The notes below the pieces were generated by a model. It made no database searches and was not told the origin of the DNA. It saw nothing but the letters and a program-made list of their open reading frames with translations. This document shows, one piece after another, positions 1 to 53,766 of a DNA stretch of 53,766 nucleotides; positions within the stretch are counted from its first letter, which is position 1; each line of letters starts with the position of its first letter. Location of the stretch: contig JAIUNY010000020.1 in assembly GCA_020161505.1 (NCBI GenBank), positions 1-53,766 of the forward strand, read 5' to 3'. The DNA comes from Armatimonadota bacterium (lineage in GTDB: Bacteria > Armatimonadota > Fimbriimonadia > Fimbriimonadales > Fimbriimonadaceae). A program made the position numbers and the translations under genes.

Positions 1-27
1 TGGGGCTATGATAAGGCCACGAAATGA
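1..27 (+). CDS. C-terminal end of an upstream gene (partial)
   Basis: Frame 1 is open from the window edge for eight codons (WGYDKATK) and stops at a TGA that overlaps the kdsA start as ATGA. That four-base overlap is the usual sign of a translationally coupled upstream gene. Too little protein is present to name it. The stop could also be chance, so confidence is modest. Confidence 0.4.
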   Translation, partial: WGYDKATK

Positions 28-851
28 GCATCCACGTCTTCCCTCTCGCTGGCACTCAAGTGGGCTCCGGTAGCCTGACCGTCATCGCTGGCCCTTGTCT
101 GGCCGAGTCGATGGAACTGTGCCATCAGGTCGCGGGAACCATGCAGGAGATCTGCGCGGAACTCGGGATGCCGTATGTGTTCAAGGCAAGCTTTGATAAG
201 GCCAACCGAACGTCGGTTCACTCCACGCGAGGGAGCGGGATGGAAGCGGGGCTCGACATCCTGGCGAGCGTGAAGGAGAACTTCGGGCTCCCCGTGACGA
301 CCGATGTCCACACTGCCGAACAAGCGGCTCCTGTGGCGAGCGTGGTGGATTTGCTCCAGGTTCCGGCGTTTCTGTGTCGGCAAAGCGATCTTCTGGAGGC
401 TTGTGCGGTCACCGAGAAACCGGTGAACGTGAAGAAGGGGCAGTTTCTCGCCCCCTGGGATGCCCAGAACATCGTGACGAAGCTCCAAAACTTCGGCGCG
501 CAGGGAGTCATGCTCACCGAGCGCGGCACCAGCTTCGGCTACAACGCCCTGGTGGTCGATATGACTGGGTTCGAGACCATGCGCGGCTTCGGTGTGCCGG
601 TCTGCTTTGACGCCACCCATTCCGCCCAGCGGCCTGGTGGCGCAGGGACCTCGACTGGAGGGGTGCGAGAGTCGATTCCCGCCATGGCGCGGGCCGCAGC
701 CGCTGTCGGGATCGATGCGATCTTCCTTGAAGTCCATCCGAACCCCGAGAAAGCCCTCAGCGACGCCGCGACCCAATGGCCCCTCGACAAGGCCCGTGAT
801 CTTCTCGTGAGCATTCAAGCGATCCACCGCGTTCGCCAGGCCATCGGCTAA
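24..851 (+). CDS. kdsA: 3-deoxy-8-phosphooctulonate synthase (Kdo-8-phosphate synthase)
   Basis: KdsA condenses phosphoenolpyruvate with arabinose 5-phosphate to give Kdo 8-phosphate, the first committed step to the Kdo sugar of lipopolysaccharide inner core. It is cytosolic. The 275-residue product has the family's normal length and its recognisable blocks: the VIAGPCLAES opening near residue 20, FKASFDKANRTS near residue 50, the VTTDVHT segment near residue 90, and FDATHSAQRPGG near residue 195. The ATG overlaps the upstream stop as ATGA, which fixes the start and suggests coupled translation. The gene implies a Gram-negative envelope with Kdo. The assignment is from strong motif agreement and I see nothing unusual in the gene. 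Confidence 0.96.
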   Translation: MSIHVFPLAGTQVGSGSLTVIAGPCLAESMELCHQVAGTMQEICAELGMPYVFKASFDKANRTSVHSTRGSGMEAGLDILASVKENFGLPVTTDVHTAEQAAPVASVVDLLQVPAFLCRQSDLLEACAVTEKPVNVKKGQFLAPWDAQNIVTKLQNFGAQGVMLTERGTSFGYNALVVDMTGFETMRGFGVPVCFDATHSAQRPGGAGTSTGGVRESIPAMARAAAAVGIDAIFLEVHPNPEKALSDAATQWPLDKARDLLVSIQAIHRVRQAIG

Positions 852-905
852 CCGGCACTAGGGGATTCGTCCCGGGCTTGGTTTTGCTCGCGTAAACTGC
901 AAGGT

Positions 906-2597
906 GTGGATTCGTCTGCCCCCCGGCAGGATCGCATTCGCTCCTTTCTGAGTCAATTCACTCCGAAATCAGTCCTTGCCTTCCGTTCATACAAACTGAG
1001 TGATTTTCCTCGCGACCTCCTTGCTGGGGTCACGGTAGGTTTGGTTGCTGTACCGCTGGCAATTGCCTTTGCGATTGCCAGCGGCGTTCCACCCCAAGCT
1101 GGACTTGTGACGGCAATCATTGCCGGGTTCTTGGTCTCGGCCTTGGGTGGATCAAAGATGCAGATCGCTGGTCCGACGGGTGCCTTTGTCGTGGTGGTGA
1201 GCGGCATCATCGCAAAGCACGGACTCGAGGGCCTCTTCACCTGCACCCTGCTCTCAGGCATCTTTCTGATCCTACTCGGACTGACGGGTCTTGGATCGGC
1301 AGTTCGCTACATCCCTCGGCCTGTCGTCATTGGGTTCACCAACGGAATTGCTGTGCTCATTGCGAGCACTCAACTCCGCGATTTCTTTGGTCTGGAGATT
1401 GCCAAGGTTCCTTCGGAGTTTTGGGATCGGATGGCGGCTCTTGCGGGCCATGCCAGTACGATCAATCCTCTCAACACGGGGGTTGCCGCAGGATCGCTGC
1501 TTGTTCTGATCGCGGTGCGGAAGTGGCTCCCGAAGATTCCCGGGGCCATCCTTGTGATGATCGGCGTGACGGCCCTGGTTGCCGGGCTGAGGCTGCCCCT
1601 CGAGACGGTGGTCTCTCGGTATGGGCCTGTTCCAAGCTCATTGCCGCCACTGCATGTCCCGGCCCTTCGCTTCGACCTGATGCTTCCTTTGATGTCGGCT
1701 GCGCTGACCGTCACGATGCTCGGCGCGATTGAGTCTCTCCTCTCGGCGGTGGTAGCGGATCGGATGTCGGGTGACAAGCACAATCCTGGCGTGGAGCTGG
1801 TAGCCCAAGGAGTGGCAAACGTAGTCTCACCTCTTTGGGGCGGACTTCCCGCGACCGGGGCGATTGCTCGTACCGCAACGAACATCCGAAGTGGAGCGGT
1901 CAGCCCGCTCTCGGGCATGATCCACGCCATCGTCGTCTTGCTCGTCGTGCTCTTCGCCGCACCTCTTGCGGGGCAGATTCCGCTCGCTGCGCTCGCTGCG
2001 ATCCTCATCATGGTGAGCTACAACATGGGCGAATGGGCAGAAATCCCGACGATCCTCAAGCTCGGCAAGGCAGATATTGCGGTGTGGCTGATCACGTTCT
2101 TCCTCACCGTGTTTGCCGACTTGACGGTCGCCGTTCAGGCGGGAATGATCCTGGCCGCCCTGCTGTTCATCAGGCGGGTTGCGACGACCACGACGGTTTC
2201 GCGGGTGACCCCCGAATACGTGGAATCCAGCCGGAAACACAGTCTCCAACTCCACGAGATCCCTGATCAGGTGGCGGTCTATCGGGTGAGTGGGCCGCTT
2301 TTGTTCGGAAGCACGGAGAAAATCGAGGCGATTCGGGAAGATCTGGCGAGTTTGCCTCCGGTGGTTGTTTTGCGTCTGCGAAACATGACGGCTCTGGATG
2401 GCACCGGGCTCCACTCCATCGAAGAACTCGCGGAAGCCTTGCACGCATCGGGGCGAACCCTGATCCTGTGTGGCATGAGATCTCAACCTCGTGCTCTGAT
2501 GGACAAAGCAGGAATCACCGCTCGTCTCGGCCCGGAAAACGTCTGCGCGGACGTTTCTCATGCCATGGATCGGGCCCGAGAGATTCTTGCCCAGTGA
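906..2597 (+). CDS. SulP/SLC26-family anion permease with STAS domain
   Basis: This is a polytopic inner-membrane transporter of the SulP family, whose members move sulfate, bicarbonate or other anions. The N-terminal 420 or so residues are a string of hydrophobic helices starting after FPRDLLAGVTVGLVAVPLAIAF, the family's signature entry motif. AGPTGAF near residue 95 and the long run ending near residue 425 also fit. The C-terminal 110 residues form a STAS domain, with LRLRNMTALDGTGL as its phosphoacceptor-like loop. The start is a GTG preceded by AAGG; an upstream ATG is not available in frame. It stands alone between kdsA and ridA, so the substrate cannot be inferred from context. Sulfate is the default database name and not something the sequence proves. 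Confidence 0.92.
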   Translation: MDSSAPRQDRIRSFLSQFTPKSVLAFRSYKLSDFPRDLLAGVTVGLVAVPLAIAFAIASGVPPQAGLVTAIIAGFLVSALGGSKMQIAGPTGAFVVVVSGIIAKHGLEGLFTCTLLSGIFLILLGLTGLGSAVRYIPRPVVIGFTNGIAVLIASTQLRDFFGLEIAKVPSEFWDRMAALAGHASTINPLNTGVAAGSLLVLIAVRKWLPKIPGAILVMIGVTALVAGLRLPLETVVSRYGPVPSSLPPLHVPALRFDLMLPLMSAALTVTMLGAIESLLSAVVADRMSGDKHNPGVELVAQGVANVVSPLWGGLPATGAIARTATNIRSGAVSPLSGMIHAIVVLLVVLFAAPLAGQIPLAALAAILIMVSYNMGEWAEIPTILKLGKADIAVWLITFFLTVFADLTVAVQAGMILAALLFIRRVATTTTVSRVTPEYVESSRKHSLQLHEIPDQVAVYRVSGPLLFGSTEKIEAIREDLASLPPVVVLRLRNMTALDGTGLHSIEELAEALHASGRTLILCGMRSQPRALMDKAGITARLGPENVCADVSHAMDRAREILAQ

Positions 2598-2630
2598 CCC
2601 CAGCCAGACGTCACAGGTAAAGTGACAACC

Positions 2631-3014
2631 ATGCCCAAGCAAGTTCATGCGACGGATCGCGCGCCAGCCGCGATTGGCCCTTACTCCCAAGCCGTTTCGG
2701 CGAGCGGAACGTTCTTCTTCTGCAGCGGACAGATCCCCCTGACCCCCGGCGGTGAACTGATCTCCGGCGACGTCCGCGCCCAGGCGGAACAAGTGATGGA
2801 GAACATCGCGAACATGCTCGATTCAATGGGTCTCGGATTCAACAATGTGGTCAAGACCACGATCTTCCTGAGCTCGATGGATCACTTTGGGACGGTGAAC
2901 GAGGTCTATGGTGCCCGATTCGCGGGTGGCGACATGCCCGCCCGCAGCACCGTCGCCGTGGCGGGACTCCCGCGCGGCGTGGATGTCGAAATCGAAGTGA
3001 TCGCTTGCCAGTAA
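2631..3014 (+). CDS. ridA: RidA family enamine/imine deaminase
   Basis: RidA proteins hydrolyse reactive enamine and imine intermediates such as 2-aminoacrylate, protecting PLP enzymes; they act as cytosolic trimers. The product has the family length and the expected blocks: APAAIGPYSQAV near the N-terminus, FCSGQIPL, and the C-terminal PARSTVAVAGLP. The arginine of PARST is the substrate-binding position. I chose ATG 2631 because family members start a few residues before the TDKAPAAIGPYSQ block; a GTG nine bases upstream is also possible. The next gene begins inside its last codons, so the two are probably cotranscribed. Confidence 0.92.
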   Translation: MPKQVHATDRAPAAIGPYSQAVSASGTFFFCSGQIPLTPGGELISGDVRAQAEQVMENIANMLDSMGLGFNNVVKTTIFLSSMDHFGTVNEVYGARFAGGDMPARSTVAVAGLPRGVDVEIEVIACQ

Positions 3015-3931
3015 AGCGCGTCGTTTCGGTATCGCTGGGGAGCAGCAAGCGGGACAAAGTCTACGAGACTTCCCTGCTCGGTCAAGAATTCCGCATTGAG
3101 CGTCGAGGCACCGATGGCGACATGGGTGCCTTCAAACGCCTGATGGAGGAGCTAGACGGCGAGGTCGATGCTCTCGGTGTGGGGGGCGCAGATATCGCCA
3201 TCGCCACGAGCAAGCAAAGATTTGAGTTCCGTGAGATTCGTAACCTCATTCGTGGGGTCAAAACGACCCCGGTCGTCGACGGGAGCGGCCTGAAGCATAC
3301 GCTGGAGCGTGAGGCGATTCTATGGCTTCAGCGCGAAGGTGTCGTGGATTTTCAGCAAGAAACTGCCCTCCTGGTCTCGGCCGTCGATCGGCATGGCATG
3401 GCCCAAGCGCTCAACGAAGTCTGCCCTCGCGTGATCTACGGAGACCTGCTGTTCGGCGTGGGGCTGCCCCTTCCGGTTCGGAGCTACAAAACGGTTGAGA
3501 TTCTTGCCGCGATCATCGCCCCGGTGATCACTCAACTCCCATTCAAGTGGTTTTATCCGACCGGGGAAAAGCAGGAGCATCGCACCCCGAAGTTTCCCAA
3601 GATCTTTGAGGAAGCCACTTTCATTTGCGGCGATTGGCACTTTATCCGTCGCTATGCGCCCGAGAAGCTCACGGGTAAGACCGTGCTCAGCCAAACTGTG
3701 CGCGCAGACGATCTTGCGTGGCTTAAGTCAACAGGACTGAAGCGACTGATCACCACAACCCCGATGATGGGCGGCGAAACCTTTGCCACTAACGTGATGG
3801 AGGGAGTCGTTGTTGCCCTGCTCGGCAGGCCGCCCAGCGAACTCACGGCGGATGATTACATGAAGGTGCTCGCAGACCTGAATTGGTCACCCAACATCAT
3901 CGACCTTCAAACCGATGAGGCCATCCGGTAA
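3005..3931 (+). CDS. quinate 5-dehydrogenase-family protein of uncertain function
   Basis: The 308-residue cytosolic protein opens with VVSVSLGSSKRDK and continues with RRGTDGD and ALGVGGADIAIA. I recognise these from a family carried in Chloroflexota, Deinococcota and Armatimonadota genomes under the database name quinate 5-dehydrogenase. No experimental support for that activity is known to me, and I see no clear Rossmann GxGxxG motif near the N-terminus. The C-terminal third holds ITTTPMMGGETFATNVMEG, which looks like a conserved functional loop. The start is a TTG that overlaps the ridA stop by ten bases; no ATG or GTG is better placed. It is followed by a second dehydrogenase-like gene, an arrangement I recall from other phyla. 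The family is fairly certain, the function is not. Confidence 0.7.
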   Translation: MPVKRVVSVSLGSSKRDKVYETSLLGQEFRIERRGTDGDMGAFKRLMEELDGEVDALGVGGADIAIATSKQRFEFREIRNLIRGVKTTPVVDGSGLKHTLEREAILWLQREGVVDFQQETALLVSAVDRHGMAQALNEVCPRVIYGDLLFGVGLPLPVRSYKTVEILAAIIAPVITQLPFKWFYPTGEKQEHRTPKFPKIFEEATFICGDWHFIRRYAPEKLTGKTVLSQTVRADDLAWLKSTGLKRLITTTPMMGGETFATNVMEGVVVALLGRPPSELTADDYMKVLADLNWSPNIIDLQTDEAIR

Positions 3932-4019
3932 AATTGTCGTCTCAATTTGGAGGCGAATCGGCCGGATGAGGGACACATCCAGCTTCTCAGACGTCCTCCT
4001 ATAGAGTGGTGCCGAACCT

Positions 4020-5090
4020 TTGACGCGATTCGCTTTCATCATCCATCCTTTGCGGGGACGCGACGCGTTGCGGAAGTTTCCCTTCCTCAAACCCTTCCCA
4101 GAGCCGATGCTCGAAGGGATGATGGCTCGCCTGAAACCGCGAGTGGTCAGTGAAGTCAAAGGCATCGAGAGCATCACCGGAGCCAAAACCGAAGGGCTCT
4201 TCCTGGGCGTTGGCTACACACCAAGGCTCTTTCTCGAAAGGCCTCTCGAAGAGGTCTACGAAAAGATCGTCGGTTGCGCCGAGATCGCGCATCGAGAAGG
4301 ATGCCAGATCATCGGGCTGGGAGCCTTTACGAGTGTTGTGGGGGACGGAGGAATCACGGTTGCCCAGCGCAGCAAGATCGCGGTGACTACGGGCAACAGC
4401 TACACCGTGGCGACGGCGATTGAGGGGGCCTTCAATGCCGCGCATCAGGTGGGCATCGTGCCGGCAAATTCCACTTTGGCGGTGGTCGGGGCCACCGGAG
4501 CGATTGGCCGTACCTGCGCGATCATCATGGGCCGATCGTTTGGCAAAACCATCCTCATCGGCCGCGACCGAGATCGGACCGAAGCGGTCGCGTTGGAAGT
4601 GGAGCGCGGAGTTGCGAGCACGGATCTGGAAGATATTCGCGAAGCGGATGTCGTCGTCACAGTGACGAGCAGCGACGCAGCGCTGATCTTGCCCGAGCAT
4701 CTCAAAGCAGGCTCTGTGATCTGCGATGTCGCCCGACCTCGCGATGTGAGCGTCAGGGTGGTGAAGGAACGCAGCGATGTGCTCGTCATTGAAGGCGGGG
4801 TGGTTCGGGTTCCTGGCAAGCCAGAGTTTGGGGTCAACTTCGGATTCCCTCCCGGCACGGCTTACGCCTGCATGTCCGAAACCATGATGCTCGCTCTGGA
4901 TGATCGCCCGGAGAGCTTCACGCTCGGCAAAGATGTCTCGGTGGAGCAGGTGGAGGAAACCCAGAGGCTCGCCGCCAAACATGGCTTCGTCGTCGATGGC
5001 TATCGCTCCTTCGAGCGAGAAGTAGGCGCGGAGCGGATCGAGGCAGTCCGCTCGGCGCGGCTCCAGCTCACCCAGGGTTCGGCGTCATGA
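4020..5090 (+). CDS. acyl-ACP-reductase-like / shikimate-dehydrogenase-like NAD(P)-dependent oxidoreductase
   Basis: The 356-residue protein resembles the cyanobacterial long-chain acyl-ACP reductase (AAR, COG5322), which makes fatty aldehydes. Visible matches are GLGAFTSVVG (AAR: ALGGFSSI), VTTGNSYTVA (TTGNTHTAY), the nucleotide-binding VVGATGAIGRT near residue 155, EGGVVRVPG, and AYACMSETMM. Cys284 in that last block aligns with the catalytic, acyl-accepting cysteine of cyanobacterial AAR (FACFAEAM). No aldehyde-deformylating oxygenase is nearby. The start is a TTG with no clear ribosome-binding site, chosen because the following FAFIIHP is how such proteins begin. Its stop overlaps the next ATG by four bases. 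Databases may call it shikimate dehydrogenase, which fits the fold but not this motif set. Confidence 0.72.
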   Translation: MTRFAFIIHPLRGRDALRKFPFLKPFPEPMLEGMMARLKPRVVSEVKGIESITGAKTEGLFLGVGYTPRLFLERPLEEVYEKIVGCAEIAHREGCQIIGLGAFTSVVGDGGITVAQRSKIAVTTGNSYTVATAIEGAFNAAHQVGIVPANSTLAVVGATGAIGRTCAIIMGRSFGKTILIGRDRDRTEAVALEVERGVASTDLEDIREADVVVTVTSSDAALILPEHLKAGSVICDVARPRDVSVRVVKERSDVLVIEGGVVRVPGKPEFGVNFGFPPGTAYACMSETMMLALDDRPESFTLGKDVSVEQVEETQRLAAKHGFVVDGYRSFEREVGAERIEAVRSARLQLTQGSAS

Positions 5091-5824
5091 TCTCCGTCGC
5101 CGGGGTCTCTCACTCTTTCGATGCCCGCCCGGTGCTCAGCGACATCAGCTTTGAAGTTGGTGCAGGAGAGATCGCGGTCATTATGGGAAGCTCGGGCGGG
5201 GGCAAAACAACATTGCTCAAGTGTCTCTCGGGGCTCCTCCGACCGGACAAGGGCACGATCACGGTTGCCGGGGTTGATGTGGTGCGTCAGCCTGAGGAAG
5301 CCCGAACCAAGATGGGCTTGGTATTCCAGTATGCGGCCCTCTTCGACTCCCTAAATGTGCGCGACAACATCCTTTTCGGCGTGCGCCGTCAGCGCAAGCT
5401 CAGGCCGAAAGAGGAAGCGGAGATTCTCGAGAAGCATCTCACCGAAGTCGGCCTTACCGGCGTGGAACACCTTCTCCCGAACGAACTCAGCGGCGGAATG
5501 CGCAAGCGGGTTGGCCTGGCGCGTGCGCTCTGCATGGAGCCGGAGGTTCTGCTTTACGACGAGCCGACGAGCGGCCTCGACCCGATCACCGCCTACAGCA
5601 TCGACCAGCTGATTGTCGAGACTCGGGACACCCTGGGCCTCACGAGCGTTGTGGTGAGCCACGATGTGAGTTCGGTCTTCCGCGTCGCGGATCGAATCCT
5701 GTTTCTTGACAAGGGCATTCTCGCATTCAACGGCTCTCCAGATGCGTTCAGGGAGGTTCGCGAGGGCCCGATCAAGGAGTTGGTCGAGAAAGCCCGAGCG
5801 GAAATGCTCGACCCAGCACTTTGA
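5087..5824 (+). CDS. ABC transporter ATP-binding protein, MlaF/Ttg2A type
   Basis: This is a complete ABC ATPase of 245 residues. It has Walker A GSSGGGKTT near residue 38, the Q-loop region VFQYAALFDSLNV, the signature LSGGMRKRVGLARAL, Walker B LLYDEPTSGLDP, and the switch histidine in VVSHD. AALFDSLNVRDNI and SGGMRKRV are typical of the MlaF branch, which powers lipid movement between membranes. The gene overlaps the reductase-like gene by ATGA, so the two are translationally coupled. No MlaE permease, MlaD or other transporter subunit follows, which is unusual for this branch; the partners must be elsewhere, or the ATPase may act with the linked dehydrogenases on a lipid substrate. Confidence 0.88.
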   Translation: MISVAGVSHSFDARPVLSDISFEVGAGEIAVIMGSSGGGKTTLLKCLSGLLRPDKGTITVAGVDVVRQPEEARTKMGLVFQYAALFDSLNVRDNILFGVRRQRKLRPKEEAEILEKHLTEVGLTGVEHLLPNELSGGMRKRVGLARALCMEPEVLLYDEPTSGLDPITAYSIDQLIVETRDTLGLTSVVVSHDVSSVFRVADRILFLDKGILAFNGSPDAFREVREGPIKELVEKARAEMLDPAL

Positions 5825-5937
5825 GACGATTCACGGTTTTCAGGACTTTTCGTGGCCAAAGTGAACACCAGCGAGGCCCATCCGTCTTGAACTAGCAGAA
5901 CGAGACACCTGACTCGACCCAAAGATAAGGAAAAGAC

Positions 5938-6450
5938 ATGAAACGATCTCTTACCACCATCATCGTCCTCGTGGCCGCTCTTGCGATGAGCGCGACCAGC
6001 TTCGCCCAAAATGCTGGCCCGCGCGGCGGCGGCGGACAGGGTCAAGCACAAGGCCAAGGCCAGCGAGGGCCAGGAATGTTCCGAGGCAGCATGGAAGAGG
6101 TGAAGAAGATTCACCAAAAGGTGCTCAAGCAACTCAAGCTCACCGATGCCCAAACCAAGGCGGTTGCCGCAGCGGACAAGAAGCGAGACGCGGCCATGGC
6201 CAAGATGCGCGACTCCCTGCCGAAGGGCGGCGGACGTCCGAACGAAGAGCAGATGAAGAAGCTGCAAGCGCAAGGCAAGAAGATCTCGGAAACCTATCGA
6301 GCCGACATGGAAAAGGCGATGGGCAAGGCTAAGTGGGCCGAGTACCAAAAGCTGATGCGCGCCGAGATGGAAAAGATGATGAAGGAGCGCCAAGGCAAGG
6401 GCGCTGGCGGCGGCAAGGGTAAGTCCGGCGGCGGCACTATCAAGCCTTGA
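5938..6450 (+). CDS. Spy/CpxP-like periplasmic protein (LTxxQ type)
   Basis: A signal peptide ending ATSFAQ at about residue 23 is followed by a Gly/Gln-rich spacer and then a long, strongly charged helical region. Near residue 65, KQLKLTDAQTKAV matches the LTxxQ motif of Spy and CpxP proteins, which are periplasmic chaperones. The tail is rich in Lys, Met and Gly, with no cysteine or catalytic motif. AAGGAAAAG sits eight or so bases before the ATG. It lies about 110 bases after the ABC ATPase and is followed by a good terminator, so it may be its own unit. Chaperone-like function is a family inference only. Confidence 0.65.
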   Translation: MKRSLTTIIVLVAALAMSATSFAQNAGPRGGGGQGQAQGQGQRGPGMFRGSMEEVKKIHQKVLKQLKLTDAQTKAVAAADKKRDAAMAKMRDSLPKGGGRPNEEQMKKLQAQGKKISETYRADMEKAMGKAKWAEYQKLMRAEMEKMMKERQGKGAGGGKGKSGGGTIKP

Positions 6451-6475
6451 TCTCGTCAAGCTTCTAAAGAGTCAA

Positions 6476-6510
6476 TCGGCCCGAGCATTTCGCTCGGGCC
6501 GATTTCATTG
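6476..6510 (+). terminator. rho-independent terminator of the Spy-like gene
   Basis: An 11-bp perfect stem, TCGGCCCGAGC paired with GCTCGGGCCGA, encloses a five-base loop and is followed by TTTCATT. It lies 26 bases after the stop codon. Confidence 0.8.
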
Positions 6511-6522
6511 GGCCACCAACAA

Positions 6523-6560
6523 AAAGACCCCGAAGGGACACTTGCTGCTTCGGGGTCTTT
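6523..6560 (-). terminator. terminator of the E2 gene, usable from both strands
   Basis: A 13-bp stem (AAAGACCCCGAAG with CTTCGGGGTCTTT) has A-rich sequence on its left and T-rich sequence on its right, so it can end transcription from either direction. It lies just past the stop of the minus-strand E2 gene and backs up the plus-strand terminator before it. Confidence 0.85.
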
Positions 6561-6578
6561 CTTGCTTTTGGAGCAGGC

Positions 6579-7880
6579 TTAGCTCAGCAGTCGCATTGGG
6601 TTTTCAAGAGCTTCGCGAACCTTGTTCACGAAAGCGGCCCCAATCGCACCATCGACCACACGGTGGTCAAACGATCCGGTGATGTTCATCTTCCAGCGAA
6701 CTTCGATCTCGTCATCGTCGCCGACCACGACGCGCTTGCGCGCGCTGCTGATCGCCAGGATGCCCGCGTTCGGTTCGTTGATGATCGCGCCGAAGGTATC
6801 CACGTTGAGCATTCCCATGTTGCTGATGCTGAACGTGCTGCCTTGCATCTCGTTGGGAGTCAGCTTGCCATCTCGTGCCTTGGTGACGAGATACTTGGCC
6901 GCATCGCTCAGCTGGCGAAGGGTCATGGCTTCGGCATTGTGGATCACCGGAACGAGCAGGCCGTCATCGACTGCGGCGGCGATTCCGATGTTCACCGAAC
7001 CGTACTGAAGAATGTGGTCGCCTTGGTACGTGGCGTTGATGATCGGCATCTCCTGGAGAGCCACCACGGTTGCACGCACCACGAAATCGTTGACGCTGAT
7101 CTTGCCAGCCTCTTCTTCCTTGAACGCTTCGCGCAGAGCATTGATCTTCTCGAGATCCACCTCCACCGTCACATAGAAGTGAGGCACAGTTTGCTTGCTA
7201 TACGTCGTGCGCTCGGCAATGATCTGGCGCAGACGGTTGAGAGGAATCTTGGTATCAACGCCTGGGGTCGCGACAATCTTTGGCATGCTGGGAGTAGCCG
7301 GTGCGGCGGGAGCCGAGGCCGGAGCCACGTTTGCGGCTGCGGGGGCGCTCGGAGCAACTCCAAGATCTGCCGGGATCGCGGTGCCATTGGCCAGAGCATC
7401 GCGCACGTCCTTCTCGACAATTCGTCCGCCAGGGCCGGAGCCAGCCACGCGGTTGATGTCCAGACCGGCTTCGGCGGCAATACGCTTGGCGAGCGGGCTG
7501 GCCTTCACACGTCCTTCGACCGCTGGTGCGGTTGATTCAGAGATCGTGCCGGCGGCGGCCGCCACCGGAGCTTCCTCAGCGACCGGAGCGGAGGTGGCTG
7601 CCGGTGCGCCAGAGGCTCCACCCCAACCTGCGGGAAGCTCTTCGCCTTCCTTCAGCAGGGCTGCGATGGGAACGCCGACGGGCACGGTTGCGCCTGGTTG
7701 AATGAGAATCCCGGCCAGACGACCCTTCCCCGGAGACTCCAGGTCCAAGGTGGCCTTGTCGGTTTGGATCGTTCCGATCACTTCTCCCGACTTCACCGCG
7801 TCGCCTTCCTTCTTGAGCCACTCAAGGAGGGTGCCTTCTTCCATACCGTCGCCCATCTTGGGCATGATCACTTCAGTCAT
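6579..7880 (-). CDS. pdhC: dihydrolipoamide acyltransferase, E2 of a 2-oxoacid (probably pyruvate) dehydrogenase complex
   Basis: E2 carries the acyl group on a lipoyl arm and transfers it to CoA. Domains in order: one lipoyl domain (residues 1-78) with the lipoylated lysine at TDKAT (Lys42); an Ala/Pro-rich linker; a peripheral E1/E3-binding domain near residues 125-160 (ASPLAKRIA, GSGPGGRIVEKDV); a second Ala/Pro linker; and the catalytic domain from about residue 205, ending in DHRVVDGA with the active-site histidine. At 433 residues with a single lipoyl domain it is a standard size. GGAGA lies nine bases before the ATG. E1 and E3 are not in the window, so pyruvate rather than a branched-chain oxoacid is the likeliest but unproven substrate. 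Confidence 0.92.
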   Translation of the reverse strand: MTEVIMPKMGDGMEEGTLLEWLKKEGDAVKSGEVIGTIQTDKATLDLESPGKGRLAGILIQPGATVPVGVPIAALLKEGEELPAGWGGASGAPAATSAPVAEEAPVAAAAGTISESTAPAVEGRVKASPLAKRIAAEAGLDINRVAGSGPGGRIVEKDVRDALANGTAIPADLGVAPSAPAAANVAPASAPAAPATPSMPKIVATPGVDTKIPLNRLRQIIAERTTYSKQTVPHFYVTVEVDLEKINALREAFKEEEAGKISVNDFVVRATVVALQEMPIINATYQGDHILQYGSVNIGIAAAVDDGLLVPVIHNAEAMTLRQLSDAAKYLVTKARDGKLTPNEMQGSTFSISNMGMLNVDTFGAIINEPNAGILAISSARKRVVVGDDDEIEVRWKMNITGSFDHRVVDGAIGAAFVNKVREALENPMRLLS

Positions 7881-8040
7881 TGCTTAAAGTTCTCCGAACC
7901 TACCGGAACCGAGCCTTGAGCATACCTTTTGACATGCTCACGCTGGGCAGAGGACACCGTTGTCGCCCGCGCTAGTCTACGCGGTTTTGGGTGCGATCCT
8001 CTCGGTCCGTCCCGGCTTGGACGAACCACTACAAACCTGT

Positions 8041-9333
8041 TTAACGAGGGGCGTTCAGGGCGGCTTCTTGACCTGGCTCAACCCAAACACCATCTTCCTT
8101 CAAGAGCTGGATGAGTTCCTCAACTCCGTGCTCCTGCGGAATCCCGTTTTTCACGACATCGCGCTTGCGGTAGAGCGTGATCTTTCCGCCCGCTGCTCCG
8201 ACGTAGCCATAGTCGGCATCCGCCATTTCGCCCGGGCCATTGACGATGCACCCCATCACGGCGATATCCAGCCCCTTGAGGTGGCGCGTGGCATCACGCA
8301 CCTTGTTGAGCACGGTCGGGAGATCGAACTTCGTGCGACCACAACTCGGACAGGCGATATACTCGACCTGCGTTTTACGCAGCCCCAGAGCCTGAAGAAT
8401 CTCGTAACAGGCGGGAATTTCGTGAATCGGATCTTCGCTGAGGCTGACGCGGATGGTGTCACCGATCCCCTCGCTGAGAAGCGTGGCGATGCCGGCCGTC
8501 GATTTGATCCGTGCGTATTGTCCATCTCCCGCCTCCGTCACACCCAGGTGCAGAGGATAGTTCATCCCTTCGGCATCAATCCTCATCGCCATCATCCGGT
8601 TCGCCGCGATCATCACAGGAACGCGGCTGGCCTTCGCGGAAATGTTGAGGTTGTAGTATCCGTGCTTTTCGCAGAACCGCAGGTACTCGAGTGCCGACTC
8701 CACCATTCCGCGAGGAGTGTCGCCGTAGGTGATCAGAATGCGCTCGCTGAGGGAGCCGTGATTGACCCCGACGCGCATCGCCCGGTCAAACTTCTTGCAA
8801 GCTTCGATCACCGGCACGAAGTCTTCTTCGATGGCGTCCAGTTCGTCTTGCCATTCTTTTTCGCCATAAGCGAGTTGCGATCTCAGGGCTTCGACGCTGG
8901 TGAAATCCTCCTCGGTTCGGCCGCGCATGTCGGCATCTTCGGCTCCGATTTCATCTCCGCGAGAACCATGCCGCTTGAACACAAACAGGCCCGGGTTCAC
9001 CCGGATCTCATCGACATACTTCGCGGCCTCGACGGCAATCTTGGTGCCTTGGTGATGCACGTCCGCCGTCATGGGGACATCCATGTATTGCTCGCGGGTC
9101 TTGGCTTTGATCTCCTCCAGACACTGCGCCTCGCCGAGGGTCGGGGTGGTCACGCGCACGATTTCCGAGCCCGCTTGATGGAGAGCAATGATCTGCTCGA
9201 CACAGGCATCGACGTTCCGCGTCTCTTCGGTGATCATGCTCTGCACGACCACTGGGTGCCCGTTGCCCATCGTGACCGCGCCGATCCGGCAGGGTTTGGT
9301 TTTGCGTCGCTCGTAGGTCACGTCGAGATTCAT
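8041..9333 (-). CDS. ispG: 4-hydroxy-3-methylbut-2-enyl diphosphate synthase (MEP pathway)
   Basis: IspG (GcpE) is a [4Fe-4S] enzyme converting MEcPP to HMBPP in the non-mevalonate isoprenoid pathway. Visible blocks are [28 protein letters not shown], and the C-terminal cluster cysteines in [10 protein letters not shown] and [10 protein letters not shown]. The start is placed at ATG 9333 because AGGAG lies just before it; the longer reading from 9444 adds 37 residues that do not look like protein. The 430-residue protein is longer than the roughly 370 of E. coli. The extra segment near residues 130-185 ([12 protein letters not shown] to [14 protein letters not shown]) replaces a short loop. 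Identity is secure. Confidence 0.96.
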
Positions 9334-9415
9334 AGCGGTTCTCCTATTCTTACGAGTCTTCAACGCAAAAGGGTGGGTCTGGGCTCGCCGATTGCTCTCC
9401 AAACTGGGACCCAGG

Positions 9416-9444
9416 TTCAAATAGGTTCTCCGATTTGGTATCAT
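9416..9444 (+). promoter_or_regulatory. candidate promoter of rpsJ
   Basis: TTCAAA and TATCAT are separated by exactly 17 bases, matching the sigma-70 boxes at four and five positions of six. They lie about 100 bases before the rpsJ start in the 212-base divergent gap shared with ispG. No leader structure was worked out between them. Confidence 0.45.
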
Positions 9445-9545
9445 TCCGCCCGGTCAGGAGGTTGGGTTCTGCCTGAAAAGCCAGAACTGGAATTTCTGAC
9501 CCGATAGATTCTCTGGAATCAATCGCCCCTTTGAGGATAACAACA

Positions 9546-9860
9546 ATGGCCGGACTTCCAACCGTACGCATTCGCATTCGCGCTTATGATCACCGCATTT
9601 TGGATCAGAGCGCCGAGAAGATCAGTGACACCTGCCGCAAAACGGGCGCGCGTGTCGCTGGACCGATCCCCCTTCCGACCCGGATTCGACGATTCTGCGT
9701 CATCCGCGGTCCCCACATCGACAAGGAATCGATGGAGCACTTCGAGCTGCGCGTTCACAACCGCCTGATCGACATCCACGATCTAACCAACCGCACCATC
9801 GAAGCTCTTGAGCGACTCGATCTCCCCAGCGGCGTCGATATCCAAATCAAGACTGTCTGA
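9546..9860 (+). CDS. rpsJ: 30S ribosomal protein S10
   Basis: S10 is a small-subunit head protein and, as NusE, part of transcription antitermination complexes. The 104-residue product shows the family's core: [34 protein letters not shown], and the tail [16 protein letters not shown] 9546 is chosen because GAGG lies nine bases before it; upstream in-frame codons are not S10-like. It is monocistronic here, with its own promoter candidate and a strong terminator. In most bacteria it leads the S10 ribosomal operon (rplC, rplD and so on), none of which is present. Confidence 0.97.
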
Positions 9861-9886
9861 TTCGCCTCCGCGAATTAGAGAAACTC

Positions 9887-9921
9887 AAGTCTCCTGTAGC
9901 AACTCTACGGGAGACTTTTTT
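9887..9921 (+). terminator. rho-independent terminator of rpsJ
   Basis: A 13-bp stem (AAGTCTCCTGTAG with CTACGGGAGACTT, one G-T pair) and a five-base loop are followed by six T in total. It begins 26 bases after the rpsJ stop and closes the single-gene unit. Confidence 0.88.
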
Positions 9922-9929
9922 CATGCTCT

Positions 9930-11747
9930 TCAGAGACGTATCTGCAACGGCGGAGACTTTGCGCCGAGTGTCGTCCGAAAGGTACGCGCTTCTTTCCCTG
10001 ATCGCACGGTGATTTCGTAGACCCCCCGGAAGGCTCGGAGTTTTGCCGAGCCGTCTGCGCTCGTCTTCACCTGAGCCTTGGTCGTCCACACTTCCTGGGT
10101 CAGATTCTTCCAGACGGCGAGGTTCGGCTTCGGCGTCCAATCGGCTCGGTACATGGCCCCGTTCGGCCGCCAGTGATACTTTTCGTGGAATCCCCACATG
10201 GTGAACCCAAAGGTGCGCGGATGGGCAAACCACGCGGTGAGCAGGTCACGGGTGTAATCGGCTTGCGATTGCTCATCGCGGGTGTCAACATCGAACTCGG
10301 TGATTTCAATTGGCAGACCAAACTCGCCGTACTCATCGAGGAGTTTCCAGACCTGCTCAGGCGGAGTCAGTGATTCGCCAAAGTGACCCTGCCAACCAAG
10401 CATCGAGACCTTTACCTTTTCTCGAAGAAGTTGCCGGACGATCTCCTTATGCTGGGCTCGGGTGGACTCGGTCAGCCCGCCGCCTTCGAAGATGTCGTAG
10501 TCGTTGTAAACCAGCTTCGCGCTCGGCCACGTTTCAAAGGCGATTTCAAATAGCTCCTTGTAAAGGGGTCGCCCGACAATGTTGACGAAATCCGTTTCAG
10601 TGCGCAGTTCGTTGAGGACATCCACATTCACGAACGGTTGGTCGCTCAGCATCCGGGCTCGCTCTTTTGCCTCGTCGAGGATCGTTTTCTTGAGGAGCGC
10701 GGGTTCATCTTTGATCTTTTGCAGCCGGGTTGGTGACCACTTAAAGCTTGGCCACACGAGGTTGTGCGCCTTCATCGGAAGCCCTTGTTCCCTGGCCCAC
10801 GCAAGCCGACGGAAGTAACTCGCGCGTGTCTTGGCCGACTCCCACCCCCAGTCGGCCCAGTAAATCGGAACGGTGACAGCGTTGAAGAGCTGCGGCACGA
10901 GTTCACGGTACTTCGCCGCATCCGGGTCGCTGCCTGTGGGATCGTGATCGAGAAAGGTGCCAAACGGATACTCGTGTGTCACCAATTTGATGTCCAGATC
11001 CACCCCAGGCGCCACTTTGCCATCCCGAAGCACTTCGATGATCAGATCCGATTTTCGGTTCTCATCAATCATCTTTTCCGCTTTCTTGCGCCACGCGGCG
11101 CCGGGCTCTTGACCAGCGTAAGTGATGCGATTGAAGGGCATTTTCGCGGGATCAACTCCAGGCCCCAGGTTGAGGGCCATAAAGTTGCGGAACTCGAAGA
11201 CTTGAGGTTGCTGGGCAATGTGGAATGTGAAGGCCAGTTCACCCGGAGCAATCGCCTGGGGTGCCCTGGCGGAAAAGTACATCCGCCGCCAAGATCGACC
11301 GAACGATCCGCTGAGCATGCCAATGTTGTCCCATGGCGGCGCGGGTCGCTGCGCGAACGCAGAGAGGAGCCCCTCTCCCGTTTCTCGCCCACCGCTTGTG
11401 GTGCGAACCTCGAAGGCCATGAAGACCATGTCGCCTTGATTGATCTTGACCGTTGTCGGAGGAGACTGCACTTGCGCCGACCAAGCATTCTCACCCGGCT
11501 TCTTCACCGTCACCCTTAGAACTTGGCCCTCGCGAACGAAGCTCATCACATCGCTCGGCCCGTCTGGGGTGAGTGCGGTGACGCCTTGCGGCATGATCGG
11601 CACCCCCTTGGCGGGGAGCAGCGCGCTCACCTCCGATGTGAAATCCTGGGCGGTGCCCGCCAGCGTCAGTGCAAGCGATAGGGAGAGCATCTTGAGACGA
11701 GTATACGACAAAAAGGCGCAAAGTCGAACCGTTTCGATAGCCACCAA
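9930..11747 (-). CDS. secreted GH10-family glycoside hydrolase (endo-1,4-beta-xylanase-like)
   Basis: GH10 enzymes cleave the xylan backbone with retention of configuration. After an export signal (hydrophobic core LSLSLALTLAG), residues of roughly 55-195 resemble a carbohydrate-binding module of the CBM4/9 kind. The catalytic barrel begins around residue 225. It carries KAHNLVWPS (the family's HxLVWH region), VDVLNEL with the acid/base glutamate, LVYNDYD, and ITEFDVD with the nucleophile glutamate. A GTG at 11747 has GGGAG six bases ahead, better than the internal ATG at 11690, so I kept the long form. HNLVWPS departs from the common HTLVWH, so the exact substrate may not be plain xylan. Confidence 0.82.
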   Translation of the reverse strand: MVAIETVRLCAFLSYTRLKMLSLSLALTLAGTAQDFTSEVSALLPAKGVPIMPQGVTALTPDGPSDVMSFVREGQVLRVTVKKPGENAWSAQVQSPPTTVKINQGDMVFMAFEVRTTSGGRETGEGLLSAFAQRPAPPWDNIGMLSGSFGRSWRRMYFSARAPQAIAPGELAFTFHIAQQPQVFEFRNFMALNLGPGVDPAKMPFNRITYAGQEPGAAWRKKAEKMIDENRKSDLIIEVLRDGKVAPGVDLDIKLVTHEYPFGTFLDHDPTGSDPDAAKYRELVPQLFNAVTVPIYWADWGWESAKTRASYFRRLAWAREQGLPMKAHNLVWPSFKWSPTRLQKIKDEPALLKKTILDEAKERARMLSDQPFVNVDVLNELRTETDFVNIVGRPLYKELFEIAFETWPSAKLVYNDYDIFEGGGLTESTRAQHKEIVRQLLREKVKVSMLGWQGHFGESLTPPEQVWKLLDEYGEFGLPIEITEFDVDTRDEQSQADYTRDLLTAWFAHPRTFGFTMWGFHEKYHWRPNGAMYRADWTPKPNLAVWKNLTQEVWTTKAQVKTSADGSAKLRAFRGVYEITVRSGKEARTFRTTLGAKSPPLQIRL

Positions 11748-11761
11748 TCTCCCAACAAAAA

Positions 11762-11793
11762 GCCCGCTGGACGTTTGGAGATTTCCAGCGGGC
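11762..11793 (-). terminator. terminator of the pilin-lipoprotein pair
   Basis: A 10-bp perfect stem (GCCCGCTGGA with TCCAGCGGGC) reads, on the minus strand, into a T-rich run. It lies about 20 bases past the stop of the small lipoprotein gene and upstream of the GH10 gene, separating the two minus-strand units. Confidence 0.8.
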
Positions 11794-11810
11794 GATCTGC
11801 ACTAACGAAG

Positions 11811-11987
11811 CTATCGTGGACGGTTTTCGAGCATCTTGCGCTCGTCTTCTGACATCGTCTCTTGCCGCAGACCCTTCTCCTCGTCCGGGCTCATCTGAGG
11901 CGCGTTTTGGATTGGATCGTTTCTGCAACCGGCGAGAAGTGAACCCATCAGGCCCGCCGCGATCAAGCCGAGGATCAGTCGGCCCAC
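11811..11987 (-). CDS. small lipoprotein (58 residues) coupled to the pilin-like gene
   Basis: Reading the minus strand from GTG 11987 gives a 58-residue protein. It starts [21 protein letters not shown], a lipoprotein signal with lipobox LAGC and the lipidated cysteine at residue 21. The mature part is short, polar and charged ([14 protein letters not shown], then [13 protein letters not shown]) and probably helical. The start overlaps the end of the preceding pilin-like gene by 13 bases, which argues for translational coupling, and a terminator follows the stop. I know of no named family. The clean lipobox, the overlap and the terminator together make it likely real. It may assist the linked pseudopilin, but that is only inference. 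Confidence 0.7.
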
Positions 11988-12799
11988 GGTCGCCCCCAGA
12001 ACGCCCAGCGGCTGTTGCGATCCATTGCCGTGCAGAACTGAGCAAGGGTATTTGCTTCGTTCTGCGAAGGGTTGTCCGCGTAGTATCCGACAAACTTTTC
12101 TCTGCCGTACTTACCTGCGTGGCCATCGGCGAAGGCACCGAGGAGGCGCGGGCCTTCGTATTGTCGGCGCGCATCCCACACCAGCTGATACCAACTGAAG
12201 CCCGAGGCGTATCGATCCATGGTGGGCCAGGCGGCATCGTATCCGTAGAATCGCATCCAGGAATACGGCAGATTGGCGTACCGAGTGGGGGTCACGGCAA
12301 GTCGCTGCGCAGGATCCTCGAACGAAGTGAGGGAGCGCACGGAATCACCGCCCGCGTAAGCGTTGGTGCAGCTTGTGCCGTTCCAGCGCCGCGAATAGCC
12401 ATCGACGTTCAGGGAGAAGTTGGTGACCCACTGCCACTTGTAGTTCAGACCGGGATAGAAGGGATCTGGGAAGATTTCGCCATTGACAGGATCAATCGTG
12501 CCCCGGGGCTCGGCGACCATGCGATCAAAGAAGATCGAGCGGTTCTTGACATACGGGTAGATGTCTCCGACCCACGTGTCTTCGCCAAGGTACGGGGTGC
12601 CGTAGTCGTGGACGGCCATGTCGTCGTAATCCGCCGAATAGATCTGCAAACCAATCGCGATCTGCTTCAAGCCACTGAGACTTGAAGTCACCTTAGCGGC
12701 GGCCTTGGCTCGTGCAAAAACCGGGAACAGGATGGCAGCCAGAATGGCAATGATCGCAATGACGACCAGAAGTTCGATGAGGGTGAATGCTCGTTTCAT
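11975..12799 (-). CDS. type II/IV pilin-like protein (prepilin N-terminus, DUF1559-like)
   Basis: The 274-residue product begins [17 protein letters not shown], a class III prepilin signal cleaved before the Phe, with the conserved Glu at position 5 of the mature form, followed by [14 protein letters not shown]. Such proteins are abundant in Armatimonadota and Planctomycetota as pseudopilins of secretion or surface machines. Near the C-terminus [14 protein letters not shown] resembles the HxxxxxDGH-type motif of the DUF1559 group. The start is ATG 12799; reading further upstream would add 30 non-pilin residues. Aromatic-rich central segments ([22 protein letters not shown]) suggest a folded globular head. 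The coupled lipoprotein gene follows. Confidence 0.85.
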
Positions 12800-13000
12800 G
12801 ATAAGGGCGTCCTCAAGCCGGAGTATCACCCTCTCGGATGCTATGGGAGAGTTAAGGTCTGTGAAGGTTTTGTTAAGCAGCCTGAACATTGGTGGAAATC
12901 TGGCGCAGTGAATGGCACACTGGAAAGTCCCGCACCAAAAACCTTAACAATTCTTCGCCCCAGGCGGAGCGATGCCCTCTGCTAGACTTGAAGCTGACTT

Positions 13001-13915
13001 ATGGGGCGGTTGATCGCGGCGGCAGACATTGGCAGCAACACAGCGCACCTTCTTGTGGCGCATGTCACGCCGAACGGGCTCAAAAGGCTGGTGAATGAAA
13101 GTGACTGGCTGTCACTGGGCGAGGTGGTCACCCGACGAGGCACCATCCCGCCTGAGGATCGCAAGAACCTCTTCGCCACGCTCAAACGGTTCAAGGAGAT
13201 CTTGGTCACCTACAAAGTGGAGGATCACTACATATTTGCGACCGAGGCGATGCGCCGGGCGGACAACCACGACCTGATCCTACGGGAAGCAGCCGAGAAG
13301 TTTCAACTCAATATCGACATCATCTCGCCTCAGCGAGAGGCGGAGCTTAGCTACATTGCCGCGCAAGTCGACTGTCCCGGCCCAGATCCGATGCTCCTCG
13401 TCGAAGCGGGGGGCGGAAGCGTCCAGGTGGCCTTTTGCCAGGCCGGAGTGATCGAGCGAGAAATCAGCCTCCCCGTTGGTACTGGGGCCCTCACGGCAGG
13501 CAGTGGTCTAACCTACCCCTCGACGAGCGCACAAGAGGATCGGATCCGCGACCTGCTCGTCGATGCTCTCACCCAACTCAGCGACTTCCCTCGGCCCGCA
13601 AGAATCGTATCGGCAGGCGGCGTGGCGAGAGGACTGTGGCGGGCCTTGCATCCCGACGGTGACCGCACCCTACACACCAAGGAACTCGAGTTCTTAACCT
13701 GGGATTGCCGACGGTTGAGCCCCGAGACCATTGTGAGCCGATACGACGTGAAGGTCAATCGCGCGCGGACGCTGCTGCCGGGCTCGATGATTTTCAGCCA
13801 CATTCTAACCCACTTCGGATTCGATGAGATGACGGTGAGTCAATACGGGGTTCGTGAGGGTGCGGTGCTCGAAATGGCACGCAAGGGAGGCGACAAGTGG
13901 CTCTCATCAACATGA
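13001..13915 (+). CDS. ppx: Ppx/GppA-family phosphatase (exopolyphosphatase-like)
   Basis: The 304-residue protein is the short, two-lobed ASKHA-fold form of the family that hydrolyses terminal phosphates of polyphosphate or of pppGpp. Motifs are AADIGSNTAHLLV at the N-terminus, ATEAMRRA near residue 83, the phosphate loop LLVEAGGGSVQV near residue 130, LPVGTGALT, and SAGGVARG. The usual DIGGGS is EAGGGS here, a small departure. No C-terminal HD domain is present. Its last 19 bases are shared with the ppk1 gene, so the degrading and synthesising activities of polyphosphate are cotranslated; that context favours polyphosphate over pppGpp as substrate. Confidence 0.85.
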   Translation: MGRLIAAADIGSNTAHLLVAHVTPNGLKRLVNESDWLSLGEVVTRRGTIPPEDRKNLFATLKRFKEILVTYKVEDHYIFATEAMRRADNHDLILREAAEKFQLNIDIISPQREAELSYIAAQVDCPGPDPMLLVEAGGGSVQVAFCQAGVIEREISLPVGTGALTAGSGLTYPSTSAQEDRIRDLLVDALTQLSDFPRPARIVSAGGVARGLWRALHPDGDRTLHTKELEFLTWDCRRLSPETIVSRYDVKVNRARTLLPGSMIFSHILTHFGFDEMTVSQYGVREGAVLEMARKGGDKWLSST

Positions 13916-15960
13916 ATCATCCGAGCAACCGCCATCCAAAGTATGTCAACCGAGAATTCAGTTGGCTGCAATTCAACTCCCGGGTGCTGAGCGAGGCGGG
14001 CAACCCGCGCAACCCGCTGCTCGAAAAGATCAAGTTTCTGGCGATCTTTGAATCGAACTTGGATGAGTTCTACATGGTCCGCGTGTCTGGGCTCATCGAG
14101 CAAGAGACGTCGAAAGCGAAAGCCTTGACCCCCGACGGGCTCACCCCGAGCGAGCAACTGGCGATGATCTCCGAGGTCGCCCGGAGCCTACGGTCCGAAG
14201 TTGCCCGGGTTTGGGCGGAGGAACTCCGGCCCACGCTTGCCGAAACAGGTGTGGCTCTCCAACCGTGGGATGCCCTCGACTCCTCTGCTCAGACGGCTCT
14301 CACCGAGTACTTCCAAGGTGAAGTCTTCCCTGTCTTGACCCCCCTCATGATCGAGCCGACGCTCACCTTCCCTTTCATGAGCAATCGGAGTCTGAACCTT
14401 GCCGTGGAACTCCGCGATGCCACGGAAACCCGCTGGGCTCGTGTGAAGATTCCCCCCGTATTCAACCGGCTCGTTGCGGTTCCGGGTGAGGAATCCACCT
14501 TCATCCTCCTGGAGGATCTCATCCGCCAGCATCTGGCGAGTCTGTTCCCCGGGGTTGAAGTCATCTCGGCGCACCTCTTTCGGGTGATCCGAGATGCTGA
14601 CATCGAGATCCGCGAGCTCGAAGCCGCGGACTTGATTGATGCCGTCGAAAAGACCCTTCGCCTTCGCCGATTTGGCGACCCTGTGCTCTTGGAGGTGGAG
14701 GCAACCATGCCCTCCGAGTGCGAGCGCATCTTGATGAAAGGGCTGGAGCTCGACGACCAAGACCTCTTCCGGGTCGAGGGCCAGCTGGGGATGGAGTTCC
14801 TGTGGGAGCTCGCCAGGGTGAATCGACCGGATCTCAAGTTTCCGGCTCATGAGCCCGTGCGGCATCCATCCTTGGAGGAGCCGAAGAACCTCTTTGCCGA
14901 GATCGCTGAGCGCGACATCCTTCTGCATCATCCTTACGATAGCTTCGATCCCGTGCTCGCCTTTATCGGATCCGGTGCCACCGATCCTGCCGTGATTGGG
15001 GTGAAGCAAACCCTTTACCGAGTTGGCTCGGAATCTCCGGTCGTGGAAAGTCTGCTGACCGCGGCAGAAGAAGGAAAACAGGTGGCGGTCATGGTCGAAT
15101 TAAAGGCCCGATTCGACGAGAGCAATAACCTCGTCTGGTCGCGAGCACTCGAACGAGCCGGGGTGCATGTCAGCTACGGCATGATGGACATGAAAGTCCA
15201 TTGCAAGCTCTGCCTGATTGTGCGCAAGGAATCGACAGGAATCCGAACGTATTGCCACATTGGAACCGGCAACTACAACCCTTCCACGTCTCGACTCTAC
15301 ACCGACCTTGGTCTTTTCACCCAAGATCCTGAGATCTGCCAAGACGTCACCGAGTTATTCAACTACCTCACCGGACTCTCACGACAAGCCAATTACCGCA
15401 AGCTCCTCGTTGCTCCGGTGAATCTACGCGATGGCATCATCGACCGAATCGAGCGGGAAATCGAGCACGCGAAGTCGGGCAAGCCCGCGCAGATATTGTT
15501 CAAGCTCAACTCGCTCGTGGATACGGAGGTCATTGATGCTCTCTACGAAGCTAGCCAAGCGGGTGTGGTGGTCAAGCTCGTTGTCCGTGGGATTTGCTGC
15601 CTCAGGCCTGGCGTTCAGGGAATGAGCGAGAACATCGAGGTTCGGAGCGTCGTTGGGAGGTTCCTTGAGCACAGCCGGGTCTATTGGTTCGAGAATTCTG
15701 GTCAACCGGAGGCATTCATCGGCAGCGCCGATATGATGCGCCGCAACCTCGACCGCCGGATCGAAGCCCTGGTTCCGGTATCCGAACCGAGCCAGATCGA
15801 ATACCTGCGCGATCATGTCCTCGGCGCTCCGCTCCGCGACAACCAACAAGCCTGGGATTGTTCGCCGGAGGGCATCTATCGGCGGGTTCCGAGCGACGAC
15901 GCATCCCCGCTCTGCTCGCAAACAGCATTGATGAGCGTCGCGACATCAGCAAACCGCTAA
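13897..15960 (+). CDS. ppk1: polyphosphate kinase 1
   Basis: Ppk1 makes polyphosphate from ATP reversibly, through a phosphohistidine. The 687-residue protein starts with the family's NREFSWLQFNSRVL block at about residue 20. It has IFESNLDEFYMVRVSG, the catalytic-domain YDSFDPVLAFI, and the autophosphorylated histidine in TYCHIGTGNYNP. It ends with the second phospholipase-D-like half (IGSADMMRRNLDRRIE). GGGAGG six bases before the GTG fixes the start and lies inside the ppx gene, a clear coupling signal. An ATG 15 bases further in is the alternative. Membrane-associated function is known for the family. Confidence 0.96.
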   Translation: MALINMNHPSNRHPKYVNREFSWLQFNSRVLSEAGNPRNPLLEKIKFLAIFESNLDEFYMVRVSGLIEQETSKAKALTPDGLTPSEQLAMISEVARSLRSEVARVWAEELRPTLAETGVALQPWDALDSSAQTALTEYFQGEVFPVLTPLMIEPTLTFPFMSNRSLNLAVELRDATETRWARVKIPPVFNRLVAVPGEESTFILLEDLIRQHLASLFPGVEVISAHLFRVIRDADIEIRELEAADLIDAVEKTLRLRRFGDPVLLEVEATMPSECERILMKGLELDDQDLFRVEGQLGMEFLWELARVNRPDLKFPAHEPVRHPSLEEPKNLFAEIAERDILLHHPYDSFDPVLAFIGSGATDPAVIGVKQTLYRVGSESPVVESLLTAAEEGKQVAVMVELKARFDESNNLVWSRALERAGVHVSYGMMDMKVHCKLCLIVRKESTGIRTYCHIGTGNYNPSTSRLYTDLGLFTQDPEICQDVTELFNYLTGLSRQANYRKLLVAPVNLRDGIIDRIEREIEHAKSGKPAQILFKLNSLVDTEVIDALYEASQAGVVVKLVVRGICCLRPGVQGMSENIEVRSVVGRFLEHSRVYWFENSGQPEAFIGSADMMRRNLDRRIEALVPVSEPSQIEYLRDHVLGAPLRDNQQAWDCSPEGIYRRVPSDDASPLCSQTALMSVATSANR

Positions 15961-15977
15961 GCACGAAAGAGACAAAG

Positions 15978-16006
15978 TTGCCCCCAGGCTCACGGCAAGG
16001 GGGCAA
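15978..16006. terminator. hairpin between convergent ppk1 and M28 peptidase genes
   Basis: TTGCCCCC pairs with GGGGGCAA around a 13-base loop, between the two converging stop codons. Neither side carries a good T run, so it may be a weak or factor-assisted terminator. Confidence 0.4.
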
Positions 16007-16022
16007 TGCGTGTGGAGGCGAT

Positions 16023-17591
16023 TTAGTTGAGGTCGCCAAGGCCGAGCAGCTGCCGTGCCGGGCCATCAATCACGGGGCGCTCCGACGAATTCGCAAAGGC
16101 CCGAGTGATCGCATAGATCGTCCGCGTGGCGGTGGTCAGTTTCTCAAAGTCCACCACATCGACCTCATCCGAAGGACGGTGATAGTGCTCGTGGGCACCG
16201 CTGAAGAAGAACACGGCCGGGACGCCCTTTTGGATGTAGCTGTAGTGATCGCTGCGGAAGAAAATCCGCTCGGGATCTTCGAGCGTATCATGCTTGTCGT
16301 TCAGCTTCATCTTGAGGTAAGCATTGTTCGTGAGCTCAGTCAGCTTGGTGATCTGACTGCTCACAATCTTGGGCCCGATCAAGTAAAGCTCGTTTGGCCC
16401 GGCGAGGGTGGCGTTCCGTGGATTGGTGTCGCCTGCCTTCTTGGTCATGCTGATCATGTCCAAATTGATCTGGATCGCGATCTTGCTGAGATCCACGGTC
16501 GGATTGGCGCAGAAGTGCGCGCTTCCCCACAAGCCTTTTTCCTCGCCCGTGTGCCACACAAAGAGAACAGATCGCTTCGTTCGGTTGCCATTTGCAATGG
16601 CCCGGGCGATTTCCAGCATGGCTACGGTTCCGGAACCATCGTCATCGGCGCCGTTGTAGATCGCATCTCCCGTCGCATCGGGGGTTCCGATTCCGACGTG
16701 ATCGTAGTGCGCCCCAATCGCGACGTACTCATCTTTCAGTTTCGGATCGGTGCCCGGAATGATCGCGACGACATTCCAGGTCATCGCGGTCTCCTTCTGG
16801 ACGGTCATTTTCATGCCCACCTTGGGAGCGTTTCCTGGCGCCGTTGAGGCGAGCAGGCTGGTGATCTTCGTTGCCGTCTCCGCGCTGATGCTCAGGCTCG
16901 GAACCCCGTTGTCCACCCGGGAGACGGGCATAAAGCTGCCGCCGGTGGAGAATCGATCGAGCTGCCGCTTCCAGGTCGCGAGATTCGGCTGATCGACCAC
17001 GTAAAGGACGGCAATCGCGCCTTTCTCGGCGGCGGCGAGTTCCGGCCGTTTCCAGTCGGGCGAACGCATCGCCATGCGTCGATCTACACCCTGCGGAAGG
17101 GCTCCATCCGTGACAATGATCTTGCCCTTCACATCAAGCCCCGCGAACGGATCGACTCCATCCTTGGCATTGAGCCAGGCGCTCTTGACCTCGATGACCT
17201 CAGCATCGGCAGCGACCGTCTTCATTGTGCGAGGAATGAATCCCTCCGCGATGGTCACGGTTTCTCCGTTGATCGTCAGGCTTGTCTCTGCGGCGATCAG
17301 CTTTGAACGCTCAAGCGGCATGGCATGGAAGAAAGTGCCATTGTCGCCACCACCAACTGCGCCATAGAGCTTCATCTGAGTGGCGAGATACTGCGCGGTG
17401 ATGTCGAGGCCTCGGCTCGGGGTGTCCCGGCCTTCCAGCAGATCGTGAGCGACGAATTCCAGGTGGGCTCGAAGGTTGTTTTCCGAGATGAGATCCCCAC
17501 CTGTGTGGGCAGCTGCCGCGAGCGATGCGGTCGGTGCCAAGGACGCCGCGCACACCAAAAGGGCCATGCGAGAACGGGTCTGAGCAAGCAT
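16023..17591 (-). CDS. secreted M28-family metallopeptidase with PA-domain insertion
   Basis: M28 enzymes are di-zinc aminopeptidases. A signal peptide ends near residue 27 (SLAAAAHTG). Residues of about 130-250 form a protease-associated (PA) type insert. Zinc ligands are visible in order: AHYDHVG, GADDDGSG, TGEEKGLWG with the general-base glutamate, NLDMIS, and the terminal histidine in HEHYHRPSDEVD. All five ligand positions are intact, so an active enzyme is expected in the periplasm or outside. At 522 residues it is a normal length. It is the only minus-strand gene between ppk1 and the FHA gene and is probably transcribed alone. Confidence 0.92.
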   Translation of the reverse strand: MLAQTRSRMALLVCAASLAPTASLAAAAHTGGDLISENNLRAHLEFVAHDLLEGRDTPSRGLDITAQYLATQMKLYGAVGGGDNGTFFHAMPLERSKLIAAETSLTINGETVTIAEGFIPRTMKTVAADAEVIEVKSAWLNAKDGVDPFAGLDVKGKIIVTDGALPQGVDRRMAMRSPDWKRPELAAAEKGAIAVLYVVDQPNLATWKRQLDRFSTGGSFMPVSRVDNGVPSLSISAETATKITSLLASTAPGNAPKVGMKMTVQKETAMTWNVVAIIPGTDPKLKDEYVAIGAHYDHVGIGTPDATGDAIYNGADDDGSGTVAMLEIARAIANGNRTKRSVLFVWHTGEEKGLWGSAHFCANPTVDLSKIAIQINLDMISMTKKAGDTNPRNATLAGPNELYLIGPKIVSSQITKLTELTNNAYLKMKLNDKHDTLEDPERIFFRSDHYSYIQKGVPAVFFFSGAHEHYHRPSDEVDVVDFEKLTTATRTIYAITRAFANSSERPVIDGPARQLLGLGDLN

Positions 17592-17730
17592 TTGCGGGTT
17601 CTACCCCCAGATTCGACCCAAAGTTGCCCAAAATGTAAAGAAAACAGCGACTGCGCGCTGCACCTCCGGGCGAATCCTTGACGTCTGAGAAGGGAGAGTC
17701 CGCGCTCGGACGCGTCTTCCCCAACCGCTT

Positions 17731-18627
17731 ATGCACGATCCCGCACGAACTCAGATGGGTGCCCCACCGGTGGCCGATCCCAACCGCACTGTCCTCGGCG
17801 CGCCGACGATGGATCCGAATCGAACCGTGATGGGCTCGCCAAGTTTTGAGGCGACGGTCACGATCAAGCCCATTCAGTGCCCGGTGTGTCGCACCTACAA
17901 TCCTGTCGGCGTGAAGTTCTGCGTGGAGTGCGGACTGGTGCTCGACATGGCCTTGGATGGAGATGCCTTCGGCGCGCCAGCGGTTCAGCTTCCCGTTTTG
18001 GTGGAGAGCACCGGGCGCGAACACATTCTTCGACCAGGCGTGACGGTTCTGGGTCGGCAAGGTGATATCACCGTCGAAGACACAAGGGTTTCCCGGCGCC
18101 ATGCTCAGGTCACCAGCGATTCCAGCGGCGTCTTTGTCGAGGATTTGGGCTCGACCAACGGAACTTCAGTGGCGGGCTCCAAGCTCGCCGCTGGCGAAAA
18201 ACGACGCCTTGAAAACGGGGCAACGATCAGCCTCGGAGGATACGAACTCCGTCTCGGGCTCCCGGGCGAGGCCAACAAGACTCTCGCTGCGATGAGCGGC
18301 AAAACCGCAGCGATGACCTATGCGCCGAGTCTCGATGAGACAAAGGCTTGGCTGGTTCTCGCCGATCGCGAGATCCCCCTTCTGCTTGGAACTCATGTTT
18401 TTGGACGACGCGCCGAGCATCCGATCTCCATTCCTGACCCATACGTGAGCGGTCAGCATGGTGTTTTTGAAGTGACCGAGCAAGGAGTGTTCCTTGCCGA
18501 CACGGGCTCCACCAACGGAACCGTTGTCAACGATGCGAAGCTCGCGGTGGGCCAGCGCACGCAAATCCGCGCCGAGGATGTGATCACGCTTGGCCAGATC
18601 GAAATCCGCGTGAGGTTCCGGGGCTAA
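17731..18627 (+). CDS. zinc-ribbon protein with two FHA domains and N-terminal Thr repeats
   Basis: FHA domains bind phosphothreonine. Order: residues 3-37 hold three copies of a DPxRTxxGxP repeat (Thr7, Thr20, Thr32); a four-cysteine zinc ribbon at CPVC (50-53) and CVEC (64-67); FHA1 around residues 95-170 with GRQGDI, SRRHAQ and DLGSTNGT; FHA2 from about residue 215 with GRRAEHPI, SGQHGVF and DTGSTNGT. In FHA2 the canonical SRxH is SGQH, so binding could differ. The stop is three bases before the PP2C start, making a signalling pair. The threonine repeats could be kinase targets read by the FHA domains, as in GarA-type proteins; that is inference. Confidence 0.88.
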   Translation: MHDPARTQMGAPPVADPNRTVLGAPTMDPNRTVMGSPSFEATVTIKPIQCPVCRTYNPVGVKFCVECGLVLDMALDGDAFGAPAVQLPVLVESTGREHILRPGVTVLGRQGDITVEDTRVSRRHAQVTSDSSGVFVEDLGSTNGTSVAGSKLAAGEKRRLENGATISLGGYELRLGLPGEANKTLAAMSGKTAAMTYAPSLDETKAWLVLADREIPLLLGTHVFGRRAEHPISIPDPYVSGQHGVFEVTEQGVFLADTGSTNGTVVNDAKLAVGQRTQIRAEDVITLGQIEIRVRFRG

Positions 18628-18630
18628 CCC

Positions 18631-19473
18631 ATGGACGAAGTTACTGCCGAAATCACGATCCAGCAGGTGATCGTCGAGACGCCTCTGCGATTCCGCCCCA
18701 AGGTCACGGTCGGAGCCAAGACGGATATGGGGCGGGTGCGCGAGAACAACGAGGATAAGCACGAGTACTTCCTCGCCAGCAAAGATTCCGAGATCGCCCA
18801 AAAAGGGCACGTTTTCCTTGTCTGCGACGGAATGGGTGGCCATGAAGCCGGGCAAATCGCGAGCGAGCTGGCTTGCCGCACGTTCATCGACGTCTACCGC
18901 AACCACCCGAGCGAGGATCCTGAGGCCGCCGCGCGCAGCGGAGTCGCCGCCGCCAACCGATTTATCCTCGACGTTGCCCGCATGATTCCCTCTCGCAAAG
19001 GAATGGGGACGACCCTGAGCGGCCTGATGATGATCCAAGATCGCGCCGTGATTGCCCAGGTGGGCGATTCGCGGGTTTACCTCTGCCGAAACGGGGAGAC
19101 CAAGCAGATGACCATCGACCACACTTGGGTCGAGGAAACCGTGGCGGCGGGAACGATGTCGCGCGAAGATGCCGAGGCTTCTCCCTACCGGCACGTCATC
19201 ACCCGCGCTCTGGGAGTTGAGGACACGGTGATGCCCGACGTTTTCTCCGTCCCCACGCAGGCAGGCGACATTTGGATGATCTGCAGCGACGGAACGACGA
19301 ATCACGTGACGAATCCGCGCATCGGCGAAATTCTTCCCTCCATGGGGCCGTCCGAGGCAGCGTGGGCGCTCGTGAACGAGGCTTTGGTCGGGGGTGGTTC
19401 GGACAACGCCACGGTGATTGTGGTTCACCTCCACGAGCTTGAGCCGGTCGCTAGCGTTCCCGAGACCCAGTAA
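18631..19473 (+). CDS. PP2C-family Ser/Thr protein phosphatase
   Basis: This is a bacterial PPM/PP2C phosphatase, a metal-dependent enzyme that removes phosphate from Ser/Thr, here probably reversing the kinase that serves the adjoining FHA protein. A 27-residue lead precedes the catalytic domain. Motifs are DMGRVRENNEDKHEY, the metal-binding VCDGMGGHEAG, GMGTTLSGL, QVGDSRVYL, ICSDGTTNHV and GGSDNATVIV. The metal aspartates are present. The ICSDG motif continues TTNH where most family members have LTD, a mild departure. No transmembrane segment is seen. A partner kinase is not in the window. Confidence 0.92.
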   Translation: MDEVTAEITIQQVIVETPLRFRPKVTVGAKTDMGRVRENNEDKHEYFLASKDSEIAQKGHVFLVCDGMGGHEAGQIASELACRTFIDVYRNHPSEDPEAAARSGVAAANRFILDVARMIPSRKGMGTTLSGLMMIQDRAVIAQVGDSRVYLCRNGETKQMTIDHTWVEETVAAGTMSREDAEASPYRHVITRALGVEDTVMPDVFSVPTQAGDIWMICSDGTTNHVTNPRIGEILPSMGPSEAAWALVNEALVGGGSDNATVIVVHLHELEPVASVPETQ

Positions 19474-19594
19474 GAACACCGGTTCTCGGGGGCGCTTGCC
19501 CAAGGTGTCCCAGATCTTAAAGACTCCATAACATTTCCCCTTTAGCATCAGTTTGTCGGGCCTCGGCTCGAATGATTGGAGTGGTTAAAAGGAA

Positions 19595-20299
19595 ATGAAA
19601 ACGATCCTCTTCACGGCTTTCGCCGTTCTCGCAGCTTCTTCCCAAGCTGCCATCATCACCCAGTGGAACTTCAACTCGGTGACCCCTGATGCGAACACCA
19701 GCACCGGTTCGGCCACCCCGTCGATCGGCGCAGGCACGGTCGCTCTCGTGGGCGGCACGACGAGCACCTTCGCCAGTGGCGACGCGAGCGGTGGATCCAC
19801 CGACCCGGCGACCGGCGACGACTCCGCTTGGAATCTCTCGACCTGGGCCGCTCAAGGCACCGAAAACAAGCTCCGTGGCGCACAGTTCAATGTGAGCACG
19901 GCTGGTCAACTCAACATCAAGGTGAGCTGGGATCAACGCCACAGCAACACCTCCAGCAAGTTCATCCAGTTCCAGTACAGCGTGAACGGCGTGGACTTTG
20001 TGGACTTCGGCTCGGCATTCGAAGCCACCGCCGGTGACACCTGGTTCAACACCCGATCGGTCGACCTGAGCAGCATTTCTGCGGTGAACGACAATGCCAA
20101 CTTCGCATTCCGCGTCGTGGCTGCGTTCGACCCGGCAACCGGTCAATATGTCGCAAGCAACGCGACGAGCGCATACGGCACGACGAGCACTCAGCGATTC
20201 GACATGGTCACGGTTGAAGGCGAGCCGGTTCCCGAGCCCGCCACCATGGCTCTCCTCGGTCTCGGCCTGGCTGCGGCTGCCCGCAAGCGACGCAAGTAA
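19595..20299 (+). CDS. PEP-CTERM sorted surface protein
   Basis: The 234-residue product has a signal peptide cleaved near AASSQA|A at residue 19. A Ser/Thr/Gly-rich extracellular body follows (QWNFNSVTPDANTSTG, then SVDLSSISAVNDNANFAFRVVA), in the style of beta-sandwich surface proteins. The C-terminal tail consists of VPEPATM, a hydrophobic stretch LLGLGLAAA, and RKRRK. PEP-CTERM tails are processed by exosortase at the membrane and accompany exopolysaccharide. No exosortase gene is in the window. AAAAGGAA precedes the ATG and a strong terminator follows. The function of the body is unknown. Confidence 0.88.
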   Translation: MKTILFTAFAVLAASSQAAIITQWNFNSVTPDANTSTGSATPSIGAGTVALVGGTTSTFASGDASGGSTDPATGDDSAWNLSTWAAQGTENKLRGAQFNVSTAGQLNIKVSWDQRHSNTSSKFIQFQYSVNGVDFVDFGSAFEATAGDTWFNTRSVDLSSISAVNDNANFAFRVVAAFDPATGQYVASNATSAYGTTSTQRFDMVTVEGEPVPEPATMALLGLGLAAAARKRRK

Positions 20300-20322
20300 T
20301 CCGGAGCTCATCTCCCTCAAAA

Positions 20323-20360
20323 ATCAGCCCGGCAGATTCATTCTGCCGGGCTGATTTGTT
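20323..20360 (+). terminator. rho-independent terminator of the PEP-CTERM gene
   Basis: A 14-bp perfect stem (ATCAGCCCGGCAGA with TCTGCCGGGCTGAT) and a five-base loop are followed by TTGTTT. It sits between this gene and a converging minus-strand gene and could serve both, since A-rich sequence lies on the left. Confidence 0.88.
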
Positions 20361-20375
20361 TCTCCTCGGGAGGGT

Positions 20376-21272
20376 CTATTGCAAGAAGCGACCCAGATCA
20401 AGTGCCCGCGTCTGCCTGACCTTCGGCTCCATGGCAGAGAGCGAGTAGGTGCCATCTTCCGCTTTCATCCAATCACGGAGCAATTCAACGATTCCCGGCT
20501 TCCCTTCGCCTACGTAGTCCGCCCGACGTCGCTTGTACTCATCGAGAATCGCGACCGCACGACTTCGGAGGTTCAGATCAATCTCGGTGGGCGCGTAGCC
20601 CACCGGGACGGCGTAGACGTACCGACCTTGCTGTCCGCTGAACGCCGGAATCTGGAAGAACTCTCGCTTCACAAAGTCCCCGGTTTCGCGACGCGAGATT
20701 TCGGCTTGCGTGAAGAAGTCAACCGCGTGCTTCGGGTAGCCAAAAAGGTAGCCAAATGCCCGGAAGCGCGCCGGGGTGGGATCGCTTTCGAACAACAGGA
20801 TCACTTGCGAGGGCAAGGTCGCCGGGGTGATTCCCCAGAATCCGAACAGGCCCGGATGCTCCTTCACACTGTTTGAAACGGCCTTCTCGTTGAGGACGAA
20901 CCCCTCGATCGCACGTCGGCCCGACGAGGTCGAAAAGTACGGCAAGACGGCGAATTCCAGCTCTCCGGGAATCGAGAGCTTAGACAGAAGTTGGCGATCC
21001 GATTCCACCGCAGCGAGCGCTTTGTCGAACTCCTCGCGGTTCATTCCTCCGATCGGCACCTGGTGGCTCACAAAGCCAGACGAGATCGGCTTGAGGCCCC
21101 CCACAATGGTATAGAGCCCTTCGTTGTCCATGATATCGAGCAGAATCGCCTCGGCCCTGGCTCGCTCGGCTGGAGGGAGTTTCTCTACGGGAAAGATCTC
21201 CGCACGTGCCAACCCCGCCCATGCAGGGAGAGTTGCGGAGACGGCGCACCAAACGGCGAGCGACCGGATCAC
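20376..21272 (-). CDS. secreted protein of unknown function, coupled to a pilin-like gene
   Basis: I do not recognise a family. The 298-residue product has a signal peptide ([20 protein letters not shown], cleaved before EIFPV). The mature part is mixed alpha/beta with acidic helices and a central [20 protein letters not shown] segment followed by a charged [13 protein letters not shown]. It has no cysteine in the mature region and no obvious catalytic motif. Its ATG overlaps the stop of the upstream pilin-like gene by four bases, so the two are cotranslated. A partner or assembly factor for that pseudopilin is possible, but nothing in the sequence proves it. Confidence 0.75.
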
Positions 21273-22156
21273 CAGCCCGCTCCCTTGCTCAGGCTGAAGA
21301 AGCGGTTGTACTCCGGAATCCGAGGGTCCCCGGCGACAATCGCCGAGGGGAGTGCCGCTCCGCTCAGTTCGCCGATCTGGGCGGCCCGACGTTGGTCAAA
21401 ACGAGCGTTTCCGGCTGGTCGGAAGGTGGGCCGGACACTCTTCGCGTGACCATCCGCCCACGCGGCAACCGCCGATCCGCTGTGACGTCCATGCACGCGA
21501 GGCGAGAAGCAATCGGCGGTGCCTGATCCACTGCCGTTGTCCACGCCCCTCGGGACATCAAACGGAGGAACGATGAAGAACGACTTGCTGAGCGCGTTCG
21601 GGGTGCAAGCGTTGACCGCGTCCACCATCAGAAGCGTTGAAGAAGGCTCCTCGACCTGACTCATGCCGACCGCGTTCACGGCGGCCACGGTGCCGCTCGC
21701 TGGCCTCGGTTGCACCCACAGACGGTTGTTCGTCCCGTACGCGGGAACAAGGTCGCCAAATTGCCAGGTTGTGAACGGCGTAGGCAAGCTCTTTCCGACT
21801 GGGCAATCCTGGATCTGAGCATTGCGCATGTAGGGGTAGAGCAAGCCCTGCTCTCTTCGATAGACCGCGAAGAAGGCCCCGCCTTCCCTCAAACTTCGAC
21901 CGTGCCACCACACCGTCGAACTCCCGATTCCGGTCGCTGGCCCGTCGCCGGGGATGGAGTACGGCACCATCGTGTCGTCGTAGTCGCCCTGGTAGAGGAT
22001 CGTTCCGAGGGCAATCTGCTTGAGATTGCTGAGATTTGCCGTCTTCTTTGCTGCAGCTTTCGCCTGGGCGAATACCGGAAAGAGGATCGCTGCAAGGATC
22101 GCGATGATCGCGATGACCACGAGAAGTTCGATGAGGGTGAAGGCCTGTCGACGCAT
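21269..22156 (-). CDS. type II/IV pilin-like protein (DUF1559-like)
   Basis: The 295-residue protein begins [14 protein letters not shown], giving a prepilin cleavage site before Phe6, followed by [25 protein letters not shown], the layout seen in the earlier pilin-like gene. The globular part carries repeated YDDTMVPYS-type and aromatic segments, and ends with [14 protein letters not shown], the DGH motif of the group, then an unusual tail ([15 protein letters not shown]). The start is ATG 22156, 10 bases from a perfect 9-bp-arm palindrome that probably controls it. The downstream secreted gene overlaps its stop. Confidence 0.87.
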
Positions 22157-22166
22157 CTAATTATTC

Positions 22167-22187
22167 TACTGCAATGTTATTGCAGTA
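22167..22187. promoter_or_regulatory. perfect palindrome upstream of the pilin-like operon (operator or leader hairpin)
   Basis: TACTGCAAT and ATTGCAGTA are perfect inverted arms around GTT. The element ends 10 bases before the pilin start on the minus strand. TAGAAT, a possible -10 box, overlaps its proximal edge when read on the minus strand. A dimeric repressor site or an RNA hairpin near the ribosome-binding region both fit. Confidence 0.5.
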
Positions 22188-22256
22188 TCAGGACAATTCG
22201 GGATCAAGGCGGTCTGGTCTGAAACCTTCGGCGGGCGAAACGGCTAGTATGGAGGC

Positions 22257-22688
22257 ATGAAAGCTCGTCTTTTCCTTGCCACCACCGCCCTGATGCTTGG
22301 GCTTTTCCTGACGGGATGCCAGGCCGGGCCGTCGTTGGTCGGCAAGTGGCAGGGTGACGTGGACGCTCAGGGCCAGAAGGTTCCCGCCACGATTGAGCTC
22401 AAGTCGGACAAGACGTCCGTAATGTCGATGGAGGTAGTCGGACTCAAGATGGAAGTGACCGGTACCTACGAGATCAAGGAAGACAAGGTCACGATGACCG
22501 TCGCCAATGCTCAGTTGAAGGGCGATCTGCCGCCGCAAGCTGCCGCGATGAAACCGATGATCGAGGCTGAACTGAAGAAGATGCAGGGATCCTCGTCTAC
22601 GAGCACGTTTAAGTTCGAAGGCAACGATTCCGTCACTCTCACCTCGGATCGGGGTTCGATGACCTGGACGCGCGTGAAAGCGAACTAG
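22257..22688 (+). CDS. small lipoprotein of unknown function
   Basis: The 143-residue product has a lipoprotein signal with lipobox FLTGC (Cys21), followed by SLVGKWQGDVDAQGQKVPATIELKS. That opening (GxWxG plus alternating beta strands) is typical of small lipocalin-like or META/DUF-type beta-sandwich lipoproteins. The rest alternates charged and hydrophobic residues consistent with beta strands, with one Met/Ala-rich helix near residue 100. No named family is evident. A hairpin lies just after the stop. Confidence 0.75.
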   Translation: MKARLFLATTALMLGLFLTGCQAGPSLVGKWQGDVDAQGQKVPATIELKSDKTSVMSMEVVGLKMEVTGTYEIKEDKVTMTVANAQLKGDLPPQAAAMKPMIEAELKKMQGSSSTSTFKFEGNDSVTLTSDRGSMTWTRVKAN

Positions 22689-22707
22689 CCCCTCTCTTCC
22701 CTATTCG

Positions 22708-22737
22708 ATGCCCCGGAGCCGACGCGCTCCGGGGCAT
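22708..22737 (+). terminator. hairpin after the lipoprotein gene, directly before leuD
   Basis: ATGCCCCGGAGC pairs with GCTCCGGGGCAT around six bases (12 bp). There is no proper T run, and the leuD ATG lies one base beyond it, so it could also mask or shape the leuD start. Confidence 0.55.
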
Positions 22738-22738
22738 A

Positions 22739-23344
22739 ATGTTTGGTATGGCAGGCTTTCAGGTCGCAACGGGGCGAATCGCGGTCTACGCGCAGGATCA
22801 TGTCGACACCGACCGCATCATTCCCGCGCGGTTTCTCAGCATGGTGACTCGGTCCGGATACGGCGAACTCCTCTTTGCTGATGCGCGCAAGCAGGAGGCC
22901 GATTTCTTCCTCGATCAACCAAGCGCGAGCGGCGCGAGCATCCTGGTCGCAGGAACAAACTTCGGCTGCGGGTCGAGCAGGGAGCATGCCGTGTGGGCGA
23001 TCCAGCAGGCTGGATTCATCGCCGTGATTTCCCGGGTCGAGCCCGATTCACCGGGTTACAGCGACATCTTCCGCCAGAACTCCGCCAACTGCGGACTGCT
23101 CTTGGTCGAGCTTCCGCCGGAGAGCCACTCAGAACTTATCCATGCCGGTTCTGGCGCGGAGGTCACGATCGACCTCCCGAATCAGCGGGTAATCCTCGGC
23201 GAACACTCTTTCCCGTTCGAGATCAATGCCGCCATCAAAGATCAGCTCCTTCAAGGCCTTGATCTCATCGGCACGACCATGGTGCACGAGAACGAGATCT
23301 CCCGCTTCGAGACCGAATGGACGAGCTTCGCGCCCAGCCGCTAG
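22739..23344 (+). CDS. leuD: 3-isopropylmalate dehydratase, small subunit
   Basis: LeuD, with LeuC, isomerises 2- to 3-isopropylmalate in leucine synthesis. The 201-residue product is of the E. coli type: VDTDRIIPARFLSMVTRSGYGELLF near the start, the swivel-domain NFGCGSSREHAVWA, then SDIFRQNSANCGLLLV and GLDLIGTTM. The segment SRVEPDSPGYSDIF is slightly longer than in E. coli. The start may be ATG 22739 or ATG 22748; the first lies against a hairpin and neither has a good ribosome-binding site. LeuC is not adjacent, which is unusual because the two are normally an operon. Confidence 0.92.
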   Translation: MFGMAGFQVATGRIAVYAQDHVDTDRIIPARFLSMVTRSGYGELLFADARKQEADFFLDQPSASGASILVAGTNFGCGSSREHAVWAIQQAGFIAVISRVEPDSPGYSDIFRQNSANCGLLLVELPPESHSELIHAGSGAEVTIDLPNQRVILGEHSFPFEINAAIKDQLLQGLDLIGTTMVHENEISRFETEWTSFAPSR

Positions 23345-23364
23345 CGCGGATATCTATCCGCGCT
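23343..23364. terminator. palindrome holding the stop codons of two convergent genes
   Basis: AGCGCGGATA and TATCCGCGCT pair perfectly around TC. The leuD TAG ends in its left arm and the minus-strand TAG of the next gene lies in its right half. It lacks a T run; it is probably a compact two-way end structure for the transcripts. Confidence 0.5.
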
Positions 23365-24511
23365 TGATCGGGTACTTCACGACGTCGGCCGGCTTCCCTT
23401 TCAGGTCAATCAGGATCGAATAGGGCAAGTCGATGTTCGTGTTATTCGGGTCGTTGACCAGGATGATTTTGTCCCCCGCACCGTTCATGTCCAGGCTGTG
23501 GATGACATCCCACATGGCGGTGAAGTAGGGTCGCATGCTGTTCTTGTGGGCACCGGTTGCCACGTCGATGCTGTTGATCCACTTTTCCGCGCTGAGGAGG
23601 AGCGTTTTTCCATCGGGAGAGAACATCGAGCATCCGAACTCCCGCAGCTCCTTTGAACCTGGCGTGACCTTTTTGGTATCCAGGTTCAGAATCGTGATTC
23701 CTTCGTAGTTGTAGCTTGCCGTCATGGTGTTGTAGGCAATCACGTTCGCGACGGGGCTGGCCACGAGGTTGGCCGACTTGGCTTCAGGCAGCTTGATGGT
23801 CTCCAGAACCTTCTTGGTTTCAAGAGAGTAGATCGTGAGCTTGCCGTCGGCAAGGTGAGCGAACCGCTTGTTGTCGCTCAGAAAGGCGCAGGTCTCCAAG
23901 AAGGTGCGGGGCACTTCGAACAGCTTTTCGCCAGTCGAAAGCTTGTAGACCATCTGCACTCGGCGCTCCGTGTCGCTGAAGGAAACGTATTCGTTGTTCG
24001 GGCTCACCAAGTCGATTCCGGTGTGGAGATCCGGGAGGGCCTTGAGTTTGAACTTGCGGAGCAACTCGCCGGTCTCCGTGGAATAGAAGAAGACTTCATC
24101 GTGCCGGTCGGTGAGGGCGAACTCCTTGTCTCCGAGGATGCGCAGCTTTTGAGCTTGCATCTTCGGGGCGTTTTCCCCGAAGACGAGCAGGATTTCGTTC
24201 TTGCGGAGTTCCTCCAGTTCCTTCTTCTGCTTCGGGCTCATCACCCAGATGGGCACCTCACCAATCTGCTTGCGACGGATCGTGTCCTCGTTGACGGGCT
24301 TTCGGGTGTCGATCCACCGAAGCTCACCGTCTCGGGAAAGGGTCAGCAGGGTATTCGGGTCGGGCGTGAAGAAGATCATCGCCGCCCGTGCTTCGGCTTC
24401 CCGCACTTTCACCCCGGCGACCGCCCGACTATCGAGATACGTGGCGGGGGCGGCCTGAGCCAAAGCAGCGGTAGCAATCAGCGATGCGATCATGTTCTCC
24501 ATGATAGCCAT
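23354..24511 (-). CDS. secreted beta-propeller-like protein (WD40/YVTN style)
   Basis: The protein carries a signal peptide (MIASLIATAALAQA) and then repeating units of about 40 residues: DGELRWIDTRKP, DEVFFYSTETGELLRKF, RRVQMVYKLSTGEKLFEV, GKLTIYSLETKKVLETI, EGITILNLDTKKV, KWINSIDVATGAHK. These are the fourth-strand patterns of propeller blades. It is presumably a periplasmic or surface binding module; no catalytic motif is seen. Possible starts are at 24511, 24502 and 24493. Only the last places the signal directly at the N-terminus, and GGAG lies just before it. Partner and ligand are unknown. Confidence 0.7.
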   Translation of the reverse strand: MAIMENMIASLIATAALAQAAPATYLDSRAVAGVKVREAEARAAMIFFTPDPNTLLTLSRDGELRWIDTRKPVNEDTIRRKQIGEVPIWVMSPKQKKELEELRKNEILLVFGENAPKMQAQKLRILGDKEFALTDRHDEVFFYSTETGELLRKFKLKALPDLHTGIDLVSPNNEYVSFSDTERRVQMVYKLSTGEKLFEVPRTFLETCAFLSDNKRFAHLADGKLTIYSLETKKVLETIKLPEAKSANLVASPVANVIAYNTMTASYNYEGITILNLDTKKVTPGSKELREFGCSMFSPDGKTLLLSAEKWINSIDVATGAHKNSMRPYFTAMWDVIHSLDMNGAGDKIILVNDPNNTNIDLPYSILIDLKGKPADVVKYPIKRG

Positions 24512-24574
24512 TTCCGACAGAATTTGTACGAGGGTTCGCCTGACGAAAGGGCGAGATTCTGGTACACCCGATTC

Positions 24575-26587
24575 ATGAAGCTGTCTCGACGCGAGGTCTT
24601 GGTTTCCGCCACATTGGCTCCCTTCGGCTTAACGGCAACGCGCGGGCTCCGATCGGAAGGGGATTCCACCGAGATTGTCTTCTTTTCGGACACCCATGTG
24701 AGCACCGGGCGCAACATCACGGAAAACCGGGAGATGCTCGCCAAAATCGAAGCCTTTTGCACGCCGGAGATTGTGATCAACGGCGGCGATGTCACTGACT
24801 ATGGGTGGGCGGAGGAGTTCGACGAATACGACGCCCTCCTCAAGACCTTCCCCTGGCCAGTGGTCAATACGATGGGGAATCACGATGTGCGCTGGTCGCC
24901 GAAGGGAGAAAAGATCTTCCGAGAGCGGCTTGGCCCGCCCTACCAGAGAATCGACGGCACCCATGCCACGGTACTAGTTCTCGATTCCACCGTGCCCTTG
25001 AGTCACTGGGGGCACTATTCGTCGGTGCAGCTGAAGTGGCTCGCCACCGAGCTCGAGAAGATCGGGGCTGAGCGGCCGGTGATCCTCGCCACTCATCACT
25101 GGGTCGGGCGGGATAGTGTGATGATCGACAACGAGGAGTCGCTCCGTCAAATCCTGAAACCTTACAACGTGATTCTGATCCTGAACGGACACGGCCACAA
25201 CGACTTGCTGTGGGAGTGGGATGGAATCCCATGCACGATGAACCGAGGGCTCTACCAAGGAAGCTGGGAATCGATCCGGTTCAATCCGGAAAAGCAGAAC
25301 TTCCAACTGCTGCGCTACACCAAAGAGTCGGGCGCCCTCGTGCCGATCCTCGAAAAGTCTCTCACTGATCGCCGGATGACGCCGGTGCTTCCTTCCCTGA
25401 TCGCCGAGGGCAAGATCTCTGGGAGCTACAGCACGTACCGCGTGAACTCTGGCCCGTGGGCAAAAACAGAGGGTCAGTCAGTGGACGTGCCAGGTCTGAT
25501 CGACGGTCGAAATGTGGTGACAGGAAGGATCAAAGGGCGATGGCGCACCGAGATCATCACGCAAGACTCGGAAGTCTTCGACGCGGCCTGGACGCTGAGT
25601 TTGGGAGGTGAGGTGATGTCGCATCTCGTCGAGCGCGATGGGATGATCGCCGCGAGCGCGCTGGATGGGTCGCTCAGCCTTGTCCGCGCGGAGACGGGAG
25701 CCCTCGCGTGGCGGGCCCAGCATGGACTCTACTGCCACTCCACCCCACTGTTCGCGGAGAATCGCGTGGTCGTCGGGAGTGCCGACGGAATGCTGTCCTC
25801 TTATGCCATCGAGACAGGGGAGCTGAGTTGGCAGGTCCAAACGGAGGGGCCGGTTTACGCAGGAGCGACCTTCGCCAAAGGAGTGATCGTGGTGGCCTCT
25901 GGCGATGGGATCATTTACGGCGTCAGGCTCTCGAATGGTGAGGTGCTCTGGAAAACACCGATGCCAGGGAGCCGAACCGCCTTTGCCCAGAGTCGGGCCA
26001 CGACCGATGGCAAACGAGTCTTCTTCACCGCATGGGACAGCCATTTGTACTGCGTGAATCCAGAATCAGGCGCGATCCTCTGGCGAAAACCGTGTCAGCC
26101 TCGGACATTCGCTTTCTCCCCGGCCATCGGATCGCCATGCGTAGCGGAGGGGTCGGTGTGGTGCGTGGCTAATGGAAACGGGCTCTTTCGCTTTGATGCG
26201 AAATCGGGGGAGCAAATCTACGAAGTTGCCGCGCGAGGCGACAAGTTTGGACACAGCTCCGCAGTGTGGGACGGGGGCCGGATCTACGCGGGCGGCCTTG
26301 GCGACAACGGATCAGTCTGGGGAGTGGATGCCGAATCAGGCAAGGTCGAGTGGGAGTGCCGTACCGGATCGATCATCTACGATTCCTCGCCCAGCATCTC
26401 GGGAGATCGCCTCGCGATTGGGAGCGTCGCGAGTCAGCTCAATCTGATCGACAAACGAACGGGCGAGTTGCTCGGTAAATTCCGCCTGAAGGAAGGGCAC
26501 TTCCTCTCGACGCCGTTGCTTCGCGGAGATCGTGTTTATGCGGCGACTTTCAATGGTGAACTTGTGTGCCTCAAGCTCAAAAAGTGA
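24575..26587 (+). CDS. Tat-exported metallophosphoesterase fused to a PQQ-like beta-propeller
   Basis: The start is ATG 24575; the open frame upstream is only antisense to the previous gene. SRREVLVSATLAPFGL is a twin-arginine-like signal. Residues of about 30-220 are a calcineurin-like phosphoesterase with intact metal motifs: FFSDTHVS, NGGDVTD, GNHDVRW, ATHHWVG and NGHGHNDL. From about residue 300 to the end, blades such as DGSLSLVRAETGALAWR, DGMLSSYAIETGELSWQ, DGIIYGVRLSNGEVLWK and DSHLYCVNPESGAILWR form a PQQ-like (BamB-type) propeller. The 670-residue fusion suggests an extracytoplasmic phosphodiesterase anchored or targeted by its propeller. The substrate is unknown. Confidence 0.85.
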   Translation: MKLSRREVLVSATLAPFGLTATRGLRSEGDSTEIVFFSDTHVSTGRNITENREMLAKIEAFCTPEIVINGGDVTDYGWAEEFDEYDALLKTFPWPVVNTMGNHDVRWSPKGEKIFRERLGPPYQRIDGTHATVLVLDSTVPLSHWGHYSSVQLKWLATELEKIGAERPVILATHHWVGRDSVMIDNEESLRQILKPYNVILILNGHGHNDLLWEWDGIPCTMNRGLYQGSWESIRFNPEKQNFQLLRYTKESGALVPILEKSLTDRRMTPVLPSLIAEGKISGSYSTYRVNSGPWAKTEGQSVDVPGLIDGRNVVTGRIKGRWRTEIITQDSEVFDAAWTLSLGGEVMSHLVERDGMIAASALDGSLSLVRAETGALAWRAQHGLYCHSTPLFAENRVVVGSADGMLSSYAIETGELSWQVQTEGPVYAGATFAKGVIVVASGDGIIYGVRLSNGEVLWKTPMPGSRTAFAQSRATTDGKRVFFTAWDSHLYCVNPESGAILWRKPCQPRTFAFSPAIGSPCVAEGSVWCVANGNGLFRFDAKSGEQIYEVAARGDKFGHSSAVWDGGRIYAGGLGDNGSVWGVDAESGKVEWECRTGSIIYDSSPSISGDRLAIGSVASQLNLIDKRTGELLGKFRLKEGHFLSTPLLRGDRVYAATFNGELVCLKLKK

Positions 26588-26601
26588 GTCTCCCAATGGC
26601 C

Positions 26602-26637
26602 GCATGCGCAGGCTCCCTTTCGGGAACCTGCGCATGC
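26602..26637. terminator. strong hairpin between convergent genes
   Basis: GCATGCGCAGG pairs with CCTGCGCATGC and an inner CCC with GGG around a TTTC loop. It follows the phosphoesterase-propeller stop and precedes the end of the GspG-like gene. No T run follows on either side. Confidence 0.55.
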
Positions 26638-26666
26638 ATAGTCGATCGACGTTGTAACCGGTGGAC

Positions 26667-27050
26667 TTAGAGGCCGGCAGCGGTGATGGCCGCAGCCTTG
26701 GTTGCAGCGCCTTGGAAGGCATCTGCGTTTTGACCCTTGAAGGTCGGCAGGGTGGCCATGTTGTTGGCCACGTAGTCGGTGGCAACGCCAACCGGGCCAA
26801 TCGGCCACTTCTTCACATAGTCCGGCACCAGGTCGGCCGAAGTCGGGGTAGCGGTGCTGCTTGCACCTGTGTCCATCGCCCACTGCTCCTTTGCGGCTTC
26901 CAGCTGCTTCAGGTTACCAACAACGGTCTGAACGCGGCTATTTTGTCGCGCTTTGACGAAGTTGGGAACAGCGATCGCCAGCAGGATGCCGATGATCAGA
27001 ACGACGATCATGATTTCAACAAGGGTAAAACCCTGACGCTTGGTCTTCAT
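26667..27050 (-). CDS. GspG-like pseudopilin
   Basis: The 127-residue product begins MKTKRQGFTLVEIMIVV, a classic prepilin leader with the conserved Glu at position 5 after cleavage, followed by AVPNFVKARQNSRVQTVVGNLKQLEAAKEQWAMD. This short form matches the type II secretion major pseudopilin or type IV pilin family better than the long DUF1559-like proteins elsewhere in the window. The rest of a secretion or pilus system is not nearby. It lies divergently from the M48 peptidase gene with 176 bases between them. Confidence 0.82.
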   Translation of the reverse strand: MKTKRQGFTLVEIMIVVLIIGILLAIAVPNFVKARQNSRVQTVVGNLKQLEAAKEQWAMDTGASSTATPTSADLVPDYVKKWPIGPVGVATDYVANNMATLPTFKGQNADAFQGAATKAAAITAAGL

Positions 27051-27151
27051 TGTGGCTCAAATCCTCCGGTTACGAGACTTCGCGTTTCACGCTTGGCCCA
27101 TAACCGCCACAGAAGGGATTCCGTTTCCGAACCACCCTCCCCTTAAGCAGA

Positions 27152-27163
27152 AATACCGGTATT
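27152..27163. promoter_or_regulatory. palindrome overlapping a -35-like box in the divergent region
   Basis: AATACCGGTATT is a perfect 12-base palindrome whose right edge runs into TTGACG, a possible -35 box of the M48 gene about 60 bases before its ATG. It may be an operator for one or both divergent genes. The -10 box is poor, so confidence is low. Confidence 0.3.
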
Positions 27164-27226
27164 GACGCGTTTCGTAAGAATTTCATATGCGGAAACTGCG
27201 TGCGGAGAAGGTGCGTCTAAGTAAAC

Positions 27227-28126
27227 ATGACGGGACGAACCCTTGTTGCCCTGCCCTTATGCACCTTGTTTTTTGCAACCGCCCAGGCTGATCCATTCCG
27301 GCCAAGCATGCAAGACCAGGTGAAGCTGGGTCAAAAAGCAGCCGAGCAGGTTCGAAAGGAGGAAAAGGTTCTTCCGGCGAGCGACCCCCGCGTGAAGGAG
27401 CTCAGGCGGCTCGGCGAGATGCTGGTCAGTGCCATCCCCGAGAAGGAGCGGAAGAGTCGCCCGTTCGTGTACACCTTTGATGTCATCGAATCCAAGGAGC
27501 TCAATGCGTTCGCGTTTCCGGGCGGGTCGATCTTCTTTTACACGGGTCTGCTGGACACGATGAAGACCGAAGACGAGCTGGTCGGCATCCTCGGGCACGA
27601 GATCACCCATGCCCGGAATCAGCACTGGGCCAGCCAATATGGCGACACCCTGAAGCGCAAGCTCGGCATTGCCGTGCTCCTCAACATCGCGAATGCCAAC
27701 AGCACGGTTTTCGACATCGCGGACATGCTGGATAGCGTCCTCGTGGGGCTGAAATATTCGCGCAAGCACGAGACCGAGTCGGACAATGTCGGCTACGAAA
27801 TGGTGGTGACGACTGGCTTCAACCCCTCTGGAATGATTGAAACCTTCAAGACCTTGAAAGCAGCGAGCAAGGGTCAGCGTCCTCCCGAGTGGTTGAGCAC
27901 TCACCCGGATCTGGATCGACGGGTGACGAACTTGGAGAAAAAGATGGCGGCGGACAAACGCAAGTTCCCGGCACCGCGCTCGCGGGCCGCGAACACGATG
28001 GTTGTCTGGAAGTCGGGCTGGCCGAGCTTGGTGGATGCCACCAAGGAAGCCGAGCGGCTTAAGCTCCTTCAGGAGCAGAACTGGCAACGAACTGCTGATC
28101 AGTTTGATTGCTGCGCGCAACACTGA
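27227..28126 (+). CDS. secreted M48-family zinc metallopeptidase
   Basis: M48 enzymes (BepA, LoiP, HtpX kin) degrade misfolded envelope proteins. A signal peptide ends TAQA near residue 22. The zinc motif HEITHARNQH (HExxH) falls near residue 125 and the third ligand is in ETESDNVGYEM near residue 185. FAFPGGSIFFYTGLLD before the HExxH is the family's edge-strand block. There is no C-terminal TPR domain, so it is LoiP-like rather than BepA-like. Its last 68 bases overlap the end of the convergent Mrp gene on the other strand. Confidence 0.92.
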   Translation: MTGRTLVALPLCTLFFATAQADPFRPSMQDQVKLGQKAAEQVRKEEKVLPASDPRVKELRRLGEMLVSAIPEKERKSRPFVYTFDVIESKELNAFAFPGGSIFFYTGLLDTMKTEDELVGILGHEITHARNQHWASQYGDTLKRKLGIAVLLNIANANSTVFDIADMLDSVLVGLKYSRKHETESDNVGYEMVVTTGFNPSGMIETFKTLKAASKGQRPPEWLSTHPDLDRRVTNLEKKMAADKRKFPAPRSRAANTMVVWKSGWPSLVDATKEAERLKLLQEQNWQRTADQFDCCAQH

Positions 28127-29156
28127 TCACGCTCGATTGCCGCGCGACTTCTTTGGCGAGCGCCTGGAATGCTTGCGACTGTGGCGAGTTCGGGTACGCG
28201 ATCACGCTGGGCAGCCCCTGGTCGGCGGCTTGGCTGACTTGCGGATCAAGCGGGATGCTCCCCAGATACGGAACCCCCAGGCTCTGGGCTAGCTCATCGC
28301 CTGACTTTCCGGCAAAGACGCGCATGGTCTCCCCGTTGGGAAGCACCATGTGTCCCATGTTTTCCGCGACGCCGAGCACCGTGGTGTTGAGCCGTCGGAA
28401 AAGGGCGGCGCAACTTCCGGCAATGTTCGCGGCAACGTTGTGTGGCGTCGTCACGATAACCACACCGGTGAGAGGAACTTGTTGGGCGAGGGTCATCGGC
28501 GCGTCGCCGGTTCCCGGAGGTAGGTCGACGAGGAGATAGTCCAGGGTTCCCCACTTCACGTCGCTGAGAAGCTGCTTCACCGTTCCCGCGACCATCGGGC
28601 CGCGCCAGAGAGGCGCTTGACCTTCGCCAAGCAAGTAGCCGAGCGACATCATCCGCACACCGAATCGCTCGATCGGGATGATCTTGCTCTCTCGTGTGAG
28701 GGGTTGCTCGCCGAGCGTACCGGTCATCATCGGGATGCTGGGGCCATAGACGTCGGCATCCATCAGCCCCACCTTTGCTCCGGTCTGGGCGAGGGCAACG
28801 GCGAGATTGACGGTCAAGGTGCTCTTTCCGACTCCGCCTTTGCCGCTTGCAATCGCGATGATCTGGCGGACATTGGGCAGCAGATCCTCGGACTGCGTGT
28901 TCCTCGTGCGCACCTGGGCGGTCATGGTGACGTTGGCGGTGTCGATTCCAGGCAGACCGAGAATCGCTTGCTCAACTTCTGCTTGAAGTTGCTCTTTGAC
29001 CGGGCAAGCGGGGGTGGTCAGCTCGACCGTGACGGAGACTACGCTCCCTTCGACCACGACGTCTTTCACGAAGTTCAGCGCCACGATATCGCGGTGGAGA
29101 TCGGGATCCTGCACCGCCCGCAGGGCATCGAGAACTTGATCGGTCGTGATAGCCAT
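28059..29156 (-). CDS. mrp: Mrp/NBP35-family ATPase (iron-sulfur carrier type) without CxxC
   Basis: Mrp (ApbC) proteins carry iron-sulfur clusters between proteins. Residues 1-90 are a MIP18-like (DUF59) domain with ALRAVQDPDLHRDIVAL. The ATPase has the deviant Walker A IASGKGGVGKSTLTVNLA, DADVYGPSIPMM, LVDLPPGTGDAPMTLAQ and NMGHMV. The usual cluster-bridging CxxC after that last motif is absent: the positions read LPNGETMRVFAG. Cysteine-free variants are known in some phyla, so this may be normal for the lineage. Its 3-prime end overlaps the M48 peptidase gene by 68 bases. Confidence 0.9.
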   Translation of the reverse strand: MAITTDQVLDALRAVQDPDLHRDIVALNFVKDVVVEGSVVSVTVELTTPACPVKEQLQAEVEQAILGLPGIDTANVTMTAQVRTRNTQSEDLLPNVRQIIAIASGKGGVGKSTLTVNLAVALAQTGAKVGLMDADVYGPSIPMMTGTLGEQPLTRESKIIPIERFGVRMMSLGYLLGEGQAPLWRGPMVAGTVKQLLSDVKWGTLDYLLVDLPPGTGDAPMTLAQQVPLTGVVIVTTPHNVAANIAGSCAALFRRLNTTVLGVAENMGHMVLPNGETMRVFAGKSGDELAQSLGVPYLGSIPLDPQVSQAADQGLPSVIAYPNSPQSQAFQALAKEVARQSSVISVARSNQTDQQFVASSAPEGA

Positions 29157-29204
29157 AGTTACGCCTACGAGGCTACCAGCCCGGGTATTCGTTGAGAGGG
29201 GACT

Positions 29205-29678
29205 CTAGGTTGTTTTGAACTTGTGATGCTTGCGAACCGAAGCCTGACACCACAGCAGAATCAAAACCACCCCAGGAATCAGCAGGATCCCTGGGATCAG
29301 GCTCAGGAGCAAGCTGAACAGACCCATCCACCAAGCGAACTTCGACGCCGGGAGTATGAGAATCAGGATGAGCGGGATGAGCATGATCACGCCCAGAATC
29401 AAGACCGTTCGCATGGCCTGTGTGGGCGTTTCTTCCAGGAAGATCGGGAAAGGGATCCAAGACGATTGCTTGAGTGCCTTGATCGTATCGGCATCCATCT
29501 GCTGCTTCGGCGGAGTTGCTGGAGCAGAATCGGTCGCGACCGGATCGAATGCTGCCGCCCCGTTCTCCGCGAGCCCGACCACTGCCGCCATGAGCCCGAT
29601 GAGCACCACTCCGACCACGAGAAACAGTCCACAGTAGACCTTGACGAGGATCGTCACCCCTTTCGGCTTCATCGCCAT
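29205..29678 (-). CDS. small membrane protein, member of a three-gene paralogous row (copy 3)
   Basis: The 157-residue product has three predicted membrane helices: VKVYCGLFLVVGVVLIGLM near residue 20, VLILGVIMLIPLILILIL near residue 95, and GLFSLLLSLIPGILLIPGVVLI near residue 130. A polar Ala/Pro/Gln loop lies between the first two, and the tail is WCQASVRKHHKF. The tail and the PGILLIPG-type turn recur in the next two genes, so all three appear to be diverged copies of one family. I do not recognise it as a named family. It is transcribed in the same direction as the other two. Confidence 0.68.
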   Translation of the reverse strand: MAMKPKGVTILVKVYCGLFLVVGVVLIGLMAAVVGLAENGAAAFDPVATDSAPATPPKQQMDADTIKALKQSSWIPFPIFLEETPTQAMRTVLILGVIMLIPLILILILPASKFAWWMGLFSLLLSLIPGILLIPGVVLILLWCQASVRKHHKFKTT

Positions 29679-29718
29679 GATGTGAGGACGAACTCAGCCT
29701 GCTTTGGGATGCGCTGAC

Positions 29719-30147
29719 TCACTCTCGGGAATCCGCTCGGCCAACTTCGAGAACCGAGCGCACGCCGGGCTTCGACCACAAAACAAGGAAAGGAATCGCA
29801 AGAGGGAGCGGCGCGAGGCAAGCGACTCCCACCCAGCCAAGATACGTTCCGCGCCGAGAAATCGTCCACTTACGCGTCGCCATTGCTTGCCAGACAAAGG
29901 CTCCCAGGGCAAGCAAGGCAGCCAACTTCCCCATCGACTTAACTTGAAGCCGTCGCTCGATCCGCTCGTAACGCTCGACAAATTCGATCTTGCCGATCTC
30001 GCCCCTCTGTTCCAGAAGCTCGACGTACTTCATCTCTTTGTACTCCATCGAGGTTCCGCTGAAGACCAAGACCACGTAGCTCGGCAGAACGACGGATCCG
30101 ACGAGGTAAAGCTGGAACACCGAGTTGAGGAGTCGCGCCGACTTCAC
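29719..30147 (-). CDS. small membrane protein of the same row (copy 2)
   Basis: The 142-residue protein has an N-terminal membrane helix (FQLYLVGSVVLPSYVVLVF), an amphipathic, charged middle (EIGKIEFVERYERIERRLQ) that could form a coiled coil, a second helix (GKLAALLALGAFVWQAM) and a third near LGWVGVACLAPLPLAIPFLVLW. It ends LWSKPGVRSVLEVGR, closely similar to the tail of its upstream neighbour. The ATG overlaps the stop of that neighbour by four bases. Function unknown. Confidence 0.68.
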   Translation of the reverse strand: MKSARLLNSVFQLYLVGSVVLPSYVVLVFSGTSMEYKEMKYVELLEQRGEIGKIEFVERYERIERRLQVKSMGKLAALLALGAFVWQAMATRKWTISRRGTYLGWVGVACLAPLPLAIPFLVLWSKPGVRSVLEVGRADSRE

Positions 30148-30566
30148 TCATCCCCTCGCGAAAGCGGAGGGATCCCAAATCCGTATGCCGTCCGAACTTC
30201 CGGCTTACTCCAATGGATCAGCATCAGAATTCCGGGGATCGTCATGATGCACGACAGCACGCCGATCACGTGATTGAACAGCTGGGCCCACCACCAAGCC
30301 TTCTTTCGAGGTGCCCAGATCAGCAGCAGATTGAGCAACACCTTGAATCCGGCATACCCGAGGAGAGTCCCCAAGATCCGGCGAATTGAATCCTCATCGA
30401 TCACAATGTTCTGCGATGCCAAAGCGGGTTCCGCGAGAAGTTGCTGCTCAAGCTCCGGCAGGATTCCGAACCCGGTGACGAGGATTGCACCGATGAACAG
30501 GGACAGCAAAACCCATAGGCCACAATAGAGGCGGTTGAACAGGATCACCTTTTCTGCGTAGCTCAT
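30144..30566 (-). CDS. small membrane protein of the same row (copy 1)
   Basis: The 140-residue protein has a first membrane helix near residue 18 (LYCGLWVLLSLFIGAILV), a polar segment rich in Glu, Ala and Ser, then helices near residues 65-85 (LLGYAGFKVLLNLLLIW) and 100-120 (LFNHVIGVLSCIMTIPGILMLI). It ends HWSKPEVRTAYGFG. The CGL...VLLSLF start and the (H/L)WSKPxVR tail are shared with the following copies, so the row arose by duplication. It leads the minus-strand unit, divergent from rqcH. Confidence 0.68.
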   Translation of the reverse strand: MSYAEKVILFNRLYCGLWVLLSLFIGAILVTGFGILPELEQQLLAEPALASQNIVIDEDSIRRILGTLLGYAGFKVLLNLLLIWAPRKKAWWWAQLFNHVIGVLSCIMTIPGILMLIHWSKPEVRTAYGFGIPPLSRGDE

Positions 30567-30623
30567 GTTTCAGCCTTGACGCCCATTATGACGTTCGTTG
30601 TCTCTGGGCGGATGCATGATGTC

Positions 30624-32219
30624 ATGTCCAAAACCCTCAAGATTCCGTTCGATAGTGCTTGCCTCGCCGCCGTCATCGCGGAGGTGCAGCCTTTCGTGGG
30701 AGGCAAGGTTCAGCGGATCATCCAGGCGGACGAGACTTCGATCACCCTCTCCCTCTATCGGGGATCGGAGGTGCACCTGATGGTCTCCTGGCATCCTGAT
30801 TTCGCGCGGGCGCACCTGGTGTCTCGCCGCGGACCGGCGCCGCAGAATCCGCCGGGATTCTGCCAAGCCCTGCGCAAACACCTCGATGATGGGCAGATCG
30901 CCTTCATCCGGCAGAGGGGCCAGGATCGAATTATTGAGATCGGAATCAGTGCGGAGAGCGGCGACTACCAACTGGTTGCCGAGCTGATGGGGAAGCACTC
31001 GAATCTCATGCTCGTTGGCTCGGATCGAAGGGTGATTGCCGCCGGCAAATGGGTGAGCAAGCATCAGTCCAAGCGACCGATTCGGGCGAACCAGCCTTAC
31101 GAAGTTCCGCCTTTGCCGGAGCGCGCCTCGGTACTCGATGTGCAGGAAGGTGATGACCTGCGAGATGTTGAGGGCATCTCACCCTTCTTGAGAGGGCTCA
31201 TCGAGGCTGGATTGCCGCTCGCCAGGGTTCAGCAGGCGTTTTCCGCGCGAGCATGGGAGGCGTTCTACAGTCATCGAGAAGGTGCCTATCCTCTGCCACT
31301 TGAGGGAGTGACCGCCACAGCGATTCCGCGTGAATCCATCTCTCAGGCGATCGAACAGGCCTTCGCGGAACGTATCGCCCTGGCTCAGGTGAGCCAAGCA
31401 CGGGACGCGCTGCTCTCCCAACTCCGGCGAGTCGCCCTCGCGCGTGAGACAGCTCTGGCGAGCCTCGACCAAGCCGTCGAGGCGGCAGATCGGGCACCGC
31501 AGCTTCAGCAGACGGCGGAGCTCGTTCTTGCCTATCAAGGAATGGTCAAGCCGGGGGATTCTGCCTTGACAGCGTGGGATTATCAGGGCAACGAAGTCGT
31601 CATCAAGCTTGAGCCGGAGCTTTCGGCGGTCGAGAACGCCAACAAGTGGTTCGAGAAGGCACGCCGGGCCAAGAATCGCGCCGGGGAGATTGTCGAGCAA
31701 CGGGATCGCATTGCGCACGATTTAGATCGGCTCCGAAAGGTCATGGCAGACGTTGAGCTTGCGGATTCTCCGGTCGAGATTGCCGACCTCCGTGCATTTG
31801 CCGATCAGTCCAAGTGGCTGCATCACGCGGCCACTCCCAAGGCGAAGGAGGATCGGCCGTTTGAAGGGCACCCGATTCGGGAAATGCTCTCACCGGCCGG
31901 TTACCGGGTGCTCTACGGGACAAACGCGACGAGCAACGACTACCTGGTGCAAAAGGTTGCCAAAGGCAACGACTGGTGGTTCCACGTGCGGGGTCAGACA
32001 TCGGCGCACGTGGTGTTGCAAACGAGCGGTCATCCGGAGAAAGTACAGATCCCCGATCTCATCTTTTGCGCCGAGCTTGCCGCGCGGAACTCGGTGGCGA
32101 AGCATTCCACCTACGTTCCGGTGGACTACACGCTCAAGAAGTACGTTCGGAAGCCTCGCGGCTCGGCTCCCGGATCGGTGGTGTACGAGCGCGAGAAAAC
32201 GCTCCACGTTGACCCTTAG
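30624..32219 (+). CDS. rqcH: RqcH/NFACT-family ribosome-quality-control protein
   Basis: RqcH binds split 50S-peptidyl-tRNA complexes and adds C-terminal alanine tails, marking stalled products for degradation; eukaryotic NEMF is its homologue. The start is ATG 30624, just before IPFDSACLAAVIAEV, because family members begin near this block. NFACT-N comes first with GKVQRIIQADETSITLSLY. The functional Asp-Arg pair lies at GQDRIIEIG (D101-R102). A long coiled-coil middle covers about residues 260-420. The NFACT-R domain comes at the C-terminus with GTNATSNDYLVQKVAKGNDWWFHVRG and GSHVV-like SAHVVLQTSG. Old annotations call such genes fibronectin-binding protein. Confidence 0.92.
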   Translation: MSKTLKIPFDSACLAAVIAEVQPFVGGKVQRIIQADETSITLSLYRGSEVHLMVSWHPDFARAHLVSRRGPAPQNPPGFCQALRKHLDDGQIAFIRQRGQDRIIEIGISAESGDYQLVAELMGKHSNLMLVGSDRRVIAAGKWVSKHQSKRPIRANQPYEVPPLPERASVLDVQEGDDLRDVEGISPFLRGLIEAGLPLARVQQAFSARAWEAFYSHREGAYPLPLEGVTATAIPRESISQAIEQAFAERIALAQVSQARDALLSQLRRVALARETALASLDQAVEAADRAPQLQQTAELVLAYQGMVKPGDSALTAWDYQGNEVVIKLEPELSAVENANKWFEKARRAKNRAGEIVEQRDRIAHDLDRLRKVMADVELADSPVEIADLRAFADQSKWLHHAATPKAKEDRPFEGHPIREMLSPAGYRVLYGTNATSNDYLVQKVAKGNDWWFHVRGQTSAHVVLQTSGHPEKVQIPDLIFCAELAARNSVAKHSTYVPVDYTLKKYVRKPRGSAPGSVVYEREKTLHVDP

Positions 32220-32222
32220 GAT

Positions 32223-33644
32223 CTATTCGTCCGACTGAGATTGTCGCAATCGGCGCTGATAGTTGTCCTTGCTCATGTCGTCGAGCAGGGTGAACCGCGT
32301 ATACGCAGGTTGGAATCCGAGTAGAACGGTTCCGGTTGGGCCGTTACGGTGCTTGCCAATAATGAGTTCGGCGACTTCGGCGGCTTGGGGGTTGAACTCC
32401 TGTTCCTTCCCTGCCTCTTTGGCCCGATAGTAGCTTTCTCGGTAGATGAACATCACCATGTCCGCTTCGGCCTCGATGGAGCCGGATTCCCGGATGTCGC
32501 TGAGCATGGGGCGCTTGTTGTCTCTCGCTTCGACGCCTCGGTTGAGCTGGCTGAGTGCGATGACCGGGACGTCCAGTTCCTTCGCCATGCTCTTGAGCGC
32601 GCGCGCGATTTCGGAGATTTCTTGCGTGCGATTCTCCGTGCGCCGCGAGCCTTTCATCAGCTGGAGGTAGTCGATAACGACGAGACTGAGGCCGCTCTCG
32701 GCCTTGAGGCGTCGGAGTTTCCCGCGCATCTCCAGCGGAGAAACATCGGAAGAATCGTCGATGAAAATCGGGAGGTTGTAAAGATCCTCGCAGGCGTCGG
32801 CGAGCTTTTGGTAGTCGTTCGGGTGGAGATTGGCCTGCTTGAGCGCACCCATCGGCACCTGGGCGATCGTGGCGATCATTCGGCGCACGAGTTGCTTGCC
32901 GCTCATTTCGAGGCTGAATACAGCGACGGAACCGGCCTGGGCCCGAGCCACGTTGAGGGCAAAGTTGAGAACCAGAGAGGTCTTCCCCATCGCGGGACGG
33001 GCGGCAACGATGACGAAATCACCGCCATAGAATCCTGTGGTCACTTCATCGAGATCGGCATATCCGCTGAGGGTTCCGAGAACCGGCTCGCCGCTTTCCA
33101 GGAGCGTATCGACATCGACGAAGAAGTCCTTGGCAAGAGAGCGAACGGGCTGAAAGTACTTTCCGAGTCGCTTACGTCCCACCTCAAAGATCGCCGCTTC
33201 GGCGGCATCGACCTTCTCGTCGGCGGTTTCGTCCGGGGCGTGGACGTTCTTGATAATGTGGTGCCCTGCATCTTCGAGCCGACGCAGAGTGGCCTTGTCT
33301 TGGACAATGCCCGCGTAGTACGTGGCATTCGCCGCACTGGGAACAGTCTCGGCGATCTGAACGAGGTACTCAATGCCGCCGACTTCGGAAAGCTTGTCCC
33401 TGACGATGAGCTCGTCCTTCAGGGTGACGAGGTCAATCGCTTTTGCGCTGAGGAGGAGCTGGCGGATCGCTTTGAAGATCTCGCGGTGCGCGGGGACGTA
33501 AAAGTCGTCTTCGCTCAGGATGTCCGCGACCTCTGTGGCGGCTCGTTCGCTGAGGAGCATGGCCCCGAGGGCGGACATCTCCGCCTCAGAGCTCTGGGGC
33601 GGGACGTAATCGTCCATGCGGCTGAATCGACTTTTGACGGCCAT
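32223..33644 (-). CDS. dnaB: replicative DNA helicase DnaB
   Basis: DnaB is the hexameric 5-prime to 3-prime helicase at the replication fork. The N-terminal domain (PPQSSEAEMSALGAMLLS to about residue 150) precedes a linker and the RecA-like domain from about residue 180. Its Walker A is ARPAMGKTSL; next come FSLEMSGKQLVRRM, Walker B VVIDYLQLM, ALSQLNRGVEARDNKRP and DIRESGSIEAEADM, the family's diagnostic chain. There is no intein. The gene is convergent with rqcH, with three bases between the stop codons. Two inverted DnaA-box-like sequences lie about 60 bases upstream of its ATG. Confidence 0.97.
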   Translation of the reverse strand: MAVKSRFSRMDDYVPPQSSEAEMSALGAMLLSERAATEVADILSEDDFYVPAHREIFKAIRQLLLSAKAIDLVTLKDELIVRDKLSEVGGIEYLVQIAETVPSAANATYYAGIVQDKATLRRLEDAGHHIIKNVHAPDETADEKVDAAEAAIFEVGRKRLGKYFQPVRSLAKDFFVDVDTLLESGEPVLGTLSGYADLDEVTTGFYGGDFVIVAARPAMGKTSLVLNFALNVARAQAGSVAVFSLEMSGKQLVRRMIATIAQVPMGALKQANLHPNDYQKLADACEDLYNLPIFIDDSSDVSPLEMRGKLRRLKAESGLSLVVIDYLQLMKGSRRTENRTQEISEIARALKSMAKELDVPVIALSQLNRGVEARDNKRPMLSDIRESGSIEAEADMVMFIYRESYYRAKEAGKEQEFNPQAAEVAELIIGKHRNGPTGTVLLGFQPAYTRFTLLDDMSKDNYQRRLRQSQSDE

Positions 33645-33701
33645 CGGGAGTCAGACCATACCGCCCTCAAGACTTCTGTGGGGCTGACCGGGGTATTTCG
33701 G

Positions 33702-33721
33702 TTATCCCCAGCTGTGGATAC
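33702..33721. promoter_or_regulatory. inverted pair of DnaA-box-like sequences upstream of dnaB
   Basis: TTATCCCCA, and on the other strand GTATCCACA, each differ by one base from the DnaA consensus TTATCCACA. They face each other with two bases between. This could let DnaA act on dnaB expression. Two boxes alone do not make an origin, and no AT-rich unwinding element was noted beside them. Confidence 0.4.
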
Positions 33722-33817
33722 CCAGCGCGGCTGTCCCGAGACGCCGCGTTTCATCCGGAGAATTTCCAGCAAATATGCCTGCTTACGTTTTTCTTATTCC
33801 TATTTAGTTGCACTTTC

Positions 33818-33826
33818 TGATACTAT
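33818..33826 (+). promoter_or_regulatory. candidate extended -10 promoter of the PEP-CTERM pair
   Basis: TGATACTAT combines the TGN extension with a five-of-six -10 box (TACTAT). It lies about 50 bases before the first PEP-CTERM ATG; the leader holds a short AGGCC/GGCCT hairpin and a strong AAGGAG site. No convincing -35 box is seen, as is common for extended -10 promoters. Confidence 0.45.
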
Positions 33827-33873
33827 TGCCTCGTTCAGGCCGATTTGGCCTTTCCTGGAGAAGGAGCAAACAA

Positions 33874-34689
33874 ATGAAGAAAATCCTCGCGCTGCTGAGT
33901 GCAGCATTTTTGGCGTCCGTGTCGATGGCCGACACCGTGTCCGTTGATTTTGAATCCTACGCCGATGGCGCAATCGCCAATGGCTACGATGGCTGGCAGA
34001 TCACCAACTCCGGTTGGGATCAGCAAGTCGTGAGCTCGGGAGCGATCTCGGGAAACAAGAGCTGGCGAATGAGCTCGGCCGTGACCTCTGGCAGCTTTGG
34101 TGACCAGCCCTTTAGCCCGGCGTTGACCCAAAAGGCTGGCGAGAACGAAACCCACAAGGTCTTCGAAGCCAGTTGGAAATGGAAGCCCCTCGCCGGTGGC
34201 AAGAACACAGAAGGCATCACCGTCTCGATCGACGACGGCACGGGCCCTCGAGGCAACTGGATCCGCCTCGAGAACCTCGGTGGTCTCGACACGAGCTGGC
34301 GATTGTCCGTGTTCGATTACGACGGAACTGGATTCGTTGCGACGGAACTCGCGAATAACATCAGCGCCGGTACGGTTCTCAACCTCGGATTCAAGATGAC
34401 CTTTAATGCCGGTCTGCAAAATGATGTCTGGGAGATGTATCTCAACAACACCCTGGTTTACACGGGTGTTGGCTGGGAAGACTACTTCGTTGATGCTCAA
34501 CCGAGCATTTCTCCGGTCTAGTATGACCGACTGCTGTTCCGTTCGTCTGGAACTGCTACACCAGGCGCCGCTGGCATCCTGACCGACGACATCACCTACA
34601 CCTCCTCGGTTCCCGAGCCGGCAACGATGACGCTTCTCGCCATCGCGGCAGCGCTGAAGCGTCGCAAGGCGAAGAAGGCGCAAGCCTAA
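33874..34689 (+). pseudogene. PEP-CTERM surface protein gene interrupted by an in-frame TAG
   Basis: Reading from ATG 33874 (strong AAGGAG before it) gives a signal peptide ending ASVSMA and a concanavalin-like extracellular domain. At codon 216 (bases 34519-34521), after PSISPV, the frame meets TAG. Ignoring it, the same frame continues for 55 codons: YDRLLFRSSGTATPGAAG, LTDDITYTSS, the sorting motif VPEPATM, a hydrophobic stretch and RRKAKKAQA, then TAA. The tail is nearly the same as that of the next gene. So a single nonsense codon separates the body from its anchor. The truncated 215-residue form, read alone, would be secreted but not anchored. Sequencing error, real nonsense mutation or readthrough all remain possible. 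Confidence 0.85.
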
Positions 34690-34702
34690 CGATCCCCCTG
34701 CT

Positions 34703-34733
34703 CCTGGCGACTCGGATATTCCAGGTCGCCAGG
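34703..34733 (+). other. hairpin between the two PEP-CTERM genes
   Basis: CCTGGCGA pairs with TCGCCAGG across a 15-base loop, 13 bases after the first gene's final TAA. No T run follows, so it is more likely a processing or partial attenuation element than a full terminator. Confidence 0.4.
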
Positions 34734-34788
34734 GGCCAAAACTTTGTTACTTCGGCCCTTGGCCACAAACGGAAAGGAGCGAAATCAA

Positions 34789-35490
34789 ATGCATAGCCTC
34801 AAATCTTTCGTCGTCGCGGTTATCGCGCTAGTCGCCTCAGTCGCCCACGCCCAAGTGGGGGTCGACGGTCTCCTCGGAGCGGAGTGGTCTAGCGTCACTC
34901 CAACAAACGTCCCGCTCGGCCCTGCGTCTGGCAGCTTTGTTACGAACACTGAACTCGCCACCTACGACGTCTACTCTCGCGCTGATGCAACGCACTTCTA
35001 CGGACTGATCGTGTCGAAACCTGCGGACGCAACGCAGTTCGCCGCAGTATCCGCAGTGCAATTTGCAAACGTCTACTTCGATACGAACCCTTCGACAGGC
35101 TCTGACCTGGGCTTTGAACTCTCAAACAACCGGGCATTCAAGCCAGGAGTCAGTGGGTACTACAATGACTCCGATCTGTTTGGCCTCGTTTGGGCGAAAA
35201 CGGATCCTGGGGTGTACACCTCGGGAGCAACGTTTGGGTTCGAGTTTGCCGTCCCCTGGGCCTACCTTCTCAATGATCCGCAAGGGGTTGGTTTCCCGAG
35301 CGTCAGCGTCGGGAGCCCGGTGATGTGGCGATCCGTTCAAGCCTACGGCTACAACTTCGTCAATGGAAACACCATCAATCCAGGCGTCGGGTTTGGGACC
35401 TTCCAAGCCGTTCCAGAACCGGCCACGATGACCATCCTCGCCCTCGCCGCCGCTCTCAAGCGACGCAAGGCGAAGAAGACACAAGCCTGA
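34789..35490 (+). CDS. PEP-CTERM sorted surface protein (second of the pair)
   Basis: The start is ATG 34789, with AAAGGAG before it. The 233-residue product has a signal peptide ending SVAHA|Q near residue 22. A DOMON- or CBM9-like body follows, with features such as HFYGLIVSKPAD, VYFDTNPSTGSDLGFE and FEFAVPWAYLL. The C-terminal anchor consists of VPEPATM, ILALAAA and LKRRKAKK. The tail closely matches that of the interrupted gene before it, but the bodies differ, so the shared part is the sorting signal rather than the whole gene. A strong two-way terminator ends the unit. Confidence 0.85.
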   Translation: MHSLKSFVVAVIALVASVAHAQVGVDGLLGAEWSSVTPTNVPLGPASGSFVTNTELATYDVYSRADATHFYGLIVSKPADATQFAAVSAVQFANVYFDTNPSTGSDLGFELSNNRAFKPGVSGYYNDSDLFGLVWAKTDPGVYTSGATFGFEFAVPWAYLLNDPQGVGFPSVSVGSPVMWRSVQAYGYNFVNGNTINPGVGFGTFQAVPEPATMTILALAAALKRRKAKKTQA

Positions 35491-35508
35491 ACCTGAGTCG
35501 GCAGACAC

Positions 35509-35546
35509 AAAAACGCCCGGGGTGAGACGTCACCCCGGGCGTTTTT
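35509..35546. terminator. bidirectional rho-independent terminator
   Basis: A perfect stem of at least 13 bp (AACGCCCGGGGTG with CACCCCGGGCGTT) is flanked by A-rich sequence on the left and six T on the right. It serves the PEP-CTERM gene on the plus strand and guaA on the minus strand. Confidence 0.92.
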
Positions 35547-35549
35547 TCG

Positions 35550-37076
35550 TCATTCCCACTCGATCGTCGCGGGAGGCTTGCTGGTGAGATCGTAGAGAAC
35601 GCGGTTGACACCTTTGACCTCGTTCACAATCCGGTTCGCGACATGCTCCAGGAACCCGAAATCGAACGGAAATGCCTGAGCGGTCATGGCGTCTTCACTC
35701 TGTACCGCCCGAAGCACGATCGGTTGTTCGTAGGTGCGCTCATCGCCCATCACTCCCACGCTTCGCACGTCGAGGAGAGCCGCGTAGCTCTGCCAGATCC
35801 CTGGGTGGAGCCCGTTTCGGCGAATCTCCTCGCGGAAGATCCAGTCGGCATCCTGGGTGATCTTGACGCGCTCCGGGGTGACTTCCCCGAGAATACGAAC
35901 CCCCAAGCCTGGGCCCGGGAACGGCTCGCGATCCACGACCTCGCTGGGGAGCCCAAGCTTCCGCCCGACTTCCCTGACCTCGTCCTTGAACAGCCAGCGC
36001 ATCGGTTCGATCACCTTCAGTCGCATCCAATCGGGGAGGCCGCCGACGTTGTGGTGCGTCTTGATCTTGCTCGCCGTCGGTGATCCGCTCTCGATGACAT
36101 CCGGATACAGCGTGCCTTGAGCCAAGAAGTCGTGATCTTGAAGCTCGGCGCGGTTGCGCTCAAAGCAGATCACAAAGTTCTCGCCGATGATCTTGCGCTT
36201 CGCTTCGGGATCGGTGACGCCTTTGAGCGCGCTGAAAAACTGATCGTGAGCCTGGATCACGACGAGATGAGGATGGAAGACCTCGGTGAACATGCGGTGA
36301 ACCTGTTCCGCTTCGCCTTTTCTGAGCAGACCATGATCGACAAACACGCAGGTTGTCTGGTCTCCAATGGCCTCGCTGAGCAGCGCTGCGACGACCGAAC
36401 TATCAACCCCTCCGCTGACCGCGCAGAGAACCTTTCCGGAGCCGACCTCTTCCCGAATCCGAGCAATGGATTCCTCGATGAAGTTTTCCGCCGTCCAGTC
36501 AGCACGGAGCTGAGCGACTTGTAGGAGGAAGTGGCGCAGAATGGCACGCCCATCGGGGGTGTGGCTCACTTCGGGGTGAAATTGGACGCCATAGCGTCGA
36601 TCCGCCACGTTCTCCATGGCAGCAACTGGGCAGGATTCTGTGGTGGCGGTGACTTTGAAACCGGGTGGAACCTTCTCGACCTGATCCCCGTGGCTCATCC
36701 ACACCAGATCGTTTTGGAGCTCCGCCACCTGGCTCCCGGGAACCATCGCACTGAGGTGCCGCCGGCCGTACTCGCGCTCGTTGCTCGGCGAAACTTGACC
36801 GCCCAAGTTGTGAGCCATCAGCTGTTGCCCATAGCAAATCCCGAGGACGGGGATCCCTTCCAGGAGCGAGAAATCGAGAGTCGGGGCATTCTGTTCGAGG
36901 ACGGAGCGAGGGCCTCCGCTAAGAATCACAGCGGCTGGTTTGCGGGTTTTGATATGCTCGGCGGCGTTTTGCCAGGCCACCATCTCGGAATAGCATCCTA
37001 GCTCGCGCGCGCGCCGGACGATGAGCTGGTTGTACTGCCCACCAAAATCAATGACGGTGACGAGTTGGTGCTCCAT
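35550..37076 (-). CDS. guaA: GMP synthase (glutamine-hydrolysing)
   Basis: GuaA turns XMP into GMP using glutamine-derived ammonia and ATP. The N-terminal glutamine amidotransferase holds PVLGICYGQQL with the nucleophile cysteine and GVQFHPEVSHT with the histidine. The ATP-pyrophosphatase domain has the P-loop CAVSGGVDSSVVAALL near residue 220, DHGLLRKGE, and the C-terminal dimerisation domain ends KPPATIEWE, as in nearly all GuaA. At 508 residues it is of typical length. It lies divergently from a short surface-type peptide gene. No riboswitch was found upstream. Confidence 0.97.
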   Translation of the reverse strand: MEHQLVTVIDFGGQYNQLIVRRARELGCYSEMVAWQNAAEHIKTRKPAAVILSGGPRSVLEQNAPTLDFSLLEGIPVLGICYGQQLMAHNLGGQVSPSNEREYGRRHLSAMVPGSQVAELQNDLVWMSHGDQVEKVPPGFKVTATTESCPVAAMENVADRRYGVQFHPEVSHTPDGRAILRHFLLQVAQLRADWTAENFIEESIARIREEVGSGKVLCAVSGGVDSSVVAALLSEAIGDQTTCVFVDHGLLRKGEAEQVHRMFTEVFHPHLVVIQAHDQFFSALKGVTDPEAKRKIIGENFVICFERNRAELQDHDFLAQGTLYPDVIESGSPTASKIKTHHNVGGLPDWMRLKVIEPMRWLFKDEVREVGRKLGLPSEVVDREPFPGPGLGVRILGEVTPERVKITQDADWIFREEIRRNGLHPGIWQSYAALLDVRSVGVMGDERTYEQPIVLRAVQSEDAMTAQAFPFDFGFLEHVANRIVNEVKGVNRVLYDLTSKPPATIEWE

Positions 37077-37197
37077 GGAAGTCCCTAGTTTGCTCCACCA
37101 CGCCCGGCCCTGGTAAGGACTCCGGGTTTTTGGAGATCGAGGGTCGGTGGCCCACCGCTTGCAAGAAAGGTTCCCAGACGATCACGGAACGATCACC

Positions 37198-37395
37198 ATG
37201 AAGAACCAACGGAAGAACCTTCGCCCCCTCGCCCTCACGACCCTTGTTTTCCTTTTCACCGGTGCCGCCTTGGTGGCTCAAGCGAATCCGGTTGTTGAGG
37301 CAGCGCAGGTCGCGGGTGGTCAGTCGGCGACGATTCTTCCCCTTCTCATGGCGATTGGTTTTGGTCTGACGAAGAAGCGAGATCGCCTCGCCTAA
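37198..37395 (+). CDS. small secreted/membrane peptide (65 residues)
   Basis: The product has a signal peptide (KNQRKNLRPLALTTLVFLFTGAALVAQA), a short Ala/Val/Gln mature stretch of about 15 residues, then a hydrophobic segment ILPLLMAIGFGL and a basic end KKRDRLA. That build (signal, tiny body, membrane span, positive tail) resembles a PEP-CTERM or sortase substrate with the usual motif missing. A good terminator follows and no other frame competes, which supports it being real. No family is recognised. Confidence 0.5.
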   Translation: MKNQRKNLRPLALTTLVFLFTGAALVAQANPVVEAAQVAGGQSATILPLLMAIGFGLTKKRDRLA

Positions 37396-37452
37396 TCTCT
37401 TCCTCACCTTCCGTTCCGAAAAGTTCTTTCCTTAGCTCAAATCAACAGCAGA

Positions 37453-37483
37453 AAACGCCCTCAGACATGATCTGAGGGCGTTT
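37453..37483. terminator. bidirectional terminator between the small peptide gene and the kinase gene
   Basis: AAACGCCCTCAGA pairs with TCTGAGGGCGTTT (13 bp) around CATGA. A-rich and T-rich flanks allow use from both sides; it follows the peptide gene on the plus strand and the NahK-like gene on the minus strand. Confidence 0.88.
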
Positions 37484-37507
37484 CTGTGTGAGAAGGGGGA
37501 TGTACCT

Positions 37508-38590
37508 TTAGAACCGGACGCTGTCCACAGCCGCTTTCATCTCATCCATGCGATCAATCATCTGTTGAACCAGGTGGAACTGGGTGCGGGCGCGATCGAG
37601 GTTCTGACCCTCGCGGTGGATGCGGAAGTACTTGTCGCCGTCCAGATAGTCGGTGAGGAATCGGATGCCGCATTCCAGCGTGATCACGGCGCCGCAGCTC
37701 GCCATCGCATCCCATTCCGCGGGGTGAAGAGTGTCTCCGATGGTTTCCGCGAAGCCCCGCACGATGGCGGCGTACTTGTCAAAATCGAATTGAACCTTGC
37801 TCAGGTCTTGCTCATCCTCGGCAGCCGAGTTGCATGCGGTCCTGATCAGGTCTCCGACATCGAAGAGCACCGACCCAGGCATCACGGTGTCGAGGTCGAT
37901 GACGGTCATGCCCTTCATTGACTTCTCACAGAAGAGGACGTTGTTGACCTTGGTGTCGTTGTGTGTGACCCGGATGGTTTCCGGGTGTGTTTCCAGTACT
38001 TGGATCAGCGTGCCGCCGAGATCCTCGTTGCGGAGTACGAAATCAATCTCTTGCTGGCACGTTTCGGTGCGGCCCTCGACCGGCTGAGCAAGTGCCTGCT
38101 TGAACCGCTCGATCCGGCGCGGTGTGTGGTGAAAATCGGGGATGGTGATGTGGAAGCGTTGCGCATCCAGATCGCTGAGATCATGGAGGAACTTGCCAAA
38201 AGCCACGGCCGCTTCGTACGCCACGTCTGCGCTCGGCACGATATCGAAGACCGTGGAGCCCTCGACATAGTTGTAGGTGCGCCAGTAGTTGCCGTCCTCG
38301 TCGAGGAAATAGACTTCCCCGTCGTCGTTTGGGAGCAGATGAAGCAGTCCGGGATCACCGGATCGCTTGACGGCGAGGTGCTCGATCACCCGACGGATAT
38401 TGTCCATCATCCGCACGGGATCGCGGAAAACGTGAGTGTTGATGAGCTGGTGGACGTAGCGTTTGGTCGCACCATCTTGCTGCACCACGCTGACATACGT
38501 GCGGTTGATGTGCCCGCGCGTAATGATATCCCCCTCCAGCAGCGTGCCGGAAGGAAGGAAATGAGGCGTGATGGGAGTCAGGATCGCCAT
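37508..38590 (-). CDS. N-acetylhexosamine 1-kinase-like phosphotransferase
   Basis: The 360-residue protein matches bifidobacterial NahK in length and in a chain of motifs: GHINRTYV near residue 27, INTHVFRDPVRMM, NYWRTYNYVEGS, the catalytic loop RVTHNDTKVNNVLF, VIDLDTVMPGSVLFDVGDLIR, DEQDLSKVQFD, and LECGIRFLTDYLDGDKYF. The aspartates of THNDTK and IDLD are the expected base and metal ligand. NahK phosphorylates GlcNAc or GalNAc at C1. The gene lies 22 bases after a sugar nucleotidyltransferase gene, so kinase and transferase could make a nucleotide sugar directly from free hexosamine. The substrate is inferred, not shown. Confidence 0.78.
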   Translation of the reverse strand: MAILTPITPHFLPSGTLLEGDIITRGHINRTYVSVVQQDGATKRYVHQLINTHVFRDPVRMMDNIRRVIEHLAVKRSGDPGLLHLLPNDDGEVYFLDEDGNYWRTYNYVEGSTVFDIVPSADVAYEAAVAFGKFLHDLSDLDAQRFHITIPDFHHTPRRIERFKQALAQPVEGRTETCQQEIDFVLRNEDLGGTLIQVLETHPETIRVTHNDTKVNNVLFCEKSMKGMTVIDLDTVMPGSVLFDVGDLIRTACNSAAEDEQDLSKVQFDFDKYAAIVRGFAETIGDTLHPAEWDAMASCGAVITLECGIRFLTDYLDGDKYFRIHREGQNLDRARTQFHLVQQMIDRMDEMKAAVDSVRF

Positions 38591-38612
38591 GACGTCGTTA
38601 ATAGTCTGAACT

Positions 38613-39518
38613 TTACCAGAGAGGCGCGGGGCTTTCGTGGTCTACGTAGAGGTTACGCACTTCCGCTCGCACCATTTCAAGATCCTCAGGAAAAGTCATG
38701 CCAAAGCACCGACTCGTGGTGGTTTTGGTGCGAATTTGGAAGAGATTGTTCCCGACGCCGTGATTCAAGACGTGCGGGATGCCCACTTCGCGGCGCGGAT
38801 CTTCGGCTTGGCTCATCTCGATGAAGTCGCGCATGTAGGGGATGATCGTCGGGTGGAAGCCGAAAATGTTCATCGAGACGGCGGCGTCTTCGGGGAGGGT
38901 GAGGGTCTGCTTGGGATCAGTGGTCGTGGTGCCTTCGATGGTGCCGGTTGGATCTCGGTGGACGTTGTGAAGCTCGGTGATGGCTTTGAGGAACTCATCC
39001 TCGCTCTCTACCCAGGCTCGGGAGAGCCCACCTTCGCCCCAGAGGGTGGAGAGAACCGGATAGGGGATCGTGCAGCCGAGTGTTTCTCCCGGGTGTCCTG
39101 ATGCCTTCAGGGTCGGGATTCCGGGCTGGGTGCCGAAGTCCCGTTCGAGACACTCCAAGGCATCCTCGATGGCTTCCCTGCCATAGAGATCGTCTCCATT
39201 GACGACAATGAACGGCTGGGTGAGATGAGGAGCCGCCGCGACGATGGCAGCGGCCGTTCCCTTGGGATCATGGTCTCCCATCTGCTGAATCGCGATCTCG
39301 GCAGTGATCCCTGGGGGGAGATCAGAAAGTGCGGACTCCGCCTGCGACCGCAGCTCCTCGCGGGTGATGAGAACCACGTGTTCGACGCCGGAGAGCCACG
39401 CATCGCGGATGGTGAAGTGCATGATGGGCTCCCCGAAAATCCCGACCGGCGTGAACTGCTTCGGCCCGCCAAACCGCGTCCCCATCCCGGCGGCAAGAAT
39501 CACCAGAGTCGTTTGCAT
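38613..39518 (-). CDS. sugar-phosphate nucleotidyltransferase, partner of the NahK-like kinase
   Basis: The protein begins MQTTLVILAAGMGTRFGGPKQFTPVG, the nucleotide-binding signature (LAAGxGTRxxxxK) of NTP transferases. VVNGDDLYG, the metal-aspartate motif, follows near residue 110. ATG 39518 is used; an ATG 21 bases upstream would add seven residues. The 301-residue enzyme lacks a left-handed helix acyltransferase domain. Together with the adjacent kinase it would convert hexosamine 1-phosphate to a UDP-sugar or similar, feeding surface polysaccharide. Specificity is not readable from the sequence. Confidence 0.8.
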   Translation of the reverse strand: MQTTLVILAAGMGTRFGGPKQFTPVGIFGEPIMHFTIRDAWLSGVEHVVLITREELRSQAESALSDLPPGITAEIAIQQMGDHDPKGTAAAIVAAAPHLTQPFIVVNGDDLYGREAIEDALECLERDFGTQPGIPTLKASGHPGETLGCTIPYPVLSTLWGEGGLSRAWVESEDEFLKAITELHNVHRDPTGTIEGTTTTDPKQTLTLPEDAAVSMNIFGFHPTIIPYMRDFIEMSQAEDPRREVGIPHVLNHGVGNNLFQIRTKTTTSRCFGMTFPEDLEMVRAEVRNLYVDHESPAPLW

Positions 39519-39657
39519 GGCTGCTTGGAATCTTGGCACGGGTTGGGCTCGTATGGGAGGACGTGAGCGAACCTACGGGCAGTGTTGGGCCCTGGAGTAG
39601 GCAGATAAGTTCGAGCGCACATTGACTCTCATAGCGATTTAAGGGTTAAGTTTGGGT

Positions 39658-40362
39658 GTGAGAGCACTCCTTCTCTTTCTCATCTTCGTCGCTGCAACGA
39701 TTTCGGCTTTGGGACAATCCACCGGAATTGCTTACCGGGGCATCATGTTGTCCTCGCAGGAAGCCTACTCCTCACGCTCCCTCGTGTCACCCATCGACAA
39801 TTTTGAGATGTCGGATGTGGTACCCGTACTTAGCTTCACAAAGGATGTTGTCCGGGTGCGCACTCGGAACGGGGCCGACGCATTTCTCGCGGCAAAACAT
39901 GTCGTGGTGCTCGGCTCAAAGATGGATGTAAAGGATATCTTTGAGATGCTCGCCGGGTACGAGAAGTCCGTTCGTGAATCCAAAGATCGGGAGGCTGACC
40001 AGGAACGCTTCGAGCGCATCGCCGAGCCATGGGTCCGCCTCCTGGATGAAAACGTGAAAGCCGGGAGCGCAAGTAGCCTGCCTCCACCCTCGAAAACCGG
40101 TTTCACGTCCAGTGATCGGGAGCCATCGGTCGAGATTCACAACGATACCAAGTACGCTCTCGACCTAACCTACACCGGGACGACATCGCGTTTCTTCCGA
40201 CTTGCTCCGGGCGAAAGCAGAACCGTCACTTTTCGACCGGGGAAATATCGCGCGATAGTCAGCGCTAAGACGAGTTCGGTGAGTCCGTTTAGAGGACAAT
40301 ACACGTTTGAGCCAGGATACGTATACAGTCTCAAGTATTACATCGTAACGAGGGGCACATAG
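39658..40362 (+). CDS. secreted protein of unknown function
   Basis: I do not recognise a family. A signal peptide (RALLLFLIFVAATISALGQ) supports the GTG at 39658; a TTG two codons earlier is possible. The mature part starts with a small beta domain (SPIDNFEMSDVVPVLSFTKDVVRVRTRNG, then AFLAAKHVVVLG), followed by a charged helical stretch (EKSVRESKDREADQERFERI), and ends in a beta-sandwich-like segment (SVEIHNDTKYALDLTYTG, then RLAPGESRTVTFRPG). The last part resembles domains that accompany surface proteins. It begins the first stretch of lower GC content. Confidence 0.65.
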   Translation: MRALLLFLIFVAATISALGQSTGIAYRGIMLSSQEAYSSRSLVSPIDNFEMSDVVPVLSFTKDVVRVRTRNGADAFLAAKHVVVLGSKMDVKDIFEMLAGYEKSVRESKDREADQERFERIAEPWVRLLDENVKAGSASSLPPPSKTGFTSSDREPSVEIHNDTKYALDLTYTGTTSRFFRLAPGESRTVTFRPGKYRAIVSAKTSSVSPFRGQYTFEPGYVYSLKYYIVTRGT

Positions 40363-40380
40363 ACCTTGACACGACCGTAT

Positions 40381-41175
40381 TTATCCGATATTTTCAGGCG
40401 GATTCACGAGATTCTCTCTACTTAACTGCTTGAACTCCTTGCTGTTTTCGATCACAATCACCGCGTAGAAGATGAGAAGAGCTATGTGCCCAATTATTCC
40501 ATCCAGTACTGTGTGCCAAAGAACGTCTGCACTCCGCGCAGGATAATTTAGGCGAAGGTCGAATCGAGGATCTCGATTCTTGAATTCGACGACTTGAAGC
40601 TTCTTTCCAACGAGTTCTCCCGTCGGGGAGAGGTGCGATGGCAACAAGAACCACTGTTGGAGTACCTGGCTACCCGCTCGGAATCTTAGCTCCACGGAGG
40701 CTGGCTCCTCGACGTCCTCTTCGTGGATGGCTGGTTGAAATGAGACAACCTCACCTTGAATCTTTCCGACTTTAGATTCGAGAACAGCGGAAGATCTCAG
40801 CCATAGTTCGATCTTATCGGCGAGGATTCCGATGGGCAGGAACAAGCACAATGCCGTAACAATGTAGGCACGCCAGGGATTTACGTTATTCTTTTCACTA
40901 AAATACACGACAAAGCAGAGACCAATGGCGCCGACCAGAAGCCACAGTCTCCGATACTCTGCATCGGGAGAAAACGCACCGCCAAGTAAGATAACTATGC
41001 CAGCGGGCAGTAAGACTCTCCGAAGCTCCAACGAAGACAAGTATACGAGCGAAAGCATAGTCAGCGCCTGCCCTACCAAAATGTCAATGGCCCGGATACG
41101 CGACATCGTGATCCAAATAGGTAGGCATGAAACTAAGATCAAAGCTAGCCCTATTCGACCCCGCTGATTCATCAT
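40381..41175 (-). CDS. polytopic membrane protein of unknown function
   Basis: The 264-residue product has five N-terminal membrane helices within residues 1-120 (for instance IGLALILVSCLPIWITM and LWLLVGAIGLCFVVYF). An extracytoplasmic region of about 100 residues with beta pattern follows (GKIQGEVVSFQPA, then VVEFKNRDPRFDLRL), and a final helix (IIGHIALLIFYAVIVI). No transport or catalytic motif is seen. Codon use is poorer in GC than in the core genes, for example ATA and TTA codons, which suggests acquisition. It converges with the preceding secreted-protein gene. Confidence 0.65.
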   Translation of the reverse strand: MMNQRGRIGLALILVSCLPIWITMSRIRAIDILVGQALTMLSLVYLSSLELRRVLLPAGIVILLGGAFSPDAEYRRLWLLVGAIGLCFVVYFSEKNNVNPWRAYIVTALCLFLPIGILADKIELWLRSSAVLESKVGKIQGEVVSFQPAIHEEDVEEPASVELRFRAGSQVLQQWFLLPSHLSPTGELVGKKLQVVEFKNRDPRFDLRLNYPARSADVLWHTVLDGIIGHIALLIFYAVIVIENSKEFKQLSRENLVNPPENIG

Positions 41176-41249
41176 GTCTTTAGTATATTGGATAGCCTCA
41201 AAGGTACACTGGAGAATCTTTTGTTGACCCCTCGCAGGTTGGAGTCTGT

Positions 41250-41291
41250 CAACACACTCTGCTGAGTTCTTGAACCCAGCAGAGTGTGTTG
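41250..41291. terminator. long perfect inverted repeat between two membrane-protein genes
   Basis: CAACACACTCTGCTG pairs perfectly with CAGCAGAGTGTGTTG (15 bp) around a 12-base loop, 10 bases past the stop of the minus-strand gene to the right. No T run is present on either strand; it is probably a transcript-end structure, though the stem is unusually long. Confidence 0.55.
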
Positions 41292-41301
41292 GGTCGAACG
41301 C

Positions 41302-41832
41302 TTAGTCAAGGCGTTTTTGGACCATGATCGACTCTACGGATTCGATTGCCCCGTCCGGGAAATCAGCGAATTCATCAGCTGATTTACCCGAAACATACGC
41401 GCCCCAGACCCACTCGACAGGATAGTAGCGACACCCTCCCGGTATCCCATTGCGCAACAGCAGCGTGTCCGCCCTGGTTAGCCACTCAACAAATTTGTCA
41501 GCCTCGTCATCCGAAAGGCGATCAACCACTGAATCAAGGCTCGGAACGAAGTCTCCCTTTCGAGTTGGAATCTTTGATCTGTCGGGAAGAATCCCCCACA
41601 CGACGGGAGCGATGAATGAGCAGAGAAATCCGATCAGGTTACCAACACGTCGGTTGTAGCCCTTCGATTCCCAGAGGTCTCCTGCTAGCCAGGCCGAGAG
41701 TATTCCGCCGATCACATATGCGTACGCTCCCTCAGTTGCCCCCCAAACCAGGTAGCCAAGGATGAATGCGAATCCATATACGATCAGTGCTCGGCTCTTT
41801 CTAAACTGAGTAATCCCCTCAAGCGTTTCCAC
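41302..41832 (-). CDS. membrane protein of unknown function
   Basis: The 176-residue protein has three membrane helices in its first half (ALIVYGFAFILGYLVWGA, YAYVIGGILSAWLAG, LIGFLCSFIAPVVWGIL). A soluble, acidic C-terminal half follows (VDRLSDDEADKFVEWLTRADTLLLRNGIPGG), resembling a small helical domain. Codons are less GC-rich than in core genes. It is encoded just past the 3-prime end of the tRNA-Thr gene on the same strand, a position where acquired DNA often sits. Function unknown. Confidence 0.65.
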   Translation of the reverse strand: METLEGITQFRKSRALIVYGFAFILGYLVWGATEGAYAYVIGGILSAWLAGDLWESKGYNRRVGNLIGFLCSFIAPVVWGILPDRSKIPTRKGDFVPSLDSVVDRLSDDEADKFVEWLTRADTLLLRNGIPGGCRYYPVEWVWGAYVSGKSADEFADFPDGAIESVESIMVQKRLD

Positions 41833-41922
41833 TTCTCCAATTATGTCCCTTCCAAGTGACTTGAGTCCAACCTCTAGTCACCCCTGCCTCCGGAACATCT
41901 CGCGCTCGACCCGAAGGGAGAC

Positions 41923-41997
41923 TGGAGCCACTTGCCGGATTCGAACCGGCGACCTGCTGTTTACGAAACAGCTGCTCTACCACTGAGCTAAAGTGGC
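41923..41997 (-). tRNA. tRNA-Thr (anticodon CGU), CCA encoded
   Basis: Read on the minus strand, the gene folds as a full cloverleaf. The acceptor is GCCACTT with AAGTGGC. The D-arm lies in GCTCAGTGGTAGAGC. The anticodon stem is GCTGT/ACAGC with loop TTCGTAA, giving anticodon CGU. The T-arm is GCCGG-TTCGAATC-CGGC. The discriminator base is U and the CCA end is encoded. Total length is 75 bases. Confidence 0.96.
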
Positions 41998-42061
41998 CCA
42001 CTTGCGAGGCGCGACCCGGTCGGTCGCGGTGTCCATTATGACGAATCGTCGGCAAACCCCG

Positions 42062-42290
42062 CTGGATTCAGCACCCCGCAATGGGACACTCGGCCCGTGA
42101 TGGTGGGCTCTGCCCCATACGGGGCCGCCTCATCCGACTCCGGCTACCGGAGTCTGTTCTCTCACCGCGGTTCGATCTCCTGGTCGCCGACCGGGCGGGA
42201 GAGACCCGGTGCTTGTTCGGCTTCCCCGCCTGCTTTCTCGGGGCTCGGGGGTGAGGCATTGGGCGGGCGGCGACCAGGAATCCCCCGATC
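42062..42290. other. hairpin-dense non-coding stretch, candidate structured RNA
   Basis: Between tRNA-Thr and hpd lie about 330 bases without a supported gene. The part marked here is very GC-rich and full of pairing. GCCCC/GGGGC lies at 42112-42125 and GACTCCGG/CCGGAGTC at 42136-42154. A 12-bp long-range helix pairs TCCTGGTCGCCG (42178-42189) with CGGCGACCAGGA (42268-42279) and encloses two more hairpins (ACCGGG/CCCGGT at 42190-42210, CCCCG/CGGGG at 42224-42243). That branched layout is more like an RNA than a protein. I could not match it to tmRNA, RNase P or SRP RNA by their conserved boxes; 6S RNA cannot be excluded. The strand is undecided. Confidence 0.4.
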
Positions 42291-42306
42291 CACGAGAACT
42301 TCCCGC

Positions 42307-42312
42307 TATAAT
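42307..42312 (+). promoter_or_regulatory. candidate -10 box of hpd
   Basis: A perfect TATAAT lies 23 bases before the hpd ATG, which would give a short leader with ACGGAG as ribosome-binding site. No good -35 box is found at the usual distance. If it is used, the structured stretch upstream is not part of the hpd transcript. Confidence 0.45.
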
Positions 42313-42334
42313 CCACTCAACACGGAGTCTAACA

Positions 42335-43423
42335 ATGTCAGTTGACACCTTCCCCATCCGGCGCGTCGATCACGTGCGACATTACGTCAACAACGCCCGG
42401 CAATCGGCGTTCTTCTACCAACACACCTTCGGGTTCTCCATCACCGGATACAACGGCCTGGAAACCGGAAGCAAAGACCAAGTTGATTACCTGCTGGAGC
42501 AAAACAACATCCGGCTGGTCTTCTCGGCCCCTCTGCGACCGGGGCACCCGATGGCCGAACAAATCTCCGCCCACGGAGACTTTGTTCAAGACATCGCCTT
42601 CGAGGTCGATGATGTTGATTGGGCTTGGAAAACCGCGATCGAGCGCGGCGCCGTCAGCGCCCGCGAACCCATGTGGCTCGAAGACGACAAGGGCAAGGTG
42701 CGCATCGCGGCAATCCACACCTACGGCGACACTGTCCACAGCCTCATCAATCGCGACGAATACACCGGCGAGTTTCTGCCCGGATTCGAGGCTCGCAATG
42801 AGCCTGGCGATGGCATCGGTCTGCTCGAGATCGACCACTGCGTCGGCAACGTCGAGCTCGGCAAAATGAACGAATGGGTGGATTGGTACGCCAACATCCT
42901 TGGGTTCAAGAACCTGATCAGCTTTGATGATGCCGACATCAGCACCGAATACACCGCTCTGATGAGCAAGGTGATGGCGAGCGGCAATGGCCGGGTCAAG
43001 TTCCCGATCAACGAGCCCGCCGAGGGGCGCAAAAAGAGCCAGATTGATGAGTATCTGGAGTTCTTTGGCGGCGCGGGCGTGCAGCATGTGGCTTTGCTCA
43101 CCGACGACATCGTCCACACCGTCAGCCGTCTCCGCGCGCGAGGGATTCCCTTCCTTAGCGTCCCGCGCACCTATTACGATTCACTCGTCGAGCGCGTCGG
43201 GCAGATTGATGAGGACATCGACGTCCTCGCCGACCTCGGCATCTTGGTCGACCGAGATGATGAGGGGTATCTGCTCCAAATCTTCACCAAGCCGGTGACA
43301 GATCGCCCGACCCTGTTCTACGAAATCATCCACCGCAAGGGCGCGAAGAGCTTCGGCAAGGGCAACTTCAAGGCCTTGTTCGAGAGCATCGAGCGAGAAC
43401 AAGCCCTCCGCGGCACGCTCTGA
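42335..43423 (+). CDS. hpd: 4-hydroxyphenylpyruvate dioxygenase
   Basis: Hpd converts 4-hydroxyphenylpyruvate to homogentisate with Fe(II) and oxygen, in tyrosine breakdown or as entry to tocopherol/plastoquinone-type compounds. The 362-residue protein shows both vicinal-oxygen-chelate halves. The iron ligands are in LLEIDHCVGNV (His), AGVQHVALLT (His) and LFYEIIHRKGAKSFGKGNFKAL (Glu). FGKGNFKAL(F)ESIE is the diagnostic C-terminal helix. ATG 42335 follows an ACGGAG site. Homogentisate dioxygenase and the other pathway genes are not in the window. A strong terminator follows. Confidence 0.96.
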   Translation: MSVDTFPIRRVDHVRHYVNNARQSAFFYQHTFGFSITGYNGLETGSKDQVDYLLEQNNIRLVFSAPLRPGHPMAEQISAHGDFVQDIAFEVDDVDWAWKTAIERGAVSAREPMWLEDDKGKVRIAAIHTYGDTVHSLINRDEYTGEFLPGFEARNEPGDGIGLLEIDHCVGNVELGKMNEWVDWYANILGFKNLISFDDADISTEYTALMSKVMASGNGRVKFPINEPAEGRKKSQIDEYLEFFGGAGVQHVALLTDDIVHTVSRLRARGIPFLSVPRTYYDSLVERVGQIDEDIDVLADLGILVDRDDEGYLLQIFTKPVTDRPTLFYEIIHRKGAKSFGKGNFKALFESIEREQALRGTL

Positions 43424-43445
43424 AACCCGGTTGGGCAAGATTCAT

Positions 43446-43482
43446 TTTCGGGTGGTTTGCGACATCGCAAACCACCCGAAAT
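43446..43482 (+). terminator. strong hairpin terminator after hpd
   Basis: A near-perfect stem of up to 17 bp (TTTCGGGTGGTTTGCG with CGCAAACCACCCGAAA) ends just before TGCTGTTTTGG. It lies 22 bases after the hpd stop. An ATG at 43457 falls inside the left arm, which rules out that codon as the start of the next gene. Confidence 0.75.
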
Positions 43483-43507
43483 GCTGTTTTGGGGATACAC
43501 TCTGCTA

Positions 43508-44149
43508 GTGGAGACAGGGGATTCGCGACGTTCGCACAGGGCCTTCACCCTCATCGAGCTGCTGGTGGTGATCGGAATCATCGTGATCCTCGCGGCGATT
43601 CTTTTCCCCGTGTTCACTCAGGCGAAGAGAAGCGCAAAGGAAGCGGTGAGGCTCTCGAACATTCGGCAAGTCGGACTTGCCCTGACCCTCTACGCAGGAG
43701 ACTATGACGATCTGCCTCCCTACGCAACCGACTTCGACGTCGCGGCAGCGAGGCTGGGCTACCCTGGCACGCTGAACTTGGAGTGTGACGCTGTCAAAGG
43801 AACGCAAACTCTCACCGATGTTCTCTTCTCCTACACCCAGAATCGGTCGCTCTTTATCGCCGAGGATGACCCCGGGAAACGGCAACCTTGGGCTACCCCG
43901 ATTCTGGAGAAGTTCACTTCCTTTGACCATGATTGTCTCGCCGCTGCGAACCAGAAGCCGCTTAGCGTAATGTTCCGAGACGACAAGCGTTCGATTCTTG
44001 CCGATGGATACACCTACATGGATGCCCTCGTGACCTATCCCGCGCCGGAGAGGAAGACCAGGAAGTGGAACTGCATTTGGGCAGACACCTCGGTCTCCAA
44101 AGTCACGCGAGGGATATGCCACAGCTATTTCAACCAGGATTATCCGTGA
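43508..44149 (+). CDS. type II/IV pilin-like protein
   Basis: From GTG 43508 the protein begins [21 protein letters not shown], a prepilin leader cleaved before Phe, then ILFPVFTQAKRSAKEAVRLSNIRQVGLALTLYAGDYDDLPPY. The 213-residue product shares this layout with the other two long pilin-like proteins here. ATG 43481 is an alternative but would place a hydrophobic segment ahead of the leader. Its C-terminus (ILADGYTYMDALVTYP, then WADTSVSKVTRG) lacks a clear DGH motif. It is the only gene of its kind on the plus strand and has no partner gene besides a small membrane peptide. Confidence 0.8.
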   Translation: METGDSRRSHRAFTLIELLVVIGIIVILAAILFPVFTQAKRSAKEAVRLSNIRQVGLALTLYAGDYDDLPPYATDFDVAAARLGYPGTLNLECDAVKGTQTLTDVLFSYTQNRSLFIAEDDPGKRQPWATPILEKFTSFDHDCLAAANQKPLSVMFRDDKRSILADGYTYMDALVTYPAPERKTRKWNCIWADTSVSKVTRGICHSYFNQDYP

Positions 44150-44193
44150 CCGCTTTGGCGCCGCAGCGAACGAGCCGATGATGAGGGGTAGGC

Positions 44194-44391
44194 ATGCCGC
44201 TATCCACCTCCAATCTCCCGCCTCCGACCACGCCGGGGGTAAAGGCGCTGTACCGTTTGCTCGTCGGCTTCCTCCGGATCCCGTTCATGTTTCTCTCCTT
44301 CCGATCGACCCCGCTCCGGGCTCAATCGAGCGAGCTGGCAAAGCGAGTCAACGAACTCGCCGATGACCTCGAGAATCAGCGGGCGGGGTGA
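44194..44391 (+). CDS. small protein with one hydrophobic segment
   Basis: The 65-residue product has a Pro/Ser/Thr-rich N-terminus, one hydrophobic stretch (ALYRLLVGFLRIPFMFLSF) and a charged helical end (SSELAKRVNELADDLENQRAG) that could form a coiled coil. GAGGGG lies 7-12 bases before the ATG. It lies 44 bases after the pilin-like gene and may be cotranscribed with it. It is short enough that chance cannot be excluded, but the coding-like end and ribosome-binding site favour a real gene. Confidence 0.45.
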   Translation: MPLSTSNLPPPTTPGVKALYRLLVGFLRIPFMFLSFRSTPLRAQSSELAKRVNELADDLENQRAG

Positions 44392-44395
44392 CCCG

Positions 44396-45403
44396 TCAGT
44401 GTATTTTTGAATCTGAGGATTTCAGAGTTGCCACCCGGTATTTTCCGTAACGCTGCACCAAATAGGTTTCCTTGGAGCGATCTATATGCACCGTGGAGTT
44501 CCAGCTCTCTCTACCCGGTACCGGAGAATCCGTGAGGAGCTCCCAGCCGGAGCCGTTGAAAAGGTAGGCAACAGTTTGCCGATCATAGCCCCCGTTGTAG
44601 ATCACATCAGCCTCGACAATGAAGCGTTTGCCCGACTTCGCAATGATCTTGCAGCCGTACGATTCCGCATTGTGTTTCCTGGCTGTCGCGACCAGATCCG
44701 GCGGCATTTGCAGCCGCACCAGCTTTGAGCCAACCACATAGGCTGGCGTTTGCGGCATCACCATGTGGGTTTCTAGATGAGCAAATTCCCCTTGGGCAAG
44801 CATGTCTGGATCAACATCCCACCACGCATAGGTGCCGCCGATCATCTCGCCTTCTGTCGAGTAGCCCATGGGCGAAAACTGCTGCGGCGAGGGGAGTTCA
44901 AAGTGGAGCCACTTCCCCGGGAGGCCAGAGTAAACGTTCGGTCGTTTGCCGCTTACCACCATCAGCAGACTCCCATCCGGGCGGCTCCCGGCGATCCGGA
45001 AATAGTAGCCCTCTGGCCGAGGCCATTTTTCGGGCGGTTCGGTGGGCTTGCTGATGGAGTATCGCCAAAGATAGGGCACCCGCCCGTCATCCTCGCTCGG
45101 AGCTACCCAAATACTTTGGTCATCGACCAGGTGGACGAGCCCATCGATGGCGATCGAAACTCCTGGGCGATTCAAGAGCAGCACTGATTTCGTCTGTGGG
45201 TTCCAACCCCAAACCTGACCCGAGTCATTGACAACCCATTTCTCCCCAATCACGATGTATCCCTCTGGATCCGGCTGAGGTTCCTCGCGTGGGAGCCGCT
45301 TTAGAACAGGTGTCGTTCCACTCAGCCCCACAATGGCGAACCCTTTCGGAATAGGACGAAACTCGCTGCTCGCAAGGACGAAGGCCAGAAGGGGGGTTAA
45401 CAT
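44396..45403 (-). CDS. secreted propeller-like protein, divergent member of a three-copy family
   Basis: The 335-residue product has a weak signal (LTPLLAFVLASS) and repeating short units such as GQVWGWNPQTKSVLLL, QSIWVAPSEDDGRVPYLWRYS and GSLLMVVSGKRPNVYSG that look like propeller blades. The segment KLVRLQMPPDL, followed by a hydrophobic-charged alternation and GSGWELL, corresponds to GIVKLGMPTSK...DGKWSSIL in the copy at 46785 and to RVKLLGLPDPY...GKSWSLLF in the copy at 45479. It is the last gene of a minus-strand cluster. No family name is known to me. Confidence 0.62.
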   Translation of the reverse strand: MLTPLLAFVLASSEFRPIPKGFAIVGLSGTTPVLKRLPREEPQPDPEGYIVIGEKWVVNDSGQVWGWNPQTKSVLLLNRPGVSIAIDGLVHLVDDQSIWVAPSEDDGRVPYLWRYSISKPTEPPEKWPRPEGYYFRIAGSRPDGSLLMVVSGKRPNVYSGLPGKWLHFELPSPQQFSPMGYSTEGEMIGGTYAWWDVDPDMLAQGEFAHLETHMVMPQTPAYVVGSKLVRLQMPPDLVATARKHNAESYGCKIIAKSGKRFIVEADVIYNGGYDRQTVAYLFNGSGWELLTDSPVPGRESWNSTVHIDRSKETYLVQRYGKYRVATLKSSDSKIH

Positions 45404-45478
45404 GTTGTTTTCTCTGAACTTATTAGGAGTGCATTTCTGGGCGTCTCGAACTATGTATGCCGCTGGGTTCGCGCCGGG

Positions 45479-46438
45479 TTACTCCTTCCAATTGCGGTAC
45501 CACTTTTCGCCGTCGGTGAAGAGCATGGTTCCGGCGCTTGTGTCGTAGTGGATCTCCGTGATCGCTTTCGGGAACAAGAGCGACCAGGATTTTCCATCAT
45601 GTTGCCACAGGAAGAAATCTGTCCTCTGAGGGGGAGAGTAGCGAGGGAAGTCCAGGGTCGCGAGCCAGATGGAATTCTGCCCCTTCACGATGATCGGCAC
45701 AATCTCGAGCCCAATGGGGTACTCCTCTTGGTATGGATCGGGCAATCCGAGCAATTTGACACGCCCATCGGCATAGACGGCTGGGGTGCTCTCTTCGCGA
45801 TTGCGAAATTCGGTAGAGGGGGGATTTGTAAATGTACCAAATCCTGCGGACTCCGGGAAGTACTTCTCAAGAACGCCCACCAGCCGATCCCCTACGACAA
45901 ATGAGGGACGAAACGCGGCCTCGGGGAAGGAAGTGTTCGACAGTTCCGACCAGGCTCCGTGCTTCCATTCGAGAGTCGAAAAGCCTCGGTCTTCGGCATA
46001 AGTGGCTAGGAATACCGCTCCGGATGGGGTAAGGCGCAGCTGACTTCCCTCGACCCACGAGGGGTTTGGGGCGATCTTCTCCGCCCCCCGCGAGGAAACT
46101 AACTCCCGTTCACCGCCGTCCTTCACAATCGCGAAGTCACGGTTGGCGATGAGCACCTTTCCTTGAAGCGTGGCCTCCCCTTTCTCACGAAGTATCGTTT
46201 CAGACCCTTCAGCATAGTTCGTCCAGATGGCTCCGGCACACCCGATGATCAGATCCGCACCAATGATGAAAGGTAAGGAACTTTGCTTGGCTGAGCCACT
46301 AACCTTGAGAAATCCACCCTGTTTTGAAACCACCTTTTGCCCAAGGAGCCCCACAGGCCGATCCTTCAGGGATTGAACTTGAACCAAGCAATCAGGCATT
46401 GCATTATGAAAAAGACATATTGCTAGACATGTAATCAT
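45479..46438 (-). CDS. secreted propeller-like protein, copy 2
   Basis: The 319-residue protein ends with a block shared with the copy at 46785: RVKLLGLPDPY, then GLEIVPIIVKGQNSIWLATLD, FFLWQHDGKSWSLLF, and a tail ending GEKWYRNWKE that matches DDKYLKNW there. Its short N-terminal hydrophobic stretch (ITCLAICLFHNAMP) could be an export signal. Its ATG overlaps the stop of the small DPYGP-domain gene by four bases, so those two are cotranslated. That is the same order as the larger pair at 46785-49147. Unknown function. Confidence 0.65.
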   Translation of the reverse strand: MITCLAICLFHNAMPDCLVQVQSLKDRPVGLLGQKVVSKQGGFLKVSGSAKQSSLPFIIGADLIIGCAGAIWTNYAEGSETILREKGEATLQGKVLIANRDFAIVKDGGERELVSSRGAEKIAPNPSWVEGSQLRLTPSGAVFLATYAEDRGFSTLEWKHGAWSELSNTSFPEAAFRPSFVVGDRLVGVLEKYFPESAGFGTFTNPPSTEFRNREESTPAVYADGRVKLLGLPDPYQEEYPIGLEIVPIIVKGQNSIWLATLDFPRYSPPQRTDFFLWQHDGKSWSLLFPKAITEIHYDTSAGTMLFTDGEKWYRNWKE

Positions 46439-46722
46439 TTTTCCATCACCAATGCGATGCGGTAGCCATGCACATTGTTTTCGTTCCAGAGTCTCCAGCG
46501 CACCGCTTTACTATTGTGCTTCGCTGCCCTTTCCGTGGGAGGATCTGGCAAGATACCAGGGCCGTAAGGGTCTTCTCCGCAGTATATGAGATCCTCGAAG
46601 ACATCCTCAAAAGACTCTGGTTTGATGCCCCCAGCTGACTCAAAGAACACCAAATCATCCCACCCAAGGCCAGCAAGAGCCTTCTCTTGTCTATCGTTTT
46701 TTAACGTACCCTCGCTACCCAT
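46435..46722 (-). CDS. small stand-alone DPYGP-motif protein
   Basis: The 95-residue product has no signal peptide. Near residue 45 it carries FEDLIYCGEDPYGPGILPDP, which matches the C-terminus of the large secreted protein at 47735-49147 (VLHYYGQDPYGPEVLPNP). Similarity continues through KHNSKAVRWRLWNENNVHGYRIALV against MNSTAIRNQTVNFSNEVTSIRLV. It is thus a detached copy of that C-terminal domain, followed at once by a propeller-like gene, as is the large protein. It could be a remnant of a duplication whose 5-prime part was lost, or a functional cytoplasmic module. Base composition is poor in GC. Confidence 0.6.
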   Translation of the reverse strand: MGSEGTLKNDRQEKALAGLGWDDLVFFESAGGIKPESFEDVFEDLIYCGEDPYGPGILPDPPTERAAKHNSKAVRWRLWNENNVHGYRIALVMEK

Positions 46723-46784
46723 TCCTAACAGTTTGATCGCAAGACATTAGCAATATATCGCCTCAGTCACTTTCAGGTGGTCAA

Positions 46785-47735
46785 TTACCAGTTTTTCAGA
46801 TACTTATCATCCACACGTAAGACACAAGTCCCTTCGGAGGTATCTGACCAATATGAGATGCTCTTCGCAGTCAGGATGCTCGACCATTTGCCGTCTCGCA
46901 GTAAGAACAATTCGTACCACCGGTTTTCAATGTCATGACCCTGGAGGTCGGCTAACCAGAGCGATTCTGAGCCTCGATGCCAAATGGGCTCTATCTCCGC
47001 ACCGCTCGGATAGACCTCATCCGGCTTCAGTCTTTTGCTCGTCGGCATACCGAGTTTCACAATGCCTGTACGCGTTGCGAGAGCGGGTACATAACGCCGC
47101 ACTGGGCCAAGCTGGGTAACGAACGAACTCGAAAAACTCCCTTGCTCTGGGTTCGATAGTCGGACGGTTTTCAACATTCCGAGAACGCCACCTCCGTACT
47201 CCATTGATGGGATGAACGCGTATTCGTGACTCAGCTCCACTCCACCCACAGCCGCCAACCCTCTTTCGGTTCCATGAAGCAATTCGTATCCCCTCCGATC
47301 AGAGTAAACGCCCGCCCAGACATCCCCACTGTTCGTGATGAGCACTTGACTGTCGAGAACGTCTTCCGGGAGTTCAAAGGTTCTGTCCACTTTCCCAGTC
47401 GCGGCGACCATCCACTTACCTTTCTGCTGAAACAAGATTGAAGAAAGGGTCATGCGGGCAATGAGCCAACCTTCTGGCTGAACCACTACTTCACCAGATT
47501 CGACCCTTAAACCGATAGCTTTGCGATCTAAGTAGCCCGAGACTACTACGCCGTTTCCTAGGGAAGATGGCGATGACAGATCCGCTTTGGCGACTTGCTC
47601 AAGTAGTTCTTCATCGTACAATGTCCTCCCCGAAAGATGCATCGGACGAAACTTACTTGGCACATCAGTAAGCTCGGTAAAGCGTAATGCGGGAGGGTTC
47701 AGGCTTAAACATGCAGCAATGAGCACTGAGATCAC
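46785..47735 (-). CDS. secreted propeller-like protein, copy 1
   Basis: The 316-residue product begins at a GTG whose G is the last base of the upstream stop (TAGTG), giving tight coupling with the large secreted gene. A short signal (ISVLIAACLSLNPPA) precedes repeated strands such as KWMVAATGKVDRTFEL, QVLITNSGDVWAGVYSDRRG and ESLWLADLQGHDIENRW. Its C-terminal third (GIVKLGMP, SGAEIEPIWHRG, LFLLRDGKWSSILTAKSISYW) is clearly related to the copy at 45479. Probably a periplasmic or surface propeller. No named family. Confidence 0.65.
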   Translation of the reverse strand: MISVLIAACLSLNPPALRFTELTDVPSKFRPMHLSGRTLYDEELLEQVAKADLSSPSSLGNGVVVSGYLDRKAIGLRVESGEVVVQPEGWLIARMTLSSILFQQKGKWMVAATGKVDRTFELPEDVLDSQVLITNSGDVWAGVYSDRRGYELLHGTERGLAAVGGVELSHEYAFIPSMEYGGGVLGMLKTVRLSNPEQGSFSSSFVTQLGPVRRYVPALATRTGIVKLGMPTSKRLKPDEVYPSGAEIEPIWHRGSESLWLADLQGHDIENRWYELFLLRDGKWSSILTAKSISYWSDTSEGTCVLRVDDKYLKNW

Positions 47736-49147
47736 TAGCGCACCAACCTAATAGATGTTACTTCATTTGAAAAGTTAACGGTCTGGTTTCGTATTGCAGT
47801 TGAATTCATGACCATGCCCTCGCCCGGGTTCGGCAAAACCTCTGGGCCATACGGATCCTGGCCGTAATAGTGAAGCACTGCATCAATATCCGATGCGACG
47901 ACGGGCCGCGGCGCAACCCCATTTCGACCCAAGGAGATGTTACTCCAGTTTAGGCCGGCAACTCTCGTGCCTCCATTCGTATCCACTTTAAACGGCCCAT
48001 TTCTCGCGACGCTAGATACCCACTTTGGACGAACTCCGGTGCCAGCTTTTGTCCAAACTCCATAAGTGTCAATAAACCCAAAGGTAGCGTTTTCAACGCC
48101 GATTGTCTGGCCCTCGAACCTGTATCTTACTGCGACTGCTTTATCAAGTGTTCTCACACTAAGCCTGGCCTCGCGACCAGGAGGGAGAAATACCCGATGA
48201 CCGCCCTTGGGAAAGGCTAACTGATGAAAGGAGTCATCAGACGGTTTAAAGACTAGATATGGCTTCCAAGGGGCATACGTACAACTTCCGTTGTTGCCGT
48301 CGAAAAAGAAACCTGCTTCTAAGTGCACCGATCTCGCTACGCCAGCGATTTCCCTCTTCGCGTCCATTCCGAAATAATGATAAATGTTGTCGATATCTCT
48401 GGGCTTGTTAGGATTCTGAGGAGGCGCGACGTACAACGACTTCAACTCTGGTAGCACCGTTGTTGCTTGCATGAAGTTATAGTCCGCGTTTACCGTCACG
48501 CGCCGAAAAATACCAGAATCCATGCCGCTGAAGAAGTTGCCACGCGCGAACTGGCTCGCCGTCGCCGCAGGCATATTATATTGACTGGTCGTCACAAAGT
48601 TATCTTGGTAATTCGGAGGGCCGCTGGTGTTGAGAACTCGCGAGTCGTACCAGCAGACAGGATTGATGTTAACGCCCCCGGTTCCGCCCGATGAACCACC
48701 ACCACCTGGCTCGCTTCCAGAGCCCCCAGTGCCACCCGAGGATGATCCGCCACCTCCCCCTGAGCTACCGCCGCTAAACCAGACCCAGCCCTGAACCTGA
48801 TTGTCCCATGTGTATCCAAGATTTTGGTAGTACGTCAAATCCTGAATCTCGTTAAGGCATCCGTCGTCACCACAGTCCATCAAGCCGTATTTCTCAGCCT
48901 CACCATCCAAATTCGAAATAATCCTACCGTCTGGCAGGTAGATCACAAAAACCCCTGTCTGCTCCTCGACTGGAAGAGAGAGAATGAATTCCAGCAACGC
49001 TTGCTTGTCCGCAAGTGAGAGGTGATCATCGATTCGGAAATCTGCCAAGTTATTCGACGTCTGAGCTTGCGCAGCGAAATGCTGACCAGAAAGAATTACG
49101 ACCGTCAGGGCGACTGCGAGTGAAGCTAGTTTGAAACTCCTCTTCAT
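47735..49147 (-). CDS. large secreted protein with Gly/Ser linker and repeated DIDxxxHYxG motif
   Basis: The start is ATG 49147 (MKRSFKLAS), giving 470 residues with a signal peptide ending AAQAQ. An N-terminal domain of about 90 residues (DDHLSLADKQALLEFILSLP, then VIYLPDGRIISNLDGEA) is followed by a 40-residue Gly/Ser-rich linker. A larger domain comes next, in which DIDNIYHYFGMDA occurs, and the C-terminus holds DIDAVLHYYGQDPYGP. The two motif copies suggest an internal repeat. Cysteines are few. It resembles adhesin-like or multi-domain surface proteins, but I know no family. It is the first gene of the cluster and less GC-rich than core genes. Confidence 0.68.
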   Translation of the reverse strand: MKRSFKLASLAVALTVVILSGQHFAAQAQTSNNLADFRIDDHLSLADKQALLEFILSLPVEEQTGVFVIYLPDGRIISNLDGEAEKYGLMDCGDDGCLNEIQDLTYYQNLGYTWDNQVQGWVWFSGGSSGGGGGSSSGGTGGSGSEPGGGGSSGGTGGVNINPVCWYDSRVLNTSGPPNYQDNFVTTSQYNMPAATASQFARGNFFSGMDSGIFRRVTVNADYNFMQATTVLPELKSLYVAPPQNPNKPRDIDNIYHYFGMDAKREIAGVARSVHLEAGFFFDGNNGSCTYAPWKPYLVFKPSDDSFHQLAFPKGGHRVFLPPGREARLSVRTLDKAVAVRYRFEGQTIGVENATFGFIDTYGVWTKAGTGVRPKWVSSVARNGPFKVDTNGGTRVAGLNWSNISLGRNGVAPRPVVASDIDAVLHYYGQDPYGPEVLPNPGEGMVMNSTAIRNQTVNFSNEVTSIRLVR

Positions 49148-49245
49148 ACGCCGAATGTACAATCATCTGCTGCCTCCGCGCAAGTGACGGTTTTCCGGCA
49201 GAGCCTACTCCACGCACCCATCCCCAGGCCTCGCGAGGCTATCGG

Positions 49246-49254
49246 TGCTATACT
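49246..49254 (+). promoter_or_regulatory. extended -10 promoter of the rpsP operon
   Basis: TGCTATACT contains the TGN extension and a five-of-six -10 box. It lies 135 bases before the rpsP start. A perfect palindrome GCCTCGCGAGGC lies just upstream at 49228-49239, near the -35 position, and could be an operator. The leader to rpsP ends in a hairpin (GGTGC AA GCACC). Confidence 0.5.
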
Positions 49255-49375
49255 TTTCCGCTCGCGGCAGGAGGTTTCAACCGGACGCCGAGGACACCAC
49301 GTCTTTGGATTCCCGTCTACGACGTCCCTCTCCCCCCGCGACACCTGGTGCAAGCACCGGCCCAACCAGGAAAGG

Positions 49376-49396
49376 ATGAACAAAAACCGTGGTTAA
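49376..49396 (+). CDS. six-codon leader ORF overlapping the rpsP start
   Basis: ATG AAC AAA AAC CGT GGT TAA (MNKNRG) follows AGGAAAGG and overlaps the first codons of rpsP out of frame. The strong ribosome-binding sequence is better spaced for this ATG than for the rpsP GTG, so the short ORF may deliver ribosomes to rpsP by termination-reinitiation. Chance cannot be ruled out. Confidence 0.35.
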   Translation: MNKNRG

Positions 49397-49850
49397 AATC
49401 CGATTGACTCGCATGGGCAACAAGCATCGCCCGTTCTACCGTATCGTCGTCTCCCGAGTGGACACCAAGCGCGATGGCGCGGCCATCGAATTCCTGGGGA
49501 GCTACGATCCGCTCACGAAGCCGTCCACTATCAAGCTGAAGAACGACCGAGCACTCTACTGGCTTCTCCAAGGCGCCCAGCCGACCGAGACCGCCGCTCG
49601 ACTTCTGAAGCGCGAAGGCGTGCTCGACGAATTCTTCGCTCAGCGACCGAAGGCCAAGGGCAAGTACAAGTTCCTCGACAAGCGCACGAGCACGATGAGC
49701 CAAGAATCGGTCATCGCCGCGCCGGTCGAAGCCAAGGCTGAGGCCAAGGCGGAAGCCAAGGTCGAAGAAGCTCCTGTCGCCGTGGAAGAAGCCCCGGCAA
49801 CCGAGACCCCAGTCGCAGAAAAGGTGGCGGAAGAGACGGCCAGCGAATGA
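49389..49850 (+). CDS. rpsP: 30S ribosomal protein S16 with Ala/Glu-rich extension
   Basis: The first 80 residues are a normal S16: MVKIRLTRMGNKHRPFYRIVV, LGSYDPLTKP, and WLLQGAQPTETAARLLKREGV. The GTG start is fixed by the MVKIRL block. From about residue 105 on comes an extension of repeated EAKAEAK, APVAVEEAP and ETPVAEKVAEE. Such acidic, low-complexity tails are found on ribosomal proteins of several phyla and are probably disordered. The stop overlaps the khpA ATG by four bases, and the gene leads a ribosome-biogenesis operon. Confidence 0.96.
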   Translation: MVKIRLTRMGNKHRPFYRIVVSRVDTKRDGAAIEFLGSYDPLTKPSTIKLKNDRALYWLLQGAQPTETAARLLKREGVLDEFFAQRPKAKGKYKFLDKRTSTMSQESVIAAPVEAKAEAKAEAKVEEAPVAVEEAPATETPVAEKVAEETASE

Positions 49851-50092
49851 ACCACATCGCCGAACTCGTCGAGCAAACCGTGAAGTTGCTCGTCAATGAA
49901 CCGGATGCCGTTCAAGTCGAGCACTCTGCCGACCGAAGCGCCACCATCTACATGGTCACCGTGGCCCCGAACGATGTCGGACGTGTCATCGGGAAGGATG
50001 GCCGAGTGATCAGCTCGGTTCGCCAAGTCATCAGCGGGGTTGGAGCCAAGAACCGCATCAAAACTGTCGTTAAGGTTCAGACCAACGACTGA
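49847..50092 (+). CDS. khpA: KH-domain RNA-binding protein KhpA
   Basis: The 81-residue protein is a single KH domain, with the GxxG loop in VGRVIGKDGRVISSVRQVISG. KhpA (formerly YlqC) binds RNA, works with KhpB, and affects cell division and translation in Gram-positive models. It is commonly found between rpsP and rimM, as here. Its ATG overlaps the rpsP stop (ATGA). I see no unusual feature. Confidence 0.93.
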   Translation: MNHIAELVEQTVKLLVNEPDAVQVEHSADRSATIYMVTVAPNDVGRVIGKDGRVISSVRQVISGVGAKNRIKTVVKVQTND

Positions 50093-50099
50093 TTTCATC

Positions 50100-50621
50100 A
50101 TGTCGGGCCGACGCCCTCGTCCGAAGAACCGCGATCATGTGATCATCGGACAGGTGGTCGGCCCTCATGGTATCCGAGGGGGACTCCGGGTCAAAGTTCT
50201 GACCGATTTCCCCGAGCGCTTTGACAAAGGGCGCACCGTTTTTATCGACGGAGAGCCCTGCACCATCGACCGATCGTTCTGGCACAAGGATCAGGTTCGA
50301 CTCGATCTGAAAGAGATCACGAATCGGAACCGAGCCGAGGAACTCAAGTGGGTGGATGTCACGATCCCCGCGGACGACCTGCCGGAGACCGACGACGACG
50401 AATTCCTGGTGCGCGATCTCATCGGGCTGAAGGTGGTGACGGCAGAAGGCAAGGATCTCGGCAAGGTCGAAGATGTGATGCCCAACCCGGCGCACGACCT
50501 CTTGGTGGTGGGAGAGGCTCTCATCCCGGTCGTCAAGGCTTTCATCGCCTCGATTGATCTGGAGAATGAGGTCATCACCGTCACGCTCATCCCGGGCATG
50601 CTCCCCGAGGATGAAGCCTGA
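50100..50621 (+). CDS. rimM: 16S rRNA processing protein RimM
   Basis: RimM binds S19 and matures the head of the 30S subunit. The 173-residue product has the N-terminal domain VIIGQVVGPHGIRGGLRVKVLTDFPERF and the C-terminal PRC-barrel from about residue 95 (DEFLVRDLIGLKVVTAEGKDLGKVEDVM, then ALIPVVKAFIASID, IPG). ATG 50100 is preferred because it falls just before the RimM N-terminal block, seven bases after the khpA stop. The usual next genes, trmD and rplS, are missing; obgE follows instead. Confidence 0.95.
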   Translation: MSGRRPRPKNRDHVIIGQVVGPHGIRGGLRVKVLTDFPERFDKGRTVFIDGEPCTIDRSFWHKDQVRLDLKEITNRNRAEELKWVDVTIPADDLPETDDDEFLVRDLIGLKVVTAEGKDLGKVEDVMPNPAHDLLVVGEALIPVVKAFIASIDLENEVITVTLIPGMLPEDEA

Positions 50622-50670
50622 AGCGCAGTTGATCGCGTCTTCAATTTAAGAAAGAGCAAGGAGACACAGC

Positions 50671-51939
50671 GTGTTTTTCGATGAAGCAACAGTCACCCTG
50701 ATATCAGGGAAAGGCGGTGATGGAGCGGCAAGCTTCCACACCGAGAAGCACGTACCGCGTGGTGGCCCCAACGGAGCCAACGGGGGACGCGGCGGCGACG
50801 TGATTTTGGTCGCCAACCGCAACAAGCGCACCCTTTACGATTTCAAACTCCGCGATAAGTTTGAGGCGAAGCCTGGAACCAAGGCGGTCAGCAATAAGGC
50901 TGGCAAAGACGCTAAGGACATCATCATCCATGTTCCGGTTGGAACCGTGGTGACGGATTCCGAAACGGGCAAGGTTCTTGTGGATCTCAGCACCGATGGC
51001 ATGAAGTTCGTGGCCTGCCAGGGCGGTCGCGGTGGAATGGGCAACCTCCACTTCACCACGTCGGTTCGCCAGACCCCCACATTTGCCCAGCGCGGTGCCC
51101 CCGGCGAGACTGTGGTCGTTGAACTGGAGCTGAAGCTCGTCGCGGAAGTCGGGCTGATCGGTCTGCCGAACGCGGGCAAGAGCACGCTTCTCAGCCGACT
51201 CAGTGCCGCGAAGCCCAAGATCGGAGCGTATCCGTTCACCACGATCACGCCGAACCTCGGCGTGGTGGAGGTCGCAGGCGAGACCTTCGTGATGTCCGAC
51301 CTTCCCGGGCTGATCGAAGGCGCGAGTCAGGGCGTCGGGCTGGGCCACCAGTTTCTCCGACACGCTGAGCGGAACAAGGTGCTTCTGCACCTCATCGACG
51401 CCTTCCCCATCGACGAAAGCGATCCCTTTGCCAACTACGAGATGATCGAGAGCGAGCTCAAGCTCTACAGCGAGGATCTCTACAACCGCCCTCGGATCAT
51501 TGCTCTCAACAAAATCGACATGGGCAACGAGGAGATGCTCGCTGAGGTCAAGGCGAAGTTCACCCACCTCGGCGTCCCCATTTTCACGATCTCAGGCTAC
51601 GTTGGCACCAACCTCGACGACCTCAAGTGGGCGCTCTATAAGGAGATCCAGAAGGCCGAGGAAGCCGAAATCCCAACCGCCGTCATTCTTGCCCCCGAAG
51701 TGAAGCCGGGGATGGATCAGAGCTGGGATGTCGAGAAAACCGAGCACGGCTACCGCGTGACGGGCAAGCGGATCGAGCGCTTGGTCGCGATGACCGACCT
51801 TGACAACCGCGACGCGGTGCACTATCTCTACCGAAAGCTCCGCCGAATCGGCGTGATTCAAAAGCTGGAAGAGATGGGCGCGGATCAGGGAGATAGCGTC
51901 GAAATCGGTGACGAGGAGTTCAGTTATGAAGAATGGTGA
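50671..51939 (+). CDS. obgE: GTPase Obg/CgtA
   Basis: Obg is an essential ribosome-associated GTPase linked to 50S assembly and stress control. The 422-residue product has the glycine-rich Obg fold (residues 1-155; GGKGGDGAASF-like ISGKGGDGAASF, RGGPNGANGGRGGDV, GGRGGMGN). The G domain follows with G1 GLPNAGKST near residue 170, switch TTITPNLG, G3 DLPGLIEGASQG and G4 NKIDM, and then the C-terminal OCT domain (WDVEKTEHGYRVTGKRIERLVAMTD). AAGGAGA precedes the GTG start. The 14-base overlap with nadD makes a coupled pair. Confidence 0.96.
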   Translation: MFFDEATVTLISGKGGDGAASFHTEKHVPRGGPNGANGGRGGDVILVANRNKRTLYDFKLRDKFEAKPGTKAVSNKAGKDAKDIIIHVPVGTVVTDSETGKVLVDLSTDGMKFVACQGGRGGMGNLHFTTSVRQTPTFAQRGAPGETVVVELELKLVAEVGLIGLPNAGKSTLLSRLSAAKPKIGAYPFTTITPNLGVVEVAGETFVMSDLPGLIEGASQGVGLGHQFLRHAERNKVLLHLIDAFPIDESDPFANYEMIESELKLYSEDLYNRPRIIALNKIDMGNEEMLAEVKAKFTHLGVPIFTISGYVGTNLDDLKWALYKEIQKAEEAEIPTAVILAPEVKPGMDQSWDVEKTEHGYRVTGKRIERLVAMTDLDNRDAVHYLYRKLRRIGVIQKLEEMGADQGDSVEIGDEEFSYEEW

Positions 51940-52531
51940 TCTTCCCCGCTACGCGGTTTATGGAGGCAGTTTCGATCCGATCCATTTGGGGCATCTCGCG
52001 GCGGCGCAAGCTGTCCGGGAGGCTCTGGAACTGGATGAAGTCGTCTTCGTGCCCAACAATCGAAACCCGCTCCGGCGGGGGACGTATGCAACCGGGCAGG
52101 ATCGTCTGGCGATGATCCACCTCGCCATCGAGGACGAGGAAGGCCTCAGCCTGAGCGACATCGAAATCACTCGCCCAGGCCGAAGCTATACCATCGACAC
52201 CATTCAAGAACTCCTGATGGTGCGCCCAGGCAACCTCTGGTTTGTGCTGGGCGCGGATTCCCTCGCGGGAATCATGGAATGGAAGCAGCCGGAGCGGCTC
52301 GCTCGCCTTTGCCGACTCGCCGTGGTCAATCGACCTGGCAACGAACTCAATGACCTTCTCAACCGGTTGTCGGAAGATATGGTCGATGCGATTGATGTTG
52401 TGGAAATGCCGCCTCAGCGCGCCAGCTCCACCCTGATTCGCGATGATATTGCCGCCGGACGCTCTCCCGAAGCGTGGTTGGCACCAAAAGTGTGGGATTA
52501 TATTAGTGAACGTGGCCTCTACCAACTCTAA
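51926..52531 (+). CDS. nadD: nicotinate-nucleotide adenylyltransferase
   Basis: NadD joins NaMN and ATP to make NaAD in NAD synthesis. The 201-residue protein has YAVYGGSFDPIHLGHLAAA (nucleotide-binding HxGH), FVPNNRNPLRRGTYAT, GADSLAGIMEWKQPERL and SSTLIRDDI, the ISSTxIR motif of the adenylyltransferase fold. The ATG lies inside the last codons of obgE. The next gene, rsfS, is its usual neighbour. Confidence 0.95.
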   Translation: MKNGDLPRYAVYGGSFDPIHLGHLAAAQAVREALELDEVVFVPNNRNPLRRGTYATGQDRLAMIHLAIEDEEGLSLSDIEITRPGRSYTIDTIQELLMVRPGNLWFVLGADSLAGIMEWKQPERLARLCRLAVVNRPGNELNDLLNRLSEDMVDAIDVVEMPPQRASSTLIRDDIAAGRSPEAWLAPKVWDYISERGLYQL

Positions 52532-52547
52532 AGCCTCCAAGGGCGAA

Positions 52548-52907
52548 ATGAACAGCGAACTCAAGGCAGCGATGATTGCCGAGTTTGCCGATGACATGAA
52601 AGCCCTCGATATCGAGACTCTTGAACTCAAGCACAAGACCTCGATCACCGATTACTTTGTCATCTGCACCGGAACATCCGACACCCACGTGCGCGCGATC
52701 AGCGAGCGTGTGGCGGAAAAGCTCCGAGAGAAAGGCATCCGCCCCTTCCGACGCAGCGACCGCCAGGGCGAAGCCTCCGGCTGGGTGCTGTTCGATTACG
52801 GCGATGTGGTGTTCCACGTGATGCTGGAAGAAAAGCGCCAGTTCTATGATCTGGAAAGCTTCTGGGAGAACATGCAGACCGATCCGAATCTTGTCGCGGA
52901 AGAATAA
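52548..52907 (+). CDS. rsfS: ribosomal silencing factor RsfS
   Basis: RsfS binds L14 and keeps the subunits apart when growth slows. The 119-residue form from ATG 52548 begins close to the family's N-terminus (SELKAAMIAEFADDMKALDIETLEL), then HKTSITDYFVICTGTSDTHVRAI, SGWVLFDYGDVVFHVM and YDLESFW. GTG codons at 52506 and 52512 would add a short polar lead that overlaps nadD. AAGGG precedes the chosen start. Known formerly as YbeB/Iojap-like. Confidence 0.94.
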   Translation: MNSELKAAMIAEFADDMKALDIETLELKHKTSITDYFVICTGTSDTHVRAISERVAEKLREKGIRPFRRSDRQGEASGWVLFDYGDVVFHVMLEEKRQFYDLESFWENMQTDPNLVAEE

Positions 52908-52934
52908 CGTCCGAGTTCTACGGAGCTGACCTGT

Positions 52935-53660
52935 TTGTCCGAAGAAACCCCGCGCCCCGACGAAACTCTTGACCCAGCCCCCGAAACCCCGGAGGCTGTT
53001 GAAGAGCTTGCGCCGCCCGATCCTCTGGCCGTCGAAAGGGCGGAAGGGTTGATTCGTCAGAGCCACCTCGCCAAGATGCGGAATCAGGGGTCGGTGGCGG
53101 ATCGGCTTCTGAAGGAAGCGGCGGATCTGGCGGGAAACTCACCGGTCGTCCTGGAAGCCATCGGGGATGACTTCGCCGAGCGCAGGCAGTACCGCAAAGC
53201 CAAAGAAATCTACGACCGCGCCCGCAAGCTTGACCCCACGAGCAAGAGCCTGGAGAACAAGTACGGCGAAATGGTGCTCCGCGTGGATCTGCACATCGAC
53301 CCCGCGACTTACAACGAGAACGCGGGCCTCGTGAGCGGAAAAGCCGCCGTGGTTCTCAGCGCGATTCTGCCGGGATTGGGGCAGATTGTGAGCGATCAGG
53401 TTGTCAAAGGATCGATCTTCCTGGCGATCTGGGGGATCTGTTTTGGATTTGTGCTTGCCCTGCCCGGCGGGATCGGGGGGATGGTGCAGTATCTGCTCCA
53501 AGGGCGCGGTCCGACTGGGTTTACGCCGCTTTCCTTTGCGTTTTTGGTCGGGGCCGTGCTGATGTGGCTCATGGCGATTTTCGATGCTTCGGTGATCGCG
53601 AAGCGGTTCACTCCGGTGAAGGTGGATCGACCCCTTCCGCCAAGCGATTTGCCGTTCTGA
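52935..53660 (+). CDS. TPR-containing membrane protein
   Basis: The 241-residue product from a TTG start has an acidic, Pro/Glu-rich lead of about 30 residues. A helical TPR-like region follows at about residues 35-110 (SPVVLEAIGDDFAERRQYRKAKEIYDRARKLDP). A C-terminal part has about three membrane helices: AVVLSAILPGLGQIVS near residue 138, GSIFLAIWGICFGFVLAL near 160, and FAFLVGAVLMWLMAIF near 205. The SAILPGLGQ start of the membrane part is like that of TM2/DUF5683-type proteins. Function unknown. It probably ends the obgE-nadD-rsfS unit. Confidence 0.75.
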   Translation: MSEETPRPDETLDPAPETPEAVEELAPPDPLAVERAEGLIRQSHLAKMRNQGSVADRLLKEAADLAGNSPVVLEAIGDDFAERRQYRKAKEIYDRARKLDPTSKSLENKYGEMVLRVDLHIDPATYNENAGLVSGKAAVVLSAILPGLGQIVSDQVVKGSIFLAIWGICFGFVLALPGGIGGMVQYLLQGRGPTGFTPLSFAFLVGAVLMWLMAIFDASVIAKRFTPVKVDRPLPPSDLPF

Positions 53661-53670
53661 GCGATCCGGG

Positions 53671-53766
53671 ATGGCGGAATCGAGTGGGGGGCGAGACTCG
53701 TTCAGGCCCGTCCGGCCCAAGGCCAATCCCCCGAGCCCCGAGAGCGCCATCCGTCGGAGCCGAACA
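53671..53766 (+). CDS. start of a further gene (partial, runs off the window)
   Basis: ATG 53671 opens a frame that stays open to the window edge (32 codons), starting MAESSGGRDSFRPVRPKANPP and continuing with Ser, Pro and Arg-rich sequence that looks like a disordered cytoplasmic lead. GATCCGGG before it is a weak ribosome-binding site. It lies 10 bases after the previous stop on the same strand. No function can be suggested. Confidence 0.35.
   Translation, partial: MAESSGGRDSFRPVRPKANPPSPESAIRRSRT

Follow-up and report, generated by a model that had tools for sequence, protein, structure and literature searches.

At positions 44,396–49,147 of the window (the whole stretch of 53,766 nucleotides analysed here, which is the entire contig C7; the assembly comprises 3.14 Mb in 38 contigs), a gene for a DPYGP-motif protein twice precedes a gene for a propeller-like protein. 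The question that this locus raises is whether such a pair is a unit whose products act on each other. The earlier note described five minus-strand genes in the order large DPYGP protein, propeller 1, small DPYGP protein, propeller 2, and propeller 3, and this arrangement was borne out: the open reading frames (ORFs) comprise 470, 316, 95, 319, and 335 aa, respectively. Also as described, both DPYGP genes overlap the next gene. The gene of propeller 1 (46785..47735) starts with GTG and overlaps the TAG of the large gene (47735..49147) by 1 base (GC-TAG-TG), and the gene of propeller 2 (45479..46438) overlaps the small gene (46435..46722) by 4 bases (ATGA). The gene of the propeller-like protein 3 (44396..45403) lies behind a 75-bp gap, and no DPYGP gene stands before it. 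When the region was shuffled 100 times, the longest run free of stops was 255 codons, which all four long ORFs surpass. The cluster is, as had been claimed, GC-poor beside core genes: the GC content of its genes is 0.50–0.56 versus 0.583 for the window, and their GC3 is 0.54–0.64 versus 0.72–0.78 for the core genes obg, rimM, HPPD, and guaA. Promoter- and terminator-like sites were not above the level of shuffled sequence.

The large protein begins with what by eye is a classical Sec-type signal (MKRSFKLASLAVALTVVILSG...AQA), followed by an N-domain (approximately aa 31–95) and a Gly/Ser-rich stretch (approximately aa 124–158), the borders of which were judged from the sequence. Its C-terminal part is beta-rich and carries the DPYGP motif at aa 431–435. 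The small protein is a homologue of the C-terminus (~90 aa) of the large protein (31–34% identity; 34% over 68 aa; BLAST E 1.7e-8; phmmer 4.9e-10). It has no signal, N-domain, or stalk, and its gene is a complete open frame with its own ATG in which the DPYGP motif is kept. The AlphaFold model of the 470-aa protein reached a pLDDT of only 31. An eqolisin (peptidase G1) fold of the beta part, an idea formed by eye, was rejected: in the comparison, which concerned profile similarity to scytalidopepsin/aspergillopepsin, the hhalign score of 16.1 was reached in 3 of 30 column shuffles (maximum 18.7). The matches of the Gly-rich stretch to the PDB and to L004–L007 likewise look like linker or low-complexity matches, and a weak match of the small protein in L058, to an 81-aa frame upstream of ffh, was judged spurious.

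Three related propellers had been proposed, and this holds for two of them. Propellers 1 and 2 are homologous over their full length (26–28% identity; E 1.5e-17). Propeller 3 compared with these two stays at noise level (phmmer E 0.2–0.5; hhalign probability 1.4%), and its shuffle Z of 3.1–3.5 is to be read against a control pair that reaches up to 3.4. Among 294 ORFs, propeller 3 is nevertheless the best non-member for a four-sequence profile (E 0.28), so it may be a distant relative; the four sequences from which the profile was built are by construction part of its tally, and the only match outside them (G186; E 0.007 over 50 positions) was judged to be due to chance. Propeller 3 may be a gene separate from the pairs. 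Regarding the fold, AlphaFold gave for propeller 1, from a two-sequence alignment, a low-confidence all-beta propeller model (pLDDT 54.8; pTM 0.56), in agreement with the earlier description. The top structural matches of the model are mostly beta-propellers of unrelated families, with a best VIA-align Z of 11.2 (over 228 residues) and a Foldseek E of 7.7e-5. This low-confidence model lends moderate support to a predicted beta-propeller with radial four-stranded blades; it speaks for the fold, not for the function. The claim that all proteins but the small one have hydrophobic N-termini usable for export is well founded for the large protein. By eye, the hydrophobic starts of propellers 1–3 are very short and lack a charged n-region; similar starts are present in other exported-type proteins of the genus.

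The large C-terminal part and the small protein (31–34% identity) and propellers 1 and 2 (28%) diverged to similar extents, which suggests that the pair was duplicated as a unit. The proposal of a duplicated two-gene module is supported to this extent; propeller 3, which has no preceding DPYGP gene, may fall outside it.

Does the pair recur elsewhere? A homologue of the large protein was found in the congener G003 (L011:7693-9173; 30% identity over aa 38–368; E 3.5e-8), with 36% identity in the N-part and 27% in the C-part. Its stalk is a collagen-like Gly-X-Y repeat (PF01391, E 9.5e-7, above the cut-off), and the Gly-rich stretch of the window protein lies at the same place. The next gene in G003 (L011:9170-10153) overlaps that of the homologue by 4 bases (ATGA) and encodes a 327-aa exported-type protein (start MMLSLMIVCLTQ), the N-terminus of which is similar to those of the window propellers. 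An overlapping gene pair is therefore present in all three stalk/DPYGP instances, two here and one in G003. The neighbourhood check that the earlier note proposed thus comes out in favour of the module, on small numbers: a stalk gene followed by a coupled ~320-aa gene recurs (n = 1). The G003 homologue, however, lacks the DPYGP motif, and neither the G003 partner nor its G005 relative has significant sequence similarity to propellers 1 and 2. Because of these two absences, the recurring unit is better described as a stalk protein with a coupled exported-type protein of ~320 aa. The G005 relative (L075:1617-2570), which matches the G003 partner with a shuffle Z of 6.2 and a phmmer E of 0.002, occurs without a stalk gene.

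The G003 stalk frame contains one in-frame TAA, beyond which similar sequence goes on without a change of frame, and the 5′ end of the gene is apparently frame-shifted; these two defects point to decay or an assembly error. They bring up the explanation that the small ORF of the window is the remnant of another large gene that lost its 5′ part by deletion, and that perhaps the entire locus is decaying. The small protein, reduced as it is to the C-terminal segment, would fit such a remnant, the frame of which would have remained free of stops either by chance or because it is translationally coupled to propeller 2. However, the full frame, the ATG of its own, and the DPYGP motif kept at ~33% identity indicate that the gene has stayed open far longer than a neutral remnant should, and we regard decay as quite improbable.

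The distribution of these proteins is narrow. The window proteins gave no convincing match in Pfam, NCBIfam, PHROGs, or PADLOC, and their sequence matches in the PDB were of the linker or chance type. Further copies of the cluster proteins were not found in this genome. Among 85 genomes of the family, the N-domain profile matched only this genome and G003. Only this genome was matched by the DPYGP profile (113 genomes of the order searched), by propeller 3 (41 genomes), and by the profile of propellers 1 and 2. A pattern scan of GTDB contigs gave no relatives. The same was true of viral contigs, plasmids, and phages, and a phage or plasmid origin was rejected on this ground. No description of this layout was found in the literature, and the statement that no described system has it stands within the libraries searched.

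The explanation that we favour, while giving it not quite an even chance, is that of a lineage-restricted, probably acquired two-gene cassette, which encodes a surface stalk protein and a coupled exported propeller that docks on the head segment of the former. The first gene would give a surface-displayed protein composed of a signal, a small N-domain, a Gly-rich or collagen-like stalk, and a beta-rich head. The second gene, translationally coupled to the first, would give an exported beta-propeller, whose most likely docking site is the C-terminal head segment. This segment is suggested as the docking part because the reduced second copy keeps just it and its propeller: after the duplication of the pair in this genome, the second stalk gene would have been cut down to the head segment, still coupled to propeller 2. 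On the cell surface, the products of the two genes may bind one another, and their putative role would be the binding of a surface, a polysaccharide, or another cell. We infer the export of the propellers, the surface display, and the docking alike. The overlap in all three pairs, the similar divergence of the duplicated pairs, the propeller 1 model with its structural matches, the collagen-like stalk in G003 with a Gly-rich stretch at the corresponding place here, the low GC3, the narrow distribution, and the insertion into conserved gene clusters (see below) are observations in favour of such a module. The main difficulty is the small protein: it has no export signal, which fits poorly with docking to a propeller that is itself exported. 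Also against it are the occurrence of the stalk gene in two genomes only, the absence of DPYGP and the in-frame stop in G003, the fact that the similarity of the G003 partner to propellers 1 and 2 is not significant, and the G005 relative that has no stalk gene. The explanation is plausible, resting on few instances. If it is true, a bacterial lineage that has been little studied would have a surface module of two proteins that is new, and the head segment that stands alone should bind the propeller encoded next to it.

Among known systems, the BclA-type surface proteins, i.e., bacterial collagen-like proteins with a collagen stalk and a C-terminal beta head, share with the stalk proteins a signal or N-domain, a Gly-X-Y stalk (clear in G003), and a beta-rich C-terminal part. 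They differ in that the Gly-rich stretch of the window protein is not strict Gly-X-Y and is not called by Pfam (PF01391). To our knowledge, a coupled propeller partner is no part of the BclA type. The window propellers resemble the HAF-repeat propellers (TIGR02913) of G004 and G005 in being of the exported type, in size, in genus, and in the expected propeller fold, but neither propellers 1–3 nor the G003 partner match TIGR02913 at the NCBIfam cut-off or show significant pairwise similarity to them.

The third likeness is to the orphan C-terminal/immunity modules of polymorphic toxin loci (CDI, Rhs), in which, likewise, a full-length gene and its partner come first and then a copy truncated to the C-terminal part, again with a partner of its own. 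On this model, the C-terminal part of the large protein would be an active effector that the propeller neutralises, and the small protein with propeller 2 would be an orphan pair. The greater divergence of the partners than of the stalk protein, as well as an insertion site shared with defence-type genes (see below), would agree with an effector and its antagonist. Nevertheless, Pfam, NCBIfam, PHROGs, and PADLOC gave no known domain of a toxin, an immunity protein, or a secretion anchor for the locus (a new family is possible), the identities to G003 of 36% and 27% reveal no sharp border between a constant N-part and a variable C-part, and a propeller would be an unusual immunity protein. We consider this model improbable.

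Ribosomal-protein clusters, which form the genomic setting of both cassettes, are usually strongly conserved. In 8 of 8 relatives examined, ffh directly precedes rpsP; here ffh is on another contig, and the cassette lies in the ffh|rpsP junction, with the large gene head-to-head with rpsP across a divergent intergenic region (49148..49388). The G003 cassette splits rplB|rpsS and is head-to-head with rpsS. Both cassettes are GC-poor. Convincing terminal repeats were found at neither of them, and mobility genes were also not found. From the base composition and the sporadic presence, the cassettes were probably acquired horizontally.

The rplB|rpsS junction of the S10 operon is 28–29 bp long in this genome and G001 and is short in three other families of the order, and it is enlarged with GC-poor cargo in five congeners (L011:7367-10225, L074:3347-4306, L075:1521-3570, L076:4751-5897, and L077:1334-3657). 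The cargo is the stalk gene and its partner in G003, the relative of this partner with a 190-aa exported-type protein in G005, this same 190-aa protein in G006, an AbiU2-type HEPN gene in G002, and an OLD/AriA-like AAA ATPase in G004. The junction is thus an insertion hotspot in the genus. Since the cargo is GC-poor in five species and includes defence-type genes in two, the site could be searched for unknown defence or competition genes. The setting may matter more than the gene pair, and the hotspot may be a more useful observation than the module.

Such a site also suits a rival explanation, according to which fast-evolving, lineage-specific genes for exported proteins have gathered in tolerant GC-poor sites; the overlaps would then be operon packing, and an interaction would not be needed. 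Unrelated cargo at rplB|rpsS in each congener, secreted HAF-repeat propellers near ffh in two congeners too, and the absence of a stalk gene beside propeller 3 and the G005 relative are all as this explanation would have it. The repetition of order and overlap in G003 at a different locus and the apparent duplication of the pair as a unit in this genome speak against it, and we consider such a gathering rather unlikely. A bolder possibility is a new system of surface or inter-bacterial conflict, in which a stalked head with a coupled, fast-diverging propeller and free head/propeller pairs would be carried as cassettes in ribosomal-protein clusters, at a site shared with defence genes; to this we give a low probability.

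Several minor observations were made around these sites. In the five species whose S10 operon is split, a conserved leader lies within the ~280 bases upstream of rpsS (core TTTGCGTCTACTGCTGTCCTAACCTGCC...CCAGACTCAGTTAACTTG; L011:7368-7650 (−), L074:3349-3630 (−), L075:3290-3568 (+), L076:4753-5040 (−), and L077:3370-3655 (+)). It carries a hairpin of variable sequence and has no Rfam match, and the covariation term of the fold is not favourable overall; this element may act as a promoter or as a structured r-protein leader. The HAF-repeat exported propellers beside ffh in G004 and G005 are located at L054:4496-5680 (+) and L055:7091-8155 (−) (TIGR02913 E 6e-39 and 2e-41), and weaker propeller-like exported proteins are found near there in G002 and G007. 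The gene content of the present genome, with for example 68 prepilin-type matches, suggests a relative of Fimbriimonas (Armatimonadota). Finally, the window contains a second GC-poor stretch at 40381-41832 (GC 0.51–0.53; GC3 0.54–0.56), which comprises two predicted membrane-protein genes and adjoins a tRNA gene (41926-41997); this stretch is a candidate for another acquired segment.
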